From: Pseudalgibacter alginicilyticus | GTDB lineage: Bacteria; Bacteroidota; Bacteroidia; Flavobacteriales; Flavobacteriaceae | Length of the DNA: 64,000 bases | Assembly: GCF_001310225.1 (NCBI RefSeq) | Contig: NZ_CP012898.1 | Location: 930,001-994,000 of the forward strand | Reading direction: 5' to 3' | Shown here: positions 1 to 64,000 of the stretch, piece by piece | Position numbering within the stretch: the first letter of the stretch is position 1 | Layout of the letters: each line of letters starts with the position of its first letter | Program-made: the position numbers and the translations under genes | The notes under the pieces: model-generated | What the model saw: only the letters and a program-made list of their open reading frames with translations | What the model was told of the DNA's origin: nothing | The model's database searches: none

Positions 1-210
1 AAAACGGTCTGTAATACATAATACAGCAAACAAAAAAGTTCCAAAAATAAAACCAAATTGTACAGCTGATGTTAAATGCCCTAAGGCCGAATCTCTCAAA
101 TTGAAACTAGTAACCAAATCTGCCATAACGCCATTTCCTGCAAACCATAACGAGGTACAACAAAATTGAGAGAAAACAATTATAGGTAAAATATGCCTGG
201 AACGATTCAT
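1..210 (-). CDS. MFS transporter, N-terminal fragment (cut by window edge)
   Basis: Only the first 70 codons lie in the window; the gene continues leftward past position 1. The start is the ATG read from 210-208. The translation begins MNRSRHILPIIVFSQF, then a hydrophobic segment with SLWFAGNG, a short hydrophilic turn, and a second membrane segment (SAVQFGFIFGTFLFAVL) ending in ITDRF. Two closely spaced helices followed by a D-R-type loop match the first two helices and the helix 2-3 loop of the major facilitator superfamily. Substrate cannot be told from this piece. Confidence 0.7.
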   Translation of the reverse strand, partial: MNRSRHILPIIVFSQFCCTSLWFAGNGVMADLVTSFNLRDSALGHLTSAVQFGFIFGTFLFAVLCITDRF

Positions 211-368
211 AAATTATTTAATTGTTGACGAATTTAATTTAAATGGTAGTTTTTTAGTCAACTTTTTAAATGTTTTTACTTAATACACTCTCAATTTACT
301 TAAACTATCCTATTTCAAACAACGGAATTTATTTTTAACACTAATAGATTATCAATTATATTCTGAAT

Positions 369-415
369 AAAAAAAGGTTTTGAGACTATATTATTAAAAC
401 TCAAAACCCTTTTTT
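369..415 (-). terminator. Rho-independent terminator after the 444-1253 lipoprotein gene
   Basis: Two arms (about 369-384 and 400-415) can pair through GGTTTTGAG and CTCAAAACC with one bulged base, and are flanked by A-runs and T-runs on either side, so the hairpin could stop transcription in both directions. It lies just downstream of the minus-strand lipoprotein gene. The rest of 211-443 shows no gene. Confidence 0.75.
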
Positions 416-443
416 AATAAGTTAGTAAACTATTTACTTTTTA

Positions 444-1253
444 TTAATTTCCAATTTCATATGTCTTTCCTAAAATAGTAATTGTAGCTTCAGTATAATT
501 AATTTTTATATCCTCAATGCTTGCTACATCAACATCTAAAATTCCTGATTTTATACTTCTAGGCAATAAATCAAAATGTAGAGGTTCTTCAGTTGTTAAA
601 GTATAATCAACATCTTTTGAGCTTGTACCTGTCTGTACACCATCTAATAAATATTCGTCATCCCAAATATTTAATGGTGTGTCAATACCTACTACCCAAG
701 TTCTTGTTGAGTTTTCTGTGTAATTAATAGTTTCACCTGTACTTGTTGTGATTTTTCCATTTTGAATCACTACACTATATTCTAAATTATCCTCTTCATT
801 TTTCCCTAAATTTTTTACAATGTGGATACCTTCTACTTTAAAATCTTCATGATAATAATCAGAGAAAGTTGTTGTATGTTGACTATCTACTTCACCATAC
901 CAACCTGTTGATACAATTGTAGCAACACCTCTACGTGTTATACCATCTTGGCATAGTACACCTGTTTGATAATCGATAGTGATTGTTTTTGGAAATGTGG
1001 TGAAATCAAGTGGTGATATAGTTACTACAGGTCCTTCATCCTTAGTTGTACTTGATTTTGATAACGTAGTAGAATTTTCAGCATTCAAAACAGCATCACC
1101 ACTATTATTACCTAAATCTTGAAACACCTTACTTATCGTAACATATTCAGTTAATGCGTCAGCAGCTTTTGCTGAATCAATACTTTGTGTTAATTCATTT
1201 TCTTCACAATTCATAAAAAGAATGGCGAAAATTGGGACTATTATTTTTTTCAT
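444..1253 (-). CDS. Predicted lipoprotein of unknown function
   Basis: A 269-residue protein with a short signal peptide MKKIIVPIFAILFMNC; Cys16 is the likely lipidated residue although the lipobox (FMNC) is imperfect. The residues after the cysteine, EEN, are acidic, as in the surface-export signals described for Bacteroidota lipoproteins, so surface exposure is possible. Residues from about 95 on are rich in beta-strand-like patterns with many T, Y and W residues (TRRGVATIVSTGWYG, TRTWVVGIDTP). The general arrangement recalls a widespread flavobacterial lipoprotein family without known function. The gene stands alone and has its own terminator. Confidence 0.7.
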   Translation of the reverse strand: MKKIIVPIFAILFMNCEENELTQSIDSAKAADALTEYVTISKVFQDLGNNSGDAVLNAENSTTLSKSSTTKDEGPVVTISPLDFTTFPKTITIDYQTGVLCQDGITRRGVATIVSTGWYGEVDSQHTTTFSDYYHEDFKVEGIHIVKNLGKNEEDNLEYSVVIQNGKITTSTGETINYTENSTRTWVVGIDTPLNIWDDEYLLDGVQTGTSSKDVDYTLTTEEPLHFDLLPRSIKSGILDVDVASIEDIKINYTEATITILGKTYEIGN

Positions 1254-1464
1254 AATACATTATTTTAGTGGAGTAAATAACGTTAATTTTTTTTTCTATT
1301 TTATAAAATCACATTATTTTACGCTTTTTAAAGTTGTTTTTGTGCATTTTGTCGATATTTTAAATAATTTAAAGAAATATTAGCAACTATTTTTAAAACT
1401 TATATATGTTTTTAATTAGTACTTTTGAAATCATTTTATACATCAAAATTATAACTTCTTAAAT

Positions 1465-2229
1465 TTGAACACATCTGAACTAAAAGAATTTCTAAACACT
1501 AAAGTAGCACAATATAACAACCCAAAGTTTATTGAAAGTGACCCAATTCAAATTCCTCATCAATTCTTTAAAAAAGAAGATATTGAAATATCTGGCTTTT
1601 TAACTGCAACTATTGCTTGGGGAAATAGAAAAAGCATTATAGACAATGCCAAACGAATGATGCAGTTGCTTGATGATGCTCCTTATGATTTTATATTGAA
1701 TCATGGGGAAACAGATTTAAGAAAGTTACTACCTTTTGTGCATCGAACATTTAATGGCGAAGATTTTATTCAGTTTATAGTATCACTTCAACATATTTAT
1801 AATAATCATAAAGGTTTAGAAGCTATTTTTTATAAACATTCTGACAAAAATTCACTTCAAAATTCAATTTCAAATTTTAAAAAAACATTTTTCGAAATAG
1901 AACATTTACAGCGTACCCAAAAACATGTTAGCGATCCTTTAAAGAATTCGGCTGCAAAAAGAATAAACATGTTTTTACGGTGGATGGTAAGAAATGATAA
2001 AACTGGAGTAGATTTTGGTATTTGGAAAAGTCTTTCTCCTAACCAATTATCTTGTCCATTAGATGTGCATTCTGGAAATGTAGCTAGAAAATTAGGGCTT
2101 TTAACACGAAAACAAAATGACAGAAAAGCTTTAGTAGAACTTGATACTGCCCTAAGGAAATTAGACACCAATGACCCCGTAAAATACGACTTTGCTTTAT
2201 TTGGACTTGGTGTTTTTGAAGGTTTTTAG
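1465..2229 (+). CDS. TIGR02757 (DUF2400) family protein
   Basis: 254 residues. The start is a TTG at 1465: no ATG lies in frame nearby and the N-terminus (MNTSELKEFL) is what I expect for this family. Recognisable blocks are ISGFLTATIAWGNRKSI near residue 44 and CPLDVHSGNVARKLGLL near residue 195, the latter resembling the helix-hairpin-helix/glycosylase-like 'PLDxHxxxVAR' region. Members are annotated only as TIGR02757 in Bacteroidota; a nucleic-acid role is suggested by this resemblance but is not shown. It converges on rplI across a bidirectional terminator. Confidence 0.85.
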   Translation: MNTSELKEFLNTKVAQYNNPKFIESDPIQIPHQFFKKEDIEISGFLTATIAWGNRKSIIDNAKRMMQLLDDAPYDFILNHGETDLRKLLPFVHRTFNGEDFIQFIVSLQHIYNNHKGLEAIFYKHSDKNSLQNSISNFKKTFFEIEHLQRTQKHVSDPLKNSAAKRINMFLRWMVRNDKTGVDFGIWKSLSPNQLSCPLDVHSGNVARKLGLLTRKQNDRKALVELDTALRKLDTNDPVKYDFALFGLGVFEGF

Positions 2230-2249
2230 AAAAAACTATAGGACATAAA

Positions 2250-2273
2250 AAAACCCGATATAAATCGGGTTTT
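2250..2273. terminator. Bidirectional terminator between TIGR02757 gene and rplI
   Basis: Perfect 9-bp stem AAACCCGAT / ATCGGGTTT with a 4-base loop, an A-run before and a T-run after. It sits in the short gap between two converging genes and can serve both. Confidence 0.85.
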
Positions 2274-2298
2274 ATATTATATATAAGTAACTTGAATC

Positions 2299-2745
2299 TT
2301 AGTTTGCTTGCGCAATCACTTCAAATTCTAAATCTACAGATACTGATCTATGTAAACGTACTACGGCAGTATATTTACCTAAACGTTTTATGGTAGTAAC
2401 CGTGATAAATTTCTTATCAATAGACTGACCTTCTTTTTCTAATGCTTCAGCAACATCAATATTGTTTATAGATCCAAATAATTTGTCTCCAGCACCTACT
2501 TTAGCAGGTATTTTAATTTCTAAAGCCTTAATTGCTTCTGCTATAACATTAGCATCATCAACTATTTTCTTTTCTTTAAAAGCTCTTTGCTTTAAGTTTT
2601 CAGCCAATACTTTTTTAGCAGATACAGTGGCTAAAATAGCGTGACCTTGAGGAATTAAAAAATTTCTACCATAACCGTTCTTAACTGTTACAACATCGTC
2701 TTTAAACCCTAAATTTTCAACGTCTTGTTTTAATATAAGTTCCAT
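2299..2745 (-). CDS. rplI: 50S ribosomal protein L9
   Basis: 148 residues, the usual length. The N-terminal rRNA-binding domain is clear (MELILKQDVENLGFKDD, then VKNGYGRNFLIPQG), followed by a lysine-rich connecting helix around residues 40-75 and the C-terminal domain. Third gene of the rpsF-rpsR-rplI operon, 13 bases after rpsR. Terminated by the hairpin at 2250-2273. Confidence 0.98.
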   Translation of the reverse strand: MELILKQDVENLGFKDDVVTVKNGYGRNFLIPQGHAILATVSAKKVLAENLKQRAFKEKKIVDDANVIAEAIKALEIKIPAKVGAGDKLFGSINNIDVAEALEKEGQSIDKKFITVTTIKRLGKYTAVVRLHRSVSVDLEFEVIAQAN

Positions 2746-2758
2746 TGTTATCGGTATT

Positions 2759-3055
2759 TTATTTTAATAAATCTGCCACGTAAGGCATTAATGCTAAGTG
2801 ACGTGCTCTTTTCACAGCCACTGACACTTTTCTTTGATACTTTAAAGAAGTTCCTGTTAAACGTCTTGGTAAAATTTTACCTTGCTCGTTTACAAATTTC
2901 AATAAAAAGTCTGGATCTTTATAATCAATATACTTAATTCCAGATTTTTTGAAACGACAATATTTCTTTTGTTTGTTGGTATCAATATTCAACGGCGTTA
3001 AATATCTGATTTCGCCGTCTTTTTTACCTTTTGATTGTTGTTCTATAGATGACAT
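2759..3055 (-). CDS. rpsR: 30S ribosomal protein S18
   Basis: 98 residues, slightly longer than the E. coli protein because of a charged N-terminal extension ([17 protein letters not shown]), common in Bacteroidota. The conserved core includes [18 protein letters not shown] and [17 protein letters not shown], then the ending [10 protein letters not shown]. Lies 2 bases after rpsF, indicating translational coupling. S18 binds next to S6 on the small-subunit platform. Confidence 0.98.
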
Positions 3056-3057
3056 AA

Positions 3058-3396
3058 TTACGCTTTTGCTTTAAGTTTAACTCTTCTTCTTTCTGCCCAA
3101 GACACAGCATGCTTGTCTAAAGCTACCGTTAAATAACGCATAAAACGCTCATCACGTCTAAATTCTACTTCTAACGGCTCGATAACTTCACCATCAACAG
3201 TGTATTCAAATAAGTGATAAAAACCACTTTTTTTGTTTTGAATTGGGTATGCTAATTTTTTTAGCCCCCAATCTTCTTTGGCTACCATCTTCGCTCCTTT
3301 AGAAACAAGAAATTCTTCGTATTTCTGTACTGTTTCCTTTATCTGTTCTTCAGATAAAACGGGATTTAAGATGAAAACAGTTTCATAATGATTCAT
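3058..3396 (-). CDS. rpsF: 30S ribosomal protein S6
   Basis: 112 residues with the S6 signatures [36 protein letters not shown] and [11 protein letters not shown]. First gene of the operon; unlike the E. coli order there is no priB or ssb between rpsF and rpsR. A good promoter lies 30-60 bases upstream. Confidence 0.98.
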
Positions 3397-3427
3397 AAAA
3401 ATCTATTTTATTGTTAAAAATTGGGTG

Positions 3428-3458
3428 CAAAAATAGTTAAATAAACCATATAATACAA
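3428..3458 (-). promoter_or_regulatory. Bacteroidota-type promoter of the rpsF-rpsR-rplI operon
   Basis: Read on the minus strand, TTG (3458-3456) is followed after 20 bases by TATTTTTG (3435-3428), matching the -33 TTG and -7 TAnnTTTG consensus of this phylum. Transcription would start near 3424, leaving a leader of about 25-30 bases before rpsF. Confidence 0.65.
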
Positions 3459-3608
3459 TATAAATTTATACATTATTTCTCAGTATATTTGGGCTATCAA
3501 ATCAAGTGTTAAAATTCTGTTAAAAAAGACACTTTAACGATGTTTTTTGGTTTTTACCCGAATTTTTCGTACTATTGTCGATATCTTAACCGAAATATTA
3601 ATAATGTT

Positions 3609-4304
3609 ATGACTTTAAACTGTGTAGTAGTAGACGACTCAGCGATACAGAGACTCTCAATTGTTAAGTTAGTAGAGAACCACCCAGCTCTAAACTTAAT
3701 AGCAGAGTACAGTAGTGCGCTAGAGACTAAAAATGGTTTAAATACGCATCAAGTAGATCTTATTTTTTTAGACATAGAAATGCCTGTGTTAAATGGATTT
3801 GAACTTTTAGACGTATTAAACAACAAACCCCAAATTATTTTTGTAACCGGTAAAACCGAATATGCTTTTAAGGCATTTAATTACGATGCTACCGATTACT
3901 TACACAAACCAATTACCAGAGAACGCTTTAACGTTTCTGTGGAAAAAGCCTTGGAGCACCACAGACTGAAATTAGACTTTAATGAAGAAGAGGGTGAACA
4001 CATTTTTGTAAAGAGCAATCTTAAAAAACGTAAAGTTTATATTAAAGACATTAAGTGGATTGAAGCTCTTGGTGATTACGTAAAATTAGTAACAGAAGAA
4101 AACAGCTTAGTAGTACTATCTACTATGAAATCTTTTGAAGCTGAATTACCTGAAGGTAAATTTTTAAGAATACACAAATCCTACATTGTGAATCTTGACA
4201 AAATTGACCGATTTAATAGTAAAAATGTTGAAGTTGGTGCTTATGAAATTCCTTTAAGTAGGAATAAAAAAACACAATTAGTTGATGCCTTAAATAATAT
4301 TTAA
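3609..4304 (+). CDS. LytTR-family response regulator
   Basis: 231 residues from the ATG at 3609; an earlier in-frame ATG at 3540 would add 23 residues that do not fit a receiver domain. The receiver has the acidic pair VVVDD (residues 6-10), phosphoacceptor Asp55 in LIFLDIEMP and the conserved lysine in YLHKPI. The C-terminal half is a LytTR DNA-binding domain (IFVKSNLKKRKVYI, FLRIHKSYIVNLDKI). No histidine kinase gene is adjacent, so its partner must be encoded elsewhere. Targets are unknown. Confidence 0.92.
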   Translation: MTLNCVVVDDSAIQRLSIVKLVENHPALNLIAEYSSALETKNGLNTHQVDLIFLDIEMPVLNGFELLDVLNNKPQIIFVTGKTEYAFKAFNYDATDYLHKPITRERFNVSVEKALEHHRLKLDFNEEEGEHIFVKSNLKKRKVYIKDIKWIEALGDYVKLVTEENSLVVLSTMKSFEAELPEGKFLRIHKSYIVNLDKIDRFNSKNVEVGAYEIPLSRNKKTQLVDALNNI

Positions 4305-4318
4305 TTTAACCAACTAAA

Positions 4319-6778
4319 TTAAAAGTTATCGACATTTAAAATTATTTTAACCGACCGAAAATCTTTTATACTTTGGAAGCTATTATTTATTTTAATAATA
4401 GCTTCTTTTGTTTTTAACAACGATTGCTTCTTTGGTATTTTTATTAAAATATTTTTATGAAACTGATTTCTTATTCTTGCAACTGGAGGCGATTCTGGGC
4501 CTAAAACAAAATCCCCAAATACTTGTCTTAAAGATTTTGCCAACCAAATGGAAGCTGTTTCTACCCTATTAAAATCCTTATGTTTTAAAGTGATTTTTAT
4601 CTGTTTATAAATGGGTGGATATTTATAATTGTAGCGATCGTTCATTTGTTCATTATACATCGCTACATAATTATTTGTAGAAACTTGTTGCAATATATTA
4701 TGATACGGATTGTAAGTCTGAATTAGCACTTTACCCCGTTCGTCCGTTCGTCCTGCCCTACCCGATACTTGTAGCATCAATTGAAAACTACGTTCATGAG
4801 CTCTAAAATCTGGAAAATTAAGCATGTTGTCCGCATTCATGATGCCCACCAACTTTATATTTCTAAAATCCAACCCTTTAGTTAGCATTTGTGTTCCAAC
4901 TAAAATATCTATTTCTTGCTGCTCTAAAGCAGTAATTATTTTTTCATAACCATACTTTCCTCGTGTGGTATCCAAATCCATTCTAGCAACGTTATAATTT
5001 GGAAATAAACTCTTTACTTCATTTTCAATTTGTTCTGTACCAAACCCTTTACTGTCCAAATCCTGACTTCCACAAGCTAAACAACTAATTTGCATAGCCG
5101 TTGCATAGCCACAATAATGACAACGCAATTGATTTCTGTATTTATGATACGTTAAACTAACATCACAATTGGGGCACTGTGGTGAATGCCCGCATGTATT
5201 ACACTCTACAATAGGAGAAAAACCTCTTCGGTTTTGAAACAAAATAATTTGGTGTCCTAATTTTAATGTTTCAGTCATTTCTTCAATTAACCTATCGCTA
5301 AAATGGCCTTTCATTAATTTGCGTTTATGCTTATCCTTAATGTCCACCAATTCAATTTCAGGCATTAATACATTATTATAACGTTGTGTAATTTCAACAA
5401 AACCGTATTTATTTTGCTTCGCATTAAAATAGCTTTCTAAACTGGGTGTAGCAGATCCCAAAAGTGTTTTTGCCTGATACATATTAGCAAGTACTACTGC
5501 TGTATCTCGCGCATGATAACGTGGCGCTGGATCAAATTGCTTAAACGATTGCTCGTGTTCTTCATCCACTATAACCAACCCCAAATTATTAAAGGGCAAT
5601 AATACAGAAGAACGTGCGCCTAAAACAATTTGCCCCCTTTCAGAATTGTTTAAAACATGACTCCAAACTTCTACACGTTCATGCGACGAATATTTTGAAT
5701 GGAACACCGCAACTTTTTCTCCAAAATAATTTTGAAGCCTAACAACCAATTGAGTTGTTAAAGCTATTTCTGGCAATAAATACAAAACCTGTTTACCCTG
5801 ATTGATAGCATCTTCAATAAGTTTTACATACACCTCTGTTTTTCCAGAAGAAGTAACTCCATGAAGCAGGGTTATATTTTGTTTTTTAAAAGATTCTTTT
5901 ATTTCAACCAATGCTGTTTTTTGATAATTATTTAGTTGCTTTGAATCTTCTGTTTCTTCACCAGAATATTGCACTCGGTCTGTTTGAATATGATATTCTT
6001 CTAAAACATCTTTATCAATTAATGATTTTATAACAGCAGATGAAGCACCGCTTTCATTCGATAAGTCTGAAACCTTAACTGGTTTTTTTGTTTTGGCAGA
6101 AATTGAAAACAGTGTTAAAACTACTTCACGTTGCTTTGGAGCTCTACTCAATTCATCCAACAAACCATGTAATGCTTTTTCTGTAGAAAAATGAGAATGT
6201 AATTTTACATACCTAACTAACTTTGGCTTATATTTTTCGTAGATTTCTTCTTCAACAGAAATAGCTTCTTTTTCTATAAGCCGTTTAATTACAGGTAGTA
6301 CATTCTTTTTATCTAAGATATTTGAAATATCATGAATTTTCAAAGAAGATTGGTGATTTAGCGCTTCATAAACCAAAAATTCATCATCTTTTAAGATAGA
6401 TTCATCAATAGCTTTAACAATATTTTTTGAAATAACAGTTTCACTTTCCAAAATAAAAGCACTTGGCAAAGCAGCACGCATGACATCCCCTAAAGTACAC
6501 ATATAGTAACTAGCCACCCATTGCCATAACGCTAATTGCTTTTCATTTACAACTGGTTGCTCGTCTAAAATTTGCTGAATTTCTTTAGCCTCGTAAGCTG
6601 TAGGTGCATCTTCATGAATACTAAAAACAATACCCGTATACACTTTAGATTTACCAAAAGGAACCGCGACACGCATACCTTTTTTTAAAAACTTTGATTC
6701 TAATACCGTAATACTATAAGTAAACAACTTAGGTAACGGAATAGGGAGTATTATATCTGTAAAATTAGGCATCCCCAA
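4319..6778 (-). CDS. priA: Primosomal protein N', replication-restart helicase
   Basis: 819 residues, typical for flavobacterial PriA. The N-terminal DNA-binding domain (LPKLFTYSITVLESKFLKKG) is followed by an SF2 helicase core with Walker A GVTSSGKTEVY near residue 306, the DEEH box (VIVDEEHEQSFKQ) and GSATPSLESY. A paired zinc module is intact: CNTCGHSPQCPNC, CHYCGYA and CLACGSQ. Motifs V and VI (GTQMLTKGLDF, QVSGRAGR) are present. PriA reloads DnaB at stalled forks; dnaB itself is at 39698-41239. Minus strand, convergent with the LytTR gene. Confidence 0.97.
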   Translation of the reverse strand: MGMPNFTDIILPIPLPKLFTYSITVLESKFLKKGMRVAVPFGKSKVYTGIVFSIHEDAPTAYEAKEIQQILDEQPVVNEKQLALWQWVASYYMCTLGDVMRAALPSAFILESETVISKNIVKAIDESILKDDEFLVYEALNHQSSLKIHDISNILDKKNVLPVIKRLIEKEAISVEEEIYEKYKPKLVRYVKLHSHFSTEKALHGLLDELSRAPKQREVVLTLFSISAKTKKPVKVSDLSNESGASSAVIKSLIDKDVLEEYHIQTDRVQYSGEETEDSKQLNNYQKTALVEIKESFKKQNITLLHGVTSSGKTEVYVKLIEDAINQGKQVLYLLPEIALTTQLVVRLQNYFGEKVAVFHSKYSSHERVEVWSHVLNNSERGQIVLGARSSVLLPFNNLGLVIVDEEHEQSFKQFDPAPRYHARDTAVVLANMYQAKTLLGSATPSLESYFNAKQNKYGFVEITQRYNNVLMPEIELVDIKDKHKRKLMKGHFSDRLIEEMTETLKLGHQIILFQNRRGFSPIVECNTCGHSPQCPNCDVSLTYHKYRNQLRCHYCGYATAMQISCLACGSQDLDSKGFGTEQIENEVKSLFPNYNVARMDLDTTRGKYGYEKIITALEQQEIDILVGTQMLTKGLDFRNIKLVGIMNADNMLNFPDFRAHERSFQLMLQVSGRAGRTDERGKVLIQTYNPYHNILQQVSTNNYVAMYNEQMNDRYNYKYPPIYKQIKITLKHKDFNRVETASIWLAKSLRQVFGDFVLGPESPPVARIRNQFHKNILIKIPKKQSLLKTKEAIIKINNSFQSIKDFRSVKIILNVDNF

Positions 6779-6835
6779 AGGTAATTAGGATTTAATAAAA
6801 AACCTAGTTTAAAATAAAATTCAATATTAAATTTA

Positions 6836-7783
6836 TTATTCTAATTTAAAAAGTGACCGTAAAGATTTAGCAGAATCTTTGCTTTTAATTCCCTTTGGTT
6901 TTTCTGAATCACTTAAAGGTAAAACGCCCGTTTCTCTTGACCGACTGACTACAGGTGTTGTTATATTCTGTTGACTTTGATTGTTTTTGTTAGCCTCTCT
7001 TCTTCTTACATTAGCTTCTTTATTTATTGATTCAAAGCTTGTATTACCTAAATCACTTACCGTATTAAAATCCGAAACATCTGAAGGAGGGATATAACGA
7101 CCATCTCTTTTGCGTACTGAAATAGCCTTTATTATTTCCACTTGTGTATCAAGCTCATTTATAGCTATTTTATCATAAAGTTGTATGGCATCACTATACT
7201 TCCCTTGGTCTTCATAAATTTGCCCTAAAAGCATTTTCTCTGCTCTAATTCTTTTATTGTTGTTTTTGTAAGGACTCAACTCTATAGCTTTAAGAATATC
7301 TTTTTCAGCATTTTGTAAATCATTTAACTTGTAATAATGCTGTGCCCTGTATAAATAAGATTGCCATTTAGGACTCATTGCAACCAATTCATGAAATTTC
7401 TGAAGCTGTGTTGAATCAACATTCTGTCTCGCATTCTCTTTAACTTTAAACACACCTCTTTCTACTACATAAAAATAGGCATCACAGCTATACATAAGCT
7501 CATAGCTAAACTTTTTTTTTAAGTTATTTCTTATTTTTTGTCCTTCAATATATTTTTTAGTTTGGTCTTCAATTTGTATTTCCGAATCTATCATGTCAGC
7601 ATATGAAACCAAATTTTTAATAAAACAATTATTGTATTCATAGTCCACATTTTTATAGGTTACATTTTTTTCTTGTAGACACTGACAAATATCTGATTTG
7701 AAATTATTGAGATAATTTTGTGAATAGCCTTGAGTGATAGCTAACACAAACAAAAAAGAGAAAATTGTTTTTAAATTATTCAT
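6836..7783 (-). CDS. Secreted TPR-repeat protein, function unknown
   Basis: 315 residues with an N-terminal signal peptide (IFSFLFVLAITQGYSQ). Residues of about 130-205 form tetratricopeptide-like helical pairs (SYLYRAQHYYKLNDLQNAEKD, LGQIYEDQGKYSDAIQLYD). The C-terminal part is polar and probably disordered (NKNNQSQQN). Two cysteines lie close to the mature N-terminus (DICQCLQ). It begins 2 bases after the 7785-8213 gene, so the two are probably co-transcribed and may act together in the envelope. Confidence 0.7.
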   Translation of the reverse strand: MNNLKTIFSFLFVLAITQGYSQNYLNNFKSDICQCLQEKNVTYKNVDYEYNNCFIKNLVSYADMIDSEIQIEDQTKKYIEGQKIRNNLKKKFSYELMYSCDAYFYVVERGVFKVKENARQNVDSTQLQKFHELVAMSPKWQSYLYRAQHYYKLNDLQNAEKDILKAIELSPYKNNNKRIRAEKMLLGQIYEDQGKYSDAIQLYDKIAINELDTQVEIIKAISVRKRDGRYIPPSDVSDFNTVSDLGNTSFESINKEANVRRREANKNNQSQQNITTPVVSRSRETGVLPLSDSEKPKGIKSKDSAKSLRSLFKLE

Positions 7784-7784
7784 T

Positions 7785-8213
7785 TTAATCCTCTTCTTTC
7801 TTCCCTAAAATTGTTGTTTTAACATAATTAGCACAATATTTCAATGCTTTTTTTGCTTTATTTAAATTTAAAGTTGCCCTTGCTTGCTTCATAAATGAAG
7901 CATCACCAATATCATCAACAATATTTGGCACAACTTCCCACAAACTATCAATATCTCTTTCAGCACTTTCTAATAATTCTTCTTCTAGTTCTGGGGGAAT
8001 TTCAACACCTGCTACGGTAAGACTATCATAAACAAATACTTTATCGTAAAGTTTGAAAGTGTTTTTAACAAAATCGTCAGTACTTTTTATTTTAGACGAA
8101 CGGTTTGGCATGCTTAACCTAGTAGACTGGGAATACACTGATAAAGGCTTTAAAAAGAATATAAATAAACCTAAAATTAAAAGCACTTTATTGATTGAAG
8201 AAAAATACATCAT
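7785..8213 (-). CDS. Small predicted exported protein, unknown
   Basis: 142 residues; I do not recognise a family. There is a hydrophobic N-terminus (INKVLLILGLFIFFLKPLSVYSQ) that looks like a signal peptide, then a charged helical body ending in a lysine-rich tail (LGKKEED). An alternative start one codon later (8210) is equally possible. The 1-base gap to the TPR gene indicates a two-gene operon. Confidence 0.6.
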   Translation of the reverse strand: MMYFSSINKVLLILGLFIFFLKPLSVYSQSTRLSMPNRSSKIKSTDDFVKNTFKLYDKVFVYDSLTVAGVEIPPELEEELLESAERDIDSLWEVVPNIVDDIGDASFMKQARATLNLNKAKKALKYCANYVKTTILGKKEED

Positions 8214-8346
8214 TATTTGTAGCTAATTTATATTGAACGCTGAAAATAAAAAAAAACCAATCTCAACAACAATTAGAAACGACAAAAAGTAATTTTATTA
8301 GCCAAAAAGCATTTAAACCTGTATTAAAAAAGCGACTGCTAAAAAT

Positions 8347-9300
8347 CTATTCATTCTCTTTGGGATATTTTTTCAAAAATTGAAGCGAAGCATTTAGCTC
8401 ATAACCTAATAACAAAATATTGGAATTGAGCCATAAATAAAACATCAATATTAAAAGCGCACCAATGGAACCATATAGTTTATTATACTGACCAAAATTT
8501 TCAATATAAATTCCAAATAAATATGACGATAAAATAATAAGGATGGTTGTAAAAAGTGCGCCAACAGAAAAGAATTTAGATTCCTTACCTTCAAGTGTTC
8601 CAAAATAATATAGGGTAGCTGTTGCCAAATAGACCATAATTACAAAAAAAGTATATTGCGCTATATTTGCCCAAAAAACACTTTGTGAATCTACTTGATA
8701 GCCCCTATTTTCTAAAGCATGAAACAACTCCTGAACTACAAAAATTTGAAAATACCCTAAAACAGCAATCGTAAAAATAAGTAAGAAAGCAAGAATTAAC
8801 GCTATGCCTAAGGCATAGAGGTATTGCTTAAACACATTACGAGATAATTGCTCATGATAGGAATTTTCAAATCCTGAAAAAACAGCATTTACACCATTAG
8901 CCATTAACATCAATGACAATACAAAAACCGAAGATAACAAGCCACCACGCTGTGGTTGGTCTATATTTTCAAAAATGTTTTCAAAGAAAAAATCTGATGT
9001 ATTTGGAGGTAAAAACGATTCTAAAAATCTGAGGAATTCAATTTTAAAATCATCAATGGGCACGTATGGAATTACAATTAAAACAAAAAGTAAAAATGGG
9101 AATAACGCCATAAAAAAGCTAAAAGCAATAGCACTTGCTCTTGCTGTTAAAGCACCTTTTACAATTCCTGTAATATACAATTCCAATAAATCATAAAAAG
9201 ATAAACCTTCTAACCCTAATAGTTTGATTTGCTTAAAAAATCTAACCAATAATTTTATTACTGGTATTTTTTCTAACTTATCTTCAATGGGTTTTGTCAT
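8347..9300 (-). CDS. YihY/virulence factor BrkB family membrane protein
   Basis: 317 residues from the ATG at 9300 (MTKPIEDKLEKIP); a longer reading to 9330 adds 10 residues from a non-ATG start. About six membrane segments follow a cytoplasmic N-terminus. Family hallmarks are ARASAIAFSFFMALFPFLLF near residue 70, where small residues precede the first helix, and GSIGALLILMFYLWLNSNILLLGYELNA near the C-terminus. Members were once called ribonuclease BN by error; the real function is not settled. Confidence 0.9.
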   Translation of the reverse strand: MTKPIEDKLEKIPVIKLLVRFFKQIKLLGLEGLSFYDLLELYITGIVKGALTARASAIAFSFFMALFPFLLFVLIVIPYVPIDDFKIEFLRFLESFLPPNTSDFFFENIFENIDQPQRGGLLSSVFVLSLMLMANGVNAVFSGFENSYHEQLSRNVFKQYLYALGIALILAFLLIFTIAVLGYFQIFVVQELFHALENRGYQVDSQSVFWANIAQYTFFVIMVYLATATLYYFGTLEGKESKFFSVGALFTTILIILSSYLFGIYIENFGQYNKLYGSIGALLILMFYLWLNSNILLLGYELNASLQFLKKYPKENE

Positions 9301-9405
9301 TAATTTTATTAGGAATAAATTTCCATACAAAGTTATTAAATTAAGATTTCAAAAGAATGCAAATCCTCAATCAATAATAAAAAAAAGACACTATGATAAT
9401 GTTAG

Positions 9406-10266
9406 CTATTTTGCTGCCTTTAAGCTTAAATCCATATTATGTACAGAATGCGTTATGGCTCCACAAGAAATATAATTAACACCACATTCAGCATAATGCC
9501 TTATAGTTTTTTCATTAATATTTCCTGAAGATTCCGTTAAACACTTATTACCAATCATTTTGATGGCTTTTTTAGTGTCTTCATAATCAAAATTATCTAA
9601 TAAAATACGATAAACACCAGTATTTCTTAAAATTTCATCAACTTCAATAAGATCTCTTGCCTCAACCATAATTTTTAAATTCTTTCCTGTTTCTAGTAAG
9701 TATTGCTTAGTCATTTCAATAGCCTTAGTAATACCTCCGGCAAAATCGATATGATTGTCTTTAAGCATAATCATATCATATAAAGCAAATCTGTGATTTT
9801 CACCACCACCAATTCTAACAGCCCATTTTTCTAAAGCTCTAATACCTGGTGTGGTTTTTCTAGTATCTAAAACAGTTGTTTTTGTTCCCTTTAGCAAATC
9901 AACAAACATATGAGTTTTTGTTGCCACTGCACTCATGCGCTGCATAGCATTCAAAACTGTACGCTCGCATTTTAAAATAGATTGTGATGAACCTTCTACA
10001 GTTAAAACAATATCTCCATAGGAAACATGAGTTCCATCTTCAATAAGAATATCTACTCTTAATGTTTTATCTACATAAGCAAATACTTTTTTAGCAAAAG
10101 CTACACCTGCAATAACCCCTTTATCTTTTACTAAAAGTTTAGCTTTACCTCTGGCATTTTCAGGAATACAGGCTAATGAACTGTGATCTCCATCTCCAAC
10201 ATCCTCACGGATGGCATTTGCTATTATAAGGTCTATTTCGTTATAAAATTGGTCTTTCGTTATCAT
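9406..10266 (-). CDS. nadC: Nicotinate-nucleotide pyrophosphorylase (carboxylating)
   Basis: 286 residues, the usual length. It makes nicotinate mononucleotide from quinolinate and PRPP in de novo NAD synthesis. Conserved substrate-binding blocks: RTVLNAMQRMSAVATKT, VLDTRKTTPGIRALEKWAV and GGGENHRFALYDMIMLKDNHI, then the barrel-closing ESSGNINEKTI and YISCGAITHSV. No nadA or nadB is adjacent. Confidence 0.97.
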   Translation of the reverse strand: MITKDQFYNEIDLIIANAIREDVGDGDHSSLACIPENARGKAKLLVKDKGVIAGVAFAKKVFAYVDKTLRVDILIEDGTHVSYGDIVLTVEGSSQSILKCERTVLNAMQRMSAVATKTHMFVDLLKGTKTTVLDTRKTTPGIRALEKWAVRIGGGENHRFALYDMIMLKDNHIDFAGGITKAIEMTKQYLLETGKNLKIMVEARDLIEVDEILRNTGVYRILLDNFDYEDTKKAIKMIGNKCLTESSGNINEKTIRHYAECGVNYISCGAITHSVHNMDLSLKAAK

Positions 10267-10459
10267 GAAAAAGTTAGTTTAGAGCAAAAATAAGAAATTG
10301 ATTTGCGAAATTTAAAATTTTATTCAATTTAAATGCATAATTGATAAATTGAATCATCCATGACTAACAATTTAGTAACTTAAAGAAATGAAACAATTGT
10401 AGTTACGTCTTACTAAAAAAATAATAGCTATTTATTATTGAATTGAATAATTTTGTTTT

Positions 10460-10933
10460 ATGAATATAAAACTGATTGCCATTGGCAAAACGGACAACAA
10501 AGACCTTGAAAACCTGACAAATATATACCAAAGCCGACTTGGTTTTTATATTAATTTTTCAATTGAAATTATTCCTGATATCAAAAATGTAAAAAAATTA
10601 AGCGAAGAACAACAAAAGCAAAAAGAAGGTCTTCTTATTTTATCTAAACTAAGCGCTACAGACGCTGTAATTCTTTTAGATGAAAATGGCAAACAATTTG
10701 ATTCTGTTGGGTTTTCCAGTTATTTACAAAAATACATGAACTCTGGAATTAAACAATTGGTTTTTGTAATTGGTGGCCCATATGGTTTTTCTCCAGAAAT
10801 GTATACAAAAGCAAATGGGAAATTATCATTATCTAAAATGACATTTTCCCATCAAATGATTCGTTTATTTTTTATTGAACAACTTTATAGAGGCTTTACC
10901 ATTTTAAGAAATGAACCTTACCACCATCGTTAA
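10460..10933 (+). CDS. rlmH: 23S rRNA (pseudouridine1915-N3)-methyltransferase
   Basis: 157 residues of the SPOUT trefoil-knot family. The SAM-binding knot shows FVIGGPYGFSPEM and LSKMTFSHQMIRLFFIEQLYR, and the C-terminus NEPYHHR is diagnostic. It modifies helix 69 of 23S rRNA. A TAATTTTG box at 10448-10455 ends only 4 bases before the ATG, so transcripts might have almost no leader. Confidence 0.97.
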   Translation: MNIKLIAIGKTDNKDLENLTNIYQSRLGFYINFSIEIIPDIKNVKKLSEEQQKQKEGLLILSKLSATDAVILLDENGKQFDSVGFSSYLQKYMNSGIKQLVFVIGGPYGFSPEMYTKANGKLSLSKMTFSHQMIRLFFIEQLYRGFTILRNEPYHHR

Positions 10934-10952
10934 TTCAAAATCTCTAATCATT

Positions 10953-11252
10953 TTAGTGTGTTTTATAAACTTCTTTACGTTTTTTCAATTGCCGTTCTAA
11001 ATCGCTAATCGTCTCTCTTACAGAAACTTCAAAATTACGTTCATTGGACGTTGCAAAAATCCTTGGTCCTGGCAAACTTAATTCTATATTACATATTTTC
11101 CCTATTTCAGGTTGACTTTCCTCTTGCTTAAAATGCACTGTGGCACTTATTAAAAACTCATATCTATTAAATAATTTTTTTAATTTTTCTTCAGTAAAAG
11201 CTGAAAGTGTTTCACTTACATCTACATCTACGTACTGGAAATTTACTGTCAT
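10953..11252 (-). CDS. hpf: Ribosome hibernation-promoting factor (short HPF/RaiA type)
   Basis: 99 residues from the ATG at 11252 (MTVNFQYVDVDVSETL); a longer in-frame reading to 11318 starts upstream with no support. The HPF/YfiA fold is seen in the pattern LSAFTEEKLKKLFNRYEFL, HFKQEE and the basic C-terminal helix DLERQLKKRKE. There is no C-terminal dimerisation domain, so this is the short form. Convergent with rlmH. Confidence 0.85.
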   Translation of the reverse strand: MTVNFQYVDVDVSETLSAFTEEKLKKLFNRYEFLISATVHFKQEESQPEIGKICNIELSLPGPRIFATSNERNFEVSVRETISDLERQLKKRKEVYKTH

Positions 11253-11440
11253 AATCGTTCTCTTTTTAATGTTTATATCTTTTACTAAGATACTTGATTT
11301 AAAAACAACTAGTGGCAACTAAAATCATAAAATACTTGTAAAATTTCATATACCTTTTTTAATTGATTTCCGTTTAAACTTCATTTTTATATAAGTTAAT
11401 ATAGTAGTAATTTTGAATTTCAAAAAACACTTTTAAACCT

Positions 11441-12013
11441 ATGCAACTCGTTTTCGCTACTAATAATTTAAACAAAATAAAAGAAGTACAAGCTTTAATC
11501 CCTAAGCACATTAAACTTTTAAGTTTAAAAGACATTAATTGTTTAGAAGACCTTCCTGAAACTCAAGACACGATTAAAGGTAACGCCGTTCAAAAGGCAA
11601 ATTATATAAAAGAAAACTACGGATACAATTGTTTTGCAGATGATACAGGTTTAGAAGTAGAAGCACTTAATGGTGCGCCAGGTGTATATTCTGCACGTTA
11701 TGCAGGTGAACAACGCAAATCTGAAGACAATATAAACTTACTACTTAAAAACTTAAGTACTTTTGATAATAGAAATGCTCAATTTAAAACTGTAATAGCA
11801 TTACAACTTAACAATACACAAACAATTTTTACTGGTATTTGTAAGGGAGAAATAACAAAATTCAAACACGGTAAAAAAGGCTTTGGTTATGACCCTATTT
11901 TTAAACCTATAGGATACTCTCAAACTTTTGCAGAAATGGATTTAGATATAAAAAACAATGTAGGACATAGAGGAAAAGCTGTTTCTAAGCTGGTTGCTTT
12001 TTTAAATTCATAA
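11441..12013 (+). CDS. rdgB: Non-canonical purine NTP pyrophosphatase (Ham1/RdgB)
   Basis: 190 residues. Motifs: FATNNLNKIKEVQ at the N-terminus, FADDTGLEVEALNGAPGVYS in the middle (metal and nucleotide binding) and GKKGFGYDPIF with GHRGKAV at the end. It removes ITP, dITP and XTP. A TAATTTTG box at 11408-11415 may be its promoter. Confidence 0.97.
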   Translation: MQLVFATNNLNKIKEVQALIPKHIKLLSLKDINCLEDLPETQDTIKGNAVQKANYIKENYGYNCFADDTGLEVEALNGAPGVYSARYAGEQRKSEDNINLLLKNLSTFDNRNAQFKTVIALQLNNTQTIFTGICKGEITKFKHGKKGFGYDPIFKPIGYSQTFAEMDLDIKNNVGHRGKAVSKLVAFLNS

Positions 12014-12076
12014 AATATCACAATAATAATTAAAAAAGCCATTGGTTATTAAGTTTCTTTATTTTATTTTTAGTAA

Positions 12077-14296
12077 ATGACTGAAGAATATTTAGAACAA
12101 GAAAATATTGCTATAGCAAAAGCCTACAAAGAGCTTTTAAAAGTTAGCTACACAACACTTACCGATGAGGATAAAAAACTTATCAGGCATGCATTTGATG
12201 TGGCACTAGATGGACATAAAGATCAACGAAGAAAATCTGGTGAAGCCTATATATTTCACCCCATTGCCGTTGCAAAAATAGTAGCTCAAGAAATTGGCTT
12301 AGATGCTACATCCATTGCTGCTGCCCTACTACATGATGTGGTAGAGGATTGCGATCGTTACAATATTACAGACATAGAACAACTTTTTGGAGAAACTGTA
12401 GCTAGAATTGTTGACGGGCTTACAAAAATATCGTCGTTAAGTAAGGAAAAGGACATGGATATTTCCTTACAAGCAGAAAACTTCAGAAAAATGCTCCTTA
12501 CTTTAAATGATGACGTACGTGTTATCATTATAAAAATAGCAGACAGGCTTCACAATATGCAAACCATGGATTCCATGCGAGCAGATAAACAGGTAAAGAT
12601 CGCTTCTGAAACATTATATATATACGCGCCTTTAGCTCACCGCATCGGTCTTTATAATATTAAAAATGAATTAGAGGATTTGGCTTTAAAATATACTGAA
12701 CCCGAAGTTTATAATGATATTTTATATAAAATAAAAGAAAGCAAGGAAGAACAAGACCTTTATATTAAAGAATTTAGTGAAGTAATAAAAAATGCCTTAG
12801 ATAAAGAACATTTTGATTATACCATAAAAGGACGTCCAAAATCTATTTTTTCTATTAGAAGAAAAATGGTTAAGCAAGGTGTCTCATTCGATGAAGTTTA
12901 TGACAAATTTGCCATAAGAATCATTTACAAAAGCGATTTGGCTAATGAAAAATTTTTAGCCTGGAAAATATACTCCATTGTTACAGACCACTTTAGACCA
13001 AACCCCATGCGTCTGAGAGACTGGATTACCTCTCCCAAAACAACGGGCTATGAAGCCTTGCACATAACCGTCATGGGTCCCAAAGGAAGGTGGGTTGAAG
13101 TGCAAGTTCGAAGCCAACGTATGAATGAAATAGCCGAAAAAGGTTATGCTGCCCATTATAAATACAAACAAGACAATGAAAAGCCCGACAGTCTAGAAAG
13201 CTGGATAAATAGGTTACAGGAAGCTCTTGAAAACCCTGATGTTAATGCTGTAGATTTTGTTGAACAATTTAAACTCAACCTATATTCGCAAGAAATATTT
13301 GTTTTTACTCCAAATGGTGATTTAAAATCACTTCCAAAAGGAGCAACCTCCTTAGATTTTGCTTTCAATATTCATACTGAAATAGGTATGAAAACCAGAG
13401 GTGCTAAGGTTAACGGAAAATTAGTACCTCTAAGTCATGTTTTAAAAACTGGAGACCAAGTAGAAGTATTAACATCAGAAAGTGCTAAACCCAATGCCAA
13501 TTGGTTGGATTACGCTACTACTGCCAGAGCAAGAAGTAAAATAAAATCTGCCTTAAGAGAAGATAGAAAACTAATTGCCGAAGACGGTAAAGAAGTATTA
13601 CGTCGAAAATTAAAACAACTCAAAATAACACTTAATGAAAATAGTATCAACGAACTTGTTAATTATTTTAAATTAAAAACAAGTTTAGATTTATTTTACC
13701 GCGTTGGTATTGGTTCTATTGATAATGTGATGCTTAAAAGTTTTGCTTCATCAAGAAGTAATGCTTTAATGAGTTATATAAAAAGTAAAATTTCACGAAA
13801 ACCAACCATTTCAAAAGAAGAACTAGATAAAAATGAAATTACATCTAATTACGATTCTCTTGTATTTGGGAAAGAAGAAGAAAAATTAGACTATAAATTA
13901 TCTAATTGCTGTAACCCAATACCTGGTGATGATGTTTTTGGGTTTTTAACCGTTTCAGAAGGTATCAAGGTTCATAAAAAAAACTGTCCAAATGCGCTAA
14001 GCTTACAATCTAATTACGCTTATAGAATCATGTCTGCCAAATGGATTGATTCCACACAGCAGGAGTTTTTGGCAAAAATAATCGTCTCTGGAATTGACAA
14101 TATTGGCTTAGTTAATGAAGTTACCAAAGTTATTTCTTCCAACATGCATGTTAACATGAAAAGTATCAGTTTTGAAAGTAATGACGGACTCTTTACTGGT
14201 AAAATAAATTTAAATGTCAAAAACATTACCATGCTAAAAAAACTTATTGAAAGACTTAAAAAAATTAATGGTATAGATAAGGTTACTAGAGTGTAA
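12077..14296 (+). CDS. rsh: Bifunctional (p)ppGpp synthetase/hydrolase (RSH)
   Basis: 739 residues, full-length RelA/SpoT homologue. The hydrolase HD domain looks intact (FHPIAVAKIVAQ, ALLHDVVEDCD, KIADRLHNM). The synthetase domain follows (KGRPKSIFSIRRKM, GYEALHITVMGP), then TGS (IFVFTPNGDLKSLPKGAT), a zinc-finger-like region (LSNCCNPIPGDDV, KKNCPNA) and a C-terminal ACT domain. Both activities are therefore predicted. It is followed 27 bases later by fur and then purA on the same strand. Confidence 0.96.
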   Translation: MTEEYLEQENIAIAKAYKELLKVSYTTLTDEDKKLIRHAFDVALDGHKDQRRKSGEAYIFHPIAVAKIVAQEIGLDATSIAAALLHDVVEDCDRYNITDIEQLFGETVARIVDGLTKISSLSKEKDMDISLQAENFRKMLLTLNDDVRVIIIKIADRLHNMQTMDSMRADKQVKIASETLYIYAPLAHRIGLYNIKNELEDLALKYTEPEVYNDILYKIKESKEEQDLYIKEFSEVIKNALDKEHFDYTIKGRPKSIFSIRRKMVKQGVSFDEVYDKFAIRIIYKSDLANEKFLAWKIYSIVTDHFRPNPMRLRDWITSPKTTGYEALHITVMGPKGRWVEVQVRSQRMNEIAEKGYAAHYKYKQDNEKPDSLESWINRLQEALENPDVNAVDFVEQFKLNLYSQEIFVFTPNGDLKSLPKGATSLDFAFNIHTEIGMKTRGAKVNGKLVPLSHVLKTGDQVEVLTSESAKPNANWLDYATTARARSKIKSALREDRKLIAEDGKEVLRRKLKQLKITLNENSINELVNYFKLKTSLDLFYRVGIGSIDNVMLKSFASSRSNALMSYIKSKISRKPTISKEELDKNEITSNYDSLVFGKEEEKLDYKLSNCCNPIPGDDVFGFLTVSEGIKVHKKNCPNALSLQSNYAYRIMSAKWIDSTQQEFLAKIIVSGIDNIGLVNEVTKVISSNMHVNMKSISFESNDGLFTGKINLNVKNITMLKKLIERLKKINGIDKVTRV

Positions 14297-14323
14297 AAAA
14301 AGTGTAAATTTGCTGACGAAATT

Positions 14324-14776
14324 ATGAACGCAAAAGCAGATAATAAAAATCAAGAGATTGTTAAAAGCGTATTTACAAGCTTTTTAGAAACAAACGGACA
14401 CAGAAAAACACCTGAGCGTTACGCCATACTACAGGAAATTTACAATAGTACTGAGCATTTTGATATTGAATCATTATATCTTAGTATGAAAAATAAAAAG
14501 TACCGTGTATCACGTGCAACACTTTATAATACAATAGAATTACTTCTTGATTGTAAATTGGTAAGAAAGCATCAATTTGGTCAAAATCAAGCACAATATG
14601 AAAAATCATATTTTGATAGACAACATGACCATGTTATACTTACAGACACAGGTGAAGTTATAGAATTTTGTGATCCACGCATTCAATCTATAAAAAAAAC
14701 TATCGAGGAGGTATTTGATATTGAAATCAATAACCACTCACTTTACTTTTACGGAAAAAGAAAAGAAACTAAATAA
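14324..14776 (+). CDS. fur: Fur-family transcriptional regulator
   Basis: 150 residues. N-terminal winged helix ([35 protein letters not shown]) and C-terminal dimerisation domain with [17 protein letters not shown] and the ending [10 protein letters not shown]. The positions where E. coli Fur has CLDCG read LTDTG, so the structural Cys-type zinc site is missing; the His/Glu/Asp regulatory site residues ([11 protein letters not shown]) are present. Fur is the most likely subclass given the [11 protein letters not shown] end, but PerR-like sensing cannot be excluded. Lies between rsh and purA, 13 bases before the latter. Confidence 0.88.
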
Positions 14777-14789
14777 CTAATTTTTTACA

Positions 14790-16067
14790 ATGGCAGTAGA
14801 TTTACTACTAGGATTACAATGGGGAGATGAAGGCAAAGGAAAAATTGTTGACGTACTTACCTCTAATTACAACATTATTGCACGTTTTCAAGGTGGTCCC
14901 AATGCAGGACATACTTTAGTATTTAATGGCAAAAAACATGTGTTACATACTATTCCTTCTGGAATATTTCATGAAGACACAACTAATTTAGTTGGAAATG
15001 GTGTGGTAATAGACCCTGTCATTTTTAAGAGCGAATTAGACAAACTTGAAGATCAAAATGTAGATTACAGAAAATCTTTGGTTATTTCGCGTAAAGCACA
15101 TATTATTTTACCAACACATCGTTTGTTAGATGCAGCTAGTGAAGCTTCAAAAGGAAAAGCTAAAATTGGTTCAACATTAAAAGGTATTGGTCCAACATAC
15201 ATGGATAAAACCGGTAGAAACGGTATTCGGGTTGGTGATTTAGAATTAAGTGATTGGAAAGAGCGCTACAGAGCATTGGCTAACAAACACGAGTCCATGA
15301 TATCTTTTTACAATGTGGATATTGAATATAATTTAAAAGAACTTGAAACGGAATTTTTCAAAGCTATTGAAGTTTTAAAATCATTACAATTCATTGATTC
15401 TGAAGAATATATATACCAAGCTCAAAAATCTGATAAAACTATTTTAGCTGAGGGAGCACAGGGCTCGTTATTAGACATTGATTTTGGAACGTATCCATTT
15501 GTTACTTCTAGTAATACAACTGCAGCTGGTGCTTGTACTGGCCTGGGGGTATCTCCTAATAAAATTGGTGAAGTTTTTGGTATATTTAAAGCTTATACTA
15601 CCCGTGTTGGTTCTGGCCCCTTCCCTACTGAATTATTTGACAAAGATGGTGAAGATATGGCTCGTATTGGTAACGAATTTGGTGCTACTACAGGGCGACC
15701 TCGTCGTTGTGGTTGGTTAGATTTAGTTGCTTTAAGATATGCTTGCCAAGTAAATGGCGTAACTCAATTAATGATGATGAAAGGTGATGTGCTCTCTGGT
15801 TTTAAAACCCTAAAGGTCTGTACCGCCTATAAGTATAAAGGAGACATTATTCAGCATTTCCCTTACAACATAGAGCCAGAAAATGTTGAACCTATTTATA
15901 CGGAAGTAGAAGGTTGGGCAGAAGATTTAACCAACATGTCTGACGCATCAGAAATGCCTAAGGCTTTAAACGATTATATAGACTTTTTAGAAAAAGAATT
16001 AGAAATACCTATTACAATTGTTTCTGTTGGACCTGATAGAAAGCAAACAATTTTTAGAAATAAATAA
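14790..16067 (+). CDS. purA: Adenylosuccinate synthetase
   Basis: 425 residues, the usual length. P-loop region LLGLQWGDEGKGKIVD, then GGPNAGHTLVF, GIGPTYMDKTGRNGIR, GAQGSLLDIDFGTYPFVTSS and ATTGRPRRCGWLDLVALRYA. It joins IMP and aspartate using GTP, the first step to AMP. Ends at a strong terminator. Its location next to rsh is of interest because (p)ppGpp is known to inhibit PurA in several bacteria. Confidence 0.98.
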   Translation: MAVDLLLGLQWGDEGKGKIVDVLTSNYNIIARFQGGPNAGHTLVFNGKKHVLHTIPSGIFHEDTTNLVGNGVVIDPVIFKSELDKLEDQNVDYRKSLVISRKAHIILPTHRLLDAASEASKGKAKIGSTLKGIGPTYMDKTGRNGIRVGDLELSDWKERYRALANKHESMISFYNVDIEYNLKELETEFFKAIEVLKSLQFIDSEEYIYQAQKSDKTILAEGAQGSLLDIDFGTYPFVTSSNTTAAGACTGLGVSPNKIGEVFGIFKAYTTRVGSGPFPTELFDKDGEDMARIGNEFGATTGRPRRCGWLDLVALRYACQVNGVTQLMMMKGDVLSGFKTLKVCTAYKYKGDIIQHFPYNIEPENVEPIYTEVEGWAEDLTNMSDASEMPKALNDYIDFLEKELEIPITIVSVGPDRKQTIFRNK

Positions 16068-16086
16068 ATAATATTTCTTTTATATA

Positions 16087-16118
16087 AAAAAAGACCACTA
16101 ATTAGTGGTCTTTTTTTT
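16087..16118 (+). terminator. Terminator after purA
   Basis: Perfect palindromic hairpin: AAAAAAGACCACTA, then TAGTGGTCTTTTTT with a tiny loop and a run of eight Ts. It ends the rsh-fur-purA run. Confidence 0.9.
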
Positions 16119-16175
16119 ATATCATTCTTAACTATAACTTAAACTCAATACCTTTCTTCTATCTCATTTTGCAAG

Positions 16176-16183
16176 TACATTTG
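16176..16183 (+). promoter_or_regulatory. Probable -7 element for the ECF sigma gene
   Basis: TACATTTG matches TAnnTTTG and lies 16 bases before the ATG at 16200. The -33 region is weak, with no clear TTG at the right distance, so the call rests on the -7 box alone. Confidence 0.4.
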
Positions 16184-16199
16184 TTTGTATTCTGTATTT

Positions 16200-16778
16200 A
16201 TGAAAAGAATTCACAAAAACTTATCCAACAACCAACTTCAAATCCTTTTAAAACAAGGAGATGAAGGTGCTTTTAACGAAATTTACAATCGATATTGGAG
16301 TTCTTTGTATGCATACGCCTATCGCATCTATACAGAAGAAAAAATTTGTGAAGATATTGTCCAAGAAGTCTTTATTAGCCTTTGGGAAAAAGCAAAAGCT
16401 AGAGAAATAACAAATATTGAAGGCTACTTATTTAAAGCTATTAAATTTAAAATAGCAACCCATATAAGAGATTTAAAATTCACGTCAACTCATACCGAGG
16501 TACTTCAAAACATTGCCAACTCAAATACATCTGAAGACAATATAGAATACGAAGAATTTAAAAAACAAGTATTTTTAGAAATTGAAAAATTAACCCCCAA
16601 ATGCAAAAATGTGTTTATTCTTAGTCGGTTTGATCAATTATCAAACACTGAAATTTCTAAAAAATTAAACATATCTATCCGTACAGTTGAAAAGCATATA
16701 AGTGATGCTTTAAAAGAATTAAAATCAACTTTAAAAACCAATCATATTATCGGATTTGTTATTGTAATGTTTCTTTAG
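16200..16778 (+). CDS. ECF-type RNA polymerase sigma factor (Bacteroidetes FecI-like)
   Basis: 192 residues from the ATG at 16200; a TTG 15 bases earlier is in frame but less likely. Sigma region 2 is YAYRIYTEEKICEDIVQEVFISLWEKA, and region 4 is CKNVFILSRFDQLSNTEISKKLNISIRTVEKHI with a clear helix-turn-helix. The protein ends in a short hydrophobic stretch (IIGFVIVMFL), frequent in this group. Followed by a FecR-type anti-sigma factor and a SusC with an STN domain, the usual order of a cell-surface signalling system. Confidence 0.93.
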   Translation: MKRIHKNLSNNQLQILLKQGDEGAFNEIYNRYWSSLYAYAYRIYTEEKICEDIVQEVFISLWEKAKAREITNIEGYLFKAIKFKIATHIRDLKFTSTHTEVLQNIANSNTSEDNIEYEEFKKQVFLEIEKLTPKCKNVFILSRFDQLSNTEISKKLNISIRTVEKHISDALKELKSTLKTNHIIGFVIVMFL

Positions 16779-16877
16779 AGTAAACAAAACACATCTTACT
16801 TTAAGAAACCGTTAAAGTCACATTTTCTTCTACGTGTTAAACTTCAATATTGCGACTTGCTTTAAAACAAGAACATT

Positions 16878-17801
16878 TTGCAAGAAAAAAAATTTATTTC
16901 CTTAGCTGAAAAATATGCTAACAAAACAGCTACTAAAGAAGAACAGCAACAAATTGAAGCTTTTTATGAAACGATGCAAAAAAAGCATAAATCCATACCC
17001 ATCAATTTAAGTTCTAATAAAAAAAATAAAATCAAGAGTGCCATTGATGCTCATGTATTCAAAAAGGTCAATCTCATTAATTATAAAAACATTTCAATAG
17101 CAGCTTCTTTTATATTACTTATTGGTAGTGGCTTAGCATTTTCATTTTTAAACTTAAACCAAACAACACTTACAACATTAAAAGGCGAACGAAAAGAAAT
17201 CACACTGCCAGATGGAAGTAGTGTATTTTTAAATGCTAATAGCAGTATCCGTTATTCTAATAATTTTAATAAAAAAAGGAACATACAATTAACAGGTGAA
17301 GCCTTCTTTAAAGTAGTAAAAAACACAAAAAGACCTTTTACTGTCACAACAAATAATACAAAAACTCAAGTATTAGGAACTTCTTTTAATATCAATTCAA
17401 ACATTAACAACAGAACAATAGTTAGTGTAAATACTGGTAAAGTATCCGTTAAATCTAAAAACAACCCTGAAAACAAAGTTGTTTTAACAAAAAATCAGCA
17501 AGTCTTGTTTGTAAATAATGGGAGACAAAATTTAAGTTACAACAATAGTGATGATTTAATGGCTTGGACAAAAAACATTATTGTACTTAACAATGAGACT
17601 TTAGAAAATACTATTAAAATTTTAGAAAATTGGTACAATGTTTCTATAAATGTTGTAGATGAAGACATAAAGCAGGAAACCATTTCTGGGAAATTTAATA
17701 ATGAAACATTGAAAAACGTCATAAAAAGTATTGCATTACTCAAAAACTTAAAAATAGAATATTTAACACCTAACCAGATAATTATAAGAAAAAAAACATA
17801 G
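16878..17801 (+). CDS. FecR-family anti-sigma factor
   Basis: 307 residues; start is a TTG at 16878 (MQEKKFISLAEKYANKTATKEEQ), with no ATG nearby. A cytoplasmic sigma-binding part is followed by one membrane helix (ISIAASFILLIGSGLAFSFL, residues about 75-95), the periplasmic FecR domain (LPDGSSVFLNANSSIRY, GEAFFKVVKNTKRPFTV, VLGTSFNI) and a C-terminal DUF4974-type domain (LENWYNVSINV, ISGKFNNETL). It should hold the preceding sigma factor until the SusC STN domain signals substrate. Confidence 0.93.
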   Translation: MQEKKFISLAEKYANKTATKEEQQQIEAFYETMQKKHKSIPINLSSNKKNKIKSAIDAHVFKKVNLINYKNISIAASFILLIGSGLAFSFLNLNQTTLTTLKGERKEITLPDGSSVFLNANSSIRYSNNFNKKRNIQLTGEAFFKVVKNTKRPFTVTTNNTKTQVLGTSFNINSNINNRTIVSVNTGKVSVKSKNNPENKVVLTKNQQVLFVNNGRQNLSYNNSDDLMAWTKNIIVLNNETLENTIKILENWYNVSINVVDEDIKQETISGKFNNETLKNVIKSIALLKNLKIEYLTPNQIIIRKKT

Positions 17802-17811
17802 AGTAACCAAA

Positions 17812-17846
17812 CAAAAAAACCCATTTCCGCGGCAACGAAAATGGGC
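17812..17846 (-). terminator. Hairpin with U-tract on the minus strand, between fecR and susC
   Basis: CCCATTT (17820-17826) pairs with AAATGGG (17839-17845), extended after one mismatch by CG/CG, loop of six. Seven As on its left make a U-tract only when read on the minus strand, so it resembles a terminator for leftward transcription although no leftward gene is nearby. The plus strand after the stem has no T-run. It may end an antisense RNA over the susC leader, or simply be an RNA structure in the leader. Confidence 0.45.
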
Positions 17847-17890
17847 ACTATAACAAATAACATTAAAAAAATTAACGTTAATTATTTAAA

Positions 17891-20800
17891 ATGAATACTA
17901 AAATACACTTTTTTAAAAATTATTTATCCTTTAAATATTTTTATTTAATCTGTACGCTATTAACTATAAACTTAGCCTCTGCAAATTCAAAAAAATCAGA
18001 TAACACACAGGTAAACCTAAATATTAAAAATGCATTAGTAACCGAGGTCTTTTCTGCAATTGAAAACCAAACAGATTACACTTTTATTTTTGATAATTCA
18101 ATTACAAAAACAATTCAAAAAGTTTCTATTAATTCTACAAATGAAGATTTGAAAACCGTTTTATCAAAGCTAACTAAGCAAATTGGGTTTCAATTTAAAA
18201 TTTTAAATAACACCATTACTGTTCTAAATTTAAAAAAACAGAAAGTTGTTAAAGGCAATGTTGTAGATGAAAGTGGCTTACCCCTCCCTGGTGCCAGTAT
18301 TATTGAAAAAGGTACTACTAATGGCACCTCAACAGACTTCAATGGAGTATTCGAATTAGCATTAACTACAGAAAATGCAGAATTAGAAATTTCATTCATT
18401 GGATATGTCAATAAAACCGTAAAAGCTATTCCTGGTACCTTATTAAAAATTACACTACAAGAAAACGTAAATAGTTTAAACGAAATAGTAGTTACTGCTT
18501 TAGGTATTAAACGTGAACAAAAAAAATTAGGGTTTTCACAATCTACAGTTGAAAGCGAAAGCTTGGCACAAACAGCTCCAAACAATTGGTCGTCTGGGTT
18601 GAAAGGAAAAGTTGCAGGATTGAATATTGTATCATCAGGTTCTGGACCATTAAATTCACAACAAATAACACTTAGGGGAAACAACTCTTTAAATGCTAAT
18701 GGTAATAATGCACTTATTGTGGTGGATGGTGTCCCTGTTAATAATGAAATGACAACCTCAGGATCATCCAATGCTTATATTGGAGAAGACTCTCCTATAG
18801 ATTACGGTAACGGCATTTCAGATCTAAATTTAGATGATATTGAAAATGTAACTGTTTTAAAAGGTCCAGGAGCAACAGCTCTTTATGGTAGTCGAGCAGC
18901 TAATGGGGCATTAATTATTACTACCAAATCTGGTAAAAAGTCTAAAGGATTAGGTATTACTTACAATTCAAATATCAGTTTGGATGTTATACAACGCTGG
19001 CCAGATTGGCAATATAAATACGGTCAAGGAACCGGAAAAAGCTTTGATATAGAAGGAAACCCTTATTATTCTTATGGTTCTTCTGAAGATGGCAATAGCA
19101 CTGGTGGAACAAGTAGTGCTTGGGGACCTGAATTTAACGGTCAATACTATTACCAATACGACCCTAATTTAGAAGGGCAATCATTACAACGTGAACTCTG
19201 GAAACCTTATGAAGATAATAGAAAAGATTACTGGCGTACTGGAGTTACTACAACTAATAACATATCTATTCAAGGTGGAAATAATGAAGGGTCTATGAGA
19301 TTATCTGTTGGACATTCTAAAAATGAATGGATTATGCCTAATACTGGTTTTGAAAGAATAACAGCTTCTTTAAATGCTAATTATCAAGTTTCAGAGCATA
19401 TAAAAATTGGATCAGTTATAAACTACAATAATAGAAATAGTGATAACTTACCAAGTACTGGATACAATAATGGCTCTATTGCTTACTTCATGATTTTTCA
19501 AAACCCCAATGTAGATTTAGATTGGTATCGTAATATTTGGAAACAGGGTCAGAATCAAATACAACAAATTCAACCTTTTAGTTCATACATAGACAATCCG
19601 TACGCTATAGCATATGAAGCTACCAATGCCTTAGCTAGTAATCAAATAGTTGGAAATATCTTTAGTAATATTCAATTAGCACCGCAATTAAAATTAATGC
19701 TAAGAACATCATTAAATACTTATTATCAAGAAAGAGAACAGAAAAGGCCATATAGTATAAATCGATACAAACAAGGATTTTACGAAGCACAAGATGTGTG
19801 GAAACAAGAAGTTAATACCGATTTTTTATTAAGCTATGATAATGAAATTAGTGATAAGTTTTCTTTTTCTGCCTCGGTAGGAGGTAATTCAATGGACTAT
19901 AAATACAGAAGAACTGATGCTTCTGTTGACGGTTTAGTGGTACCAGGGGTTTACAAATTAGCAAACGGAATAAACAATCCACTTATTCAAACCTACGACA
20001 AAAACAAACGAGTAAACAGTTTATATGGCTTGTTTTCGGTTGCTTTTGGTAACAAAATATTTTTAGACTTAACAGGAAGAAATGACTGGTCTAGCACCTT
20101 ACCCATAGAAAACAATTCTTTTTTCTACCCCTCTGCTAATGCTAGTTTTATCATGTCTGAAATATTTAACTTACCAACTGCTATGGATTACTTAAAATAC
20201 CGTTTTTCATATGCCCAAGTTGGTAATGACACCGACCCTTACAAAACAAGCAAATATTATAGCCAAAGTGCATTTGCTAGTTCGGCATCCGTTGCTACTA
20301 ATTTATTCAATGCCAATTTTAAGCCAGAAATCACTACTAGTTACGAAACAGGAATTGAAGCTCGCTTATTCAATAACAGAATAAACTTAGATGCTACTAT
20401 TTATGAAACAACCACTAAAAACCAAATTATTTCAGTACCGTTAGATATTACTACGGGTTACAGTTCGGGTGTTTTAAATTCTGGTGAAGTTAGAAACCAA
20501 GGTATTGAACTAACCTTGGGAGGGAAAATTATTAAAAACGAAAAATTCAATTGGAAAAGTACATTTACTTGGTCTAAAAACTGGAATGAAGTGATGAAAC
20601 TTGCCGATGGTATTGATGGCCAACAAGAAATAGGTTCTGGTGGTAATGCCACATTATTAGCTAAGGTAGGCGGTACAACAACTGCTATTTACGGTTTTGG
20701 TTTTGTTCGTTCTCCAGAAGGAGCTATTGTTTATGACAATGCAGGACTACCAGCCTATCCAGATGAAATTCAATACATAGGAGATGCCAGCCCAGATTGG

Positions 20801-21328
20801 AAAGCCGGTTTAAACAATAGCTTTAGTTTTGGAAATATCACTTTTAATGTTATGATTGATGGTCAATACGGAGGCATTGTATACTCACAGTCTAATCATA
20901 AACTTATACAACAAGGTAAATTAACATCTACTTATGAAGGTAGAGAAACTGGATTTATAACAGGTGATGGTGTTGTATTAAATACTGATGGAACATATTC
21001 TCCAAATACAACAGCTGCGATAACACCCGATTGGTACAATCGTTATTACCGTCGTGCTAATGTAGAATCTAACTCATTTGATGCATCTTTCTTAAAATTA
21101 AGAGAAATGAGTTTACAATACAACTTTCCACAAAAATCTTTAAAAAACACAGGAATTTTAGGCTTAAGTATTTCTGTTTTTGGAAGAAACTTGGCCACTG
21201 TTTCTGATTTCCCTATTTACGACCCTGAAACAGCGGCTTTAAATGGTGATACTATTTTACCCGGAATTGAAATGGGACAAATGCCATCACCTGCTACCTA
21301 TGGTTTTAACTTAAAAGTAAATTTATAA
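17891..21328 (+). CDS. SusC/RagA-family TonB-dependent transporter with STN signalling domain
   Basis: 1145 residues. Signal peptide (YFYLICTLLTINLASAN), then a secretin/TonB N-terminal (STN) domain, about residues 38-112, which marks a transducer able to signal to FecR. Next a carboxypeptidase-regulatory-like domain (VKGNVVDESGLPLPGASI), the plug (LNEIVVTALGIKREQ, GLKGKVAGLNIVSSG, NALIVVDGVPVNN, VLKGPGATALYGSRAANG), and a 22-strand-type barrel to the C-terminus. It takes up a ligand with the SusD partner encoded 11 bases downstream. The ligand is not readable from sequence, but two phosphoesterases follow. Confidence 0.96.
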   Translation: MNTKIHFFKNYLSFKYFYLICTLLTINLASANSKKSDNTQVNLNIKNALVTEVFSAIENQTDYTFIFDNSITKTIQKVSINSTNEDLKTVLSKLTKQIGFQFKILNNTITVLNLKKQKVVKGNVVDESGLPLPGASIIEKGTTNGTSTDFNGVFELALTTENAELEISFIGYVNKTVKAIPGTLLKITLQENVNSLNEIVVTALGIKREQKKLGFSQSTVESESLAQTAPNNWSSGLKGKVAGLNIVSSGSGPLNSQQITLRGNNSLNANGNNALIVVDGVPVNNEMTTSGSSNAYIGEDSPIDYGNGISDLNLDDIENVTVLKGPGATALYGSRAANGALIITTKSGKKSKGLGITYNSNISLDVIQRWPDWQYKYGQGTGKSFDIEGNPYYSYGSSEDGNSTGGTSSAWGPEFNGQYYYQYDPNLEGQSLQRELWKPYEDNRKDYWRTGVTTTNNISIQGGNNEGSMRLSVGHSKNEWIMPNTGFERITASLNANYQVSEHIKIGSVINYNNRNSDNLPSTGYNNGSIAYFMIFQNPNVDLDWYRNIWKQGQNQIQQIQPFSSYIDNPYAIAYEATNALASNQIVGNIFSNIQLAPQLKLMLRTSLNTYYQEREQKRPYSINRYKQGFYEAQDVWKQEVNTDFLLSYDNEISDKFSFSASVGGNSMDYKYRRTDASVDGLVVPGVYKLANGINNPLIQTYDKNKRVNSLYGLFSVAFGNKIFLDLTGRNDWSSTLPIENNSFFYPSANASFIMSEIFNLPTAMDYLKYRFSYAQVGNDTDPYKTSKYYSQSAFASSASVATNLFNANFKPEITTSYETGIEARLFNNRINLDATIYETTTKNQIISVPLDITTGYSSGVLNSGEVRNQGIELTLGGKIIKNEKFNWKSTFTWSKNWNEVMKLADGIDGQQEIGSGGNATLLAKVGGTTTAIYGFGFVRSPEGAIVYDNAGLPAYPDEIQYIGDASPDWKAGLNNSFSFGNITFNVMIDGQYGGIVYSQSNHKLIQQGKLTSTYEGRETGFITGDGVVLNTDGTYSPNTTAAITPDWYNRYYRRANVESNSFDASFLKLREMSLQYNFPQKSLKNTGILGLSISVFGRNLATVSDFPIYDPETAALNGDTILPGIEMGQMPSPATYGFNLKVNL

Positions 21329-21339
21329 TATCTATAAAA

Positions 21340-22773
21340 ATGAAAACATTAAAATATTTATTCTGTACGCTACTTAGTTTCACTATTGTAGTATCATGCA
21401 CAAATGATTTTGCAGAAATTAATGAAGACCCTAACCGTATTAACGAAATTAGTCCTGGAACCTTAATAAATCCAATTATCTATGGTCTTGCAAGCCACAA
21501 TGCAGGCAGAAGCGCTAATGTTACATTCGATTTGATGCAAGTATCGCTCCCATTCCCTAGTGTTTCTGGAGGTTTACACAGGTATGATGTAAGTCAAAGT
21601 GCTGGTAATTCATCATGGACTAATTACTACATATGGCTTAATAATATCAAAGAAATGCATTCGGCAGCTATTTTATTAGAAGATGCAAATTACGAAGCCA
21701 TTGCACTGACATTAAACGCCATGGTTTACGCAAACCTTACTGATATATTTGGTCCAGTACCAATGACTGAGGCTGTAAAAGGTGATGAGGGAAATTTTTA
21801 TCCTGCGTTCGATTCACAAGAACATATTTATGAAACTATTCTTGCTGACCTTGAAAGAGCAAACAGTATTTATGATGTTAGCAAAGGCATGGCATATGCT
21901 GATGATATTCTTTTCTTTAATGATGTTGAAAAATGGCAAAAATTCACAAATTCATTACACTTAAGGTTATTACTTCGAATTTCAAACAGAACCGAAACCA
22001 ATGCATTTCAAAAAATGACAACTATGGTTAATAACCCAACCATTTACCCTGTTTTTGAAAGCAATGAAGAATCTGCTATCTTACAAGTCACAGGTGTTAC
22101 ACCCAATGTTTCTCCTTGGGGTAGACCACAAGATTTCAGCTTATTCACCAAAATAACAACTTTCTTTATTGACAATTTAAATGATTTTGATGACCCAAGA
22201 CGTGCTTATATATCTACTATTGCAAGAGATTTAAACAACGTAGAAATAGGATACAAAGGAATCCCTAGTGCTTATGATGGTCCTGAATCACAATTTACCT
22301 ATAGTGCTTCTGCTCTTAACACAAGCCAAGTAAACAACCCTATGCAAATTTTTCTATTAACGTATGCCGAAGTGGAATTAATCAAAGCTGAATTGGCTCA
22401 ACGGGGCTATACTTCTAATGCAGAGACACACTACAACAACGGTGTTACAGCTGCCATTGAACAATTTAATATTGAAATGCCCTCAACTTATTTTGATAAT
22501 CCAAATACCAAATACGATGGGTCTTTAGAAAAAATCATGCTTCAAAAATACTACGCACTCTACTTTGTTGATTATCAACAATGGTTTGAATATAGACGTA
22601 CAGGCTTACCCGTTTTACCTACTACAGAAGCCATGTTAAACGATAAAAAAATGCCAGCACGTTTCTACTACCCTGCTGATGTTCAAATTAATAACGCATC
22701 AAACTATACAAAAGCTGTAGAAATGTTAGGTGGTCCAGATGATATAAATACAACTGTTTGGTGGGATAATTAA
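21340..22773 (+). CDS. SusD/RagB-like outer-membrane binding lipoprotein
   Basis: 477 residues with a lipoprotein signal ending LSFTIVVSC (Cys20). The mature start TNDFAEINEDPN and the helical TPR-like pattern (YVANLTDIFGPVPMTEA-like region near residue 130, LTYAEVELIKAELAQRG near 335) match the SusD_2-type subfamily. Forms the lid of the SusC transporter. Same operon; the following phosphoesterase starts 12 bases later. Confidence 0.93.
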   Translation: MKTLKYLFCTLLSFTIVVSCTNDFAEINEDPNRINEISPGTLINPIIYGLASHNAGRSANVTFDLMQVSLPFPSVSGGLHRYDVSQSAGNSSWTNYYIWLNNIKEMHSAAILLEDANYEAIALTLNAMVYANLTDIFGPVPMTEAVKGDEGNFYPAFDSQEHIYETILADLERANSIYDVSKGMAYADDILFFNDVEKWQKFTNSLHLRLLLRISNRTETNAFQKMTTMVNNPTIYPVFESNEESAILQVTGVTPNVSPWGRPQDFSLFTKITTFFIDNLNDFDDPRRAYISTIARDLNNVEIGYKGIPSAYDGPESQFTYSASALNTSQVNNPMQIFLLTYAEVELIKAELAQRGYTSNAETHYNNGVTAAIEQFNIEMPSTYFDNPNTKYDGSLEKIMLQKYYALYFVDYQQWFEYRRTGLPVLPTTEAMLNDKKMPARFYYPADVQINNASNYTKAVEMLGGPDDINTTVWWDN

Positions 22774-22785
22774 AAACAATATACA

Positions 22786-24363
22786 ATGATGAAAACAATT
22801 TTTATTTTTATAAGTGCGATGCTAATTTCATTAGGGATAGCTGCACAAAGTAAAGTTTCTGGTTATGTTTACAACGACATAAATCAAAACAATAAAAAAG
22901 ACCGAAAAGAACAATGCATTAGCAATGTAGCTGTAACAAATGGCGAACAAGTGGTATTAACAGATAAAAATGGAAAGTACGAACTTCCGATTGGTACTGA
23001 CCATATTATTTCTGTTATAAAACCGTCTGGATACCAAGTAGCTACAAATACTAATAACTTACCTCAATTCTTTTATAACCATAAACCACAAGGGTCTCCT
23101 GTTTTAAATTTTAAAGGGGTACTGCCCACAGGAAAACTTCCTAAATCAGTTGATTTTGGTTTAATCAAAACTGAGGAAAATAATAAATTTACAGCCCTTG
23201 TATTTGGCGATCCACAAGCATATACCATAGAAGAAATTGAATACTTTAAAAAAGGAATCGTTTCTGAAGTTGAGGCTATAAAAAATGTCCCTTTTGGACT
23301 TAGTTTAGGTGATTTAGTAGGTGACGATTTGAGTTTATTCAACCCATACATTGATGCCGTAAAAGAAATTGGTATTCCTTGGTATAATGTAATGGGAAAT
23401 CATGATATGAACTATGATGCTAAAACAGATAATATTAGCGATGAAACATATGAAGCTCATTTTGGTCCAGCAAATTATGCTTTTAACTTTGGTAAAGTTC
23501 ACTTTATAGTTTTAGATAATATTCTTTATCCAGATCCAAGAGATTCTAAAGGTTATTGGGGTGGCTTTCGTGAAGATCAGTTAAAGTTTGTAGCTAATGA
23601 TTTAAAGTTTGTTCCAAAAGACCATTTAATTGTTTTAGCATTTCATATTCCTTTAAGCGAACCTAACGGTGATAGTTTTAAAGATGAAAGCAGAGAACAA
23701 TTATTCAATTTATTAAAAGACTACCCAAATACACTATCTCTGTCAGCTCATACACATATTCAAAAACAAACATTTTTTGATGCTTCACAAGGTTGGTTAA
23801 GAGAAAAACCACATCATGAATATAATGTAGGAACAACCTCTGGTGATTGGTATTCGGGTAAATTAAACGAAAAAGGAATTCCTATTTCAACTATGCGAGA
23901 CGGAACACCTAAAGGTTATGCTTTTTTACATTTTAATGATAACAAATATAATATAGAATATAAAGTAGCAGGAAAACCAAAAGACTATCAAATAGAAATT
24001 TTTGCACCAAAAGTTGTTGCTCATGGTAGAAGAACAAAGGCTGGAATTTATGCTAATTTTTTTATGGGTGGTGAAAAAGATACTGTACAATATAGAATTG
24101 ATACCGGAGAGTGGCAACCTATGACACATGTTCAAGATTACGATCCATCTTATGTAGCTCTGGTTTATGAATGGGATACTACAACCGAATTAATGGCAGG
24201 AAGACGATCTTCAAACCCAGTAATAAGCAACCATTTGTGGCACGGCTCTATACCTACAAAGTTAGAAATTGGTGAACATACCATTGAAATTAAAGCTACA
24301 GACATGTTTGGAAATGAATATACACAAACTAGTTCTTACCGCTTAGAAGCTCCTAAACAATAA
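22786..24363 (+). CDS. Exported calcineurin-like metallophosphoesterase
   Basis: 525 residues: signal peptide (IFIFISAMLISLGIAAQ), an N-terminal Ig-like domain (VSGYVYNDINQNNKKDRKEQ, DKNGKYELPIG), the metallophosphoesterase core (ALVFGDPQAY, SLGDLVGDD, NVMGNHDMNYD, LAFHIPL, LSAHTHIQ) and a C-terminal domain typical of this subfamily. The first metal motif reads GDPQ where many relatives have GDxH. It probably acts on a phosphomonoester or phosphodiester outside the cytoplasm and supplies or processes the SusCD ligand. A strong terminator follows. Confidence 0.9.
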   Translation: MMKTIFIFISAMLISLGIAAQSKVSGYVYNDINQNNKKDRKEQCISNVAVTNGEQVVLTDKNGKYELPIGTDHIISVIKPSGYQVATNTNNLPQFFYNHKPQGSPVLNFKGVLPTGKLPKSVDFGLIKTEENNKFTALVFGDPQAYTIEEIEYFKKGIVSEVEAIKNVPFGLSLGDLVGDDLSLFNPYIDAVKEIGIPWYNVMGNHDMNYDAKTDNISDETYEAHFGPANYAFNFGKVHFIVLDNILYPDPRDSKGYWGGFREDQLKFVANDLKFVPKDHLIVLAFHIPLSEPNGDSFKDESREQLFNLLKDYPNTLSLSAHTHIQKQTFFDASQGWLREKPHHEYNVGTTSGDWYSGKLNEKGIPISTMRDGTPKGYAFLHFNDNKYNIEYKVAGKPKDYQIEIFAPKVVAHGRRTKAGIYANFFMGGEKDTVQYRIDTGEWQPMTHVQDYDPSYVALVYEWDTTTELMAGRRSSNPVISNHLWHGSIPTKLEIGEHTIEIKATDMFGNEYTQTSSYRLEAPKQ

Positions 24364-24369
24364 AACAAC

Positions 24370-24408
24370 AAAGCTTGTTTAACCAAAAATGTTAAACAAG
24401 CTTTTTTT
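24370..24408 (+). terminator. Terminator after the calcineurin-like phosphoesterase gene
   Basis: Perfect 14-bp stem AAAGCTTGTTTAAC / GTTAAACAAGCTTT around a 7-base loop, running into seven Ts. It separates the phosphoesterase gene from the glycerophosphodiesterase gene 13 bases further on, so the latter may be read partly by read-through. Confidence 0.9.
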
Positions 24409-24420
24409 AATAAAAGTAAC

Positions 24421-25332
24421 ATGAATATTTATAAAACGCTGATATTTTCAGCTCTAATAGTTTGTGTAAGTTGCAAATCTAAAACAGAAAACAGCCAAAC
24501 TGATACGCAAACTAAAATACAAATTCAAGGCCATCGTGGTGAACGCGGAAACTTGCCAGAAAACTCTATTGAAGGTTTTTTAAGTGCTCTTCATAAAGGT
24601 GTTGATGTTCTTGAATTAGATGTTATTATTTCTAAAGACCACCAAGTTGTAGTTTCACACGAACCATATATGTCTTCGTTATATATGACAAAACCCTCAG
24701 GAGATACCATTTCAAAATCTGAAGAAAAAAATTATAATTTATATCATATGACTTATGATAGTATTAAAACATTTGATGGTGGTTCTAAAATCAATATAAA
24801 CTTCCCTTATCAGCAAAAGATGAAAACTTATAAACCTTTACTAAGTGAAGTTTTGGATGTTATTGAAAATGAAATAAAAGAAAAAGAATTACCCTCAGTA
24901 AAATATAATATAGAAATAAAATCAAATGAAGAAGTTTATGGTATTTATCAACCAAATCCCGATGTATTTGTTGACTTAGTCATGCAAGTTATTCAGGAAA
25001 AACAAATTAAAAATAAAGTTAACATTCAATCTTTCGACCCTAAACCTCTTAATATTTTACACAAAAAACATCCAGAAATTGAAATCGCTTTTTTAGTTTC
25101 CAAAGGAAGTATTAAAAACAATTTAAAGTTATTAGACTTTAAACCACAAATTTATAGCCCCCATTTTAAATTAGTAGATAATAAACCAACTGTCGATTCT
25201 TTAAAATCTTTAAATATAAAATTGATTCCATGGACAGTTAATAATGAAGAAGATATAAAAAACATGATTAATTTAAAGGTGAATGCCATCATCACCGATT
25301 ATCCTGAGCGCGTAATGAACTTACTGCATTAA
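24421..25332 (+). CDS. Glycerophosphodiester phosphodiesterase, lipoprotein
   Basis: 303 residues, lipoprotein signal MNIYKTLIFSALIVCVSC. The GDPD catalytic pattern is clear: QGHRGERGNLPENSIEGF, then VLELDVIISKDHQVVVSHEP, and later YNIEIKS and NIQSFDPKPL with IPWTVN near the end. It would release glycerol 3-phosphate from glycerophosphodiesters in the periplasm or on the surface. Its position after SusCD and another phosphoesterase suggests the locus harvests phosphodiester or phospholipid-derived compounds. Confidence 0.93.
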   Translation: MNIYKTLIFSALIVCVSCKSKTENSQTDTQTKIQIQGHRGERGNLPENSIEGFLSALHKGVDVLELDVIISKDHQVVVSHEPYMSSLYMTKPSGDTISKSEEKNYNLYHMTYDSIKTFDGGSKININFPYQQKMKTYKPLLSEVLDVIENEIKEKELPSVKYNIEIKSNEEVYGIYQPNPDVFVDLVMQVIQEKQIKNKVNIQSFDPKPLNILHKKHPEIEIAFLVSKGSIKNNLKLLDFKPQIYSPHFKLVDNKPTVDSLKSLNIKLIPWTVNNEEDIKNMINLKVNAIITDYPERVMNLLH

Positions 25333-25368
25333 TTTTTAGAAATCAGAACATTTTTTTTAATAACAACT

Positions 25369-25399
25369 AAACGCTTCAAAAATTATTGAAGCGTTTTTT
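25369..25399 (+). terminator. Terminator after glycerophosphodiesterase gene
   Basis: Perfect 10-bp stem AACGCTTCAA / TTGAAGCGTT with a six-base loop, followed by a T-run. Confidence 0.9.
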
Positions 25400-25457
25400 A
25401 TATACATACAATTATACGTTATAATAATCGTTATTTTTGTCGCAAACTTATTCTATA

Positions 25458-27206
25458 TTGAAAACATTAAAACCTACATATCTTATCCTTCTTTTTAGCT
25501 TCTTTACAATTGCCCAATTTCAAGGTCAAGAAAAAAAGAAAATTCAAATTGAATACTCTGGTTTTTTAAATCAAGACGAGTCCAATTATCCAGGTGCTAG
25601 AATTTTAACAAGAGATGAATCGCAACAGGTGCATATTATTCATGGTAGCACTAATATGTGGTGCGATAAAGCCTATTTTTATAGTCAAGATAACTTTATT
25701 GAAGCTTATGGAAATGTAAAAATGATTGATAACGATACCATTACTATGAAATCCAAATATATTAGTTACAGTGGTATTACAAAATTAGCCTTTGCTAGTG
25801 GTAATGTAGAACTTAAAGACCCTAGTTCCACAATAACATCAGACACCTTATATTTTGACCGAGAAAGGCAACAAGCTTTTTATAGAAATGGTGGCACCGT
25901 TGTTAAAGATACCTCTGGCACCATTACAAGCAAAATTGGAAGGTATTATATGCCTATAAAAAAATATCAATTTGTAGAAGATGTGGTTTTAGTAAATCCC
26001 GATGCAACTATTAACTCCAATTATTTTGATTTTTATTCAGATACAGGTCATGCCTATTTATTTGGTCCCTCAACCATTACCACCGATGAGAGTAAAACAT
26101 ATTGCGAAAAAGGTTTTTATGACACAAAAACCAAAATAGGGTATGCTATGAAAAATGCTAATATTGATTATGATAATCGAATCATTGAAGGCGATAGTTT
26201 ATATTTTAATAACAACAGGAGTTTTGCTTCAGCAACCAATAACATAAAAGTCACAGACACGTTAAATAATAGTATTATCAAAGGACATTATGCTGAATTA
26301 TATAAAGCATTAGACTCTTTATTTATTACAAAACACGCTTTAGCTATAACGGTTCAAGAAAAAGATTCTGTTTACATACATGCAGACACACTTTTAGTAA
26401 CAGGTAAACCTGAAAAACGCATCACTAGAGCCTACAGAAACATGAGGCTATTCAAATCAGATATGAGTGCTAAAGCAGATTCTGTACACTCCAATCAAGC
26501 TACAGGACTCACTCAACTTATCAATATTGCTCGATTAGGTACCGGAGATCAATTTTCAACAAAACGCAAACCCATCCTTTGGAATGAAGAAAACCAAATG
26601 ACAGGAGATACCATCCACCTAATATCCAATCCAGAAGCTGAAAAATTAGATTCGCTCATCGTATTCAAAAATGCCTTTCTTATCAGTAAAGATTCACTAG
26701 GAACAGGATATAACCAAATTTCAGGTCAACGGCTTGTTGGTCTGTTTAATGATGAAAACAAACTTAAACAAGTTAATATTATAAAAAATGCTGAATCTAT
26801 TTTTTATGCTAGAAATGAACAAGGCGAATTAACGGCCATAGATAAAGCACGATCTGGATACATTGAAATTTATTTTGAGGAAAGTGAGATAGTAGAATTC
26901 AGGCGTTTAAACCAAGTAGATGGAAAAGGACACCCCCTTTCAAAATTTGCAGAAAGAGATAAAATACTAAAAGGATTTGATTGGCGTGATGATGAACGCC
27001 CTAAAAGTATAGAAGATTTATTTAAAGACGATCCTCCTTTAAATTTGCCTACTATTAAAGGTTTACAAGACTATGTACCACAAGAAGATTTTTTTAACGA
27101 GAATCTTTTAGATCCTAATGAAGATACAACTACCAATGACAGTAATCAAACTTTAAAAACACAGAAAAATTTATCCCAAAATTTTAAAACAAAAAAGGCA
27201 AAGTAG
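25458..27206 (+). CDS. OstA-like (LptA/LptD N-terminal type) protein
   Basis: About 582 residues from a TTG at 25458, which gives a good signal peptide (KTLKPTYLILLFSFFTIAQFQG); a TTG at 25437 adds 7 residues, and no ATG is available. The mature part has repeated beta-jellyroll strands of the OstA family: ARILTRDESQQVHI, CDKAYFYSQDNFIEAYGNVK, AYASGNVELKD-like and ITSDTLYFDRERQQAFYRNG. It likely takes part in periplasmic transport of lipopolysaccharide. The C-terminal 80 residues are polar and probably disordered. Confidence 0.85.
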   Translation: MKTLKPTYLILLFSFFTIAQFQGQEKKKIQIEYSGFLNQDESNYPGARILTRDESQQVHIIHGSTNMWCDKAYFYSQDNFIEAYGNVKMIDNDTITMKSKYISYSGITKLAFASGNVELKDPSSTITSDTLYFDRERQQAFYRNGGTVVKDTSGTITSKIGRYYMPIKKYQFVEDVVLVNPDATINSNYFDFYSDTGHAYLFGPSTITTDESKTYCEKGFYDTKTKIGYAMKNANIDYDNRIIEGDSLYFNNNRSFASATNNIKVTDTLNNSIIKGHYAELYKALDSLFITKHALAITVQEKDSVYIHADTLLVTGKPEKRITRAYRNMRLFKSDMSAKADSVHSNQATGLTQLINIARLGTGDQFSTKRKPILWNEENQMTGDTIHLISNPEAEKLDSLIVFKNAFLISKDSLGTGYNQISGQRLVGLFNDENKLKQVNIIKNAESIFYARNEQGELTAIDKARSGYIEIYFEESEIVEFRRLNQVDGKGHPLSKFAERDKILKGFDWRDDERPKSIEDLFKDDPPLNLPTIKGLQDYVPQEDFFNENLLDPNEDTTTNDSNQTLKTQKNLSQNFKTKKAK

Positions 27207-27236
27207 ATTCAATAAAAGTCAAATAGAAACAATACT

Positions 27237-28415
27237 ATGATTTCTAATTTCTTAAAACACCAAGCACAAACTTCTCCACACCCTTTAGGAATAGAGGTTT
27301 CACACGCTAATGGATGTTATATTTATGACACTGATAATAATGCACACTTAGATTTTGTAGCTGGTGTTTCCGCTTGTCCCCTCGGGCATAGTCACCCTAA
27401 AGTCACCAACGCCATCAAAAAACAGGTTGATAAATATTTACATGTCATGGTATATGGCGAATACATTCAAAAACCAGCAGTAGAACTTTGTAAATTATTG
27501 GCTAAACACCTTCCTTTTCCTTTAGAGAAAACATACTTAACAAATTCTGGCACTGAAGCAACAGAAGGGGCTCTTAAGTTAGCCAAACGGGTTACTGGTC
27601 GTACTGAAATAATAGCCGCTAAAAACGGTTATCATGGAAATACCATGGGGTCCATGAGTGTTATGGGCTACGAAGAACGCAAACAAGCATTTAGACCATT
27701 ATTGCCAAACATCACTTTTATTACATTCAATAATGAAGTGGACCTAAACGCAATTACCACTAAAACGGCAGGAGTTATTTTAGAAACCATACAAGGAGGT
27801 GCTGGATTTATTGAACCAAACAACAATTATCTAAAAAAAGTAAGGGAACGCTGCAATAAAGTGGGGGCTTTATTGATTTTAGATGAAATCCAAACAGGTA
27901 TTGGTAGAACAGGAAAACTTTTCGGTTTTGAAAACTACAACTGCACTCCAGACATTTTGGTATCAGGGAAAGCATTAGGTGGTGGTTTGCCTATTGGAGC
28001 TTTTACTGCGTCCAGTGACCACATGGATTTACTAATGAGCCAACCAAAACTTGGGCATATTACCACCTTTGGAGGGCATCCATTAATTGCAGCATCAGCT
28101 TTAGCTACACTAAAAGAAATTTCGGAAACAAATCTAATGGCTCAAACATTAGAAAAAGAAACCTTAATTAGGAAAACTTTAGTACATCCTTTAATTGAAG
28201 AAATTAGAGGAAAGGGATTGATGTTAGCCTTAATAATGACTTCAGAAGACATTGCAAACACCTTAATTCTTGAATGCAAAAAACACAAATTAATTTTGTT
28301 TTGGTTACTTTTTGAACCTAAAGCAGTAAGAATTACGCCGCCACTAACCATCACAAAAGATGAAATTGTTAAAGGTTGTCATATTATTTTAGACATTTTA
28401 AACAGTATAAAATAA
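27237..28415 (+). CDS. Class III PLP-dependent aminotransferase
   Basis: 392 residues of the ornithine/acetylornithine aminotransferase type. Motifs: DFVAGVSACPLGHSHPKV near the start, TNSGTEATEGALKLAKRVTG, LILDEIQTGIGRTGKLFGFE with the cofactor-binding Asp, and PDILVSGKALGGGLPIGAF with the PLP lysine. No arginine-biosynthesis genes are adjacent, so the substrate cannot be assigned. It starts 30 bases after the OstA-like gene. Confidence 0.9.
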   Translation: MISNFLKHQAQTSPHPLGIEVSHANGCYIYDTDNNAHLDFVAGVSACPLGHSHPKVTNAIKKQVDKYLHVMVYGEYIQKPAVELCKLLAKHLPFPLEKTYLTNSGTEATEGALKLAKRVTGRTEIIAAKNGYHGNTMGSMSVMGYEERKQAFRPLLPNITFITFNNEVDLNAITTKTAGVILETIQGGAGFIEPNNNYLKKVRERCNKVGALLILDEIQTGIGRTGKLFGFENYNCTPDILVSGKALGGGLPIGAFTASSDHMDLLMSQPKLGHITTFGGHPLIAASALATLKEISETNLMAQTLEKETLIRKTLVHPLIEEIRGKGLMLALIMTSEDIANTLILECKKHKLILFWLLFEPKAVRITPPLTITKDEIVKGCHIILDILNSIK

Positions 28416-28570
28416 AAACCAAAACAATTCAACTTTCTAAAAATCAACACATAAACACCCAAAACCTTTATAAAACGAGGCTGTTCATTACTTTGTTAAA
28501 AACATTTATGGCTATACCTATATAAAATTGATTGATAGCCTTAAATTTATTGAAATAGAAACTTACAAAT

Positions 28571-29965
28571 GTGCCTATGGAGTTTAGTCATGATGACAAT
28601 TATAGTTTACCGCTATCAAAATTTGAATCCATGCTGAAGACGAACAATATTTTGTTCTTTGATTCAGAAGAATTTGAAAACATCATCCACCACTATCTCA
28701 ACCATGGCAAAATGTCATTAGCAAAAAAAGCTATTAAATTAGGCTTAGAACAACACCCTACTTCCATCAACTTAAAACTTTTCAATGTAGAAATTTATGT
28801 GTTTGAAAACAAACTTATTCAAGCAGATGCATTACTCAATGAATTATATCTCATTGATCCGAATAATGAAGAGATTTTTATACAAAAAGCCAATATTTTA
28901 TCGAAAAAAGACGAGCACGAATTAGCCATTAATGTTTTAAAACAAGCCTTAACGCTTACTGATGATGTTGTGGATCTTTACTCATTAATAGGTATGGAGC
29001 ATTTGTTCTTGGATCAATATGAAGAAGCAAAGTTATTTTTCATAAAATGCTTGGAAGAAGACCAACAAGACTACTCTGCCCTTTACAACATCATGTACTG
29101 TTTTGATTTTTTAGAGCAAACAGATGAAGCTATCAAATATTTAAACACCTTTTTAGATACCAATCCTTATTCTGAAGTCGCTTGGCACCAATTAGGAACT
29201 CAATATTATAACAAAAAAAATTATAAAAAAGCATTGTCTGCTTTCGATTTTGCTATTATTTCGGACGATAGTTTTGTTGGAGCGTATCTCGAAAAAGGAA
29301 AAGTGCTTGAAAAATTAAAACGTTTTGAGGCTGCAATTGAAAGCTACACCTTTACTCTAAAATTAGACGATCCCACTTCTTTTGCTTTATTGCGTATAGG
29401 ATACTGTTATGAAAAATTAAAAAAAGACGACTTAGCAGTTCAATACTATTATAAAACAGTTCATGAAGACCCTTTATTAGATAAAGGATGGGTAGCAATA
29501 ACTAAATTTTACAACAAAAAGAAAAACTTCCAAAAAGCACTATACTATATCAATAAAGCTATTAATATTGATTCTGAAAACATATCTTATTGGAAACTAT
29601 ATGCTCAAATAAATATGAGACTGAGCCTTTTTGAAGAAGCAGAACACGGGCTAAAAAAAGCTTTAGAATTAGGTAATTATGAACTAAATACTTGGCTAAC
29701 TCGGGGTGATTTATTAATCAAATTAGGAGAATCACAAACGGCCATATACAACTTTGAACAAGCAGCAGAATTTTATCCAGAAAATGCTGAAATTGAATAT
29801 CGTTTAGCTGGCCTATATTTCTCGTTAAATGAAATTGATAAAGGTACTTTTCATCTAAAAAATGGTCTTAGTTCTAATGAAGATTACACCTTTATAATTG
29901 ATGAACTTTTTCCTGAAGTTACTAACAAAATTCAAGTAAAAAACTTACTTAAAACAAAACTATAG
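28571..29965 (+). CDS. TPR-repeat protein
   Basis: 464 residues from GTG 28571, or 462 from ATG 28577; the ATG is equally good. No signal peptide. From about residue 60 to the end it is built of tetratricopeptide repeats (LYSLIGMEHLFLDQYEEAKLF, AWHQLGTQYYNKKNYKKALSA, ALLRIGYCYEKLKKDDLAVQY, TWLTRGDLLIKLGESQTAIYN). A cytoplasmic scaffold is likely; partners are unknown. The 155 bases before it hold nothing I can name. Confidence 0.88.
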   Translation: MPMEFSHDDNYSLPLSKFESMLKTNNILFFDSEEFENIIHHYLNHGKMSLAKKAIKLGLEQHPTSINLKLFNVEIYVFENKLIQADALLNELYLIDPNNEEIFIQKANILSKKDEHELAINVLKQALTLTDDVVDLYSLIGMEHLFLDQYEEAKLFFIKCLEEDQQDYSALYNIMYCFDFLEQTDEAIKYLNTFLDTNPYSEVAWHQLGTQYYNKKNYKKALSAFDFAIISDDSFVGAYLEKGKVLEKLKRFEAAIESYTFTLKLDDPTSFALLRIGYCYEKLKKDDLAVQYYYKTVHEDPLLDKGWVAITKFYNKKKNFQKALYYINKAINIDSENISYWKLYAQINMRLSLFEEAEHGLKKALELGNYELNTWLTRGDLLIKLGESQTAIYNFEQAAEFYPENAEIEYRLAGLYFSLNEIDKGTFHLKNGLSSNEDYTFIIDELFPEVTNKIQVKNLLKTKL

Positions 29966-30011
29966 TAAACGGTCTATTAAAATTGTATATTTTTGAAGCA
30001 ATCACAAAAAA

Positions 30012-30938
30012 ATGCAGATGAAAAGACGATTTATAGACTACGTAGTTATTAGCTTAAAAGGAGTTGCCATGGGTGCGGCTGATGCTGTACCTGGAGTTTC
30101 TGGTGGAACCATTGCTTTTATTTCTGGAATATACGAAGAGCTTATTACTACAATTAGTAATGTGAACGTTGGCCTTTTCAAAACACTTTTCAAAGAAGGT
30201 GTTCCTGCTTTTTGGAAACAACTAAATGGCAGTTTTATTCTATCTCTCTTATTAGGCATCATTGTTAGTTTTATTTCTTTTATGCGAATCGCTAAGTATT
30301 TGTTAGAAAACGAACCAATTTTAATTTGGTCCTTCTTTTTTGGACTTATTATTGCAAGTATTTATTTTGTTGGAAAGCAAATTACTAAATGGCGTACATC
30401 AACCATCATAGCTACAATCGTAGGAGCTGTGGTAGCATTTTACATTTCATCTCTATCTGCATTAGGAGCCAACGATAGTACAACTTATTTGTTTTTTGCA
30501 GGAGCCATAGCTATTTGTGCTATGATTTTACCTGGAATTTCTGGTTCATTTATTCTCATCATTTTAGGAGCATACAAAACACTGAGTGATGCTCTTCACG
30601 ATTTTGATATAAATAAAATAACCGTATTTGCTTCTGGTGCCTTAGTTGGCCTTTTGAGTTTTAGTCACTTATTAAAATGGTTGTTTAAAAATTATCATAA
30701 TATCACATTAGCCCTGCTCACAGGTTTTATTTTTGGCTCATTGAATAAAGTTTGGCCTTGGAAAGAAACCTTAACATGGCATATAGATTCCAAAGGACTA
30801 CAAACACCTTTAATTGAAAAAAGTGTGTCTCCGTTTTCTTTTAATGGAGACAATCAATTCTTTTTGGCTTTACTATTAATGATTATTGGCTTTTTAACTA
30901 TTTTTATACTTGAGAAATTAGGATCTAAAAAAGATTAA
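30012..30938 (+). CDS. DUF368 membrane protein, first copy (PopT-like)
   Basis: 308 residues, about eight to nine membrane helices in two inverted halves. Half-repeat motifs: GAADAVPGVSGGTIAFISG and MILPGISGSFILIILGAYK. The DUF368 family (PopT) is known to recycle undecaprenyl phosphate across the membrane in other bacteria. The stop codon TAA shares its last A with the ATG of the second DUF368 gene, indicating coupled translation. Confidence 0.93.
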   Translation: MQMKRRFIDYVVISLKGVAMGAADAVPGVSGGTIAFISGIYEELITTISNVNVGLFKTLFKEGVPAFWKQLNGSFILSLLLGIIVSFISFMRIAKYLLENEPILIWSFFFGLIIASIYFVGKQITKWRTSTIIATIVGAVVAFYISSLSALGANDSTTYLFFAGAIAICAMILPGISGSFILIILGAYKTLSDALHDFDINKITVFASGALVGLLSFSHLLKWLFKNYHNITLALLTGFIFGSLNKVWPWKETLTWHIDSKGLQTPLIEKSVSPFSFNGDNQFFLALLLMIIGFLTIFILEKLGSKKD

Positions 30939-31957
30939 TGCAAAGTACAAGAACACTAACCGATAAAATTTTTCTTATCCTAAAAGGATTAGGAATGGGG
31001 GCTGCCAATAAAGTACCTGGTGTTTCTGGTGGTGTAGTTGCATTTGTAGCTGGTTTTTATGAAGAATTTATTTATTCGCTACGCAAAGTAAACGGCAAAG
31101 CTTTCAAATTATTCTTTAACGGACGCTTTAAAAGTTTTTATAATTATATCAATGGTCGGTTTTTAAGCCTTTTATTTTTCGGAATGATAGTTAGTTATTT
31201 CAGTGTTTCAAAAATTTTAGATTATTTAATAAAACATTATGAACTCTATGTATGGAGTGTTTTTTTCGGTATGATAATTGGCTCTATCTATTACATTAAT
31301 AAAAATTTTAAAGACTGGAATTACCAAACTTACCTATCGCTAATCATTGGAATTGTTTTAGGTGTAAGCATTAGTTTTTTAAATCCAGCTAAAGAAAACG
31401 ACAATCTTTGGTTTGTATTTTTTTGTGGAATCATTAGTGTTTCAGGAATGACCCTACCAGGCTTTTCAGGTTCGTTTATTTTAATCCTTTTAGGTAATTA
31501 TGTATTACTTTTAGTTGATTCTGTTAATGCACTTTCTGCTACTGTTTATGAACTTATTGGGGGTGATTTTAGTTTTATCAATAATTCTGAACGCTTAAGA
31601 ATGCTAAAAGTTCTTATTGTATTCACTTTAGGTTCTGTAACAGGGTTAGTTACGTTTTCACATTTGTTAAGTTATATTTTAAAACATTATAAAAGCATCA
31701 CGCTATCTGCTATCATTGGCTTTATTGTTGGCTCATTAGGTGTGGTTTGGCCATGGAAGAAAACAGTTTATAAAATAACCAGTGATGGTAATTATTTATT
31801 AGATTCTTCTGGAGAAAAAATTATTAAAAATTACGCCCGCTACATACCCGATTTAAATACCAACACCTACATAGCTATTGGATTTATAATATTAGGAATT
31901 GTGATTGTTTTGGCACTTGAAATTTATGGACAAAAAACGAGAAAAACGCATGTTTAA
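30938..31957 (+). CDS. DUF368 membrane protein, second copy (PopT-like)
   Basis: 339 residues, clearly related to the preceding gene: GAANKVPGVSGGVVAFVAG and MTLPGFSGSFILILLGNYV. It differs by insertions in the loops (residues about 195-215 and 285-305). It overlaps the preceding gene by one base and the following aroE by eight. The pair may work as a heterodimer or on different lipid carriers; neither is shown by the sequence. Confidence 0.93.
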   Translation: MQSTRTLTDKIFLILKGLGMGAANKVPGVSGGVVAFVAGFYEEFIYSLRKVNGKAFKLFFNGRFKSFYNYINGRFLSLLFFGMIVSYFSVSKILDYLIKHYELYVWSVFFGMIIGSIYYINKNFKDWNYQTYLSLIIGIVLGVSISFLNPAKENDNLWFVFFCGIISVSGMTLPGFSGSFILILLGNYVLLLVDSVNALSATVYELIGGDFSFINNSERLRMLKVLIVFTLGSVTGLVTFSHLLSYILKHYKSITLSAIIGFIVGSLGVVWPWKKTVYKITSDGNYLLDSSGEKIIKNYARYIPDLNTNTYIAIGFIILGIVIVLALEIYGQKTRKTHV

Positions 31958-32690
31958 ATTAGGCCTATTAGGAAAAAACATATCCTATTCATTTTCTAGA
32001 TCTTATTTTAAAAAAAAATTTGAAAATGAAAATATTACAGATATTACTTATGAAAATTTTGATATTCAAAACATCTTATCATTTCCTTCTATCATAAAAA
32101 ATACTAAAGGACTGAAAGGTATGAACGTTACTATACCTTACAAAGAAGAAGTAATGCCATACTTAGATAAAATCAACAAAAAAGCGAAAGCTATAGGTGC
32201 CGTTAATACTATAAAAATCACAAAAAAAGGCAAACTTATTGGCTACAATACTGATTGCTATGGCTTTAAAAAAACACTCAAACCATTTTTAAAACCTGAA
32301 CACAAAAAGGCTTTAATTTTAGGAACTGGAGGTGCTAGTAAAGCCATTGCATATACCCTAAAAGAGCTGAAAATTGAATACCGCTATGTGTCTAGAAATT
32401 CTGTAAAAGGTCTAAATTTCACTTACAATATGCTTACAGAAGAAATGATAAATGATTACCAAATTATTATTAACTGTACACCTTTAGGCACATTTCCTGA
32501 TATTGATGTTTGCCCAGACATTCCATATAAAGGCATTTCAGAAAACCATGTGCTTTTTGATTTAATTTATAACCCGGAGGAAACTAAATTTTTAAAATTA
32601 GGAAAACAACAAAAAGCAACTACCATTAATGGATTAAAAATGTTAGAATTTCAAGCTGAAAAATCTTGGTCTATTTGGAAATTGTATTAA
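31950..32690 (+). CDS. aroE: Shikimate dehydrogenase
   Basis: 246 residues from the ATG at 31950 (MFKLGLLGKNISYSFS); a longer reading to 31905 would lie inside the DUF368 gene. Substrate-binding blocks SYSFSRSYF and GMNVTIPYKEEV (catalytic Lys), YNTDCYGF, and the NADP-binding LGTGGASKAIAYTL. It reduces 3-dehydroshikimate in aromatic amino acid synthesis; the next enzyme, AroK, is at 48665-49186. Confidence 0.96.
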   Translation: MFKLGLLGKNISYSFSRSYFKKKFENENITDITYENFDIQNILSFPSIIKNTKGLKGMNVTIPYKEEVMPYLDKINKKAKAIGAVNTIKITKKGKLIGYNTDCYGFKKTLKPFLKPEHKKALILGTGGASKAIAYTLKELKIEYRYVSRNSVKGLNFTYNMLTEEMINDYQIIINCTPLGTFPDIDVCPDIPYKGISENHVLFDLIYNPEETKFLKLGKQQKATTINGLKMLEFQAEKSWSIWKLY

Positions 32691-32725
32691 TATCAATTTC
32701 ATACGTATAATTCATCCTCACTTTT

Positions 32726-32756
32726 TTGTAATTACTTTAGTAGTTAGTATCTTTAA
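32726..32756 (+). promoter_or_regulatory. Probable promoter of the DUF349 gene
   Basis: TTG at 32726-32728 and TATCTTTA at 32749-32756 with a 20-base spacer fit the Bacteroidota consensus except for A instead of G at the last position. The gene starts 38 bases later. Confidence 0.4.
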
Positions 32757-32794
32757 AGACTAAAGAATTTTAATGAACCTAAACATTTTTAAAA

Positions 32795-34789
32795 ATGTCT
32801 GAGCTAGATAACCTGCCTAAAGCAGATGGAAAAGAAGAAATTAAGAAGCACATCGAGAATAGCGAAGTGACTCCAAAAGAGCCTGTACATACAGAAACAG
32901 AAAACTCAAAGGTTTCTGATGAAGTAGAAACATCTAAAAAAAAGACTCCTACTCAAGAAGAAAAAGTAGGGACTTCAAAAGCGGACGATACAAACGATGA
33001 CGTATTGAATGAAATTGATGATTCTAATGCAGAAGATGCTGAAGATGAAGGCAATAAAGACCGTCATAAAATTGAAGAAAAAGAATACGATAAAATGTCG
33101 TTAGAGGCCCTTGCTATCGAATTGGAAAAACTCATAAAAAACGAAAAAATACAAGCTATTAAAAAGCATGTAGATAATATAAACAATGAGTTTAAAACAA
33201 AATTCAATGCTTTAGTAGAAGAGAAAAAGGAAGACTTTTTAAATGATGGAGGTAATGAAATTGACTTTTATTACTCTAGTCCTGTTCAAAAAAGGTATAA
33301 AACAGCCTACAAAGAATACAGAAACAAAATACATGAACATTATAAAAGCTTAGAAAATAATCTTAAACAAAATTTAGCCGATAAATTAGAAATTATTGAA
33401 GAATTAAAGGGCTTAATTAATGTAGAAGAAAATATTAATACTACTTATAAACATTTCAAAGAATTACAAGAACGTTGGAGAAACACTGGGCCAATTCCTA
33501 GAGACAAATACAACAATGCTTGGAATAGCTACCATCACCATGTAGAAATGTTTTATGATTTTCTTCATCTAAATAGAGATTTACGCGATTTAGACTTTAA
33601 GCATAATTTAGAAAAAAAGTTGTTAATTATAGAGCGTGCCGAAGAATTAGCACAAGATGATAACGTTATGCGTTCTTTCAGAGAATTGCAGGAACTCCAT
33701 AAAATGTGGAAAGAAGAATTGGGACCTGTTGGCAAAGAGCATCGTGAAGAAATATGGGAACGCTTTAAAAAAGCAACTAAAATAATCAATGATAAACGCC
33801 AAGTATACTATCAACATATTGATAAAATCCATGAGCAAAACTTAGAACACAAACTTGAAATTATTGCTAACATTGAAGCTATTAACAATGAAAAAATAGC
33901 TTCTCATGGTATATGGCAGAAAAAAATAAAAGAAATTGAAGCTCTTAGAGAAGCATTTTTCAATGCTGGTAAAGTTCCCATTAAGGTTAATGAAGAAACT
34001 TGGTCTAAATTTAAAGCTGCGGTTAGAATATTTAATAAAAATAAAAATGCATTTTATAAAAATTTAAAAAAAGAACAATACACCAATCTTCAAAAAAAAT
34101 TAGATCTTATTAAAATTGCCGAAGACAATAAGGATAATGAAGATAAAGAAACCACTACGCCTTTAATGAAAAAAATCCAAAATGATTGGAAAAAAATAGG
34201 CCATGTACCGCGTAAGGACAGTGATAAAATATGGAAACAATTTAAAGCTGCTTGTAATCATTATTTTGATAACCTGCACGCCGCTAAAAATGCTGCTAAT
34301 AAAGTAAACCTGGATGCTTTTAATAAGAAATATGAACTTTTAGACTCCTTAAAAACTTTAAAAATTACTGGAGATAAAGAAAAAGATTTAGCAACTATTA
34401 CAGATTTAATTTCTCAATGGAACAGCATTGGAAGAGTTCCTAATGACAAACGTTATATAGAAGGTAAATTCAATAAAATGTTAGATGAACTTTTATCTAG
34501 TTCTAAGATTAATAAAAATGACATTGAACTTATTAAATTTGAAAGTAAATTAGAAGATCTAAATAGCGAAGACAATCAACGTAACTTAGATAATGAACGT
34601 AGTTTTATCCGTAAAAAAATAGATGAGGTTAAAGGGCAAATCAATCAATTAGAAAATAATTTGCAATTTTTCACAAATGTTAAAGATGACAATCCGCTTG
34701 TAAAAGAAGTCCATAACAATATAAAAGAACACAAAAACACTTTAAAACTCTGGAAAACTAAACTTAGTAAAATTAAGGAGCTTTATTAA
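32795..34789 (+). CDS. DUF349 repeat protein
   Basis: 664 residues, cytoplasmic, very rich in K, E and N. After an acidic, probably disordered N-terminus (residues 1-100) come about five helical DUF349 repeats with recurring W residues and patterns such as FKELQERWRNTGPIPRDKYN, LQELHKMWKEELGPVGKEHR and KIQNDWKKIGHVPRKDSD. A coiled-coil C-terminus follows. The family is general in Bacteroidota; no function is established that I know. Confidence 0.9.
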   Translation: MSELDNLPKADGKEEIKKHIENSEVTPKEPVHTETENSKVSDEVETSKKKTPTQEEKVGTSKADDTNDDVLNEIDDSNAEDAEDEGNKDRHKIEEKEYDKMSLEALAIELEKLIKNEKIQAIKKHVDNINNEFKTKFNALVEEKKEDFLNDGGNEIDFYYSSPVQKRYKTAYKEYRNKIHEHYKSLENNLKQNLADKLEIIEELKGLINVEENINTTYKHFKELQERWRNTGPIPRDKYNNAWNSYHHHVEMFYDFLHLNRDLRDLDFKHNLEKKLLIIERAEELAQDDNVMRSFRELQELHKMWKEELGPVGKEHREEIWERFKKATKIINDKRQVYYQHIDKIHEQNLEHKLEIIANIEAINNEKIASHGIWQKKIKEIEALREAFFNAGKVPIKVNEETWSKFKAAVRIFNKNKNAFYKNLKKEQYTNLQKKLDLIKIAEDNKDNEDKETTTPLMKKIQNDWKKIGHVPRKDSDKIWKQFKAACNHYFDNLHAAKNAANKVNLDAFNKKYELLDSLKTLKITGDKEKDLATITDLISQWNSIGRVPNDKRYIEGKFNKMLDELLSSSKINKNDIELIKFESKLEDLNSEDNQRNLDNERSFIRKKIDEVKGQINQLENNLQFFTNVKDDNPLVKEVHNNIKEHKNTLKLWKTKLSKIKELY

Positions 34790-34953
34790 TATTTACAAAT
34801 ATGTAGCTAATTGGAAAGTAGTATTCTAAATACAATAAAACATCTTTAGAATTATATTCTTCTAATTTTAAAGATATGGATTCTTATTTTGTTATGAATG
34901 ATTTTGTTTATCACTTTTCCAACAGCCGTCTTTTTTACTAATTTTTTTTCAAC

Positions 34954-35760
34954 ATGCAGTATAAATTAATTTGTAGCGATATAGATGGAACCCTTTTAAA
35001 TAAGGACCGTGAATTATCGCAAGTCACCATAGCAGAAATTCAACGCATATCCCCTATTCCGTTTATACTAATTTCTTCAAGAATGCCAAGCGCCATGCGA
35101 CATTTGCAAGTTGAAATTGGAAATTTAAACACACCACTAATTGCATATAACGGCGGCTATATAGTAAATAATGATACGGTATTAGAATCAACTTTTATAA
35201 GTAACAAAATTCTGGAAACCATAATTTTAAAATGTAAAAACACCAGTATACACTTAAGTTTATACCATGCAGATGAATGGTACGTACCAGCATTGGATTA
35301 TTGGGCAAAAAGAGAATACAACAACACCAAAGTAATGCCTGTTGTAAAATCCAATAATGCGGTTTTAAAAACATGGATTAAAGAAAAAAAAGGCGCTCAT
35401 AAAATTATGTGTATGGGTGATGAAAAAGAAATAGACACTTTGTACAAAAATTTAGAAATGGAATGCCGTGATGATATTATGCTTTATCGCTCTAAATCTA
35501 CTTATATTGAAATATCACAAAAATCAATATCAAAAAAAACGGCCATTGAATCTTTAATAAAAAATTGTTATTCTGAAATTTCTATGGAAAATATTATTGC
35601 TTTTGGCGATAATTATAATGATGTAGAAATGCTAAAATCTGTAGGTATGGGAGTAGCTGTTGCAAATGCAAATGATGCCGTTATGAAAATTGCCAATAAG
35701 ATTACCGACACGAATAAAAATGATGGTGTTGCAAAAGCTATAAAAGATTTAATAAAATAA
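34954..35760 (+). CDS. Cof-type HAD-IIB phosphatase, first copy
   Basis: 268 residues. HAD motif I ICSDIDGTLLNKD, motif II LISSRMP, motif III around SKKTAIESLI and motif IV IAFGDNYNDVEML. Type IIB cap in between. Predicted hydrolase of sugar phosphates or of cofactor intermediates. Convergent with mazG, one base apart. Confidence 0.9.
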   Translation: MQYKLICSDIDGTLLNKDRELSQVTIAEIQRISPIPFILISSRMPSAMRHLQVEIGNLNTPLIAYNGGYIVNNDTVLESTFISNKILETIILKCKNTSIHLSLYHADEWYVPALDYWAKREYNNTKVMPVVKSNNAVLKTWIKEKKGAHKIMCMGDEKEIDTLYKNLEMECRDDIMLYRSKSTYIEISQKSISKKTAIESLIKNCYSEISMENIIAFGDNYNDVEMLKSVGMGVAVANANDAVMKIANKITDTNKNDGVAKAIKDLIK

Positions 35761-35761
35761 G

Positions 35762-36535
35762 TTAAAGTTTTTTTGCTTCTTCCCAAAATACATCCATTTC
35801 GGCCAGAGTCATTTCTTTTAAAGGCTTATTGATTGATCTTGCTTTTTCTTCAAGGTATTGAAACCGTTTCGAGAATTTTTTATTAGTACGCTCCAAAGCA
35901 TTTTCAGGATTAATGTTTAAAAAACGCGCATAGTTGACCATTGAAAAAATAACATCACCAAATTCACTTTCCATAGCATCTTTATTTCCTGATTCTACTT
36001 CTGCTTTAAACTCATTTAACTCCTCCTCTACTTTTTCCCAAACTTGATTTGGGGCTTCCCAATCAAAACCTACACCTGCTACTTTTTCTTGAATTCTGTT
36101 AGCTTTAACCAGAGCAGGTAAACTGTTAGGCACCCCTTCTAATACACTTTTTTTACCTTCTTTAAGCTTCAAATTTTCCCAATTTCTCTTAACATCATCT
36201 TCATTTTTAACTTTTACATCTCCATAAATATGAGGATGCCTATTAATCAATTTTTCACAAATACTATTACATACATCCGCTATATCAAAATCATTTGTTT
36301 CGCTTCCTATTTTTGAGTAAAAAACAATATGCAATAACACATCGCCTAATTCTTTTTTTACTTCTTCTAAATCGTTATCCAAAATAGCATCACCCAATTC
36401 ATATGTTTCTTCAATAGTTAAATGTCTTAAAGTTTCCATGGTTTGCTTTTTATCCCACGGACATTGCGCACGCAATTCATCCATAATAGTTAATAATCGG
36501 TCAAACGCTTTTAATTGCTGATCTCTGGAATTCAT
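35762..36535 (-). CDS. mazG: Nucleoside triphosphate pyrophosphohydrolase
   Basis: 257 residues with two MazG-type all-helical domains. First: LRAQCPWDKKQTMETLRHL, EETYELGDAI and ELGDVLLHIVFYSKI, which carry the metal-binding E/D residues. Second: VEEELNEFKAEVESG and EFGDVIFSMVNYARF. It removes aberrant NTPs, a role that complements RdgB (11441-12013). Flanked on both sides by HAD phosphatase genes. Confidence 0.96.
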   Translation of the reverse strand: MNSRDQQLKAFDRLLTIMDELRAQCPWDKKQTMETLRHLTIEETYELGDAILDNDLEEVKKELGDVLLHIVFYSKIGSETNDFDIADVCNSICEKLINRHPHIYGDVKVKNEDDVKRNWENLKLKEGKKSVLEGVPNSLPALVKANRIQEKVAGVGFDWEAPNQVWEKVEEELNEFKAEVESGNKDAMESEFGDVIFSMVNYARFLNINPENALERTNKKFSKRFQYLEEKARSINKPLKEMTLAEMDVFWEEAKKL

Positions 36536-36706
36536 AAAAATATTTAAATCATAATTTAATATGAGTAAAAATACAATTATAAATGTTTTTACACCTGGCT
36601 ATAAATAAAAAACAAGCAATAAATATGGTGTCTTAATTATAAATTAACGAAGTAAATCCTTCCATTTAAATTTAGTGAATTACATTTGTACAATAATTGC
36701 CCAATT

Positions 36707-37516
36707 ATGAATTTATCTAAAGTAAAGTTAGTGGTAACAGACATGGATGGTACGTTACTTAATTCAAAACATGAAGTAAGTTCGCATTTTTTTAAACTAT
36801 TTGAAGAAATGACAACTCATGATATTTTATTTGTAGCAGCAAGTGGCAGACCACATTATAGTATCACAGAAAAATTAAATACTATAAAAAATGATATTAT
36901 CATTGTTTCAGAAAATGGTGGACTTATTTCTAAAAATAAAGAAACACTTTTATCTACTCCTTTAGAAGCAGATAGCCTATTGGAAATTATTAACTTAATA
37001 CAACCTTTAGAAAATACGCATCCTGTTTTTTGTGGAAAAACCAAAGCTTTTGTTAAAAGCGGTTCTAAAAAATTATTGAATATTTTAACCGAATACTATC
37101 CTTACTATACCATTATTGAAAATACTTCTGAAATTTATGAGGATATTTATAAGGTAGCCTTATTCCATGAAGAAAACTCTGAAAAATACATCTACCCTCA
37201 TGTAAAACACTTAGAAGCAAATTTTAAAGTAAAAACATCTGCTCACCATTGGGTAGATATTTCTGAAAACTTAGCAAATAAAGGTCATGCCATTAAACTA
37301 TTACAAGATTCTTATAATATTTCTTCAGATGAAACCATGGTTTTTGGTGACTATAATAATGACTTAGAAATGCTAAAACTTGCCTATTTCAGCTATGCCA
37401 TGAAAAATGCGCATCCTAATGTCAAAAAAGTTGCTCGTTTTGAAACAAAAACCAATGATGAATTTGGTGTTGAACATATTTTAGAAAAACTGGTAAAAGA
37501 AAAAAGTAAAAATTAA
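36707..37516 (+). CDS. Cof-type HAD-IIB phosphatase, second copy
   Basis: 269 residues from the ATG at 36707; an in-frame TTG at 36686 adds seven residues without support. Motif I VVTDMDGTLLNSKHE, motif II VAASGRPHYS, motif IV MVFGDYNNDLEML. Related to but clearly distinct from the first copy. A TACATTTG box lies at 36681-36688, about 20 bases before the start. Confidence 0.9.
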   Translation: MNLSKVKLVVTDMDGTLLNSKHEVSSHFFKLFEEMTTHDILFVAASGRPHYSITEKLNTIKNDIIIVSENGGLISKNKETLLSTPLEADSLLEIINLIQPLENTHPVFCGKTKAFVKSGSKKLLNILTEYYPYYTIIENTSEIYEDIYKVALFHEENSEKYIYPHVKHLEANFKVKTSAHHWVDISENLANKGHAIKLLQDSYNISSDETMVFGDYNNDLEMLKLAYFSYAMKNAHPNVKKVARFETKTNDEFGVEHILEKLVKEKSKN

Positions 37517-37521
37517 TAAAT

Positions 37522-37944
37522 CTATATACCGTATGCTGTAATAACCATATTACGCGATCCTGCATAATTTCTATGTTCACACAAATAAATACCTTGCCAA
37601 ACTCCTAAATTTAATTGTCCGTTTGTTATTGGTATTTGAACCGAAGCTCCTAATACCGATGCTTTTATATGTGCAGGCATATCATCAGATCCTTCGTAAG
37701 TGTGTTGATAATAAGGAGCATTTTCAGGCACCATTTTATTAAAATGACTTTCAAAATCGGCTCTTACTGTATCATCAGCATTTTCATTAATAGTTAAACT
37801 TGCAGAAGTATGCTTAATAAAAACTTGCATCTGACCCATTTTTATGTCTTCAATTTCAGGAATTACATCAAGAATAGCATTTGTTATTAAATGAAACCCT
37901 CTAGGGTAAGCTTTTAATTTTATTTGCTTTTGAAAAAATATCAT
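37522..37944 (-). CDS. yjbQ: YjbQ family protein (secondary thiamine-phosphate synthase-like)
   Basis: 140 residues from the ATG at 37944; the reading frame stays open to 38022 but the extra residues do not match the family. Hallmarks: FIKHTSASLTINENADDTV, YQHTYEGSDDMPAHIKAS and LGVWQGIYLCEHRNYAGSR, with the conserved histidines of the YjbQ/UPF0047 metal site. Thiamine-phosphate synthase activity is reported for the family but probably is not its main role. Confidence 0.9.
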   Translation of the reverse strand: MIFFQKQIKLKAYPRGFHLITNAILDVIPEIEDIKMGQMQVFIKHTSASLTINENADDTVRADFESHFNKMVPENAPYYQHTYEGSDDMPAHIKASVLGASVQIPITNGQLNLGVWQGIYLCEHRNYAGSRNMVITAYGI

Positions 37945-38314
37945 ATCACTTTCTACTTTAATAACACGTTTAAAACTAATCTTAAAAACAATTAAGACTG
38001 CCTTATTTCCTACATTAAACACAGCCTTTTAGTAAGATTATCAACTCTTTAATAATAACCTAATTAATTCACTGTGAAATATATTATTGTAACAATTCTT
38101 CTAAATTATATCACATTAACTTACTATTCAACAGAAAACAGCTCCTATAGCGAAGCACAAATATATGTAACATTGGCATTTAATAAACGTTTGTGGGGGT
38201 ATTTCTAAGGAACAATTCGTCATAGACCAAAACACAACAACTAATGAAAACGGGTCAGATGGTTTTATTTATATGTTTAAGCGAATATGTTATTGAAAAT
38301 ATAGAATAAAAATA
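37945..38314. other. Intergenic stretch without a recognisable gene
   Basis: 370 bases between two minus-strand genes. The only open frame of note is GTG 38074 to TAA 38206-38208 on the plus strand (44 codons), with a second open piece to TGA near 38293 in another frame. The peptides look partly ordinary (KRLWGYF, GFIYMFKRICY) but I see no homology, ribosome binding site or family match. It may be decayed coding sequence. Confidence 0.4.
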
Positions 38315-39574
38315 TCAGGTTTTTTGCTTTTTTTTCTTTGCTGCTGGGAATAACACATTATTGAGTATTAAACGATAACCAGGAGATGTTGGATGCAAGT
38401 CCAATTCCGTTTTTGCATCTCCTACCCGATGCTGATAATCTTCTGGGTCATGCCCTCCATAAAATGTAAAGAAACCCTTTCCTTTAATACCATGAATATA
38501 TTTAGCTTCGCCATTGGATTTTGTTTCTCCCATTACCAGTACATTCGATTTAATTTCATCTCTATTAAAAGCGGTAGTTTGCCCCATAAAGCCTTTAACC
38601 AAAACTGTGTGATTCTGACATAACATGGTTGGAACAGGGTCCCATTTTGCAGAAAACTCCATCAAGGAAAAATAATCTGTTGTTTGCGAAACTGTACGGT
38701 TTCTTGTCATGTCTATTGAAGAAAATTCATAAACCAAAGGATTTCTTTCTAAAGTGAAATCAGTAAATGCAAAAGTTTTGTTGTAATCTATTTTGTTTTG
38801 ATAACCCGGATCACTTGCATCGCCATCAAACATAGGCTCACAAATATCAATACCCTCTGCAGACAAAGCTATATCAAAACTATCGGTAGCACTACACATA
38901 GCAAACATAAAGCCTCCACCAACAACATAATCTCTTATTTTTAAAGCAACGTCTAATTTTTCTGAAGACACTTTATTATATCCTAGTTTTTCCGCCAATG
39001 ATTCAGCAGCTTTTTTTTCTTCAATATACCACGATGCTGCCCTGTACATACCATAAAATTTACCATATTGCCCTGTAAAATCTTCATGATGCAAGTGTAG
39101 CCAATCAAATAAAAGAAGTCCGTCATTAAGCACTTCTTCATCATAAATGGTTTCATATGGAATTTCAGCATATTGTAAAACCATGGTTACAGCATCATCC
39201 CAAGGCAATTTCCCTGAGGGCGTGTATACTGCAATTTTTGGTGCTTTTTCCAAAACAACCGCTTCCATATTTTGGCTCGGACTGCTTATTTCTTCCAAAA
39301 TACTTTCGGCTTTATCATTGGAAAGAACCTCAAAAGATACACCTCGAATCTGACATTCTTGTTGAATATCTTTTGTATCTGGCAATAAAAAAGAACCTCC
39401 TCTATAATTAAGTAACCACTGAACTTTTAATTGCTTATTAAGCACCCAATAGGTTATTCCGTAAGCCTTCAAATGATTTTTTTGGCTTTCTGCATCCATG
39501 GGAATAATTATATAAGAAGCATGGACCTCTACTCCTAAAAACATAAATAAAATTATAAAGACTATTTTTTTCAA
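38315..39574 (-). CDS. Exported protein of the 'asparagine synthetase B'-named Bacteroidota family
   Basis: 419 residues with a signal peptide (IVFIILFMFLGVEVHAS). The body has LKAYGITYWVLNKQLKVQWLLNYRGGSF, WLHLHHEDFTGQYGKFYG and GGGFMFAMCSATDSFDIALS, and ends in a lysine-rich tail. Homologues are commonly labelled asparagine synthetase B, but there is no N-terminal nucleophile cysteine, no SGGxDS ATP pyrophosphatase motif and the protein is exported, so that name should not be trusted. GGGFMFAMCSATDSF recalls class I glutamine amidotransferase-like folds. Function unknown. Confidence 0.75.
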   Translation of the reverse strand: MKKIVFIILFMFLGVEVHASYIIIPMDAESQKNHLKAYGITYWVLNKQLKVQWLLNYRGGSFLLPDTKDIQQECQIRGVSFEVLSNDKAESILEEISSPSQNMEAVVLEKAPKIAVYTPSGKLPWDDAVTMVLQYAEIPYETIYDEEVLNDGLLLFDWLHLHHEDFTGQYGKFYGMYRAASWYIEEKKAAESLAEKLGYNKVSSEKLDVALKIRDYVVGGGFMFAMCSATDSFDIALSAEGIDICEPMFDGDASDPGYQNKIDYNKTFAFTDFTLERNPLVYEFSSIDMTRNRTVSQTTDYFSLMEFSAKWDPVPTMLCQNHTVLVKGFMGQTTAFNRDEIKSNVLVMGETKSNGEAKYIHGIKGKGFFTFYGGHDPEDYQHRVGDAKTELDLHPTSPGYRLILNNVLFPAAKKKKQKT

Positions 39575-39697
39575 TTTGAAACAAAACTTTATGAAGTTTC
39601 TCTACATTTCTATATTAGAAATAACAAAAACTAATTATTTACTTGAAAGATACTTAAAAAAATACTTTACTAAATATGTTTAACAGAAGATTAATTC

Positions 39698-41239
39698 TTA
39701 AAAAGGCACCTCATTATCATCTTCGTCATTAAAGGAACTACCAAAAGCTTGGTCTGGACTGGCCTTAAAATTATCTGATTGAAATGTATCATCATTTGCT
39801 GCTGAATTCATTTTAGAATGAAACTCAAAAGGTGAATCAAAATCATCTAAATTATCAAACTTACCTAAATGACCAATAAATTTCAAACGAATATTTTCTA
39901 AACCACCATTACGGTGTTTTGCAACAATAAACTCACCTTGACCTTCGGTAGGTGAACGCTCTTCATCATCCCATTCATCAATTTTATAATACTCTGGTCT
40001 ATAAATAAACGATACAATATCAGCATCTTGCTCAATGGCTCCCGATTCACGTAAATCTGATAATAAAGGTCGTTTACTCCCCCCACGTGTTTCCACTGCA
40101 CGCGAAAGCTGTGACAAAGCAATTACTGGCACCATTAATTCTTTTGCTAAAGCCTTAAGATTTCTTGATATCATAGATATTTCTTGCTCTCGATTCCCTC
40201 CATGATTATTACCGCCTGTCATTAATTGTAAATAATCAATCATGATTAATTTAATGCCGTGCTGTGATGATAAACGACGGGCCTTGGCTCGTAAATCAAA
40301 TATTGAAAGTGAGGGGGTATCATCAATAAATAAAGGTGCTTTTTCTAAGCCTTTAACTTTTACGTTAAGCTGCTCCCATTCATGCTTTTCTAATTTTCCT
40401 GTTCTTAATTTTTCAGACGACAAGCCTGTTTCACTGGATATTAGACGGGTAATTAATTGCACTGAAGCCATCTCTAAAGAGAAAAATGCTACAGGAATAT
40501 TTTGATCTACAGCAATATTTCTTGCCATAGACAGCGTTAATGCTGTTTTACCCATACCAGGACGTGCTGCAATAATAATTAAATCAGATGGTTGCCAACC
40601 AGAAGTTAATTTATCAAGCTTATTAAAACCTGTTGGAATCCCACTTAATCCCTCTTTATTAGAAATTTCTTCAATCTTCTTTTTAGCTTGAATTACTAAA
40701 TCTTGAGCCGTTTCACTCGATTTTTTAATATTACCTTGAGTAACTTCGTATAATTTTGATTCAGCTGTATCTAATAAATCAAAAACATCTTTCGTTTCAT
40801 CGTAAGCTTCTTCTATAATTTCGTTTGAAATTTTAATCAAACTACGTTGAATAAATTTCTGTAAAATGATACGTGCATGAAACTCAATATGTGCTGAAGA
40901 GGATACTTTTTGAGTGAGTGAAATAAGATAAAAATCACCTCCAGATAATTCTAACTTAGCATTTTTCTTTAATTGTGTTGATACGGTTAATAAGTCTACA
41001 GGTTCACTATTTTCAAACAGCTGAAAAATAGCAGCAAATATGTGTTGATGCGCTTCTTTATAAAAAGCATCGGGACTTAAAATGTCTATAACTTCATCTA
41101 CCCCTTTCTTATCAATCATCATAGCACCAAGCACAACCTCTTCTAAATCAATAGCTTGTGGAGGTATCTTTCCTTTTTCAAGACTGATTAAGGTACTTCT
41201 ATCTACTTTATATCCTTTTAATTGATTGGGCTGTTCCAT
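39698..41239 (-). CDS. dnaB: Replicative DNA helicase
   Basis: 513 residues. N-terminal helical domain (IDLEEVVLGAMMIDKKGVDEV) and RecA-like C-terminal domain: Walker A IIAARPGMGKTALTLS, Walker B LIMIDYLQLM, ALSQLSRAVE and RESGAIEQDADIVSF. The acidic C-terminal tail (FNDEDDNEVPF) is usual in flavobacteria. No intein. Confidence 0.98.
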   Translation of the reverse strand: MEQPNQLKGYKVDRSTLISLEKGKIPPQAIDLEEVVLGAMMIDKKGVDEVIDILSPDAFYKEAHQHIFAAIFQLFENSEPVDLLTVSTQLKKNAKLELSGGDFYLISLTQKVSSSAHIEFHARIILQKFIQRSLIKISNEIIEEAYDETKDVFDLLDTAESKLYEVTQGNIKKSSETAQDLVIQAKKKIEEISNKEGLSGIPTGFNKLDKLTSGWQPSDLIIIAARPGMGKTALTLSMARNIAVDQNIPVAFFSLEMASVQLITRLISSETGLSSEKLRTGKLEKHEWEQLNVKVKGLEKAPLFIDDTPSLSIFDLRAKARRLSSQHGIKLIMIDYLQLMTGGNNHGGNREQEISMISRNLKALAKELMVPVIALSQLSRAVETRGGSKRPLLSDLRESGAIEQDADIVSFIYRPEYYKIDEWDDEERSPTEGQGEFIVAKHRNGGLENIRLKFIGHLGKFDNLDDFDSPFEFHSKMNSAANDDTFQSDNFKASPDQAFGSSFNDEDDNEVPF

Positions 41240-41352
41240 AACTGCGAAAGTAATTAAAAATAAGAGGTTATTGCTCCTTTTTTCTACTGTGATTATTAAC
41301 CTTTAGTTAACAATCTAACTGTTGATAACTCAAAAATATTGTGAATAACCAT

Positions 41353-41388
41353 AAAAAAAACCGAAGTATAAAACTCCAGTTTTTTTTA
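41353..41388 (-). terminator. Probable terminator after accA
   Basis: A-run and T-run of eight bases flank a short imperfect stem (ACCGAAG with CTCCAGT, two mismatches). Position just after the accA stop codon supports the call, but the stem is weak. Confidence 0.5.
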
Positions 41389-41407
41389 TTATAGCATTTT
41401 AAAAGGT

Positions 41408-42361
41408 TTAGCCTTTAAACACACCCATATTAGCATATTTATCCATACGATTTTTCACCAATTCGGTTGGTGATAAGTTTTTAAGATTCTCAAAAGATTT
41501 CACAATAGCATTGCTAACAATTTCAAATGTTTTTTCTCTGTTTCTATGAGCGCCTCCAAGTGGTTCTTTGATAATTTCATCTACCATTTTAAGCTTTTTC
41601 ATATCAGAAGCTGTTAATTTTAAAGCTTCTGCTGCTTGTTCCTTAAATTCCCAACTTCTCCAAAGAATTGAAGAACAAGATTCAGGTGAAATTACTGAAT
41701 ACCAAGTATTTTCTAACATTAAAACGGTATCTCCTACGCCAATTCCTAATGCTCCACCAGAGGCTCCTTCTCCAATAATAATAGTTATGATAGGCACTTT
41801 TAAACGGGTCATTTCCAAAATATTACGAGCAATCGCTTCTCCCTGTCCACGTTCTTCAGCCTCCAGACCAGGATATGCCCCAGGTGTATCTAAAATAGTA
41901 ACAACAGGAATACCAAATTTTTCAGCAGATTTCATCAAGCGTAAAGCTTTGCGATAACCTTCAGGGTTAGCCATTCCAAAATTTCTATACTGACGTGTTT
42001 TAGTATTGAATCCTTTTTGTTGCCCTATAAACATAAAACTTTGATTGCCAATTTTACCTAAACCTCCAATCATGGCTTTATCATCTTTAAAACCTCTATC
42101 ACCATGAAGTTCTAAAAAGGAATCTCCACAAATAGCCTTAATATAATCTAAAGTATAAGGTCTGTTAGGATGACGAGACATTTGTACACGCTGCCACGGC
42201 GTTAAATTTTTATATATTTCCTTTTGAGTTTCTTTTAATTTTGTTTCTATTTGAGAACAGGTTTCTGTAACATCCACTTCACTCTCTTCTCCAATAAGCT
42301 TACATTTTAGTAATTGATCTTCAAGTTCTTTTATTGGGAGTTCAAATTCTAAATATTCCAT
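41408..42361 (-). CDS. accA: Acetyl-CoA carboxylase carboxyltransferase subunit alpha
   Basis: 317 residues, usual length. Motifs: [80 protein letters not shown] and [12 protein letters not shown]. Forms the carboxyltransferase with AccD, which is not in this window. Catalyses the first committed step of fatty acid synthesis. Confidence 0.98.
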
Positions 42362-42510
42362 AAGAATTTATCATTAATCAGTTTAAAATATTAATTTTCA
42401 CAAAAGCTGAAACAACTAAGAATTAATTTTCATACAAAATGAAAATTAAATTTAGTTAGGGTTCTTTTTGGTCAGCCTACAAATATAAAAACTTTAATCT
42501 TCATAGAACA

Positions 42511-43407
42511 TTATGAACGTTTTCTTTTTAGAAATCTTAAATTTTTCAATATTACATTTAGTATAACCATGATAATAATAATGGCTGCACCGTAATAAAA
42601 AGAAGTACTCATTTTTTCTTGCTCTGGAAAAAGATACATAGCAATCAGAATACCATAAATAGGTTCTAAATTATAACTTAAAACAACGGTATATGGGCTG
42701 ATAACTTTCATGACATGGACAGAAGCTATAAAAGCATAAGCCGAACAAACTGATGCCAAAACAAATAGATATCCATAATCTAAGAAATCTAAATTAAAGA
42801 ATTCAATAGAAAAAGGTTTTTCTAAAAAAAATATAAAAATTGAAATAAATAAAACACCACTTAAAAACTCATAAAATGAAATAACTGTAGCACTATGTTT
42901 TTCTAAAAACTTGCCATTAAGTACTGCAAATAAAGACGACAAAAAAGCTGAAATTAATCCTAAAAAAATACCATATATATATTCAAATTCATTTTGGGTG
43001 ATAATAAAAACACCAAAAACAACAAAAAGCCCTATTATAATTTCATACCAAATAATTTTTCGCTTGTAAACAATAGGCTCTATAATTGAAGCAAAAAAAG
43101 CGCCTGTAGAAAACATCCCTAATGCTATGGAAATATTAGATACTTTTATCGATCCAAAAAATGCCATCCAATGTAGCGCTATAACAATTCCTGCTATTGC
43201 TAATTTAGCTAAGGATTTGGAGCTTATTTTTATATTAATTTTAGTTATTTTAATATATAAAAACATTAAAACAACCGTAAAAAGCATTCTAAACCAAACC
43301 AAAGGAATGGCATCAATAGAAATTAATTCTCCTAAAATAGCCGTAAAACCAGCTATTAAAACTAAAAAATGTAAATGAAGATGATTTTTTATTTTAGCGT
43401 TTAGCAT
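42511..43407 (-). CDS. EamA/DMT-family transporter
   Basis: 298 residues with ten hydrophobic helices in two five-helix EamA repeats. Helix patterns include IPLVWFRMLFTVVLMFLYI (first repeat) and SYNLEPIYGILIAMYLFPEQE (second repeat), the latter typical of the superfamily. Ends in a basic tail (RFLKRKRS). Its start overlaps the preceding LptF/G-type gene by 14 bases, so the two are one transcript. Substrate unknown, probably a small metabolite for export. Confidence 0.88.
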   Translation of the reverse strand: MLNAKIKNHLHLHFLVLIAGFTAILGELISIDAIPLVWFRMLFTVVLMFLYIKITKINIKISSKSLAKLAIAGIVIALHWMAFFGSIKVSNISIALGMFSTGAFFASIIEPIVYKRKIIWYEIIIGLFVVFGVFIITQNEFEYIYGIFLGLISAFLSSLFAVLNGKFLEKHSATVISFYEFLSGVLFISIFIFFLEKPFSIEFFNLDFLDYGYLFVLASVCSAYAFIASVHVMKVISPYTVVLSYNLEPIYGILIAMYLFPEQEKMSTSFYYGAAIIIIMVILNVILKNLRFLKRKRS

Positions 43408-44470
43408 TGTACAGAAGATAAGCTGCTAACACACCAAAAATAACATTTGGAAACCATACGGCTATCATGGGAGAAAAATTAGATTGCTCTGCCATAACAC
43501 CAAAAATTTTATCAAAAAACACAAACACCATAGCTATACAAATACCCACCGCTAAGTTAACTCCCATACCGCCTCGGCGCTTCATAGCAGATACTGATAC
43601 CGCGATTATAGTTAATATAAATATGGCAACAGGCAAACTCCACTTTCTGTATTTTACAAGTTGATACCTACCAATATTTGAAGACCCTCTTTTTTCTTCT
43701 TTATCAATAAATTCCACCAATTCGTCATAAGGAAGAATTTCAGCTTCATAAATTACAGGCACCAAATCTTTAACTTCAAAATCAAATAAAGTATCTTTCC
43801 TTTTTGCCCTTTCTATTACATCCTCAAATTCACCCACATGGCGTTTTACATAATCTGTTAATACATAAACAGTATCCTCTTCTACATATTTAATAGATTT
43901 AGCATCTATTTTATAGGTTAAAACATTGTCTTCAAAATGTTCTAATGTGAAATTATAACCCAATTTTGATTTCGTATTAAAACTACTTACATAAATAAAA
44001 TCGTTGTCATTAATTTGCCTATAAACATTTTGATCTTGACTATCCTTTCGGGTAGGATGGAAATATTTAAAATCAAATTCATTAAAACCTTTACTCGCAT
44101 CAGGGGCTAAAAACAGCCCTAACATAAGTGCCATAAAGGCAATAATACTTGCTCCTATTAAATATGGCCTTAAAAATCTTGAAAACGAGACCCCCGAACT
44201 TAAAAATGCTATAATTTCTGTATTGTTTGCTAATTTTGAAGTAAACCAAATAACAGACAGAAACAAAAACAAGGGAAAAAGTATGTTTGCAAAATAAATA
44301 GTAAAATCATAAAGATATATAAGCACTTCTCCTAATGGTACTTCGTTTTCAAGTATTTTCCCAATTTTTTCAGCTAAGTGTACTGTTATTCCAATTGGAA
44401 TAAACAGTAATAACATCATTAAAAATGTAAGTAAATAACGTTTTAATATGTACCAATCAAGTATTTTCAT
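43394..44470 (-). CDS. LptF/LptG-family lipopolysaccharide export permease
   Basis: 358 residues of the YjgP/YjgQ family. Starts MKILDWYILKRYLLTFL, three N-terminal helices, a large periplasmic beta-jellyroll domain (about residues 125-265, e.g. YVSSFNTKSKLGYNFTLEHFED), and three C-terminal helices. It should work with LptB and the LptC/LptA-type bridge; an OstA-like protein is encoded at 25458-27206. Second permease copy must lie elsewhere. Follows tgt by 5 bases. Confidence 0.92.
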   Translation of the reverse strand: MKILDWYILKRYLLTFLMMLLLFIPIGITVHLAEKIGKILENEVPLGEVLIYLYDFTIYFANILFPLFLFLSVIWFTSKLANNTEIIAFLSSGVSFSRFLRPYLIGASIIAFMALMLGLFLAPDASKGFNEFDFKYFHPTRKDSQDQNVYRQINDNDFIYVSSFNTKSKLGYNFTLEHFEDNVLTYKIDAKSIKYVEEDTVYVLTDYVKRHVGEFEDVIERAKRKDTLFDFEVKDLVPVIYEAEILPYDELVEFIDKEEKRGSSNIGRYQLVKYRKWSLPVAIFILTIIAVSVSAMKRRGGMGVNLAVGICIAMVFVFFDKIFGVMAEQSNFSPMIAVWFPNVIFGVLAAYLLYNAKR

Positions 44471-44475
44471 TTAAA

Positions 44476-45606
44476 CTATAATCGCTTATCCATTTGTTTT
44501 ACCATCATATCTTTCCATACTCTAAAATCTCCTGCTAAGATATGTTTTCTTGCCTCTCTAACCAACCACAAATAAAATCCTAAATTATGAATTGTAGCTA
44601 TTTGAGCTCCTAACCTTTCATTTACAGAAAACAAATGACGTAAATATGCTTTTGAATAATCTGTATCTACAAAAGTTATCCCCATAGCATCAACTGGTGA
44701 AAAGTCATTGGCCCATTTTAGGTTTTTAATATTAACTGTACCGTGTGCTGTAAACAACATCCCATTTCTAGCATTTCTTGTGGGCATAACGCAGTCAAAC
44801 ATATCAATACCTAGGGCAATATTTTCTAAAATGTTGATAGGAGTTCCTACTCCCATCAAATATCGGGGTTTATCTTCTGGCAAAACTTCACAAACCACCT
44901 CTGTCATCGCATACATCTCTTCTGCAGGCTCACCAACAGATAAACCACCTATAGCATTCCCAACCGCCCCAGTATTAGCTATATATTCAGCTGATTGTTT
45001 TCGTAAATCTTTATAGGTACTTCCTTGAACTATAGGAAAGAAAGCCTGATTATAATCATATTTAAGTGGTGTTTTTTTTAAATGACTGATACACCTATCC
45101 AACCAGCGATGCGTCATATGCATAGAACGTTTGGCATAATTATATTCACATGGATAGGGCGTACATTCATCAAAAGCCATGATAATATCTGCTCCAATAG
45201 AACGTTGAATTTCCATAACATTTTCTGGTGTAAATGTATGGTAACTACCATCAATATGTGATTTAAACTTAACACCTTCTTCTTTTATCTTTCTGTTTGA
45301 AGACAATGAATACACTTGATACCCACCAGAATCTGTTAAAATATTTCTGTCCCAATTCATGAATTTATGAATCCCTCCTGCTTGTTCCAAAATAGGTGTT
45401 TGAGGTCGCAGGTATAAATGATATGTATTACCAAGAATAATATCTGGATTAATATCCTGCTTTAATTCTCTTTGGTGCACCCCTTTTACAGAAGCCACCG
45501 TACCTACTGGCATAAAAATGGGAGTTTCTATAACACCGTGGTCTGTTTTTATAGTTGCTGCCCTTGCTTTACTTTGTAAATCTTTTGCTTTTAATTCAAA
45601 TTTCAT
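44476..45606 (-). CDS. tgt: tRNA-guanine transglycosylase, zinc cysteines absent
   Basis: 376 residues from the ATG at 45606 (MKFELKAKDLQSKARAA); an ATG three codons earlier (45615) is also possible. It exchanges guanine 34 for preQ1 in tRNAs for Asp, Asn, His and Tyr. Catalytic regions are intact: LTDSGGYQVYSL with the first Asp, IGGLSVGEPAEEMY and FDCVMPTRNARNG with the nucleophile Asp. Where E. coli Tgt has ECDCYTCRNYSRAYL, this protein reads MGITFVDTDYSKAYL, so all three zinc-binding cysteines are replaced while the fourth ligand position (TIHNLGFY) keeps its His. Heads a minus-strand operon with the LptF/G and EamA genes. Confidence 0.96.
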   Translation of the reverse strand: MKFELKAKDLQSKARAATIKTDHGVIETPIFMPVGTVASVKGVHQRELKQDINPDIILGNTYHLYLRPQTPILEQAGGIHKFMNWDRNILTDSGGYQVYSLSSNRKIKEEGVKFKSHIDGSYHTFTPENVMEIQRSIGADIIMAFDECTPYPCEYNYAKRSMHMTHRWLDRCISHLKKTPLKYDYNQAFFPIVQGSTYKDLRKQSAEYIANTGAVGNAIGGLSVGEPAEEMYAMTEVVCEVLPEDKPRYLMGVGTPINILENIALGIDMFDCVMPTRNARNGMLFTAHGTVNIKNLKWANDFSPVDAMGITFVDTDYSKAYLRHLFSVNERLGAQIATIHNLGFYLWLVREARKHILAGDFRVWKDMMVKQMDKRL

Positions 45607-45615
45607 GCGATACAT

Positions 45616-45964
45616 TAATCAGTTGGCAAACCTACATATTTTTTTAATTATAATGTATTTAGATATGGTATAAGTATATAAAATTATGAAAAGATGTATC
45701 ATTATTTTTCTTCAATAACAGATTCTATTTTGAATAGAATTAAAATGAAGTTTCAACAAATACCACACCCTTATTTTATTTAAAATCTAAAAAGAACACT
45801 AATATGCTACAAAATATGATTAAATGAAAGTTTGCTAATTTTTTAATCGACAAAATACAGAATTAGCAAATAATTTCAGCTGCAAAGATTAAACCTATAA
45901 AATAATTCTCTTTTGGCAGCGTTTTTGATACTATGACTAAGTCGAATCTAAAAAAAAGAGTATT
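45616..45964. other. Intergenic region ahead of the beta-barrel gene, with two inverted repeats
   Basis: 349 bases between the divergently read tgt and the beta-barrel protein gene; no coding signal. It carries ATTCTATT-TTG-AATAGAAT at 45722-45740 (8-bp arms) and TTTGCTAATT at 45831-45840 with its exact inverse AATTAGCAAA at 45861-45870 (10-bp arms, 20-base spacer). Neither has a U-tract, so operators or leader structures are more likely than terminators. I found no convincing -7 box for either gene. Confidence 0.5.
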
Positions 45965-46600
45965 ATGAAAAAAACGGATAATCTACACAAAAATTTAAAA
46001 AATCATTTTTCAACAGGTAAACTTATTCTATTAGGATTAACCCTTACATTATTATCCTTTACTGGTTATGCACAAACAGTTAATGGCGTTGGTTTTAAAG
46101 GAGGCTTAAATTATAATGGCAATGGTGATTATTTTGAATCTATTGGAGATAACGCGCAACACCCTGATAGAAGTGTTGGCTACCATTTAGGACTTTTTGG
46201 TAAGATAGGAAACAAAGTATATTTTAGACCAGAAGTAGTTTATACCGCCACTAAAAGTGATTACAATGATGACAGTTTCAAAATGCAAAAATTAGATGCA
46301 CCTCTATTGGTTGGTATTAAAGTGTTAGGTCCTGTTAGCGTTTTTGCTGGACCATCATTCCAATACATATTAGATACTGAATTTGATGGCATTGCTATTA
46401 ATGACGTTGAAAATGATTTTAGTGTAGGCCTTAATTTTGGTATTGGGCTTAACATTAACAAATTTGGTATTGATTTAAGATACGAGCGAGGATTTAGCGA
46501 CAATGAAGCTACTTTTATAAATGACAATATTGTTAGTACTGGTAGTCGAATAGACACACGCCCTGATCAATTGATTTTAAGTTTATCTCTTATACTTTGA
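45965..46600 (+). CDS. Outer-membrane beta-barrel protein (porin-like, OMP_b-brl type)
   Basis: 211 residues. Signal peptide LILLGLTLTLLSFTGYAQ after a long polar N-region, then alternating strands (VGFKGGLNYNGNGDYF, GYHLGLFGKIGNKVYFRPEVVY, LDAPLLVGIKVLGPVSVFAGPSF-like, FGIDLRYERGFS) and the C-terminal strand QLILSLSLIL ending without an aromatic residue. The size suggests an eight-stranded barrel. Function unknown. Confidence 0.85.
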   Translation: MKKTDNLHKNLKNHFSTGKLILLGLTLTLLSFTGYAQTVNGVGFKGGLNYNGNGDYFESIGDNAQHPDRSVGYHLGLFGKIGNKVYFRPEVVYTATKSDYNDDSFKMQKLDAPLLVGIKVLGPVSVFAGPSFQYILDTEFDGIAINDVENDFSVGLNFGIGLNINKFGIDLRYERGFSDNEATFINDNIVSTGSRIDTRPDQLILSLSLIL

Positions 46601-46610
46601 GAGTATTAAA

Positions 46611-46645
46611 AACAAAAAATCTCGCAATTAGCGAGATTTTTTGTT
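46611..46645. terminator. Bidirectional terminator between beta-barrel and FKBP genes
   Basis: Perfect 15-bp stem, core AAAAAATCTCGC / GCGAGATTTTTT with AACA/TGTT extensions, loop of five. It lies between two converging genes and ends one base from the FKBP stop codon. Confidence 0.92.
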
Positions 46646-47578
46646 TTATAAAATATTTGCTTCTGTTTCTTCAGGATCTAAATACCTGGGAATACCATTT
46701 TTACCAATGTCGTTAGTTGGGTCACCATCGCCATCAATATCCTCCCTAATGGTTGGTACACCATCGCCATCGTCGTCAGTATCAATTATATTAAGGGTAC
46801 CATCGCCATCAGTATCATCTAATTCATCATCATCTGTTGTGAAAAATTCGCCATCACCATTTAAGTCTTCTTTCCAAGATGGTACACCATCATTGTCATG
46901 ATCATTCTCTTGCATTTCAAATAAATCAAACTTAAAAACTAATGGAGAGTATGATGAAATATTAGTTGAACCACTGGCAAAATAACCTAACCCTGAAGGT
47001 ACAAACATAACACCTGCACCATGATTTGAATAACTAACCGTACCATCTCCATTTTCCACAAATCCCTCTGCAGTTTTAAATAATGGCAATATTTTTCGCC
47101 ATCCTGCAATAGCTCCTGTTAAATCAAACTCTACGGGATTAACTGAACTATCAAACACATTTTCATCCAATGTATATCCTTCATAATTTACTCGCACATT
47201 GTCTGCAAAGGTTGGGGTTTCTCCGGCACCTTCATTTAACGTAAGATAATAAACATTATATAGTGTTTCAGCATAGGTAACTTGTATACTATCTAAAGCA
47301 GCTGATCCAAACAATAATTTGTTATTTTCTGGGTCAGGAATTTCTCCATCTACTTCAGTTATAATTAAATCTGCAATACTTCCATTTGTGTTTTCAAATG
47401 TACCCGCGTTGTAATAATGCGATTTTAAATATGTAACAATAGAATCATTGTCAGTAATTTGTTGTTCAGTTCTGTCTCTGAGTTCTACTTCTATATATTC
47501 ATCTTCATCATCTTTTTTACAAGCAATAAATCCCATGGCAACACATACAAAAGCTACTATTATTTTTTTTAATTTCAT
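46646..47578 (-). CDS. FKBP-type peptidyl-prolyl isomerase lipoprotein with acidic calcium-binding-like tail
   Basis: 310 residues from the ATG at 47578 (MKLKKIIVAFVC); the reading frame runs open to 47605. Lipoprotein signal ends MGFIACKKDDEDE, Cys20-22 region. The FKBP domain spans about residues 120-235 (VRVNYEGYTLDENVFDSS, GAGVMFVPSGLGYF). From about 240 the tail is dense in Asp: DHDNDGVPSWKEDLNGDG, DDTDGDGTLNIIDTDDDGDG, IDGDGDPTND, which resemble thrombospondin type 3 / dockerin-like calcium-binding repeats. Likely a periplasmic or surface foldase. Confidence 0.9.
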   Translation of the reverse strand: MKLKKIIVAFVCVAMGFIACKKDDEDEYIEVELRDRTEQQITDNDSIVTYLKSHYYNAGTFENTNGSIADLIITEVDGEIPDPENNKLLFGSAALDSIQVTYAETLYNVYYLTLNEGAGETPTFADNVRVNYEGYTLDENVFDSSVNPVEFDLTGAIAGWRKILPLFKTAEGFVENGDGTVSYSNHGAGVMFVPSGLGYFASGSTNISSYSPLVFKFDLFEMQENDHDNDGVPSWKEDLNGDGEFFTTDDDELDDTDGDGTLNIIDTDDDGDGVPTIREDIDGDGDPTNDIGKNGIPRYLDPEETEANIL

Positions 47579-47767
47579 TTGAATTTTTTTTTGTAAAAAC
47601 GACACATTAAAATTTCAAGTGTCTTAAATTATATTCAACCTTCTTTATTATTTAAGTAATTTAATTTTAAGAAATGAATATTACTAAATTGCTTATTTTT
47701 GGAGCGCAAGATACAATTTTAATATTTTCTTGCACAACAAGATTAACGTAGTTTTTACAATAATTGT

Positions 47768-48139
47768 ATGCGAATTGATAAGTATTTATGGTGTATTAGA
47801 TATTACAAAACCCGAACTATTGCTACAACGGCATGTAAAAAAGGACATGTAAAAGTAAATAATGATGTTGTTAAACCCAGTAGAGAAGTTTATCCTCAAG
47901 ATAAAATAGACATCAGGAAAGACCAAATTAATTATAAAATTACTGTAAACGACCTACCTGACAGTAGAGTTGGCGCAAAATTAGTGGATATTTATAGAAC
48001 AGATAACACGCCTAAAGAACAATTTAAAGCTCAAGAATTATTAAAATTCGCTAAAGATTATTACAGAAAAAAAGGAACTGGAAGACCTACGAAAAAAGAT
48101 AGAAGAGATATAGATGATTATGCTGATGAAAATGAGTAA
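47768..48139 (+). CDS. S4-domain RNA-binding protein, Hsp15-like
   Basis: 123 residues. The S4 domain is at the N-terminus (MRIDKYLWCIRYYKTRTIATTACKKGHVKVN, then PSREVYPQDKIDIRK). The basic C-terminus (YYRKKGTGRPTKKDRRDIDDY) is typical of Hsp15/HslR homologues, which bind free 50S subunits carrying a stalled nascent chain. It starts 33 bases before the phosphoribosyltransferase gene ends the gap, so both may share a transcript. Confidence 0.9.
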   Translation: MRIDKYLWCIRYYKTRTIATTACKKGHVKVNNDVVKPSREVYPQDKIDIRKDQINYKITVNDLPDSRVGAKLVDIYRTDNTPKEQFKAQELLKFAKDYYRKKGTGRPTKKDRRDIDDYADENE

Positions 48140-48172
48140 TTTTATATTTTAAATTAAATACAGCACAAAATT

Positions 48173-48673
48173 ATGACTGTTAAGAATAACATACTGAATC
48201 ATAACGAGATTAATCATAAAATAAGACGTATCGCCTTTCAGATATACGAAAATAATGCCAATGAAAAAGAAGTTATTTTAGCTGGTATTGATAGCAATGG
48301 CTACATTTTTGCAAAAAAATTAAAAGCTGTACTAAAAAAAGTTTCTGAAATAGACCCAATACTTTGTAAAGTTAGTATTGATAAAAAAAATCCGCTATCA
48401 GAAGTTAAAACATCTATTCCAGAGTCTGATTACAAAAACAAATCGGTTGTATTAGTTGATGATGTTTTAAATTCAGGAACCACCTTAATTTATGGTGTCA
48501 AACATTTTTTAAATGTTCCTTTGAAACAATTTAAAACCGCAGTTTTGGTAAATAGAAATCATAAAAAATACCCTGTTAAAGCTGACTTTAAAGGTATTTC
48601 TTTATCAACCTCTTTACACGAACACATAGAAGTTGTTTTAAAAGGAGATCAATTTGAAGTCTATTTAGAATAA
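48173..48673 (+). CDS. Phosphoribosyltransferase (PRTase type I, PyrR-like)
   Basis: 166 residues. The PRPP-binding loop is VVLVDDVLNSGTTLIYGV around residues 100-117, with flanking strands (EVILAGIDSNGYIFAKKL, TAVLVNRNHKKYPVKADF). The order resembles PyrR/xanthine-type enzymes rather than a particular salvage enzyme, so the base is left open. Its last 9 bases overlap the end of aroK on the other strand. Confidence 0.85.
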   Translation: MTVKNNILNHNEINHKIRRIAFQIYENNANEKEVILAGIDSNGYIFAKKLKAVLKKVSEIDPILCKVSIDKKNPLSEVKTSIPESDYKNKSVVLVDDVLNSGTTLIYGVKHFLNVPLKQFKTAVLVNRNHKKYPVKADFKGISLSTSLHEHIEVVLKGDQFEVYLE

Positions 48674-49186
48674 TTCAAAAAGCAACTCATCTATTATAAC
48701 TGTTTCTGCTTTATCATCCGTAGAAACTACTTTTGAAGCTTGATTATAATATTGTCCGCGTTCAAACAGGTGTTTTCCTATAAATTCAGTCAATACTTCA
48801 TCTGTTTCTATATGCGCTACTAATGGACGCTTACTTTTTTCATTCTTCAATCTATCTATTAATGTTTTTATTGACGCCTTTAAGTAAACACTTTTAACAT
48901 TATTAGCGTTTAAAATAACATCCATATTGCTATTATAACAGGGTGTACCTCCTCCAAGTGATAAAACAATGTTAGCTTTTTCAGAAATAATTTCTTTTAA
49001 ATATTGAGATTCTATTTTTCTAAAATATATTTCGCCTTTAGTTTTAAAAACGCTTGAAACAGCCATTTTTTCTTTCTCTTCAATAAAATCATCTAAATCA
49101 ATAAAATCATAATCTAATTTCTTAGCTAAAATTCTACCTATTGTAGATTTTCCAGAAGCCATATACCCAATTAAAACTAAAATCAT
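48665..49186 (-). CDS. aroK: Shikimate kinase
   Basis: 173 residues. P-loop ILVLIGYMASGKSTIGRIL, shikimate-binding DYDFIDLDDFIEE and GEIYFRKIE, and LSLGGGTPCYNSN, lid arginine in KSKRPLV. Phosphorylates shikimate, one step after AroE (31950-32690). Convergent with the phosphoribosyltransferase gene, overlapping by 9 bases. Confidence 0.96.
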   Translation of the reverse strand: MILVLIGYMASGKSTIGRILAKKLDYDFIDLDDFIEEKEKMAVSSVFKTKGEIYFRKIESQYLKEIISEKANIVLSLGGGTPCYNSNMDVILNANNVKSVYLKASIKTLIDRLKNEKSKRPLVAHIETDEVLTEFIGKHLFERGQYYNQASKVVSTDDKAETVIIDELLFELF

Positions 49187-49262
49187 TTTACCCTTTTGAA
49201 TTGATTATTAAAAACATACGTTATTGCTAAGCAAAAAAACAAAAAAATATTCAAAAAAAGTA

Positions 49263-49292
49263 TTGTTTTTTTAATTAAAGAATATATATTTG
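49263..49292 (+). promoter_or_regulatory. Promoter of the tRNA-Lys gene
   Basis: TTG at 49263-49265 and TATATTTG at 49285-49292 with a 19-base spacer, an excellent match to the Bacteroidota consensus. Transcription would start about 30 bases before the tRNA. Confidence 0.75.
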
Positions 49293-49332
49293 CACCCGCT
49301 AACGGTAATAGGGTTAGCATAACAAAAGTAAA

Positions 49333-49405
49333 GACTCGGTAGCTCAGTTGGTAGAGCATAACACTTTTAATGTTGGGGTCCTGGGTTCGAGCCCCAGCCG
49401 GGTCA
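49333..49405 (+). tRNA. tRNA-Lys (anticodon TTT)
   Basis: 73 bases fold into a full cloverleaf: acceptor GACTCGG / CCGGGTC with one G-T pair, D arm GCTC...GAGC, anticodon stem TAACA / TGTTG around loop CTTTTAA, and T arm CTGGG-TTCGAGC-CCCAG. The discriminator is A and CCA is not encoded. Confidence 0.97.
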
Positions 49406-49441
49406 CAAAAAAAAGTTAAGCATTATGCTTAACTTTTTTTA
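49406..49441 (+). terminator. Terminator between tRNA-Lys and tRNA-Leu
   Basis: Stem AAAAGTTAAGCA / TGCTTAACTTTT with a three-base loop, flanked by A- and T-runs. It implies that tRNA-Leu is transcribed partly from its own start or by read-through. Confidence 0.8.
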
Positions 49442-49461
49442 TTTTTACATACTTCTTTAAT

Positions 49462-49546
49462 GCGCACGTGGCGGAATTGGTAGACGCGCCAGCTTGAGGG
49501 GCTGGTATTCGCTTAGAATGTGGAAGTTCGAATCTTCTCGTGCGCA
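49462..49546 (+). tRNA. tRNA-Leu (anticodon GAG), integration target
   Basis: 85-base class II tRNA: acceptor GCGCACG / CGTGCGC, anticodon stem CCAGC / GCTGG around TTGAGGG, a long variable arm (TATTCGCTTAGAATG region) and T arm with GTTCGAATC. Discriminator A, no encoded CCA. Its last 12 bases are part of the 15-bp direct repeat that bounds the integrated element, so the gene was left whole by the integration. Confidence 0.97.
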
Positions 49547-49549
49547 CTT
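49535..49549 (+). repeat. Left attachment site (attL core)
   Basis: TTCTCGTGCGCACTT, overlapping the T-stem/acceptor 3' end of tRNA-Leu; the base before is C here and A at the right copy, which fixes the left limit of the identity. Identical to 56394-56408. Confidence 0.9.
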
Positions 49550-49623
49550 TAAAAAAACACAACACATTAACAATCAACCTATTACAAATAAACCTTCTTT
49601 ATATTTGCACACAAATTGAACAC

Positions 49624-49651
49624 AAAAAAAAAGAGGGCTATAAAACCCCCT
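49624..49651 (-). terminator. Terminator at the left end of the element
   Basis: On the minus strand a stem of GGG with CCC, extended past one mismatch (arms 49632-49637 and 49646-49651), is followed by nine Ts. It stops leftward transcription of the lipoprotein gene before it reaches tRNA-Leu. Confidence 0.65.
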
Positions 49652-49738
49652 ATAATTGTTCAAATATTCTCACTACAATTACATAGCTGAAAAATAAAAG
49701 TACGTAAAACATCTTTAATTTTATTTACACACCTTCTT

Positions 49739-50368
49739 TTATTCAATTATTTCTTCTTTTACAAATTCTGTTTGTTCAGGGTTAGTATAAAGCACTTTAT
49801 CAAAAGTTTGCCTTACATTACTTAACATCGGATTATTTATAGAATAATTAGCAATATATTTTGATGTTAAAATTGAATCGGGTTTTTCCGAAAGTGCTGT
49901 ATAATATTTTTCAAGTTTATTGACCCTGTTTAGTACAATTTTATAATCTGTCAATTTTTCCAAAGCCTTATCTCTTTTATCTTCAGACTCATATTTATAA
50001 CTATAATCACTAATTCGTATGGCAGTCAGCACAGCTTCTTGGTAAAGTTTTTGCATTGTATCTTGGTGGGCTATTGATTTTGTTAGAACTTTTTTAACAT
50101 AATCAAAGCTTAACGTATCAATTAAACTTTGCTCTGGGTTTTTATTCCAATACTCTGCAAACTCTTTTTTTATAATAGGCAAACTATCTGAAGCATTAAT
50201 ATCTGACATTTTTTCAATTTTATTAATACTAAAATTCATATCTGCTAAATCAAAATTTAAAGATTTAACGTTTTTCTGTTGGTAATCATAAAGCATCTGT
50301 TCGCCTTTACTTTTACCACAAGAAAACAAAAGCATTGCTACGGTCAATAAAATAAAACTTTTTCTCAT
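49739..50368 (-). CDS. Lipoprotein cargo gene at the edge of the element
   Basis: 209 residues, not a family I recognise. Signal MRKSFILLTVAMLLFSCGKSKG has a good lipobox (LFSC, Cys17). The mature part is mainly helical and charged (NINKIEKMSDIN-like start, QKLYQEAVLTAIRISDYSYKYE, DYKIVLNRVNKLEKYY). It is separated from its upstream neighbour by 148 bases with a terminator, and has its own terminator at the element end, so it looks like an independent cargo unit. Exclusion of other phages or elements is one possible job, from position only. Confidence 0.7.
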   Translation of the reverse strand: MRKSFILLTVAMLLFSCGKSKGEQMLYDYQQKNVKSLNFDLADMNFSINKIEKMSDINASDSLPIIKKEFAEYWNKNPEQSLIDTLSFDYVKKVLTKSIAHQDTMQKLYQEAVLTAIRISDYSYKYESEDKRDKALEKLTDYKIVLNRVNKLEKYYTALSEKPDSILTSKYIANYSINNPMLSNVRQTFDKVLYTNPEQTEFVKEEIIE

Positions 50369-50470
50369 TTAGTTAGTGTTTTATGGTTAAATTAAAATGT
50401 AAGATAATTCTTTTTAATTGAAAAATCTTACTGTTTTCATCAATTGTTTTATTTTAAACTCATTATAAAT

Positions 50471-50500
50471 AAAAAAGGAGAGCATCAATCCCCCCTTTTC
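50471..50500 (-). terminator. Terminator after the 50517-51125 gene
   Basis: AAAAGG (50473-50478) pairs with CCTTTT (50494-50499), extended with mismatches toward the loop; on the minus strand the hairpin is followed by Ts. It closes the main leftward transcript of the element. Confidence 0.6.
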
Positions 50501-50516
50501 CTGTCTAAAAAAAAAT

Positions 50517-51125
50517 CTATTGTTTCAAAACACCTAATTCATTAGGATAAAACTTAGACTCTCCCTTTGTGCTATGAATATTATTTTCAGTTCCGTATCT
50601 AATATTTTTAAAATAATTGATTATTTCACTTTGTCCATGTGTTATTAAGTTTAAGCCTAATAAAGTATTTAAGTGCTTACATACTTCTTTTGCTTCGTTA
50701 AAAGCGTCTATTTGCTTATCATTTGAAGCGTAATAATAATGTCTTCTTACTTCGGGTAATTTATCCAAATCCTTAATAGCAAATTTTCCTTTATCTAATT
50801 CAGGACTTAAACCTATCCAGCTTCTATTGTTCTTTTTCCAATATGTTTCGATTGTCTTTAAATCAATTCCCAAAGCTTGTAAATTAAAAACTTCATCTGC
50901 ATCAGGAAATTTAAACTTTGGTTTAATCCATTGTTTCACAAAAATTATTCCTTCATCCTTTAAATTACTCTTTTCATTATCCGTAAAAGATGTTTTTAAA
51001 ATGGTTTCTGTAAATTTCACAAAATCATTTAACAAATCTAATTTGTCAACAATTCCTTTTTTAGTGTTTTCAATTGCGGTTTTATTTACTCTAATTAAAA
51101 CCTGTTTTTTTTGTTCTACTATCAT
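50517..51125 (-). CDS. Unknown protein of the integrated element
   Basis: 202 residues, soluble, no recognised domain. N-terminal region is basic and helical (KKQVLIRVNKTAIENTKKG, LLNDFVKFTETILKTSF), the centre has several aromatic residues (TYWKKNNRSWIGLSP, RRHYYYASNDKQID) and the C-terminal part contains FKNIRYGTE. It is the last gene of the main transcript before the terminator at 50471-50500, starts 18 bases after the 51143 gene, and reads in the same direction as the replication genes. Confidence 0.65.
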   Translation of the reverse strand: MIVEQKKQVLIRVNKTAIENTKKGIVDKLDLLNDFVKFTETILKTSFTDNEKSNLKDEGIIFVKQWIKPKFKFPDADEVFNLQALGIDLKTIETYWKKNNRSWIGLSPELDKGKFAIKDLDKLPEVRRHYYYASNDKQIDAFNEAKEVCKHLNTLLGLNLITHGQSEIINYFKNIRYGTENNIHSTKGESKFYPNELGVLKQ

Positions 51126-51142
51126 TATATTAAAATTTAAAA

Positions 51143-51421
51143 TTATACGTGTTTGAATGTGGTAAAAAAAAGAACTGGAACTAAAGCTTTTTCATCATCT
51201 AAAACCTTTAAATTATTTTTCACCCATTGAAGCAATTCCCGCTTAGGTCTGTCTAAGTCTTGCGGCTTACTCTTATCTGCTGGCACAAATACAATTGGTT
51301 TTATTTTATTGCCTGTGTAAGCATTGATAATATCTTGCATCTGGTCAAAACTCAATTTCGGATGTGCTTCAAACAATTCTAAAATTTCTTTTGCATTGTT
51401 TAATTTTATTTGCTTATTCAT
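51143..51421 (-). CDS. Small unknown protein of the integrated element
   Basis: 92 residues from the ATG at 51421 (MNKQIKLNNAKEILELF); a start three codons earlier is possible. No known domain. The N-terminal 45 residues look helical (FEAHPKLSFDQMQDIINAY) and the rest holds VFVPADKSKPQDLDRPKRE. It overlaps the end of the preceding gene by 8 bases, so translation is coupled to the DUF5681-like protein and the two may act together. Confidence 0.6.
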   Translation of the reverse strand: MNKQIKLNNAKEILELFEAHPKLSFDQMQDIINAYTGNKIKPIVFVPADKSKPQDLDRPKRELLQWVKNNLKVLDDEKALVPVLFFTTFKHV

Positions 51422-51704
51422 AATCTTCAATATTTATTGTTACAAACCTCTCAAGTTGTTCGCCTCCACTCGTTATATCGATAGCGTTTAGTTTTGGTAA
51501 AACAAAGGTCGCTAACTCCATTATTACTTTTAATCTGTCTTTAGGTTCGAGTTGATTTATATCATCCTGAAGACGTGTTAAATTACTTTCAACTAAAACT
51601 TTAAAAGCTTCTCGTGTTTCTACACTCATTTTATTACTCTGTCCTTTTCGGCTGCTTAATTTTCCAGCCTGTCTTGCTAATTCTTTATTATTCTTAAAAC
51701 TCAT
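51414..51704 (-). CDS. DUF5681/small-terminase-like protein
   Basis: 96 residues. A basic, glycine-containing N-terminus (ELARQAGKLSSRKGQSNK) is followed by a helical segment TREAFKVLVESNLTRLQDD and ELEPKDRLK-type turn (QLEPKDRLKVIMELATFVLP). This layout is like the small proteins that often precede the large terminase in Bacteroidota phages and in related elements. No large terminase is present here. A packaging-specificity role as in phage-inducible islands is an inference; a DNA-binding protein of other use is also possible. Confidence 0.55.
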   Translation of the reverse strand: MSFKNNKELARQAGKLSSRKGQSNKMSVETREAFKVLVESNLTRLQDDINQLEPKDRLKVIMELATFVLPKLNAIDITSGGEQLERFVTINIEDYE

Positions 51705-51727
51705 ATTTTCATGTTATTAATGCTACT

Positions 51728-52639
51728 TTAACGTATTTTCAATAGATAATCTGCTATATCTAAGCCTTGTTTTTTATCTTCTTTTGTTGCTTTATCTCTT
51801 ATTAATGTTGACATCTTAAACGTTGCTAAATGGCTTAATTGTGGCATCTTATTATTCCATATATCATAACATCCAGCATCAGGAAATAATACTACATTAC
51901 GACCTTTTAAAACCTTTGTATTAGTCTTATTAAGATTGTTTAAACCTCCACAAGCAAGCCATATAAATTCAGGTAAATAAACACTTGCTATTATTGCAGT
52001 TTTTTCGGATTCACAAATGGCAATTGGTTTTGATATATCTGTATTAATTAAATGTTCACCAAACAAACATTGTTTAAGATTGAAATTATCATGCTTTAAA
52101 ACCTTGTGAACCCAAGTAATATGACTATAAGGTTCTTTTACTCTCTTACCATTAATAGCATTATAAAGCATTATTTTACCCGTTCTAACTTTGTTGTTAC
52201 TATCAATTTGATAGAAAACATTTGCACCGTTCCAATGTTTTGAAGTACCTATTTTATAAACATCTGCTAATTCATTTGATACCTCTTTATTCCAATGATT
52301 GGTTAAAAAATCTAAAAAGTAATTAGGTGCTTTACTAGATATACTTTTAACCACTATATTATTATCAATATAACTTGGCTTTTCGTAACACTTTGTAACT
52401 GGTGTAACTCGTGTAACAGGTGTAACATTCTGTATATTATTATCACTTAAATATTGTTTTGGTGTATAGTGATAACCACATTTTAAAAGCCTATTACAAG
52501 CACCTACAACATCGCTTAAATGTTCATTTGTATAGGTATCAATATACTTAGTAAACACCCCTGATTTATTACACGCTGGGCAACGGTAACGAGTTTTTAT
52601 TCCTTTATATGGTTCTAATATGTATCTATAATCTTTCAT
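51728..52639 (-). CDS. Zinc-finger/Toprim primase-like protein (DUF6371-like)
   Basis: 303 residues. N-terminal zinc-binding-like region: TRYRCPACNKSGVF (Cys20, Cys23), then VVGACNRLLKCGYHYTPKQYL with two more cysteines. Toprim-like half from about residue 195: AICESEKTAIIASVY with the conserved Glu and VVLFPDAG with the Asp. Bacteroidota elements and phages carry such proteins next to RepA-type helicases. A linker at residues 72-82 repeats V-T-P/V-T-R, encoded by the 9-base GTAAC repeats. Likely replicates the excised element with the ATPase encoded upstream. Confidence 0.72.
   Translation of the reverse strand: MKDYRYILEPYKGIKTRYRCPACNKSGVFTKYIDTYTNEHLSDVVGACNRLLKCGYHYTPKQYLSDNNIQNVTPVTRVTPVTKCYEKPSYIDNNIVVKSISSKAPNYFLDFLTNHWNKEVSNELADVYKIGTSKHWNGANVFYQIDSNNKVRTGKIMLYNAINGKRVKEPYSHITWVHKVLKHDNFNLKQCLFGEHLINTDISKPIAICESEKTAIIASVYLPEFIWLACGGLNNLNKTNTKVLKGRNVVLFPDAGCYDIWNNKMPQLSHLATFKMSTLIRDKATKEDKKQGLDIADYLLKIR
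52385..52426. repeat. Iteron-like GTAAC repeats inside the primase-like gene
   Basis: GTAAC begins at 52385, 52395, 52404, 52413 and 52422, four of the five in exact 9-base steps, with spacers such as TGGT, TCGT and AGGT. The minus-strand reading frame turns these into VTPVTRVTPVT. Same core and phase as the array at 52651-52700. Confidence 0.75.
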
Positions 52640-52650
52640 CCTTTATAAGC

Positions 52651-52700
52651 GTAACACCCGTAACAAGTGTAACAGGTGTTACGACTGTTACGACTGTTAC
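52651..52700. repeat. Iteron-like array: three GTAAC then three GTTAC in 9-bp phase (possible origin)
   Basis: GTAAC begins at 52651, 52660 and 52669, and the inverse GTTAC at 52678, 52687 and 52696, all in unbroken 9-base steps with 4-base spacers (ACCC, AAGT, AGGT, GACT, GACT). The array fills the gap between the primase-like gene (start 52639) and the stop of the ATPase gene (52697). The position between two replication genes and the symmetry suggest a replication origin or an autoregulatory operator. Confidence 0.7.
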
Positions 52701-53824
52701 GATTTACTATATTTATCTAAAGTTCTTTTAACCTTCATTTTGTTAGTTCCTAGTTGCTTGGCTATATCTCCAAAACTTATATTCGGATTACTACTTTTCA
52801 ACTCAATAATATTTGATTCTAACATTTCTTTATCTTCTTTTGATACCTGTCTTAAATGTTCATTCTCATTACCATAATCAACAAATTCAAATTCTAAAAA
52901 GTTATGAGGCTTATCTATTTGACAGACTGCAACATTTTCAGTATCGTATATAATTTCTGTGTTACGTGCTTTAATTTGTTTAATATATCTAAGCTGTTTA
53001 TCTGTATTACTTTCACCTATAGAAAAACAAATAACTACAAAGTTTATAAGCATTTTACTACCAGCTAAATCATTCCTAGTTATAGGCTTAGTTAAATCTC
53101 TTTTGGGCGTATGTGCTAATGCTAAAATTGAAAGTCCGTATTTACTTTTTAAAGCTTTTAAATGCTTCATTAATGGCAAAGCATCTTTAGACTTTTCAGT
53201 TTCATTTTTTAGGTAAGTAAGATTATCTATTATTAGAATTTTTGCATCTGTATCTATTATACTACGTTCTAATGAATTGTTTAGATAACTCTCAAAAGTT
53301 TCATTTGCTGGTATATCTGCATCAGGATTAATTTCTACTCTAATAAAATTGTCATCAAAATTATAATGCTGGTCAAAATTTATAGAATATCTATTTTCAA
53401 ATTGTTTATCTGAAAGTTCAAAATCAAAATATAAAATAGGTTGTTTTATAGCTTCTAAAGTAAAACCATTTATAAACTCGCCTTTACTTATACTATTACC
53501 TATTTGCACAGCTAATATAGATTTACCTAAATTAGTATCTGCAAACAGAATACAAAGTTCATTTTCAAACCATAGTTCACCAAATAACATTTTTGGTATA
53601 GGTCTTGTTTTAGCTAATTCAATCCATTTATTAGCTGGCTTGACAGTAAACAAACCTTTACTTTCATCTGAATTTAGAAACCCATTTTCTAAGGTTTCAA
53701 CCTCGGTTAAAAGGTCATCAATTCCAATACTTGAATTTTCTTGTGCAACCGTAACTAATTGATTATATTTGTCTTGTATATTAGGAATTGCATTATTAAG
53801 ACTATGAATATTTGCTGTGTTCAT
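52697..53824 (-). CDS. RepA-like/AAA_25 hexameric helicase-type ATPase
   Basis: 375 residues. RecA-like core: a Walker A variant FADTNLGKSILAVQIG, near residue 95, in which the first Gly is Ala; LYFDFELSDKQFENRYS; Walker B ILIIDNLTYLK; and LSILALAHTPKRD followed by DLAGSKMLINF. This is the pattern of RSF1010 RepA-like replicative helicases. A C-terminal helix-turn-helix (ISFGDIAKQLGTNKMKVKRTL) could bind the repeats next to its stop codon. Follows the HTH gene by 5 bases. Confidence 0.8.
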   Translation of the reverse strand: MNTANIHSLNNAIPNIQDKYNQLVTVAQENSSIGIDDLLTEVETLENGFLNSDESKGLFTVKPANKWIELAKTRPIPKMLFGELWFENELCILFADTNLGKSILAVQIGNSISKGEFINGFTLEAIKQPILYFDFELSDKQFENRYSINFDQHYNFDDNFIRVEINPDADIPANETFESYLNNSLERSIIDTDAKILIIDNLTYLKNETEKSKDALPLMKHLKALKSKYGLSILALAHTPKRDLTKPITRNDLAGSKMLINFVVICFSIGESNTDKQLRYIKQIKARNTEIIYDTENVAVCQIDKPHNFLEFEFVDYGNENEHLRQVSKEDKEMLESNIIELKSSNPNISFGDIAKQLGTNKMKVKRTLDKYSKS

Positions 53825-53829
53825 AGTCT

Positions 53830-54117
53830 TTATTTATTTAATGCATTAAACAAATCTGAACGCTTATAGAGACGTTTACCTCCTATAGTTAAGCTGTTTA
53901 CTTTACCTGATTGTTCGTACCTCCAGAGGGTGGTAATAGAACATTTTAAAATATCTGAAGCCTCTTTTGGTGTAAGAAGGTCATCAGGATTATTTTTAGG
54001 TAAATCCTGTTTTAGAAGTTCTGCGGTTGCTTGTACCGTTTTAGGAATTGAATTTTGTACAGCTTCATTTACTAAGTGCTGTAAATAGTCTTGTAGGTTT
54101 ACATTAAAATTTGTCAT
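53830..54117 (-). CDS. Excisionase-like helix-turn-helix protein
   Basis: 95 residues. C-terminal MerR-type HTH_17 domain: LLTPKEASDILKCSITTLWRYEQSGKVN, then IGGKRLYKRSDL, the usual pattern of excisionase-family proteins. The N-terminal half is a helical segment (LQDYLQHLVNEAVQNSI). It heads the replication genes and has an inverted repeat upstream, so it may control excision and replication together. Confidence 0.82.
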   Translation of the reverse strand: MTNFNVNLQDYLQHLVNEAVQNSIPKTVQATAELLKQDLPKNNPDDLLTPKEASDILKCSITTLWRYEQSGKVNSLTIGGKRLYKRSDLFNALNK

Positions 54118-54193
54118 ATCGTTTTATGTTTTAATTCGATAAGACAAATATATCTTGCAATACTATGTAATTAACTGAATGTCAGTTGTTTAA

Positions 54194-54228
54194 AATTGTC
54201 TTAATTGTTCTAATTAATTAAGACAATT
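54194..54228. repeat. 13-bp inverted repeat upstream of the excisionase-like gene
   Basis: AATTGTCTTAATT (54194-54206) and AATTAAGACAATT (54216-54228), exact inverse, 9-base loop; it touches the stop codon of the 54227 gene. A third TAAGACAA lies at 54140-54147 nearer the HTH start at 54117. It can be a terminator for the integrase transcript (short T-run on the minus strand) or an operator for the HTH gene. Confidence 0.6.
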
Positions 54229-54910
54229 AAACGAGAGTATTTTCTTTAATAATTGCGTCGATTTGCTCTTTGATAATTTTGTAAGTCGTTGGGTCGGGTG
54301 TATTATCTCTAAAGAATTTATCAAAGTTTTGTTTTTTTTGTACAATAGGTTCAATTGCTTCTGTAAATGATTCGCGATACTCAATATTTGAAGCTGGCTT
54401 TAAGTATAGTCTATCTTTCAATACCATTATTAGATGATTAAAAGTTTTAGCTTCTACACCTTTGTATTTTTCATTTAAAATCTTCAGGAATTTAGCCTTA
54501 TTTTCATCTAATTGAAATTTATCTAAATACCAAATAGCATTTTTTATTTCGGTTTTTGGTCGTCCACTTCTTTTAGCTGGCTTTGATGGTGTTGGTTCCT
54601 CAAACTTTGAAAGTTTATAAAATTCCTCTTTATCAATTAACCAATTTTCTAAAAATTCAATCTTGTGATTAATTAAATTACAAATATTAGAATAATAAGC
54701 ACCTTCTAAATTTTCATATTCATTTAGTCGTAAATAGATACTAGGTAAATATTCTTTTCTAACATATTTAACAAACTTCTTTTTATTAGGAATATCACTA
54801 AAAGTAAAATACATTTTTTCTTCGTAATTATTGTATTGATACCAATCACTAAAAACAACATCTAAAGCTTTATGAAAGTCCTTTATTTTCATATAATTAT
54901 TGTTTTGCAT
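54227..54910 (-). CDS. Unknown protein encoded next to the integrase
   Basis: 227 residues; an ATG six codons in (54892) would avoid the 14-base overlap with integrase. No family recognised with confidence. N-terminal half is acidic and aromatic (FSDWYQYNNYEEKMYFTF, SIYLRLNEYENLEGAYYSN), a basic link (KRSGRPKTEIKNAIWYL) follows, and the C-terminal half is helical. Such genes often accompany integrases of Bacteroidota elements; RteC-like regulators sit in the same place but the sequence does not fit them well. Confidence 0.65.
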   Translation of the reverse strand: MQNNNYMKIKDFHKALDVVFSDWYQYNNYEEKMYFTFSDIPNKKKFVKYVRKEYLPSIYLRLNEYENLEGAYYSNICNLINHKIEFLENWLIDKEEFYKLSKFEEPTPSKPAKRSGRPKTEIKNAIWYLDKFQLDENKAKFLKILNEKYKGVEAKTFNHLIMVLKDRLYLKPASNIEYRESFTEAIEPIVQKKQNFDKFFRDNTPDPTTYKIIKEQIDAIIKENTLV

Positions 54911-56201
54911 TTATTAATTGTTCGTAAGCATCAAAGACAAGGTCTTTTTTACCCTTTTGAATATAATTTAAAAATTGCGCTTCTGTGCTGTGATTGGTGA
55001 TACCTATTAAATAAGTAGTAGGTAATTTACCATAGTAGTTTGTAGAAAAACTCCTACGTCCAATATGACTTGATACAAGTTCCCATTTTTCAAAAGTTCC
55101 TTCTAAATCTCTATAATGATTTTTTGTTGGTTTAACTCCTTCAGGTGCTACACAGACACGTTTTTTACCTTTTGTCTTTTTATTAATACCAGCCTTTTCA
55201 CATACAACTTTTATATAATCGTTATACTTTTGGTCTGATATACGTCTTGGAAATTCCCCGCCTCGTTTATCTAAAACACTCATTACTTCAGGCAATAAAG
55301 GAATTGCAGTTTCTTTACCTGTCTTTACTTGTGTAAATTCTATTATAGGAACATTCTTTTCTAATCTTACCATAGATTTATTAAAGCGCATAAAATCACT
55401 TACACGCTGGGCTGTATAACAGGATATAATAAGCCAATCCCTTGCATTATCTAGTGATTCTGTTAAACCTTCTAATTCCTGAATTTTAGTTAAATCAGTA
55501 AAAGTTAAATACACTTTTGGAAACTTTACTTTCTTAATTGTCAAACCTTCTGTTTCAGGCGAAACCTCTACACCTTTTAACCTAGCGTGTTTACATAATG
55601 ATTTGATATAAGCAAATTCCCTTTGTGCTGTATTCACCGAATATTGATTTGCTGTATAGTAATCTAATAGCCTATTTTTAAAAGTGCTGTTAACGTCTTT
55701 AATTAAATAGTGTTTACCTTGTGAAGCTTCAAATCGTAAAAGTTTATTTTTAATAACACCCCATTTTTTTACAGCGTTTAAACTTAAATCACTTCCCCTG
55801 TCGTTTTTATAAAAATCAATATATTCTATAAGGTGTTCAGGAATTACTATTTCAATTTCAGGTTGTGGAGGGTTGTAATACTCGTGCACTGTTTGAAGTA
55901 ACCATTCTTTATTTATAATTGATTTGTCTTTTACACTTTTATAAGCATCTAAAATATGTTCGCTTATTTCTTTTTTAAGTGTGTCAAGCTTTAACGCTAA
56001 ACCTTTATTAATTCCTGAAAATTTAGTTCCTGTTTGGTATTTATCCCAAAAAACCTTTAAGACTTCAAATTTAGTAGATGCATAAATAGATTTGCGCTTT
56101 TTAGTATCTTCCTTTTTAGTACCTTCTAAGTAAGTAACTAATCTAACTTGAATATTAGCTTCCTTTTTTGTAGAACGGTAAGCAAATGCAATTGTAGCCA
56201 T
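54897..56201 (-). CDS. Tyrosine-type site-specific integrase
   Basis: 434 residues of the Bacteroidota phage-integrase type: N-terminal arm-binding region (residues 1-100), SAM-like core-binding domain (LIEYIDFYKNDRGSDLSLN, FAYIKSLCKHARLKG) and catalytic domain. Catalytic residues: Arg in CYTAQRVSDFM, Lys in TQVKTGKETAIPL, His-x-x-Arg in VSSHIGRRSFSTNYY, second His in GITNHSTEAQFLNYI with the nucleophile Tyr. It lies 193 bases from attR and explains insertion in tRNA-Leu. Confidence 0.95.
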   Translation of the reverse strand: MATIAFAYRSTKKEANIQVRLVTYLEGTKKEDTKKRKSIYASTKFEVLKVFWDKYQTGTKFSGINKGLALKLDTLKKEISEHILDAYKSVKDKSIINKEWLLQTVHEYYNPPQPEIEIVIPEHLIEYIDFYKNDRGSDLSLNAVKKWGVIKNKLLRFEASQGKHYLIKDVNSTFKNRLLDYYTANQYSVNTAQREFAYIKSLCKHARLKGVEVSPETEGLTIKKVKFPKVYLTFTDLTKIQELEGLTESLDNARDWLIISCYTAQRVSDFMRFNKSMVRLEKNVPIIEFTQVKTGKETAIPLLPEVMSVLDKRGGEFPRRISDQKYNDYIKVVCEKAGINKKTKGKKRVCVAPEGVKPTKNHYRDLEGTFEKWELVSSHIGRRSFSTNYYGKLPTTYLIGITNHSTEAQFLNYIQKGKKDLVFDAYEQLINAKQ

Positions 56202-56236
56202 TATATGATATATTTGAACATATCAAAGATAATTTA

Positions 56237-56280
56237 TTGTGCACAAATAACACAAAAATTGTGCACACAATTGTTAACAA
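56237..56280. repeat. TTGTNNACAA palindromes between integrase and attR
   Basis: TTGTGCACAA at 56237-56246 (perfect palindrome), TTGTGCACAC at 56259-56268, and TTGTTAACAA at 56271-56280 (perfect palindrome). The first two are 22 bases apart, two helical turns. Their position suits integrase arm-binding sites or an operator for the integrase gene, which starts at 56201. Confidence 0.6.
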
Positions 56281-56393
56281 ATGAAAACACCTGAAAAGAC
56301 AAACAGAACAAAACACCCTATAAAACTTTATTTTACTGCAATTTATAGAATATTAAAAACACTTGAAAATATATGAAAATTTAATTTGTGTTA

Positions 56394-56408
56394 TTCTCGT
56401 GCGCACTT
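56394..56408 (+). repeat. Right attachment site (attR core)
   Basis: TTCTCGTGCGCACTT, identical to the attL copy at 49535-49549, with diverged sequence on both sides. Excision by recombination would place tRNA-Leu about 80 bases before the MerR gene. Confidence 0.9.
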
Positions 56409-56484
56409 ATAAATCATTTTTATCCCCCTTTTTTAATTCATTTATTTTTTTTACGTAATATTGTTTAATATTATTTAAAATAAA

Positions 56485-57384
56485 ATGAACAATATTAAGA
56501 CGCATTTCAGTATTAAGGATTTAGAAAACCTTACTGGGATAAAGGCACATACCATCCGCATTTGGGAAAAGCGTTATAATCTATTGAGCCCAAATAGGTC
56601 CGACACTAATATTAGAAACTACAGTTTAGAAAGTTTTCAAAAACTTTTAAACATTTCTTATCTAAACAATAATGGTATTAAAATTTCTAAAATTGCAAGC
56701 TTAGAAGAAAATCAAATTCCTATTAAAGTAAGAGAAATAGCTTCAAGAAGTAAAGCAGAAGACTATGCCATAAATGCTTTTAAATTGGCCATGGTAAACT
56801 TTGACCAAGTTCTTTTTTACAACACTTACAACAACTTAATTGAAAATAAGTCTTTTAATGACATTTTTTACAACATATTTCTTCCTCTATTAAATGAAAT
56901 TGGTTTGCTTTGGCAAACAAATACCATTACCCCTGCACACGAACATTTTATTTCCATTCATATAAAACAAAAAATACTTATTAACATTGAACGAATACAA
57001 ACGTTAGACCCCAAACCAAAATCTAAAACTTTCGTACTCTTTCTACCAGAAAATGAAATACATGACATTGGGCTGCTATTTATTAATTATCAATTAATTA
57101 GCAAAGGATATCATAGTATTTTTTTAGGAGGAAACATTCCTATGGAAAGTTTAACAGATCTGTTTACTTTTTTTGATGACATTACTTTTATATCTTATTT
57201 TACCGTAAGCCCTGAACTGGATGCCATTCCTAACTACATCAATAAATTTAACAACATGTTGTTAAAAGACAACAAAACAAAACTCCTGCTTTTAGGCAAA
57301 AAACTTAATCATCTCAATACAATTGAGCTACCTAAAAAAGTAATACGATACAATTCTATAGAAAGTCTAATTGAAAAATTATAA
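56485..57384 (+). CDS. MerR-family regulator with B12-binding domain (CarH/LitR-like)
   Basis: 299 residues. MerR DNA-binding domain at the N-terminus (FSIKDLENLTGIKAHTIRIWEKRYNLL). The C-terminal half looks like a cobalamin-binding module: W143-x9-E153-H154 (LWQTNTITPAHEH) and E191-x-H193-x-x-G196 (ENEIHDIGLL), the two motifs that bind coenzyme B12 in the CarH light sensor, followed by a Rossmann-like fold (GYHSIFLGGNIPM). It lies directly before the crt genes and probably represses them in the dark. The residue after the Trp is Gln, where the Thermus CarH has His as far as I recall. Confidence 0.85.
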   Translation: MNNIKTHFSIKDLENLTGIKAHTIRIWEKRYNLLSPNRSDTNIRNYSLESFQKLLNISYLNNNGIKISKIASLEENQIPIKVREIASRSKAEDYAINAFKLAMVNFDQVLFYNTYNNLIENKSFNDIFYNIFLPLLNEIGLLWQTNTITPAHEHFISIHIKQKILINIERIQTLDPKPKSKTFVLFLPENEIHDIGLLFINYQLISKGYHSIFLGGNIPMESLTDLFTFFDDITFISYFTVSPELDAIPNYINKFNNMLLKDNKTKLLLLGKKLNHLNTIELPKKVIRYNSIESLIEKL

Positions 57385-57398
57385 AAATAAATTATTTT

Positions 57399-57430
57399 TT
57401 GTTTAATTTATTTTTATATTTGTTAAACAA
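57399..57430. promoter_or_regulatory. Operator-like repeats ahead of crtI
   Basis: TTGTTTAATTTA at 57399-57410 and TTGTTAAACAA at 57420-57430; their starts are 21 bases apart, two helical turns, and the second is an inverted repeat apart from its central base. A further TTGTTTAATA lies at 56461-56470, 15 bases before the MerR gene. The copies at both the regulator and the structural genes suggest binding sites for the MerR protein. The crtI ATG is at 57432. Confidence 0.5.
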
Positions 57431-57431
57431 A

Positions 57432-58901
57432 ATGAATAAAACAATATCTATAATTGGCTCAGGTTTTTCTTCACTATCAGCTGCGTGCTATTTAGCTAAA
57501 GCTGGCAATGATGTAACTGTATTTGAAAAAAACGAAACAATTGGCGGTCGTGCCCGACAATTTAAAAAAAAGGGATTTACTTTTGATATTGGTCCTACTT
57601 GGTACTGGATGCCTGATGTTTTTGAACGATTTTTTTCTGATTTTAATAAACAGCCTTCAGATTATTACACATTAGAAAAACTAAATCCTGCTTACAGTGT
57701 TTATTTTGGAAAAGAAGATTATATAACCATTGAAGATACATTAGACAAAATACTAAAAGCATTTGAAGTAGAAGAAAAAGGAAGTTCTAAAAAACTTAAA
57801 ATATTTATAGAACAAGCTAAAAGCAATTATAACATTGCCATCAAAGATTTGGTTTACAATCCAGGGGTTTCACCTTTAGAACTAATAACTCCTAAAACCA
57901 TTACAAAACTTAATCAGTTTTTTAGCACCATTAAAAAGGATGTTAGAAAAGAATTTAAAAATGAACGTTTAGTAAAAATTCTTGAATTCCCTGTTTTATT
58001 TTTAGGTGCAAAACCTAGCAACACCCCTTCGTTTTATAATTTTATGAATTATGCTGATTTTGGAATAGGAACCTTTCATCCCAAAAAAGGTATGTACCAA
58101 GTTATTTTAGCTTTAGAAGCATTAGCTAAAGAATTAGGGGTTAAAATAAAAACAAATGCGCCCGTTGAAAAAATATTAGTTAATGATGATGGTAAAGCTA
58201 CGGGAATAATTTCCAATAAAACCATTTACAACGCAGATATAGTACTTAGTGGCGCAGATTATCATCACTCAGAAACACTTCTTGATAAGCCTTACAGACA
58301 ATACTCTGAATTGTATTGGAACAAAAAAACATTCGCTCCTTCTTCATTATTATTTTATATTGGTTTTGACAAAAAGCTAAAAAATGTAAACCACCATACA
58401 TTATTTTTTGATGTAGATTTTGAAATACATGCCGAAGCCATCTACGACACCCCTAAATGGCCAGAAAACCCATTATTTTACGCAAGTTTTCCTAGCTTAA
58501 CAGATAATAGTTGTGCCCCAAATGAAAAAGAAGCTGGTATTTTTTTAATTCCATTAGCACCAGGATTAAAAGACACAACTACGCTAAGAGAAACTTATTT
58601 CAATAAAATAATAACAAGATTTGAAAACTTAACCTCTCAAAAAGTAAAAAAACACATTATATTTAAGGAATCCTTTTGTGTTAACGATTTTGTAAAAGAT
58701 TACAATTCATATAAGGGAAATGCATATGGTATGGCAAACACACTCATGCAAACCGCTTTTTTAAGACCTAAAATGAAAAGTAAAAAAGTAAAAAACCTCT
58801 TTTTTACTGGTCAATTAACAGTTCCTGGCCCAGGTGTACCGCCTTCACTAATTTCAGGAAAACTGGTAGCTGATTTAATAAAAAAACATCATAGTAACTA
58901 A
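57432..58901 (+). CDS. crtI: Phytoene desaturase
   Basis: 489 residues from the ATG at 57432 (MNKTISIIGSGFSSLSAACYL); an in-frame TTG at 57399 would put the operator-like repeats inside the gene. FAD-binding GSGFSSLSAA with VFEKNETIGGRARQF, TFDIGPTWYWMPDVFERF, and C-terminal FFTGQLTVPGPGVPPSLISG, all diagnostic for CrtI-type desaturases. Converts phytoene to lycopene. First gene of a tight four-gene operon. Confidence 0.95.
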   Translation: MNKTISIIGSGFSSLSAACYLAKAGNDVTVFEKNETIGGRARQFKKKGFTFDIGPTWYWMPDVFERFFSDFNKQPSDYYTLEKLNPAYSVYFGKEDYITIEDTLDKILKAFEVEEKGSSKKLKIFIEQAKSNYNIAIKDLVYNPGVSPLELITPKTITKLNQFFSTIKKDVRKEFKNERLVKILEFPVLFLGAKPSNTPSFYNFMNYADFGIGTFHPKKGMYQVILALEALAKELGVKIKTNAPVEKILVNDDGKATGIISNKTIYNADIVLSGADYHHSETLLDKPYRQYSELYWNKKTFAPSSLLFYIGFDKKLKNVNHHTLFFDVDFEIHAEAIYDTPKWPENPLFYASFPSLTDNSCAPNEKEAGIFLIPLAPGLKDTTTLRETYFNKIITRFENLTSQKVKKHIIFKESFCVNDFVKDYNSYKGNAYGMANTLMQTAFLRPKMKSKKVKNLFFTGQLTVPGPGVPPSLISGKLVADLIKKHHSN

Positions 58902-58911
58902 TTTTATAAAT

Positions 58912-59751
58912 ATGAAAGCTTTATTTGATACCATATCGTATGATTGTAGTAAAATTGTTACTAAAACATATAGTACATCATTTTCATTAGCTACAAAAAT
59001 GCTATACAAATCCATCAGAAAAGATATTTATAACATCTATGGCTTCGTAAGATTTGCTGATGAAATTGTAGATTCTTTTCATGATTATGACAAAGAAACA
59101 TTGTTCAACAATTTCTCAAACGATTTAGAAGATGCGCTTCACAATAAAATAAGTCTGAATCCAATACTAAATTCTTTTCAACACACTTACCATCAATATA
59201 ATATTGATAAAGAACTGGTAGATGCTTTTTTGCACAGTATGCGCATGGATTTACACAAATCAACATATCTTGCAGAATCAGATTTTAAAAAATACATTTA
59301 TGGGTCTGCTGATGTTGTTGGACTTATGTGTCTTAAAGTTTTTGTGAAAGGAGACAAATCTAAGTACAACGAATTAAAAGAAACAGCTATGGCTTTAGGT
59401 TCTGCATTTCAAAAAGTAAATTTTCTTAGAGATTTAAAAGCTGATTTTGATGATTTAAATAGAAGCTATTTCCCTAATATCGATTTAAGTAGATTAGACG
59501 AAACCTCTAAAAAAACCATCATTGAAGATATTGAATCCGATTTCAACAAAGGTCTTTCTGGTATAAAAAAATTGCCCATAGAAGCTAAATTTGGAGTTTT
59601 TATGGCTTATAGATATTACAGTCAACTACTAAAAAAACTAAAGAAAACGCCTGCTTTACAAATTAAAAATACACGCATTCGAGTTTCTGATCCAAAAAAA
59701 ATGGAACTTTTAATGCGTAGTTATGTAAAATATCAACTAAATTTAATGTGA
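58912..59751 (+). CDS. crtB: Phytoene synthase
   Basis: 279 residues, squalene/phytoene synthase family. First Asp-rich motif YGFVRFADEIVDSFHDYD, second NFLRDLKADFDDLNRSYFP. Joins two geranylgeranyl diphosphates; the crtE gene for that substrate is not in this window. Starts 10 bases after crtI. Confidence 0.95.
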   Translation: MKALFDTISYDCSKIVTKTYSTSFSLATKMLYKSIRKDIYNIYGFVRFADEIVDSFHDYDKETLFNNFSNDLEDALHNKISLNPILNSFQHTYHQYNIDKELVDAFLHSMRMDLHKSTYLAESDFKKYIYGSADVVGLMCLKVFVKGDKSKYNELKETAMALGSAFQKVNFLRDLKADFDDLNRSYFPNIDLSRLDETSKKTIIEDIESDFNKGLSGIKKLPIEAKFGVFMAYRYYSQLLKKLKKTPALQIKNTRIRVSDPKKMELLMRSYVKYQLNLM

Positions 59752-59761
59752 AATTAAAATT

Positions 59762-60211
59762 ATGCAAACCCTATTTTGGATATTAATTTTTATTAGTGTT
59801 TTTTGCTTTATGGAATTTATGGCATGGTTTACCCATAAATATATCATGCACGGTTTTTTGTGGCATTTACACAAAGATCACCATAAAAAAGATCACAATG
59901 GTTGGTTTGAGCGCAATGACGCTTTTTTCTTGTTTTATGCAGCCGTTAGCATACTTTGCTTTTACCTATGGAATTATGAAAATGTGTGGTTCTGTTTACC
60001 CATAGCTTTAGGAATTATGGCCTATGGAGCTACCTACTTTTTGGTACACGATATTTTTATCCATCAACGATTTAAAATATTTAGAAATGCAAACAATTGG
60101 TATGCTAAAGGTTTAAGAAGAGCTCACAAAATGCATCACAAACACATTGGCAAAAATGATGGCGAATGTTTTGGTATGCTTTTCGTTCCATTCAAATATT
60201 TTAAGAAATAA
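59762..60211 (+). CDS. crtZ: Beta-carotene hydroxylase
   Basis: 149 residues, integral membrane di-iron enzyme. The histidine clusters are all visible: THKYIMHGFLWHLHKDHHKKDH, VHDIFIHQRF and RAHKMHHKHIG. Adds hydroxyls to both rings of beta-carotene to give zeaxanthin. Ten bases after crtB. Confidence 0.95.
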   Translation: MQTLFWILIFISVFCFMEFMAWFTHKYIMHGFLWHLHKDHHKKDHNGWFERNDAFFLFYAAVSILCFYLWNYENVWFCLPIALGIMAYGATYFLVHDIFIHQRFKIFRNANNWYAKGLRRAHKMHHKHIGKNDGECFGMLFVPFKYFKK

Positions 60212-60220
60212 AACCTATTT

Positions 60221-61372
60221 GTGAATATGATTGATGAATTTCATTTTGATTATATCATCATAGGAAATGGTTTGGCTGGTTTGCAATTGGCACTAAAAAT
60301 GACTTCTGATTCGTTTTTTGATAATAAGCAAATAGCTTTAATAGATGTTTCAGAAAAAAAAACCAATGATAAAACCTGGAGTTTTTGGGAAACAAAACCT
60401 TCACAATGGAATGATTTAACCTACAAAACATGGGAACATGCAACCGTTATAACATCAAAAAAAAATATTGATTTAAATTTAAAACCTTATCAGTATAAAT
60501 CTATAAAATCTATTGATTTTTACAGACACTCCATATCAAAACTAAAAAAGCATTCTAACATTCATTTTATAAAAGAGAAAGTCTACTCGGTAAATGAAAG
60601 TAAGCAAGCACTAGTTAAAACAAATAAAAACACTTACACTTGCAATCATGTGTTTGATAGTAGAATTCCAAATATTTCTTCAGGACAAATTAAAAACTAC
60701 ACTTATTTAATTCAACATTTTAAAGGTTGGGTAATTAAAACCAACACAGCTGTTTTTGATAACAATAAAATCACCATGATGGATTACCGGTTAAAAGATG
60801 GTGAACAAACTACATTTACATATATTTTACCTTTTTCAAAAAATGAAGCCTTAATAGAGTTTACTTATTTTACCGAAAACACTGTAACCGAAGCTATTTA
60901 CGACACATACATTAAAACATATATTGATACGTATTTAAAAATAGAAAACTATACTGTTATTGAAACTGAAATGGGACAAATCCCTATGACCAATTTCCCT
61001 TTTTATAAATACAACACAAAAAAGACTACCAAAATAGGCACAGCTGGTGGCTGGGTTAAAGGGTCTACTGGGTATTCATTCAAACATACCGAAAAAAAAG
61101 CAGCTATTATTATTGGTAATCTTAAAGCAAACCGAATACCTTCACACAACTTATTTAAAAGTAAATACATGTTTTACGACAAGGTGTTTTTAAAAGTCTT
61201 AAAAGATGAAAACTATAAAGGGGAATGGATTTTTCAGCAATTTTATGATAAAAACTCCATACAAACCATGTTTCGCTTTTTAGACGAAGAATCCTCTTTC
61301 ATTGAAGAAATTAAAATTATGTGGTCTTTATTCTCATGGAGTTTTATTAAAGCTTTTTTTAAAACACTTTAA
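60221..61372 (+). CDS. crtY: Lycopene beta-cyclase
   Basis: 383 residues from GTG 60221, or 381 from ATG 60227. FAD/NAD-binding start DYIIIGNGLAGLQLALKM, the cyclase block NDKTWSFWETKPSQW, IQHFKGWVIKT, the MMDYRLKDGEQTTFTYILPF segment and TAGGWVKGSTGYSFKHT. Makes beta-carotene from lycopene. Last gene of crtIBZY; no ketolase (crtW) gene follows. Confidence 0.94.
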   Translation: MNMIDEFHFDYIIIGNGLAGLQLALKMTSDSFFDNKQIALIDVSEKKTNDKTWSFWETKPSQWNDLTYKTWEHATVITSKKNIDLNLKPYQYKSIKSIDFYRHSISKLKKHSNIHFIKEKVYSVNESKQALVKTNKNTYTCNHVFDSRIPNISSGQIKNYTYLIQHFKGWVIKTNTAVFDNNKITMMDYRLKDGEQTTFTYILPFSKNEALIEFTYFTENTVTEAIYDTYIKTYIDTYLKIENYTVIETEMGQIPMTNFPFYKYNTKKTTKIGTAGGWVKGSTGYSFKHTEKKAAIIIGNLKANRIPSHNLFKSKYMFYDKVFLKVLKDENYKGEWIFQQFYDKNSIQTMFRFLDEESSFIEEIKIMWSLFSWSFIKAFFKTL

Positions 61373-61388
61373 TAAGTAAAAAAGCATG

Positions 61389-62354
61389 TTATTTATTAAC
61401 AACATTTATTGGGCTACCATCCAAAAAAGCTTTTAAATTTTCAATCGTTGTTTGCATCAATCTATTTCTGGATTCTTTTGGAGCCCAGGCAATATGTGGT
61501 GTGATGATACAATTTTTAGCATCCAACAATGGATTCTCTTTTTCTATTGGCTCTATTGAAACCACATCTACAGCAGCTCCTGCTACTTTTCTTGAGTTGA
61601 GAGCATCTTTTAAATCGGTTTCCACAATCAAACCGCCTCTAGATGTATTTATAATCATAACACTATCCTTCATTTTTGATATGTTTTGATGATTGATGAT
61701 TCCTTCAGTGGCTTCTGTTAAAGGGCAATGTAAACTGATAATATCAGATAACTTTAAAACATCATCCAACTCAGCATATTTACAAGTTTGTGTTTCTAAT
61801 TCTGACTTTTTACTTCTATTATAAAACAATATGTTCAATCCAAATGCTTGGGCTATTTTTGCTGTAGCCTGCCCTATTTTTCCAAAACCAATAATCCCCA
61901 TAGTTTTTCCATCAAGTTCTACAAGTGGCGAATTCCAAAAACTAAAATCCAATGATTCTGCCCATTGGCCATTATATACAGCTTTTGAATGATTTCCTAT
62001 ATGATGACACATTTCAAGCAATAAAGCCATAGTAAATTGAGCTACTGCATTTGTTCCATATGTTGGTACATTACTAACCACAATCCCCCTATTTTTTGCG
62101 GTTTCAACATCTATAATATTATAACCTGTTGCTAATACCCCAATATATTTTAAATGAGGCACATTAATCAAAACTTCTTTTGGTAGTGGAGTTTTATTCG
62201 TGAAAACAATTTCTGCTTCACCAATATTTTTGATGATATTCTGATTATCAATTTTAGTTCGGTCATATACAACCAAATCTCCAAATTGTTCTACTCCTTC
62301 CCAACTCAAGTCTCCTGGATTTAACGTGTACCCATCTAAAACCACTAATTTCAT
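61389..62354 (-). CDS. D-2-hydroxyacid dehydrogenase (glycerate dehydrogenase-like)
   Basis: 321 residues. Rossmann fold GKTMGIIGFGKIGQATAKIA; catalytic Arg in MIINTSRGGLIVE, Glu in SIEPIEKENPLL and His in IITPHIAWAPKE. Substrate may be hydroxypyruvate or glyoxylate. Convergent with crtY, with only 16 bases between. Confidence 0.9.
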   Translation of the reverse strand: MKLVVLDGYTLNPGDLSWEGVEQFGDLVVYDRTKIDNQNIIKNIGEAEIVFTNKTPLPKEVLINVPHLKYIGVLATGYNIIDVETAKNRGIVVSNVPTYGTNAVAQFTMALLLEMCHHIGNHSKAVYNGQWAESLDFSFWNSPLVELDGKTMGIIGFGKIGQATAKIAQAFGLNILFYNRSKKSELETQTCKYAELDDVLKLSDIISLHCPLTEATEGIINHQNISKMKDSVMIINTSRGGLIVETDLKDALNSRKVAGAAVDVVSIEPIEKENPLLDAKNCIITPHIAWAPKESRNRLMQTTIENLKAFLDGSPINVVNK

Positions 62355-62480
62355 TGCTAATATTTTTAATTAAGTAAAGCTATATTAAAATTTAGAAATA
62401 GAAAAACTTATAATAATAGAGCCACGGAAAAAGAAACAAGTTTCAAAGCTTTTAACGTTACATTATCAAGTCCAGTTTTG

Positions 62481-63041
62481 TTATTTTAATAGGTTATCAA
62501 TAGTATTTCTAACAGAATAACTATTCCAATTAGCTGCACCTGTTTTGTCTATGACTATAGCTCCACTTTGGTCAATCAAAAATGTTCTTGGAATACTGCT
62601 CGTTGCTAAATCCTTTGGAACATTTGACAAACTACCATATACTCCAAATGAATACCCCTTACCTTCTATAAATTTATTAATAGTTTCTGAAGATTCATTT
62701 GAAACTAATAAGAAAAGTATTTTATCCTGATAATCCTCATACAATTCTTGCAGGCTTGGCATTTCGGCAATACAAGGCGGACACCAGGTTGCCCAAAAAT
62801 TGACTAAAATCACCTTTCCTTTAGCATCTTCAAAATTAAATAAGTTTCCATTAGCATCAACTAATTTCCAATCATAGTCCCTTAACACCTTTTGTTTTTC
62901 ATCATTTATAACAGACGGGCTAAATAATGCCAACCCTTTATGAATAAACACTTGAATTGGTTGTCGTGTTTGTGGAATAATTAGTAATAGTAAAATTGCA
63001 AAAAAAAGAATATTACTTGTTTTTGGTTTTGAAATTTTCAT
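62481..63041 (-). CDS. TlpA-like membrane-anchored thioredoxin
   Basis: 186 residues. An N-terminal membrane anchor (ILFFAILLLLIIPQTRQPI) and a thioredoxin fold with the active site VNFWATWCPPCIAEMPSL. Also SIPRTFLIDQSGAIV, the cis-Pro region. Likely a periplasmic reductase, possibly for cytochrome c maturation. Confidence 0.9.
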   Translation of the reverse strand: MKISKPKTSNILFFAILLLLIIPQTRQPIQVFIHKGLALFSPSVINDEKQKVLRDYDWKLVDANGNLFNFEDAKGKVILVNFWATWCPPCIAEMPSLQELYEDYQDKILFLLVSNESSETINKFIEGKGYSFGVYGSLSNVPKDLATSSIPRTFLIDQSGAIVIDKTGAANWNSYSVRNTIDNLLK

Positions 63042-63116
63042 TCTAATATAATTAAATATGTCATATTAGTCGAAAGTATTACGCAGTAATAACACCTCAA
63101 AATATTTAACTAAAGG

Positions 63117-63147
63117 ACAAAAAAAACCTCCCAAAACAGGAGGTTTT
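63117..63147 (-). terminator. Terminator after the DUF5606 gene
   Basis: Stem AAAACCTCC / GGAGGTTTT, loop of seven, with As before it that become Ts on the minus strand. Confidence 0.85.
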
Positions 63148-63170
63148 ATTAGTATTTTAAATTTAAAATT

Positions 63171-63602
63171 CTATTCTTCTTCGTCTGCTGTTTTTTCAGT
63201 ATCCGCTTTAGAATCTAATAAATCCAACATATTATGTTCTTGTAATAAATTATACCACTTAATTACTTTTTTTATATCACTTACATACACCCTATCTTCA
63301 TCATAATCTGGTAATATTTCAAAAAAGTATTCTTCTAATTTATCACTACTATCTTTTGCTTTTACTCGTGTTTGCTCGCCGTTTTCTTTAGTTTTTATAC
63401 TTGCTAAAACGTTTACCAAAGGCACTTCTTCTGTTAAAGTATAAATAGCTATTTCGCTAAGTACACTTACATTTTGTTGAATACTAATAGAAATACGCTT
63501 TTTGTCTAATAAAGATTCAGCAACAAAACCACCTCGTGTTTGTGTTACTAATTTATAAAGTCCAGGTTTTCCTGCAATTGCTAATACTTTTTCTAAGCCC
63601 AT
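63171..63602 (-). CDS. DUF5606 family protein
   Basis: 143 residues from the ATG at 63602 (MGLEKVLAIAGKPGLYKLV); a TTG two codons earlier is less likely. The N-terminal 50 residues form a beta-rich domain with RGGFVAESLLDKKRIS; the second half has VYVSDIKKVIKWYNLLQEH. The acidic tail ends EKTADEEE. Known only as a conserved Bacteroidota family, typically next to def, as here. Confidence 0.88.
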   Translation of the reverse strand: MGLEKVLAIAGKPGLYKLVTQTRGGFVAESLLDKKRISISIQQNVSVLSEIAIYTLTEEVPLVNVLASIKTKENGEQTRVKAKDSSDKLEEYFFEILPDYDEDRVYVSDIKKVIKWYNLLQEHNMLDLLDSKADTEKTADEEE

Positions 63603-63655
63603 AATCAATTTTTAAAAGTGGCAAATATCATCTGTTTACAACTGTTTTGCAAATA

Positions 63656-64000
63656 TTATCGCGTCTTTTTTTGTGCAGGAAATCGCATTCTATAATCTAC
63701 ATCTATTTTACCTTTAGAAATATTTATAAGCTTACCTTTTATCAAGCGCTTTTTAAATGCTGATAATTTATCAGTAAACAAAACACCTTCAATATGGTCA
63801 TATTCATGCTGAATGACGCGAGCAATCCAACCATCAAAAACCTCAGTGTGTGGTTCAAAGTTTTCATCCAGATATTCAATCGTTATTTTGGGTTTTCTAA
63901 AAACATCTTCCCTAACATTCGGGATACTCAAACAGCCTTCGTTAAATGCCCACTCTTCCCCCTCTTCTTTAATGATTTTAGGATTTACAAAAACACGTTT
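63656..64000 (-). CDS. def: Peptide deformylase, C-terminal part (cut by window edge)
   Basis: 115 codons lie in the window; the start is beyond 64000. Read from the edge: KRVFVNPKIIKEEGEEWAF, then motif 2 EGCLSIPNVREDV and motif 3 IQHEYDHIEGVLF, which give the metal-binding Cys and two His and the catalytic Glu. Lacks only the N-terminal motif 1, which must lie outside the window. Removes formyl groups from new proteins. Confidence 0.95.
   Translation of the reverse strand, partial: KRVFVNPKIIKEEGEEWAFNEGCLSIPNVREDVFRKPKITIEYLDENFEPHTEVFDGWIARVIQHEYDHIEGVLFTDKLSAFKKRLIKGKLINISKGKIDVDYRMRFPAQKKTR

Follow-up and report, generated by a model that had tools for sequence, protein, structure and literature searches.

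Organization of the locus

The window analysed here, a stretch of 64,000 nucleotides of Pseudalgibacter alginicilyticus (contig NZ_CP012898.1, positions 930,001 to 994,000), contains a gene for a 299-residue CarH-like regulator of the MerR type, referred to below as carH, which is followed on the same strand by carotenoid genes (Table 1). The ORF named crtZ gave no family match. The first-pass annotation had placed a CarH-like protein at the head of a crt operon, and this assignment is upheld by the motifs of the protein, its match to Thermus CarH and the position of crtI directly 3' of the gene. Although the listed crtI ORF opens with a TTG codon at 57399, the conserved N-terminus begins at ATG 57432, which is the likelier start. 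This ATG would have the -7-like box only 17 nt upstream, and the crtI message, if made from that box, would be nearly leaderless.

Conservation was assessed with 167 distinct flavobacterial homologues (identity of at least 42%) out of 219 distinct rows, their orthology being judged from identity and place in the operon. One part of the rows came from the best 80 of 592 matches and another from entries selected in ranked lists of limited length, and close relatives are over-represented among them. A crtI ORF lies on the same strand within 400 nt 3' of the gene in 162 of the 167 homologues. Three rows from metagenome bins (L175, L179 and L185) were counted as flavobacterial on sequence grounds. 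These bins, titled Klebsiella pneumoniae, Rhizobium and Bifidobacterium breve, respectively, carry the flavobacterial-type gene at 53-55% identity and are probably mislabelled or mixed.

Upstream of carH, a 6.9-kb integrative element (49535-56413) apparently sits in a tRNA-Leu(gag) gene and ends about 70 nt 5' of the carH ATG. Of 16 relatives inspected (L115-L127, L130, L133 and L136), 11 have the end of tRNA-Leu(gag) no more than 300 nt from carH and four have it 2.5-4.7 kb away; none was found in the locus of the remaining one. Because of this variable distance, the junction of tRNA-Leu and carH appears to be a hotspot for insertions.

Table 1. Features at the carH-crt locus and in the element upstream (window positions)
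Feature	Position	Strand	Basis or remark
tRNA-Leu(gag) 3' end and downstream copy of 20-nt direct repeat	49535-49554; 56394-56413		18/20 identical; first copy over tRNA-Leu 3' end
DUF6371/zinc-ribbon protein	51728-52639		within 6.9-kb element
AAA_25 helicase-like protein	52697-53824		within 6.9-kb element
Excisionase-like HTH protein	53830-54117		within 6.9-kb element
Integrase	54897-56201		within 6.9-kb element
carH -7-like box TAATATTG	56456..56463	+	one mismatch to TAnnTTTG; 29 nt 5' of ATG
Candidate operator TTGTTTAAT	56461..56469	+	predicted; overlaps carH -7 box
carH-like MerR regulator with AdoCbl-type B12-binding domain, 299 aa	56485..57384	+	open ORF, family profiles, alignment, predicted fold
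Gln144 codon (Thermus CarH His132 equivalent)	56914..56916	+	ORF position, alignment, homologue survey
Candidate operator site 1, TTGTTTAAT	57399..57407	+	predicted; carH-crtI gap
Second -7-like box TATATTTG	57415..57422	+	just 5' of crtI
Candidate operator site 2, palindrome TTTGTTAAACAAA	57419..57431	+	predicted; overlaps -7-like box TATATTTG
crtI/crtID, phytoene desaturase	57432..58901	+	NF058655, 727 bits over 640
crtB, phytoene synthase	58912..59751	+	PF00494
crtZ, carotene-hydroxylase-like ORF, 149 aa	59762..60211	+	putative name, from position and His-rich stretches
crtY, lycopene cyclase	60221..61372	+	PF05834

Sequence motifs and predicted fold of the regulator

The Pfam search of the 299-residue protein gave matches over the cut-off for MerR_1 (PF13411, 2.6e-13) and B12-binding_2 (3.1e-9) and no match for PF02310 (B12-binding). 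On re-reading the translation, we found both B12 motifs that the first-pass annotation had reported: W143 followed after nine residues by E153-H154 (W-x9-EH), and E191-I-H193-D-I-G196 (ExHxxG). They are not chance occurrences, because W143, E153, E191 and H193 are invariant in the 167 homologues (as is G271) and H154 is retained in 163 of them. The MerR recognition motif RxWERRY is present as R25-I-W27-E-K-R-Y31, with Lys replacing one Arg. A search of the same genome with the protein at E 0.01 returned no second match besides itself.

By sequence, the top solved relatives were the Thermus thermophilus CarH (TtCarH) entries (3whp/5c8d; phmmer E 6e-14). The alignment pairs W143-Q144 with W131-H132, E153-H154 with E141-H142 and H193 with H177 (numbering as in PMC10442372, in part). 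The equivalence of Gln144 to His132, which the first-pass annotation had proposed, is thus confirmed. The best NCBIfam match, the equivalog TransRegCarH, reached 66.6 bits, well below its cut-off of 400.

The predicted model, built from a 20-row alignment, has a mean pLDDT of 87.9 and ends with a Rossmann fold. It matched full-length CarH in Foldseek with E 1.3e-14, and its B12 domain could be superposed on about 190-210 residues of those of the photocobilin SasPcob (Z 20.1), CtMerR (Z 19.8) and TtCarH (Z 19-20). For TtCarH and the photocobilin, the rmsd was 2.5-2.8 across 191-202 residues. MetH, AppA and AerR also appeared in the structure lists at Z 16-17; therefore, the fold alone is no proof of CarH function. 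Judged from the sequence, the regulator likely binds B12.

The protein departs from textbook CarH in several features, and we therefore call it CarH-like. The pair that forms the dimer salt bridge of TtCarH, which we take to be Arg176/Asp201, is absent; the residues are Ile192/Asn217 here and Ile/Val and Ser/Thr/Asn in the homologues. The GG motif is incomplete (Leu270-Gly271, with Leu at 270 in 139 of the 167), and in place of the SxT/V motif Ser237-Tyr-Phe lies one residue off the x41 spacing. The His that follows the Trp in TtCarH is replaced by Gln144, at a site that differs among published photoreceptors. The signature of light-responsive cobalamin-binding domains (GxxW, EH, GxxH and GxxxP; PMC11796333, in part) is present in its GxxW (G140), EH and GxxxP (G215, P219) elements, and the GxxH element has Asn190 for Gly (Asn in 141 and Gly in 4 of the 167 homologues). 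The protein most likely works like CarH.

Promoters and candidate operator sites

Promoter-like sequences were counted in 160 rows with a usable start codon. TAnnTTTG was found 20-60 nt 5' of the start in 146 of them (shuffled mean 6.4, maximum 14), with 128 matches at exactly 29 nt from the start; a -33-like TTG lay at the expected spacing in just 51. TTTAA extends the box, each position being conserved at 92-97% (87-96% in 76 thinned rows), and a C comes next in about half of the relatives. As a background, TTWAA followed 2 of the 65 other promoter-like boxes counted in a 400-kb sample of the genome. A scan for sigma-70 promoters and terminators gave nothing above chance.

The unit TTGTTWAA, in either direction and within 150 nt upstream, was found for 131 of 166 flavobacterial homologues (shuffled mean 10.9), for 4 of 10 flavobacterial paralogues or distant rows, for 9 of 34 rows mostly from other families of the same class (L195-L228; shuffled mean 1.2, maximum 6) and for 25 of 226 ORFs in the genome sample.

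In the carH-crtI gap of the window, TGTT cores start at 57400 and 57421, a spacing of 21 nt, and the second lies inside TTTGTTAAACAAA. Among 158 relatives with a findable crtI start, 72 gaps contain a pair of TGTT[TAG]A cores. The spacing is exactly 21 nt in 67 of these gaps, against a mean of 0.86 and a maximum of 4 in shuffled gaps; 18 gaps have one copy and 68 have none. The pair occurs in 35 of 41 gaps from relatives with at least 70% identity, in 25 of 80 at 55-70% and in 12 of 37 below, and is mainly a feature of close relatives. A matrix derived from thinned carH upstream regions scored at least 14 in 72 of 158 gaps and in 0 of 158 random windows, the latter being drawn from the Pseudalgibacter genome and not from the genome of each relative. 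The matrix alone is not specific, since the highest-scoring (19.0; L253) of five places reaching 14 or more in 400 kb of the genome is inside an ORF. Exact TTTGTTNAACAAA occurs in the window only at 57419, and with two mismatches it is not enriched there (20 found, 30 expected).

Intergenic TAnnTTTGTTWA sites were also seen near 6286 of L250 (minus strand; score 15.2), preceding a response regulator, and near 4489 of L246 (plus strand) and 11428-11456 of L255 (minus strand), preceding two other ORFs. They are possible further targets or chance occurrences.

The TTGTTWAA-type and TGTT sites are candidate operators through which the CarH-like protein may regulate its own gene and the crt genes. 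A CarH direct-repeat consensus, nAnnTnnACAn, is quoted in PMC8156234 (in part), and TGTnnA is the reverse complement of its TnnACA core, a weak match of four bases. The motif upstream of carH and crtI could be just a promoter class, so that the conserved TAnnTTTGTTTAA would be a sigma-factor-specific promoter and not the operator of a regulator. Indeed, TAnnTTTGTTTAA includes the flavobacterial -7 box (consensus quoted in PMC3587595), and two other genes in the 400-kb sample carry similar sequence after their -7 boxes. However, the TTWAA extension is rare after other -7 boxes, as counted above, and the upstream copy of the 21-nt pair can stand without a -7 box (for example, in L006 and L008). 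We regard the promoter-only explanation as unlikely, if a serious one.

Residue 144 and the axial His among homologues

Of the 167 flavobacterial homologues, 161 have Gln at residue 144, 4 have His and 2 have Leu. The first-pass annotation had considered Gln after the Trp unusual and had named, among the findings that would count against it, a wrongly assigned position at which Gln is ordinary; the position was assigned correctly, but Gln is indeed ordinary in this group of CarH-like proteins. As the usual residue among flavobacterial relatives, Gln144 is ruled out as an oddity or defect of this protein. The other 50 Bacteroidota rows were counted apart; they comprise 10 flavobacterial paralogues or distant rows, the 34 rows L195-L228 and 6 far rows. 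Their residue at this site is Gln (10), Leu (8), Gly (6), Thr (4), Ile (4), Met (3), Arg (3), His (2) and others.

His is found at the site in five flavobacterial rows (L073, L084, L093, L158 and L164), and crtI lies beside the gene in all of them. In a quick tree of 133 rows, which was built without the site-144 column and favoured non-Gln rows, L073, L084 and L093 were separated from one another among Gln rows (L158 and L164 had been thinned out, and L093 is a long branch of unsure placement). Since the His rows are scattered and keep crtI, His and Gln seem interchangeable without a change of the operon.

The axial His equivalent to H193 is lost in none of the 167 homologues and is lost in four rows from other families of the class (L212 and L225-L227). 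In these four it is replaced by Ser, Ala or Gln, and L227 also has Tyr for the Trp; they are possibly B12-independent paralogues.

Cofactor supply

The genome encodes one PduO-type adenosyltransferase, four methylmalonyl-CoA-mutase-type matches, one of them with an internal stop, and a MetH-sized B12-binding ORF. Among 397 genomes of the family, a CarH-like match was found in 322 (by hand count, 293 at E 1e-60 or better and 29 more distant) and an adenosyltransferase (PF01923) in 367; the genomes without a match include 55 and 10, respectively, that are not named individually and were taken to be those absent from the lists. Both genes are present in 315 genomes, only the CarH-like gene in 7, only the transferase in 52 and neither in 23. 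The adenosyltransferase thus accompanies 315 of 322 carriers and 52 of 75 non-carriers (Fisher p 7e-13, a value that ignores phylogeny).

Four of the seven carriers without PF01923 have mutase genes (G008, G048, G062 and G374), and the carrier G148 has a marginal CarH-like match (7.4e-6, one internal stop). The other type of adenosyltransferase was found in 0 of 16 genomes searched, which cover all seven. Two small genomes of one genus (G064 and G279, rows L110 and L109; one 99% and the other 96% complete) retain an intact CarH-like gene, and no adenosyltransferase of either type and no mutase was detected in them; a MetH-sized B12 ORF is present in G064 and absent from G279. The co-occurrence fits AdoCbl use, with an exception.

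These two genomes bear on the idea that the protein regulates without B12, as CarA and class II LitR do, and reports light through a partner protein. B12-independent family members exist (PMC9304148 and PMC9758184, in part), and the unmatched PF02310, the incomplete GG and the absent dimer salt bridge point the same way. According to the same partial sources, however, CarA has lost the Trp and class II LitR has only the helix bundle, whereas the Trp, the Glu, the axial His and a full predicted Rossmann fold are retained here. Moreover, the axial His, although lost elsewhere in the class, is kept throughout the 167 homologues. B12 independence is therefore improbable.

Light-state chemistry

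Illumination of TtCarH makes His132 the upper ligand of the cobalt, and the H132A variant reaches a hydroxo-Co(III) state and was largely tetrameric in light in one study, in contrast to an earlier report of disassembly (all from PMC10442372, in part). The mostly tetrameric state implies that loss of the His can block the switch in TtCarH. AdoCbl photoreceptors with Arg, Gln or Tyr at the His132 site have been published (PMC11796333 and PMC10979010, both in part). In the same excerpts, light splits the CtMerR tetramer (Arg at the site) into monomers with hydroxocobalamin (PMC11796333), and SasPcob (Gln at the site) has a water- or hydroxide-ligated, monomeric light state; without bilin, SasPcob is a monomer in both dark and light. 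Part of PMC9304148 describes the W-x9-EH cap as crucial for photoreceptor activity and the His after Trp, which gives the bis-His upper ligand, as present in "many" myxobacterial CarH proteins. By analogy, the Gln144 protein would likely have no bis-His lit state, and our best prediction is a light response without bis-His ligation. The two types of lit state differ in their absorption peak, which is at 359 nm in TtCarH (bis-His) and at 352 nm in TtCarH H132A (hydroxocobalamin type).

The first-pass annotation had suggested a changed lit state or a B12 sensor instead of a light sensor. As a B12 sensor, the protein would bind AdoCbl and keep crt repressed under abundant B12, and light would play no part in vivo. 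Residue 144 is indeed not the His used in the Thermus lit state, and the light-stable tetramer of TtCarH H132A agrees with such a role. However, AdoCbl is photolabile on its own and the W-x9-EH cap is intact. The B12-sensor suggestion is unsupported and its probability low, because relatives are light-responsive even with Arg (CtMerR) or Gln (SasPcob) at the site, their final state being aquo- or hydroxo-cobalamin. That another residue replaces His132 as the lit upper ligand, most simply His152, which precedes E153, is very improbable: this position is His in 159 of the 167 homologues and Glu in Thermus CarH, but His152 is also present in rows with His144 (L073, L084, L158 and L164), so there is no sign of a swap.

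No flavobacterial CarH study was found in the open-access literature searched. In the excerpts available, a paper on Chryseobacterium lacus describes light-induced carotenoids and speculates that a hypothetical gene beside crtB acts like CarA/LitR, and a Nonlabens paper lists a MerR gene first in the crt cluster.

Proposed mechanism

The gene product is most likely a vitamin-B12-based light sensor that switches on the adjoining pigment genes. We consider it probable that it is a flavobacterial CarH-like, AdoCbl-dependent, light-controlled repressor of the carH-crtIBZY operon. From the sequence, fold prediction, conservation, operon context, B12 genes and DNA motif, we infer cofactor binding, a light response, DNA binding and repression; light control of the crt operon, which the first-pass annotation had predicted, would follow from these.

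In the dark, the repressor would bind AdoCbl, with W143 and the E153-H154 pair capping the adenosyl group and H193, by homology, serving as the lower axial ligand. It would assemble on the TTGTTWAA-type sites, which overlap the -7 boxes of both carH and crtI, and this occupancy would repress the carH-crtIBZY operon. Light would break the Co-C bond; the adenosyl group would depart, the assembly would loosen, and the operon would be expressed. With Gln at position 144, the cobalt should finally carry water or hydroxide above it in the lit state, like the cobalamins of SasPcob (Gln) and CtMerR (Arg), and should not form a bis-His complex. Against the repressor reading stand the unmatched PF02310, the departures from the GG and SxT/V motifs, the absent salt bridge and the TtCarH H132A result, as well as the retention of the gene in G064 and G279.

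More tentatively, the Flavobacteriaceae may hold a widespread lineage of AdoCbl photoreceptors that lost bis-His ligation to another switch or never had it. Gln is nearly fixed after the Trp in this lineage, the dimer salt bridge and the first Gly of GG are gone, and the lit state would be aquo- or hydroxo-cobalamin, or ligated by the conserved His152; two promoters, that of the regulator itself and that of crtI, would be repressed through TTGTTWAA sites at the -7 boxes, with the pair at crtI 21 nt apart. We hold this composite proposal as plausible but short of likely. Most accounts of B12-photoreceptor chemistry centre on Thermus CarH, whose lit state is bis-His. If the lineage reading is true, B12 light sensing would not have bis-His ligation at its core, and such ligation would be a special case. 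If the lineage works with Gln, a light switch would be possible without bis-His ligation, and pigment control in many flavobacteria would depend on light and on B12 supply. We see the value of the result in this probable non-bis-His lineage of flavobacteria and in the operator predicted for it.

Comparison with known systems

Thermus thermophilus CarH (5c8d/5c8e/5c8f and 3whp) shares the domain order, W-x9-EH, ExHxxG and the predicted fold with our protein, and a phytoene/squalene synthase gene adjoins it as well. The identity in structural alignments is about 17-22%. The protein differs from it in having Gln for the bis-His residue His132, LG for GG and Ile/Asn for Arg/Asp, and its candidate sites are 21 nt apart, whereas Thermus CarH has tandem 11-bp repeats.

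The B12-independent paralogue CarA of Myxococcus likewise combines a MerR part with a B12-type domain and controls crt genes. It lacks the Trp of W-x9-EH (PMC9304148, in part), in contrast to W143, which is retained here and in 167 of 167 homologues. Class II LitR (PmlR2/PplR of Pseudomonas) resembles the protein in its MerR-type part, its B12-binding_2 match and its unmatched second B12 domain; it retains only the 4-helix bundle (PMC9758184, in part), whereas a Rossmann fold is predicted and H193 is retained here.

CtMerR of Chloracidobacterium thermophilum (8jbs/8jbt) has the same MerR and B12 domains and no His at the site, which is Arg instead of Gln; the identity over the B12 domain is 14%. 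The photocobilin SasPcob (8j2w/8j2x) differs in lacking a MerR domain and in possessing a bilin-binding globin domain that is absent from the 299-residue protein. However, it has Gln at the same site, and it gave the top structural row for the B12 domain, tied with the CarH rows.
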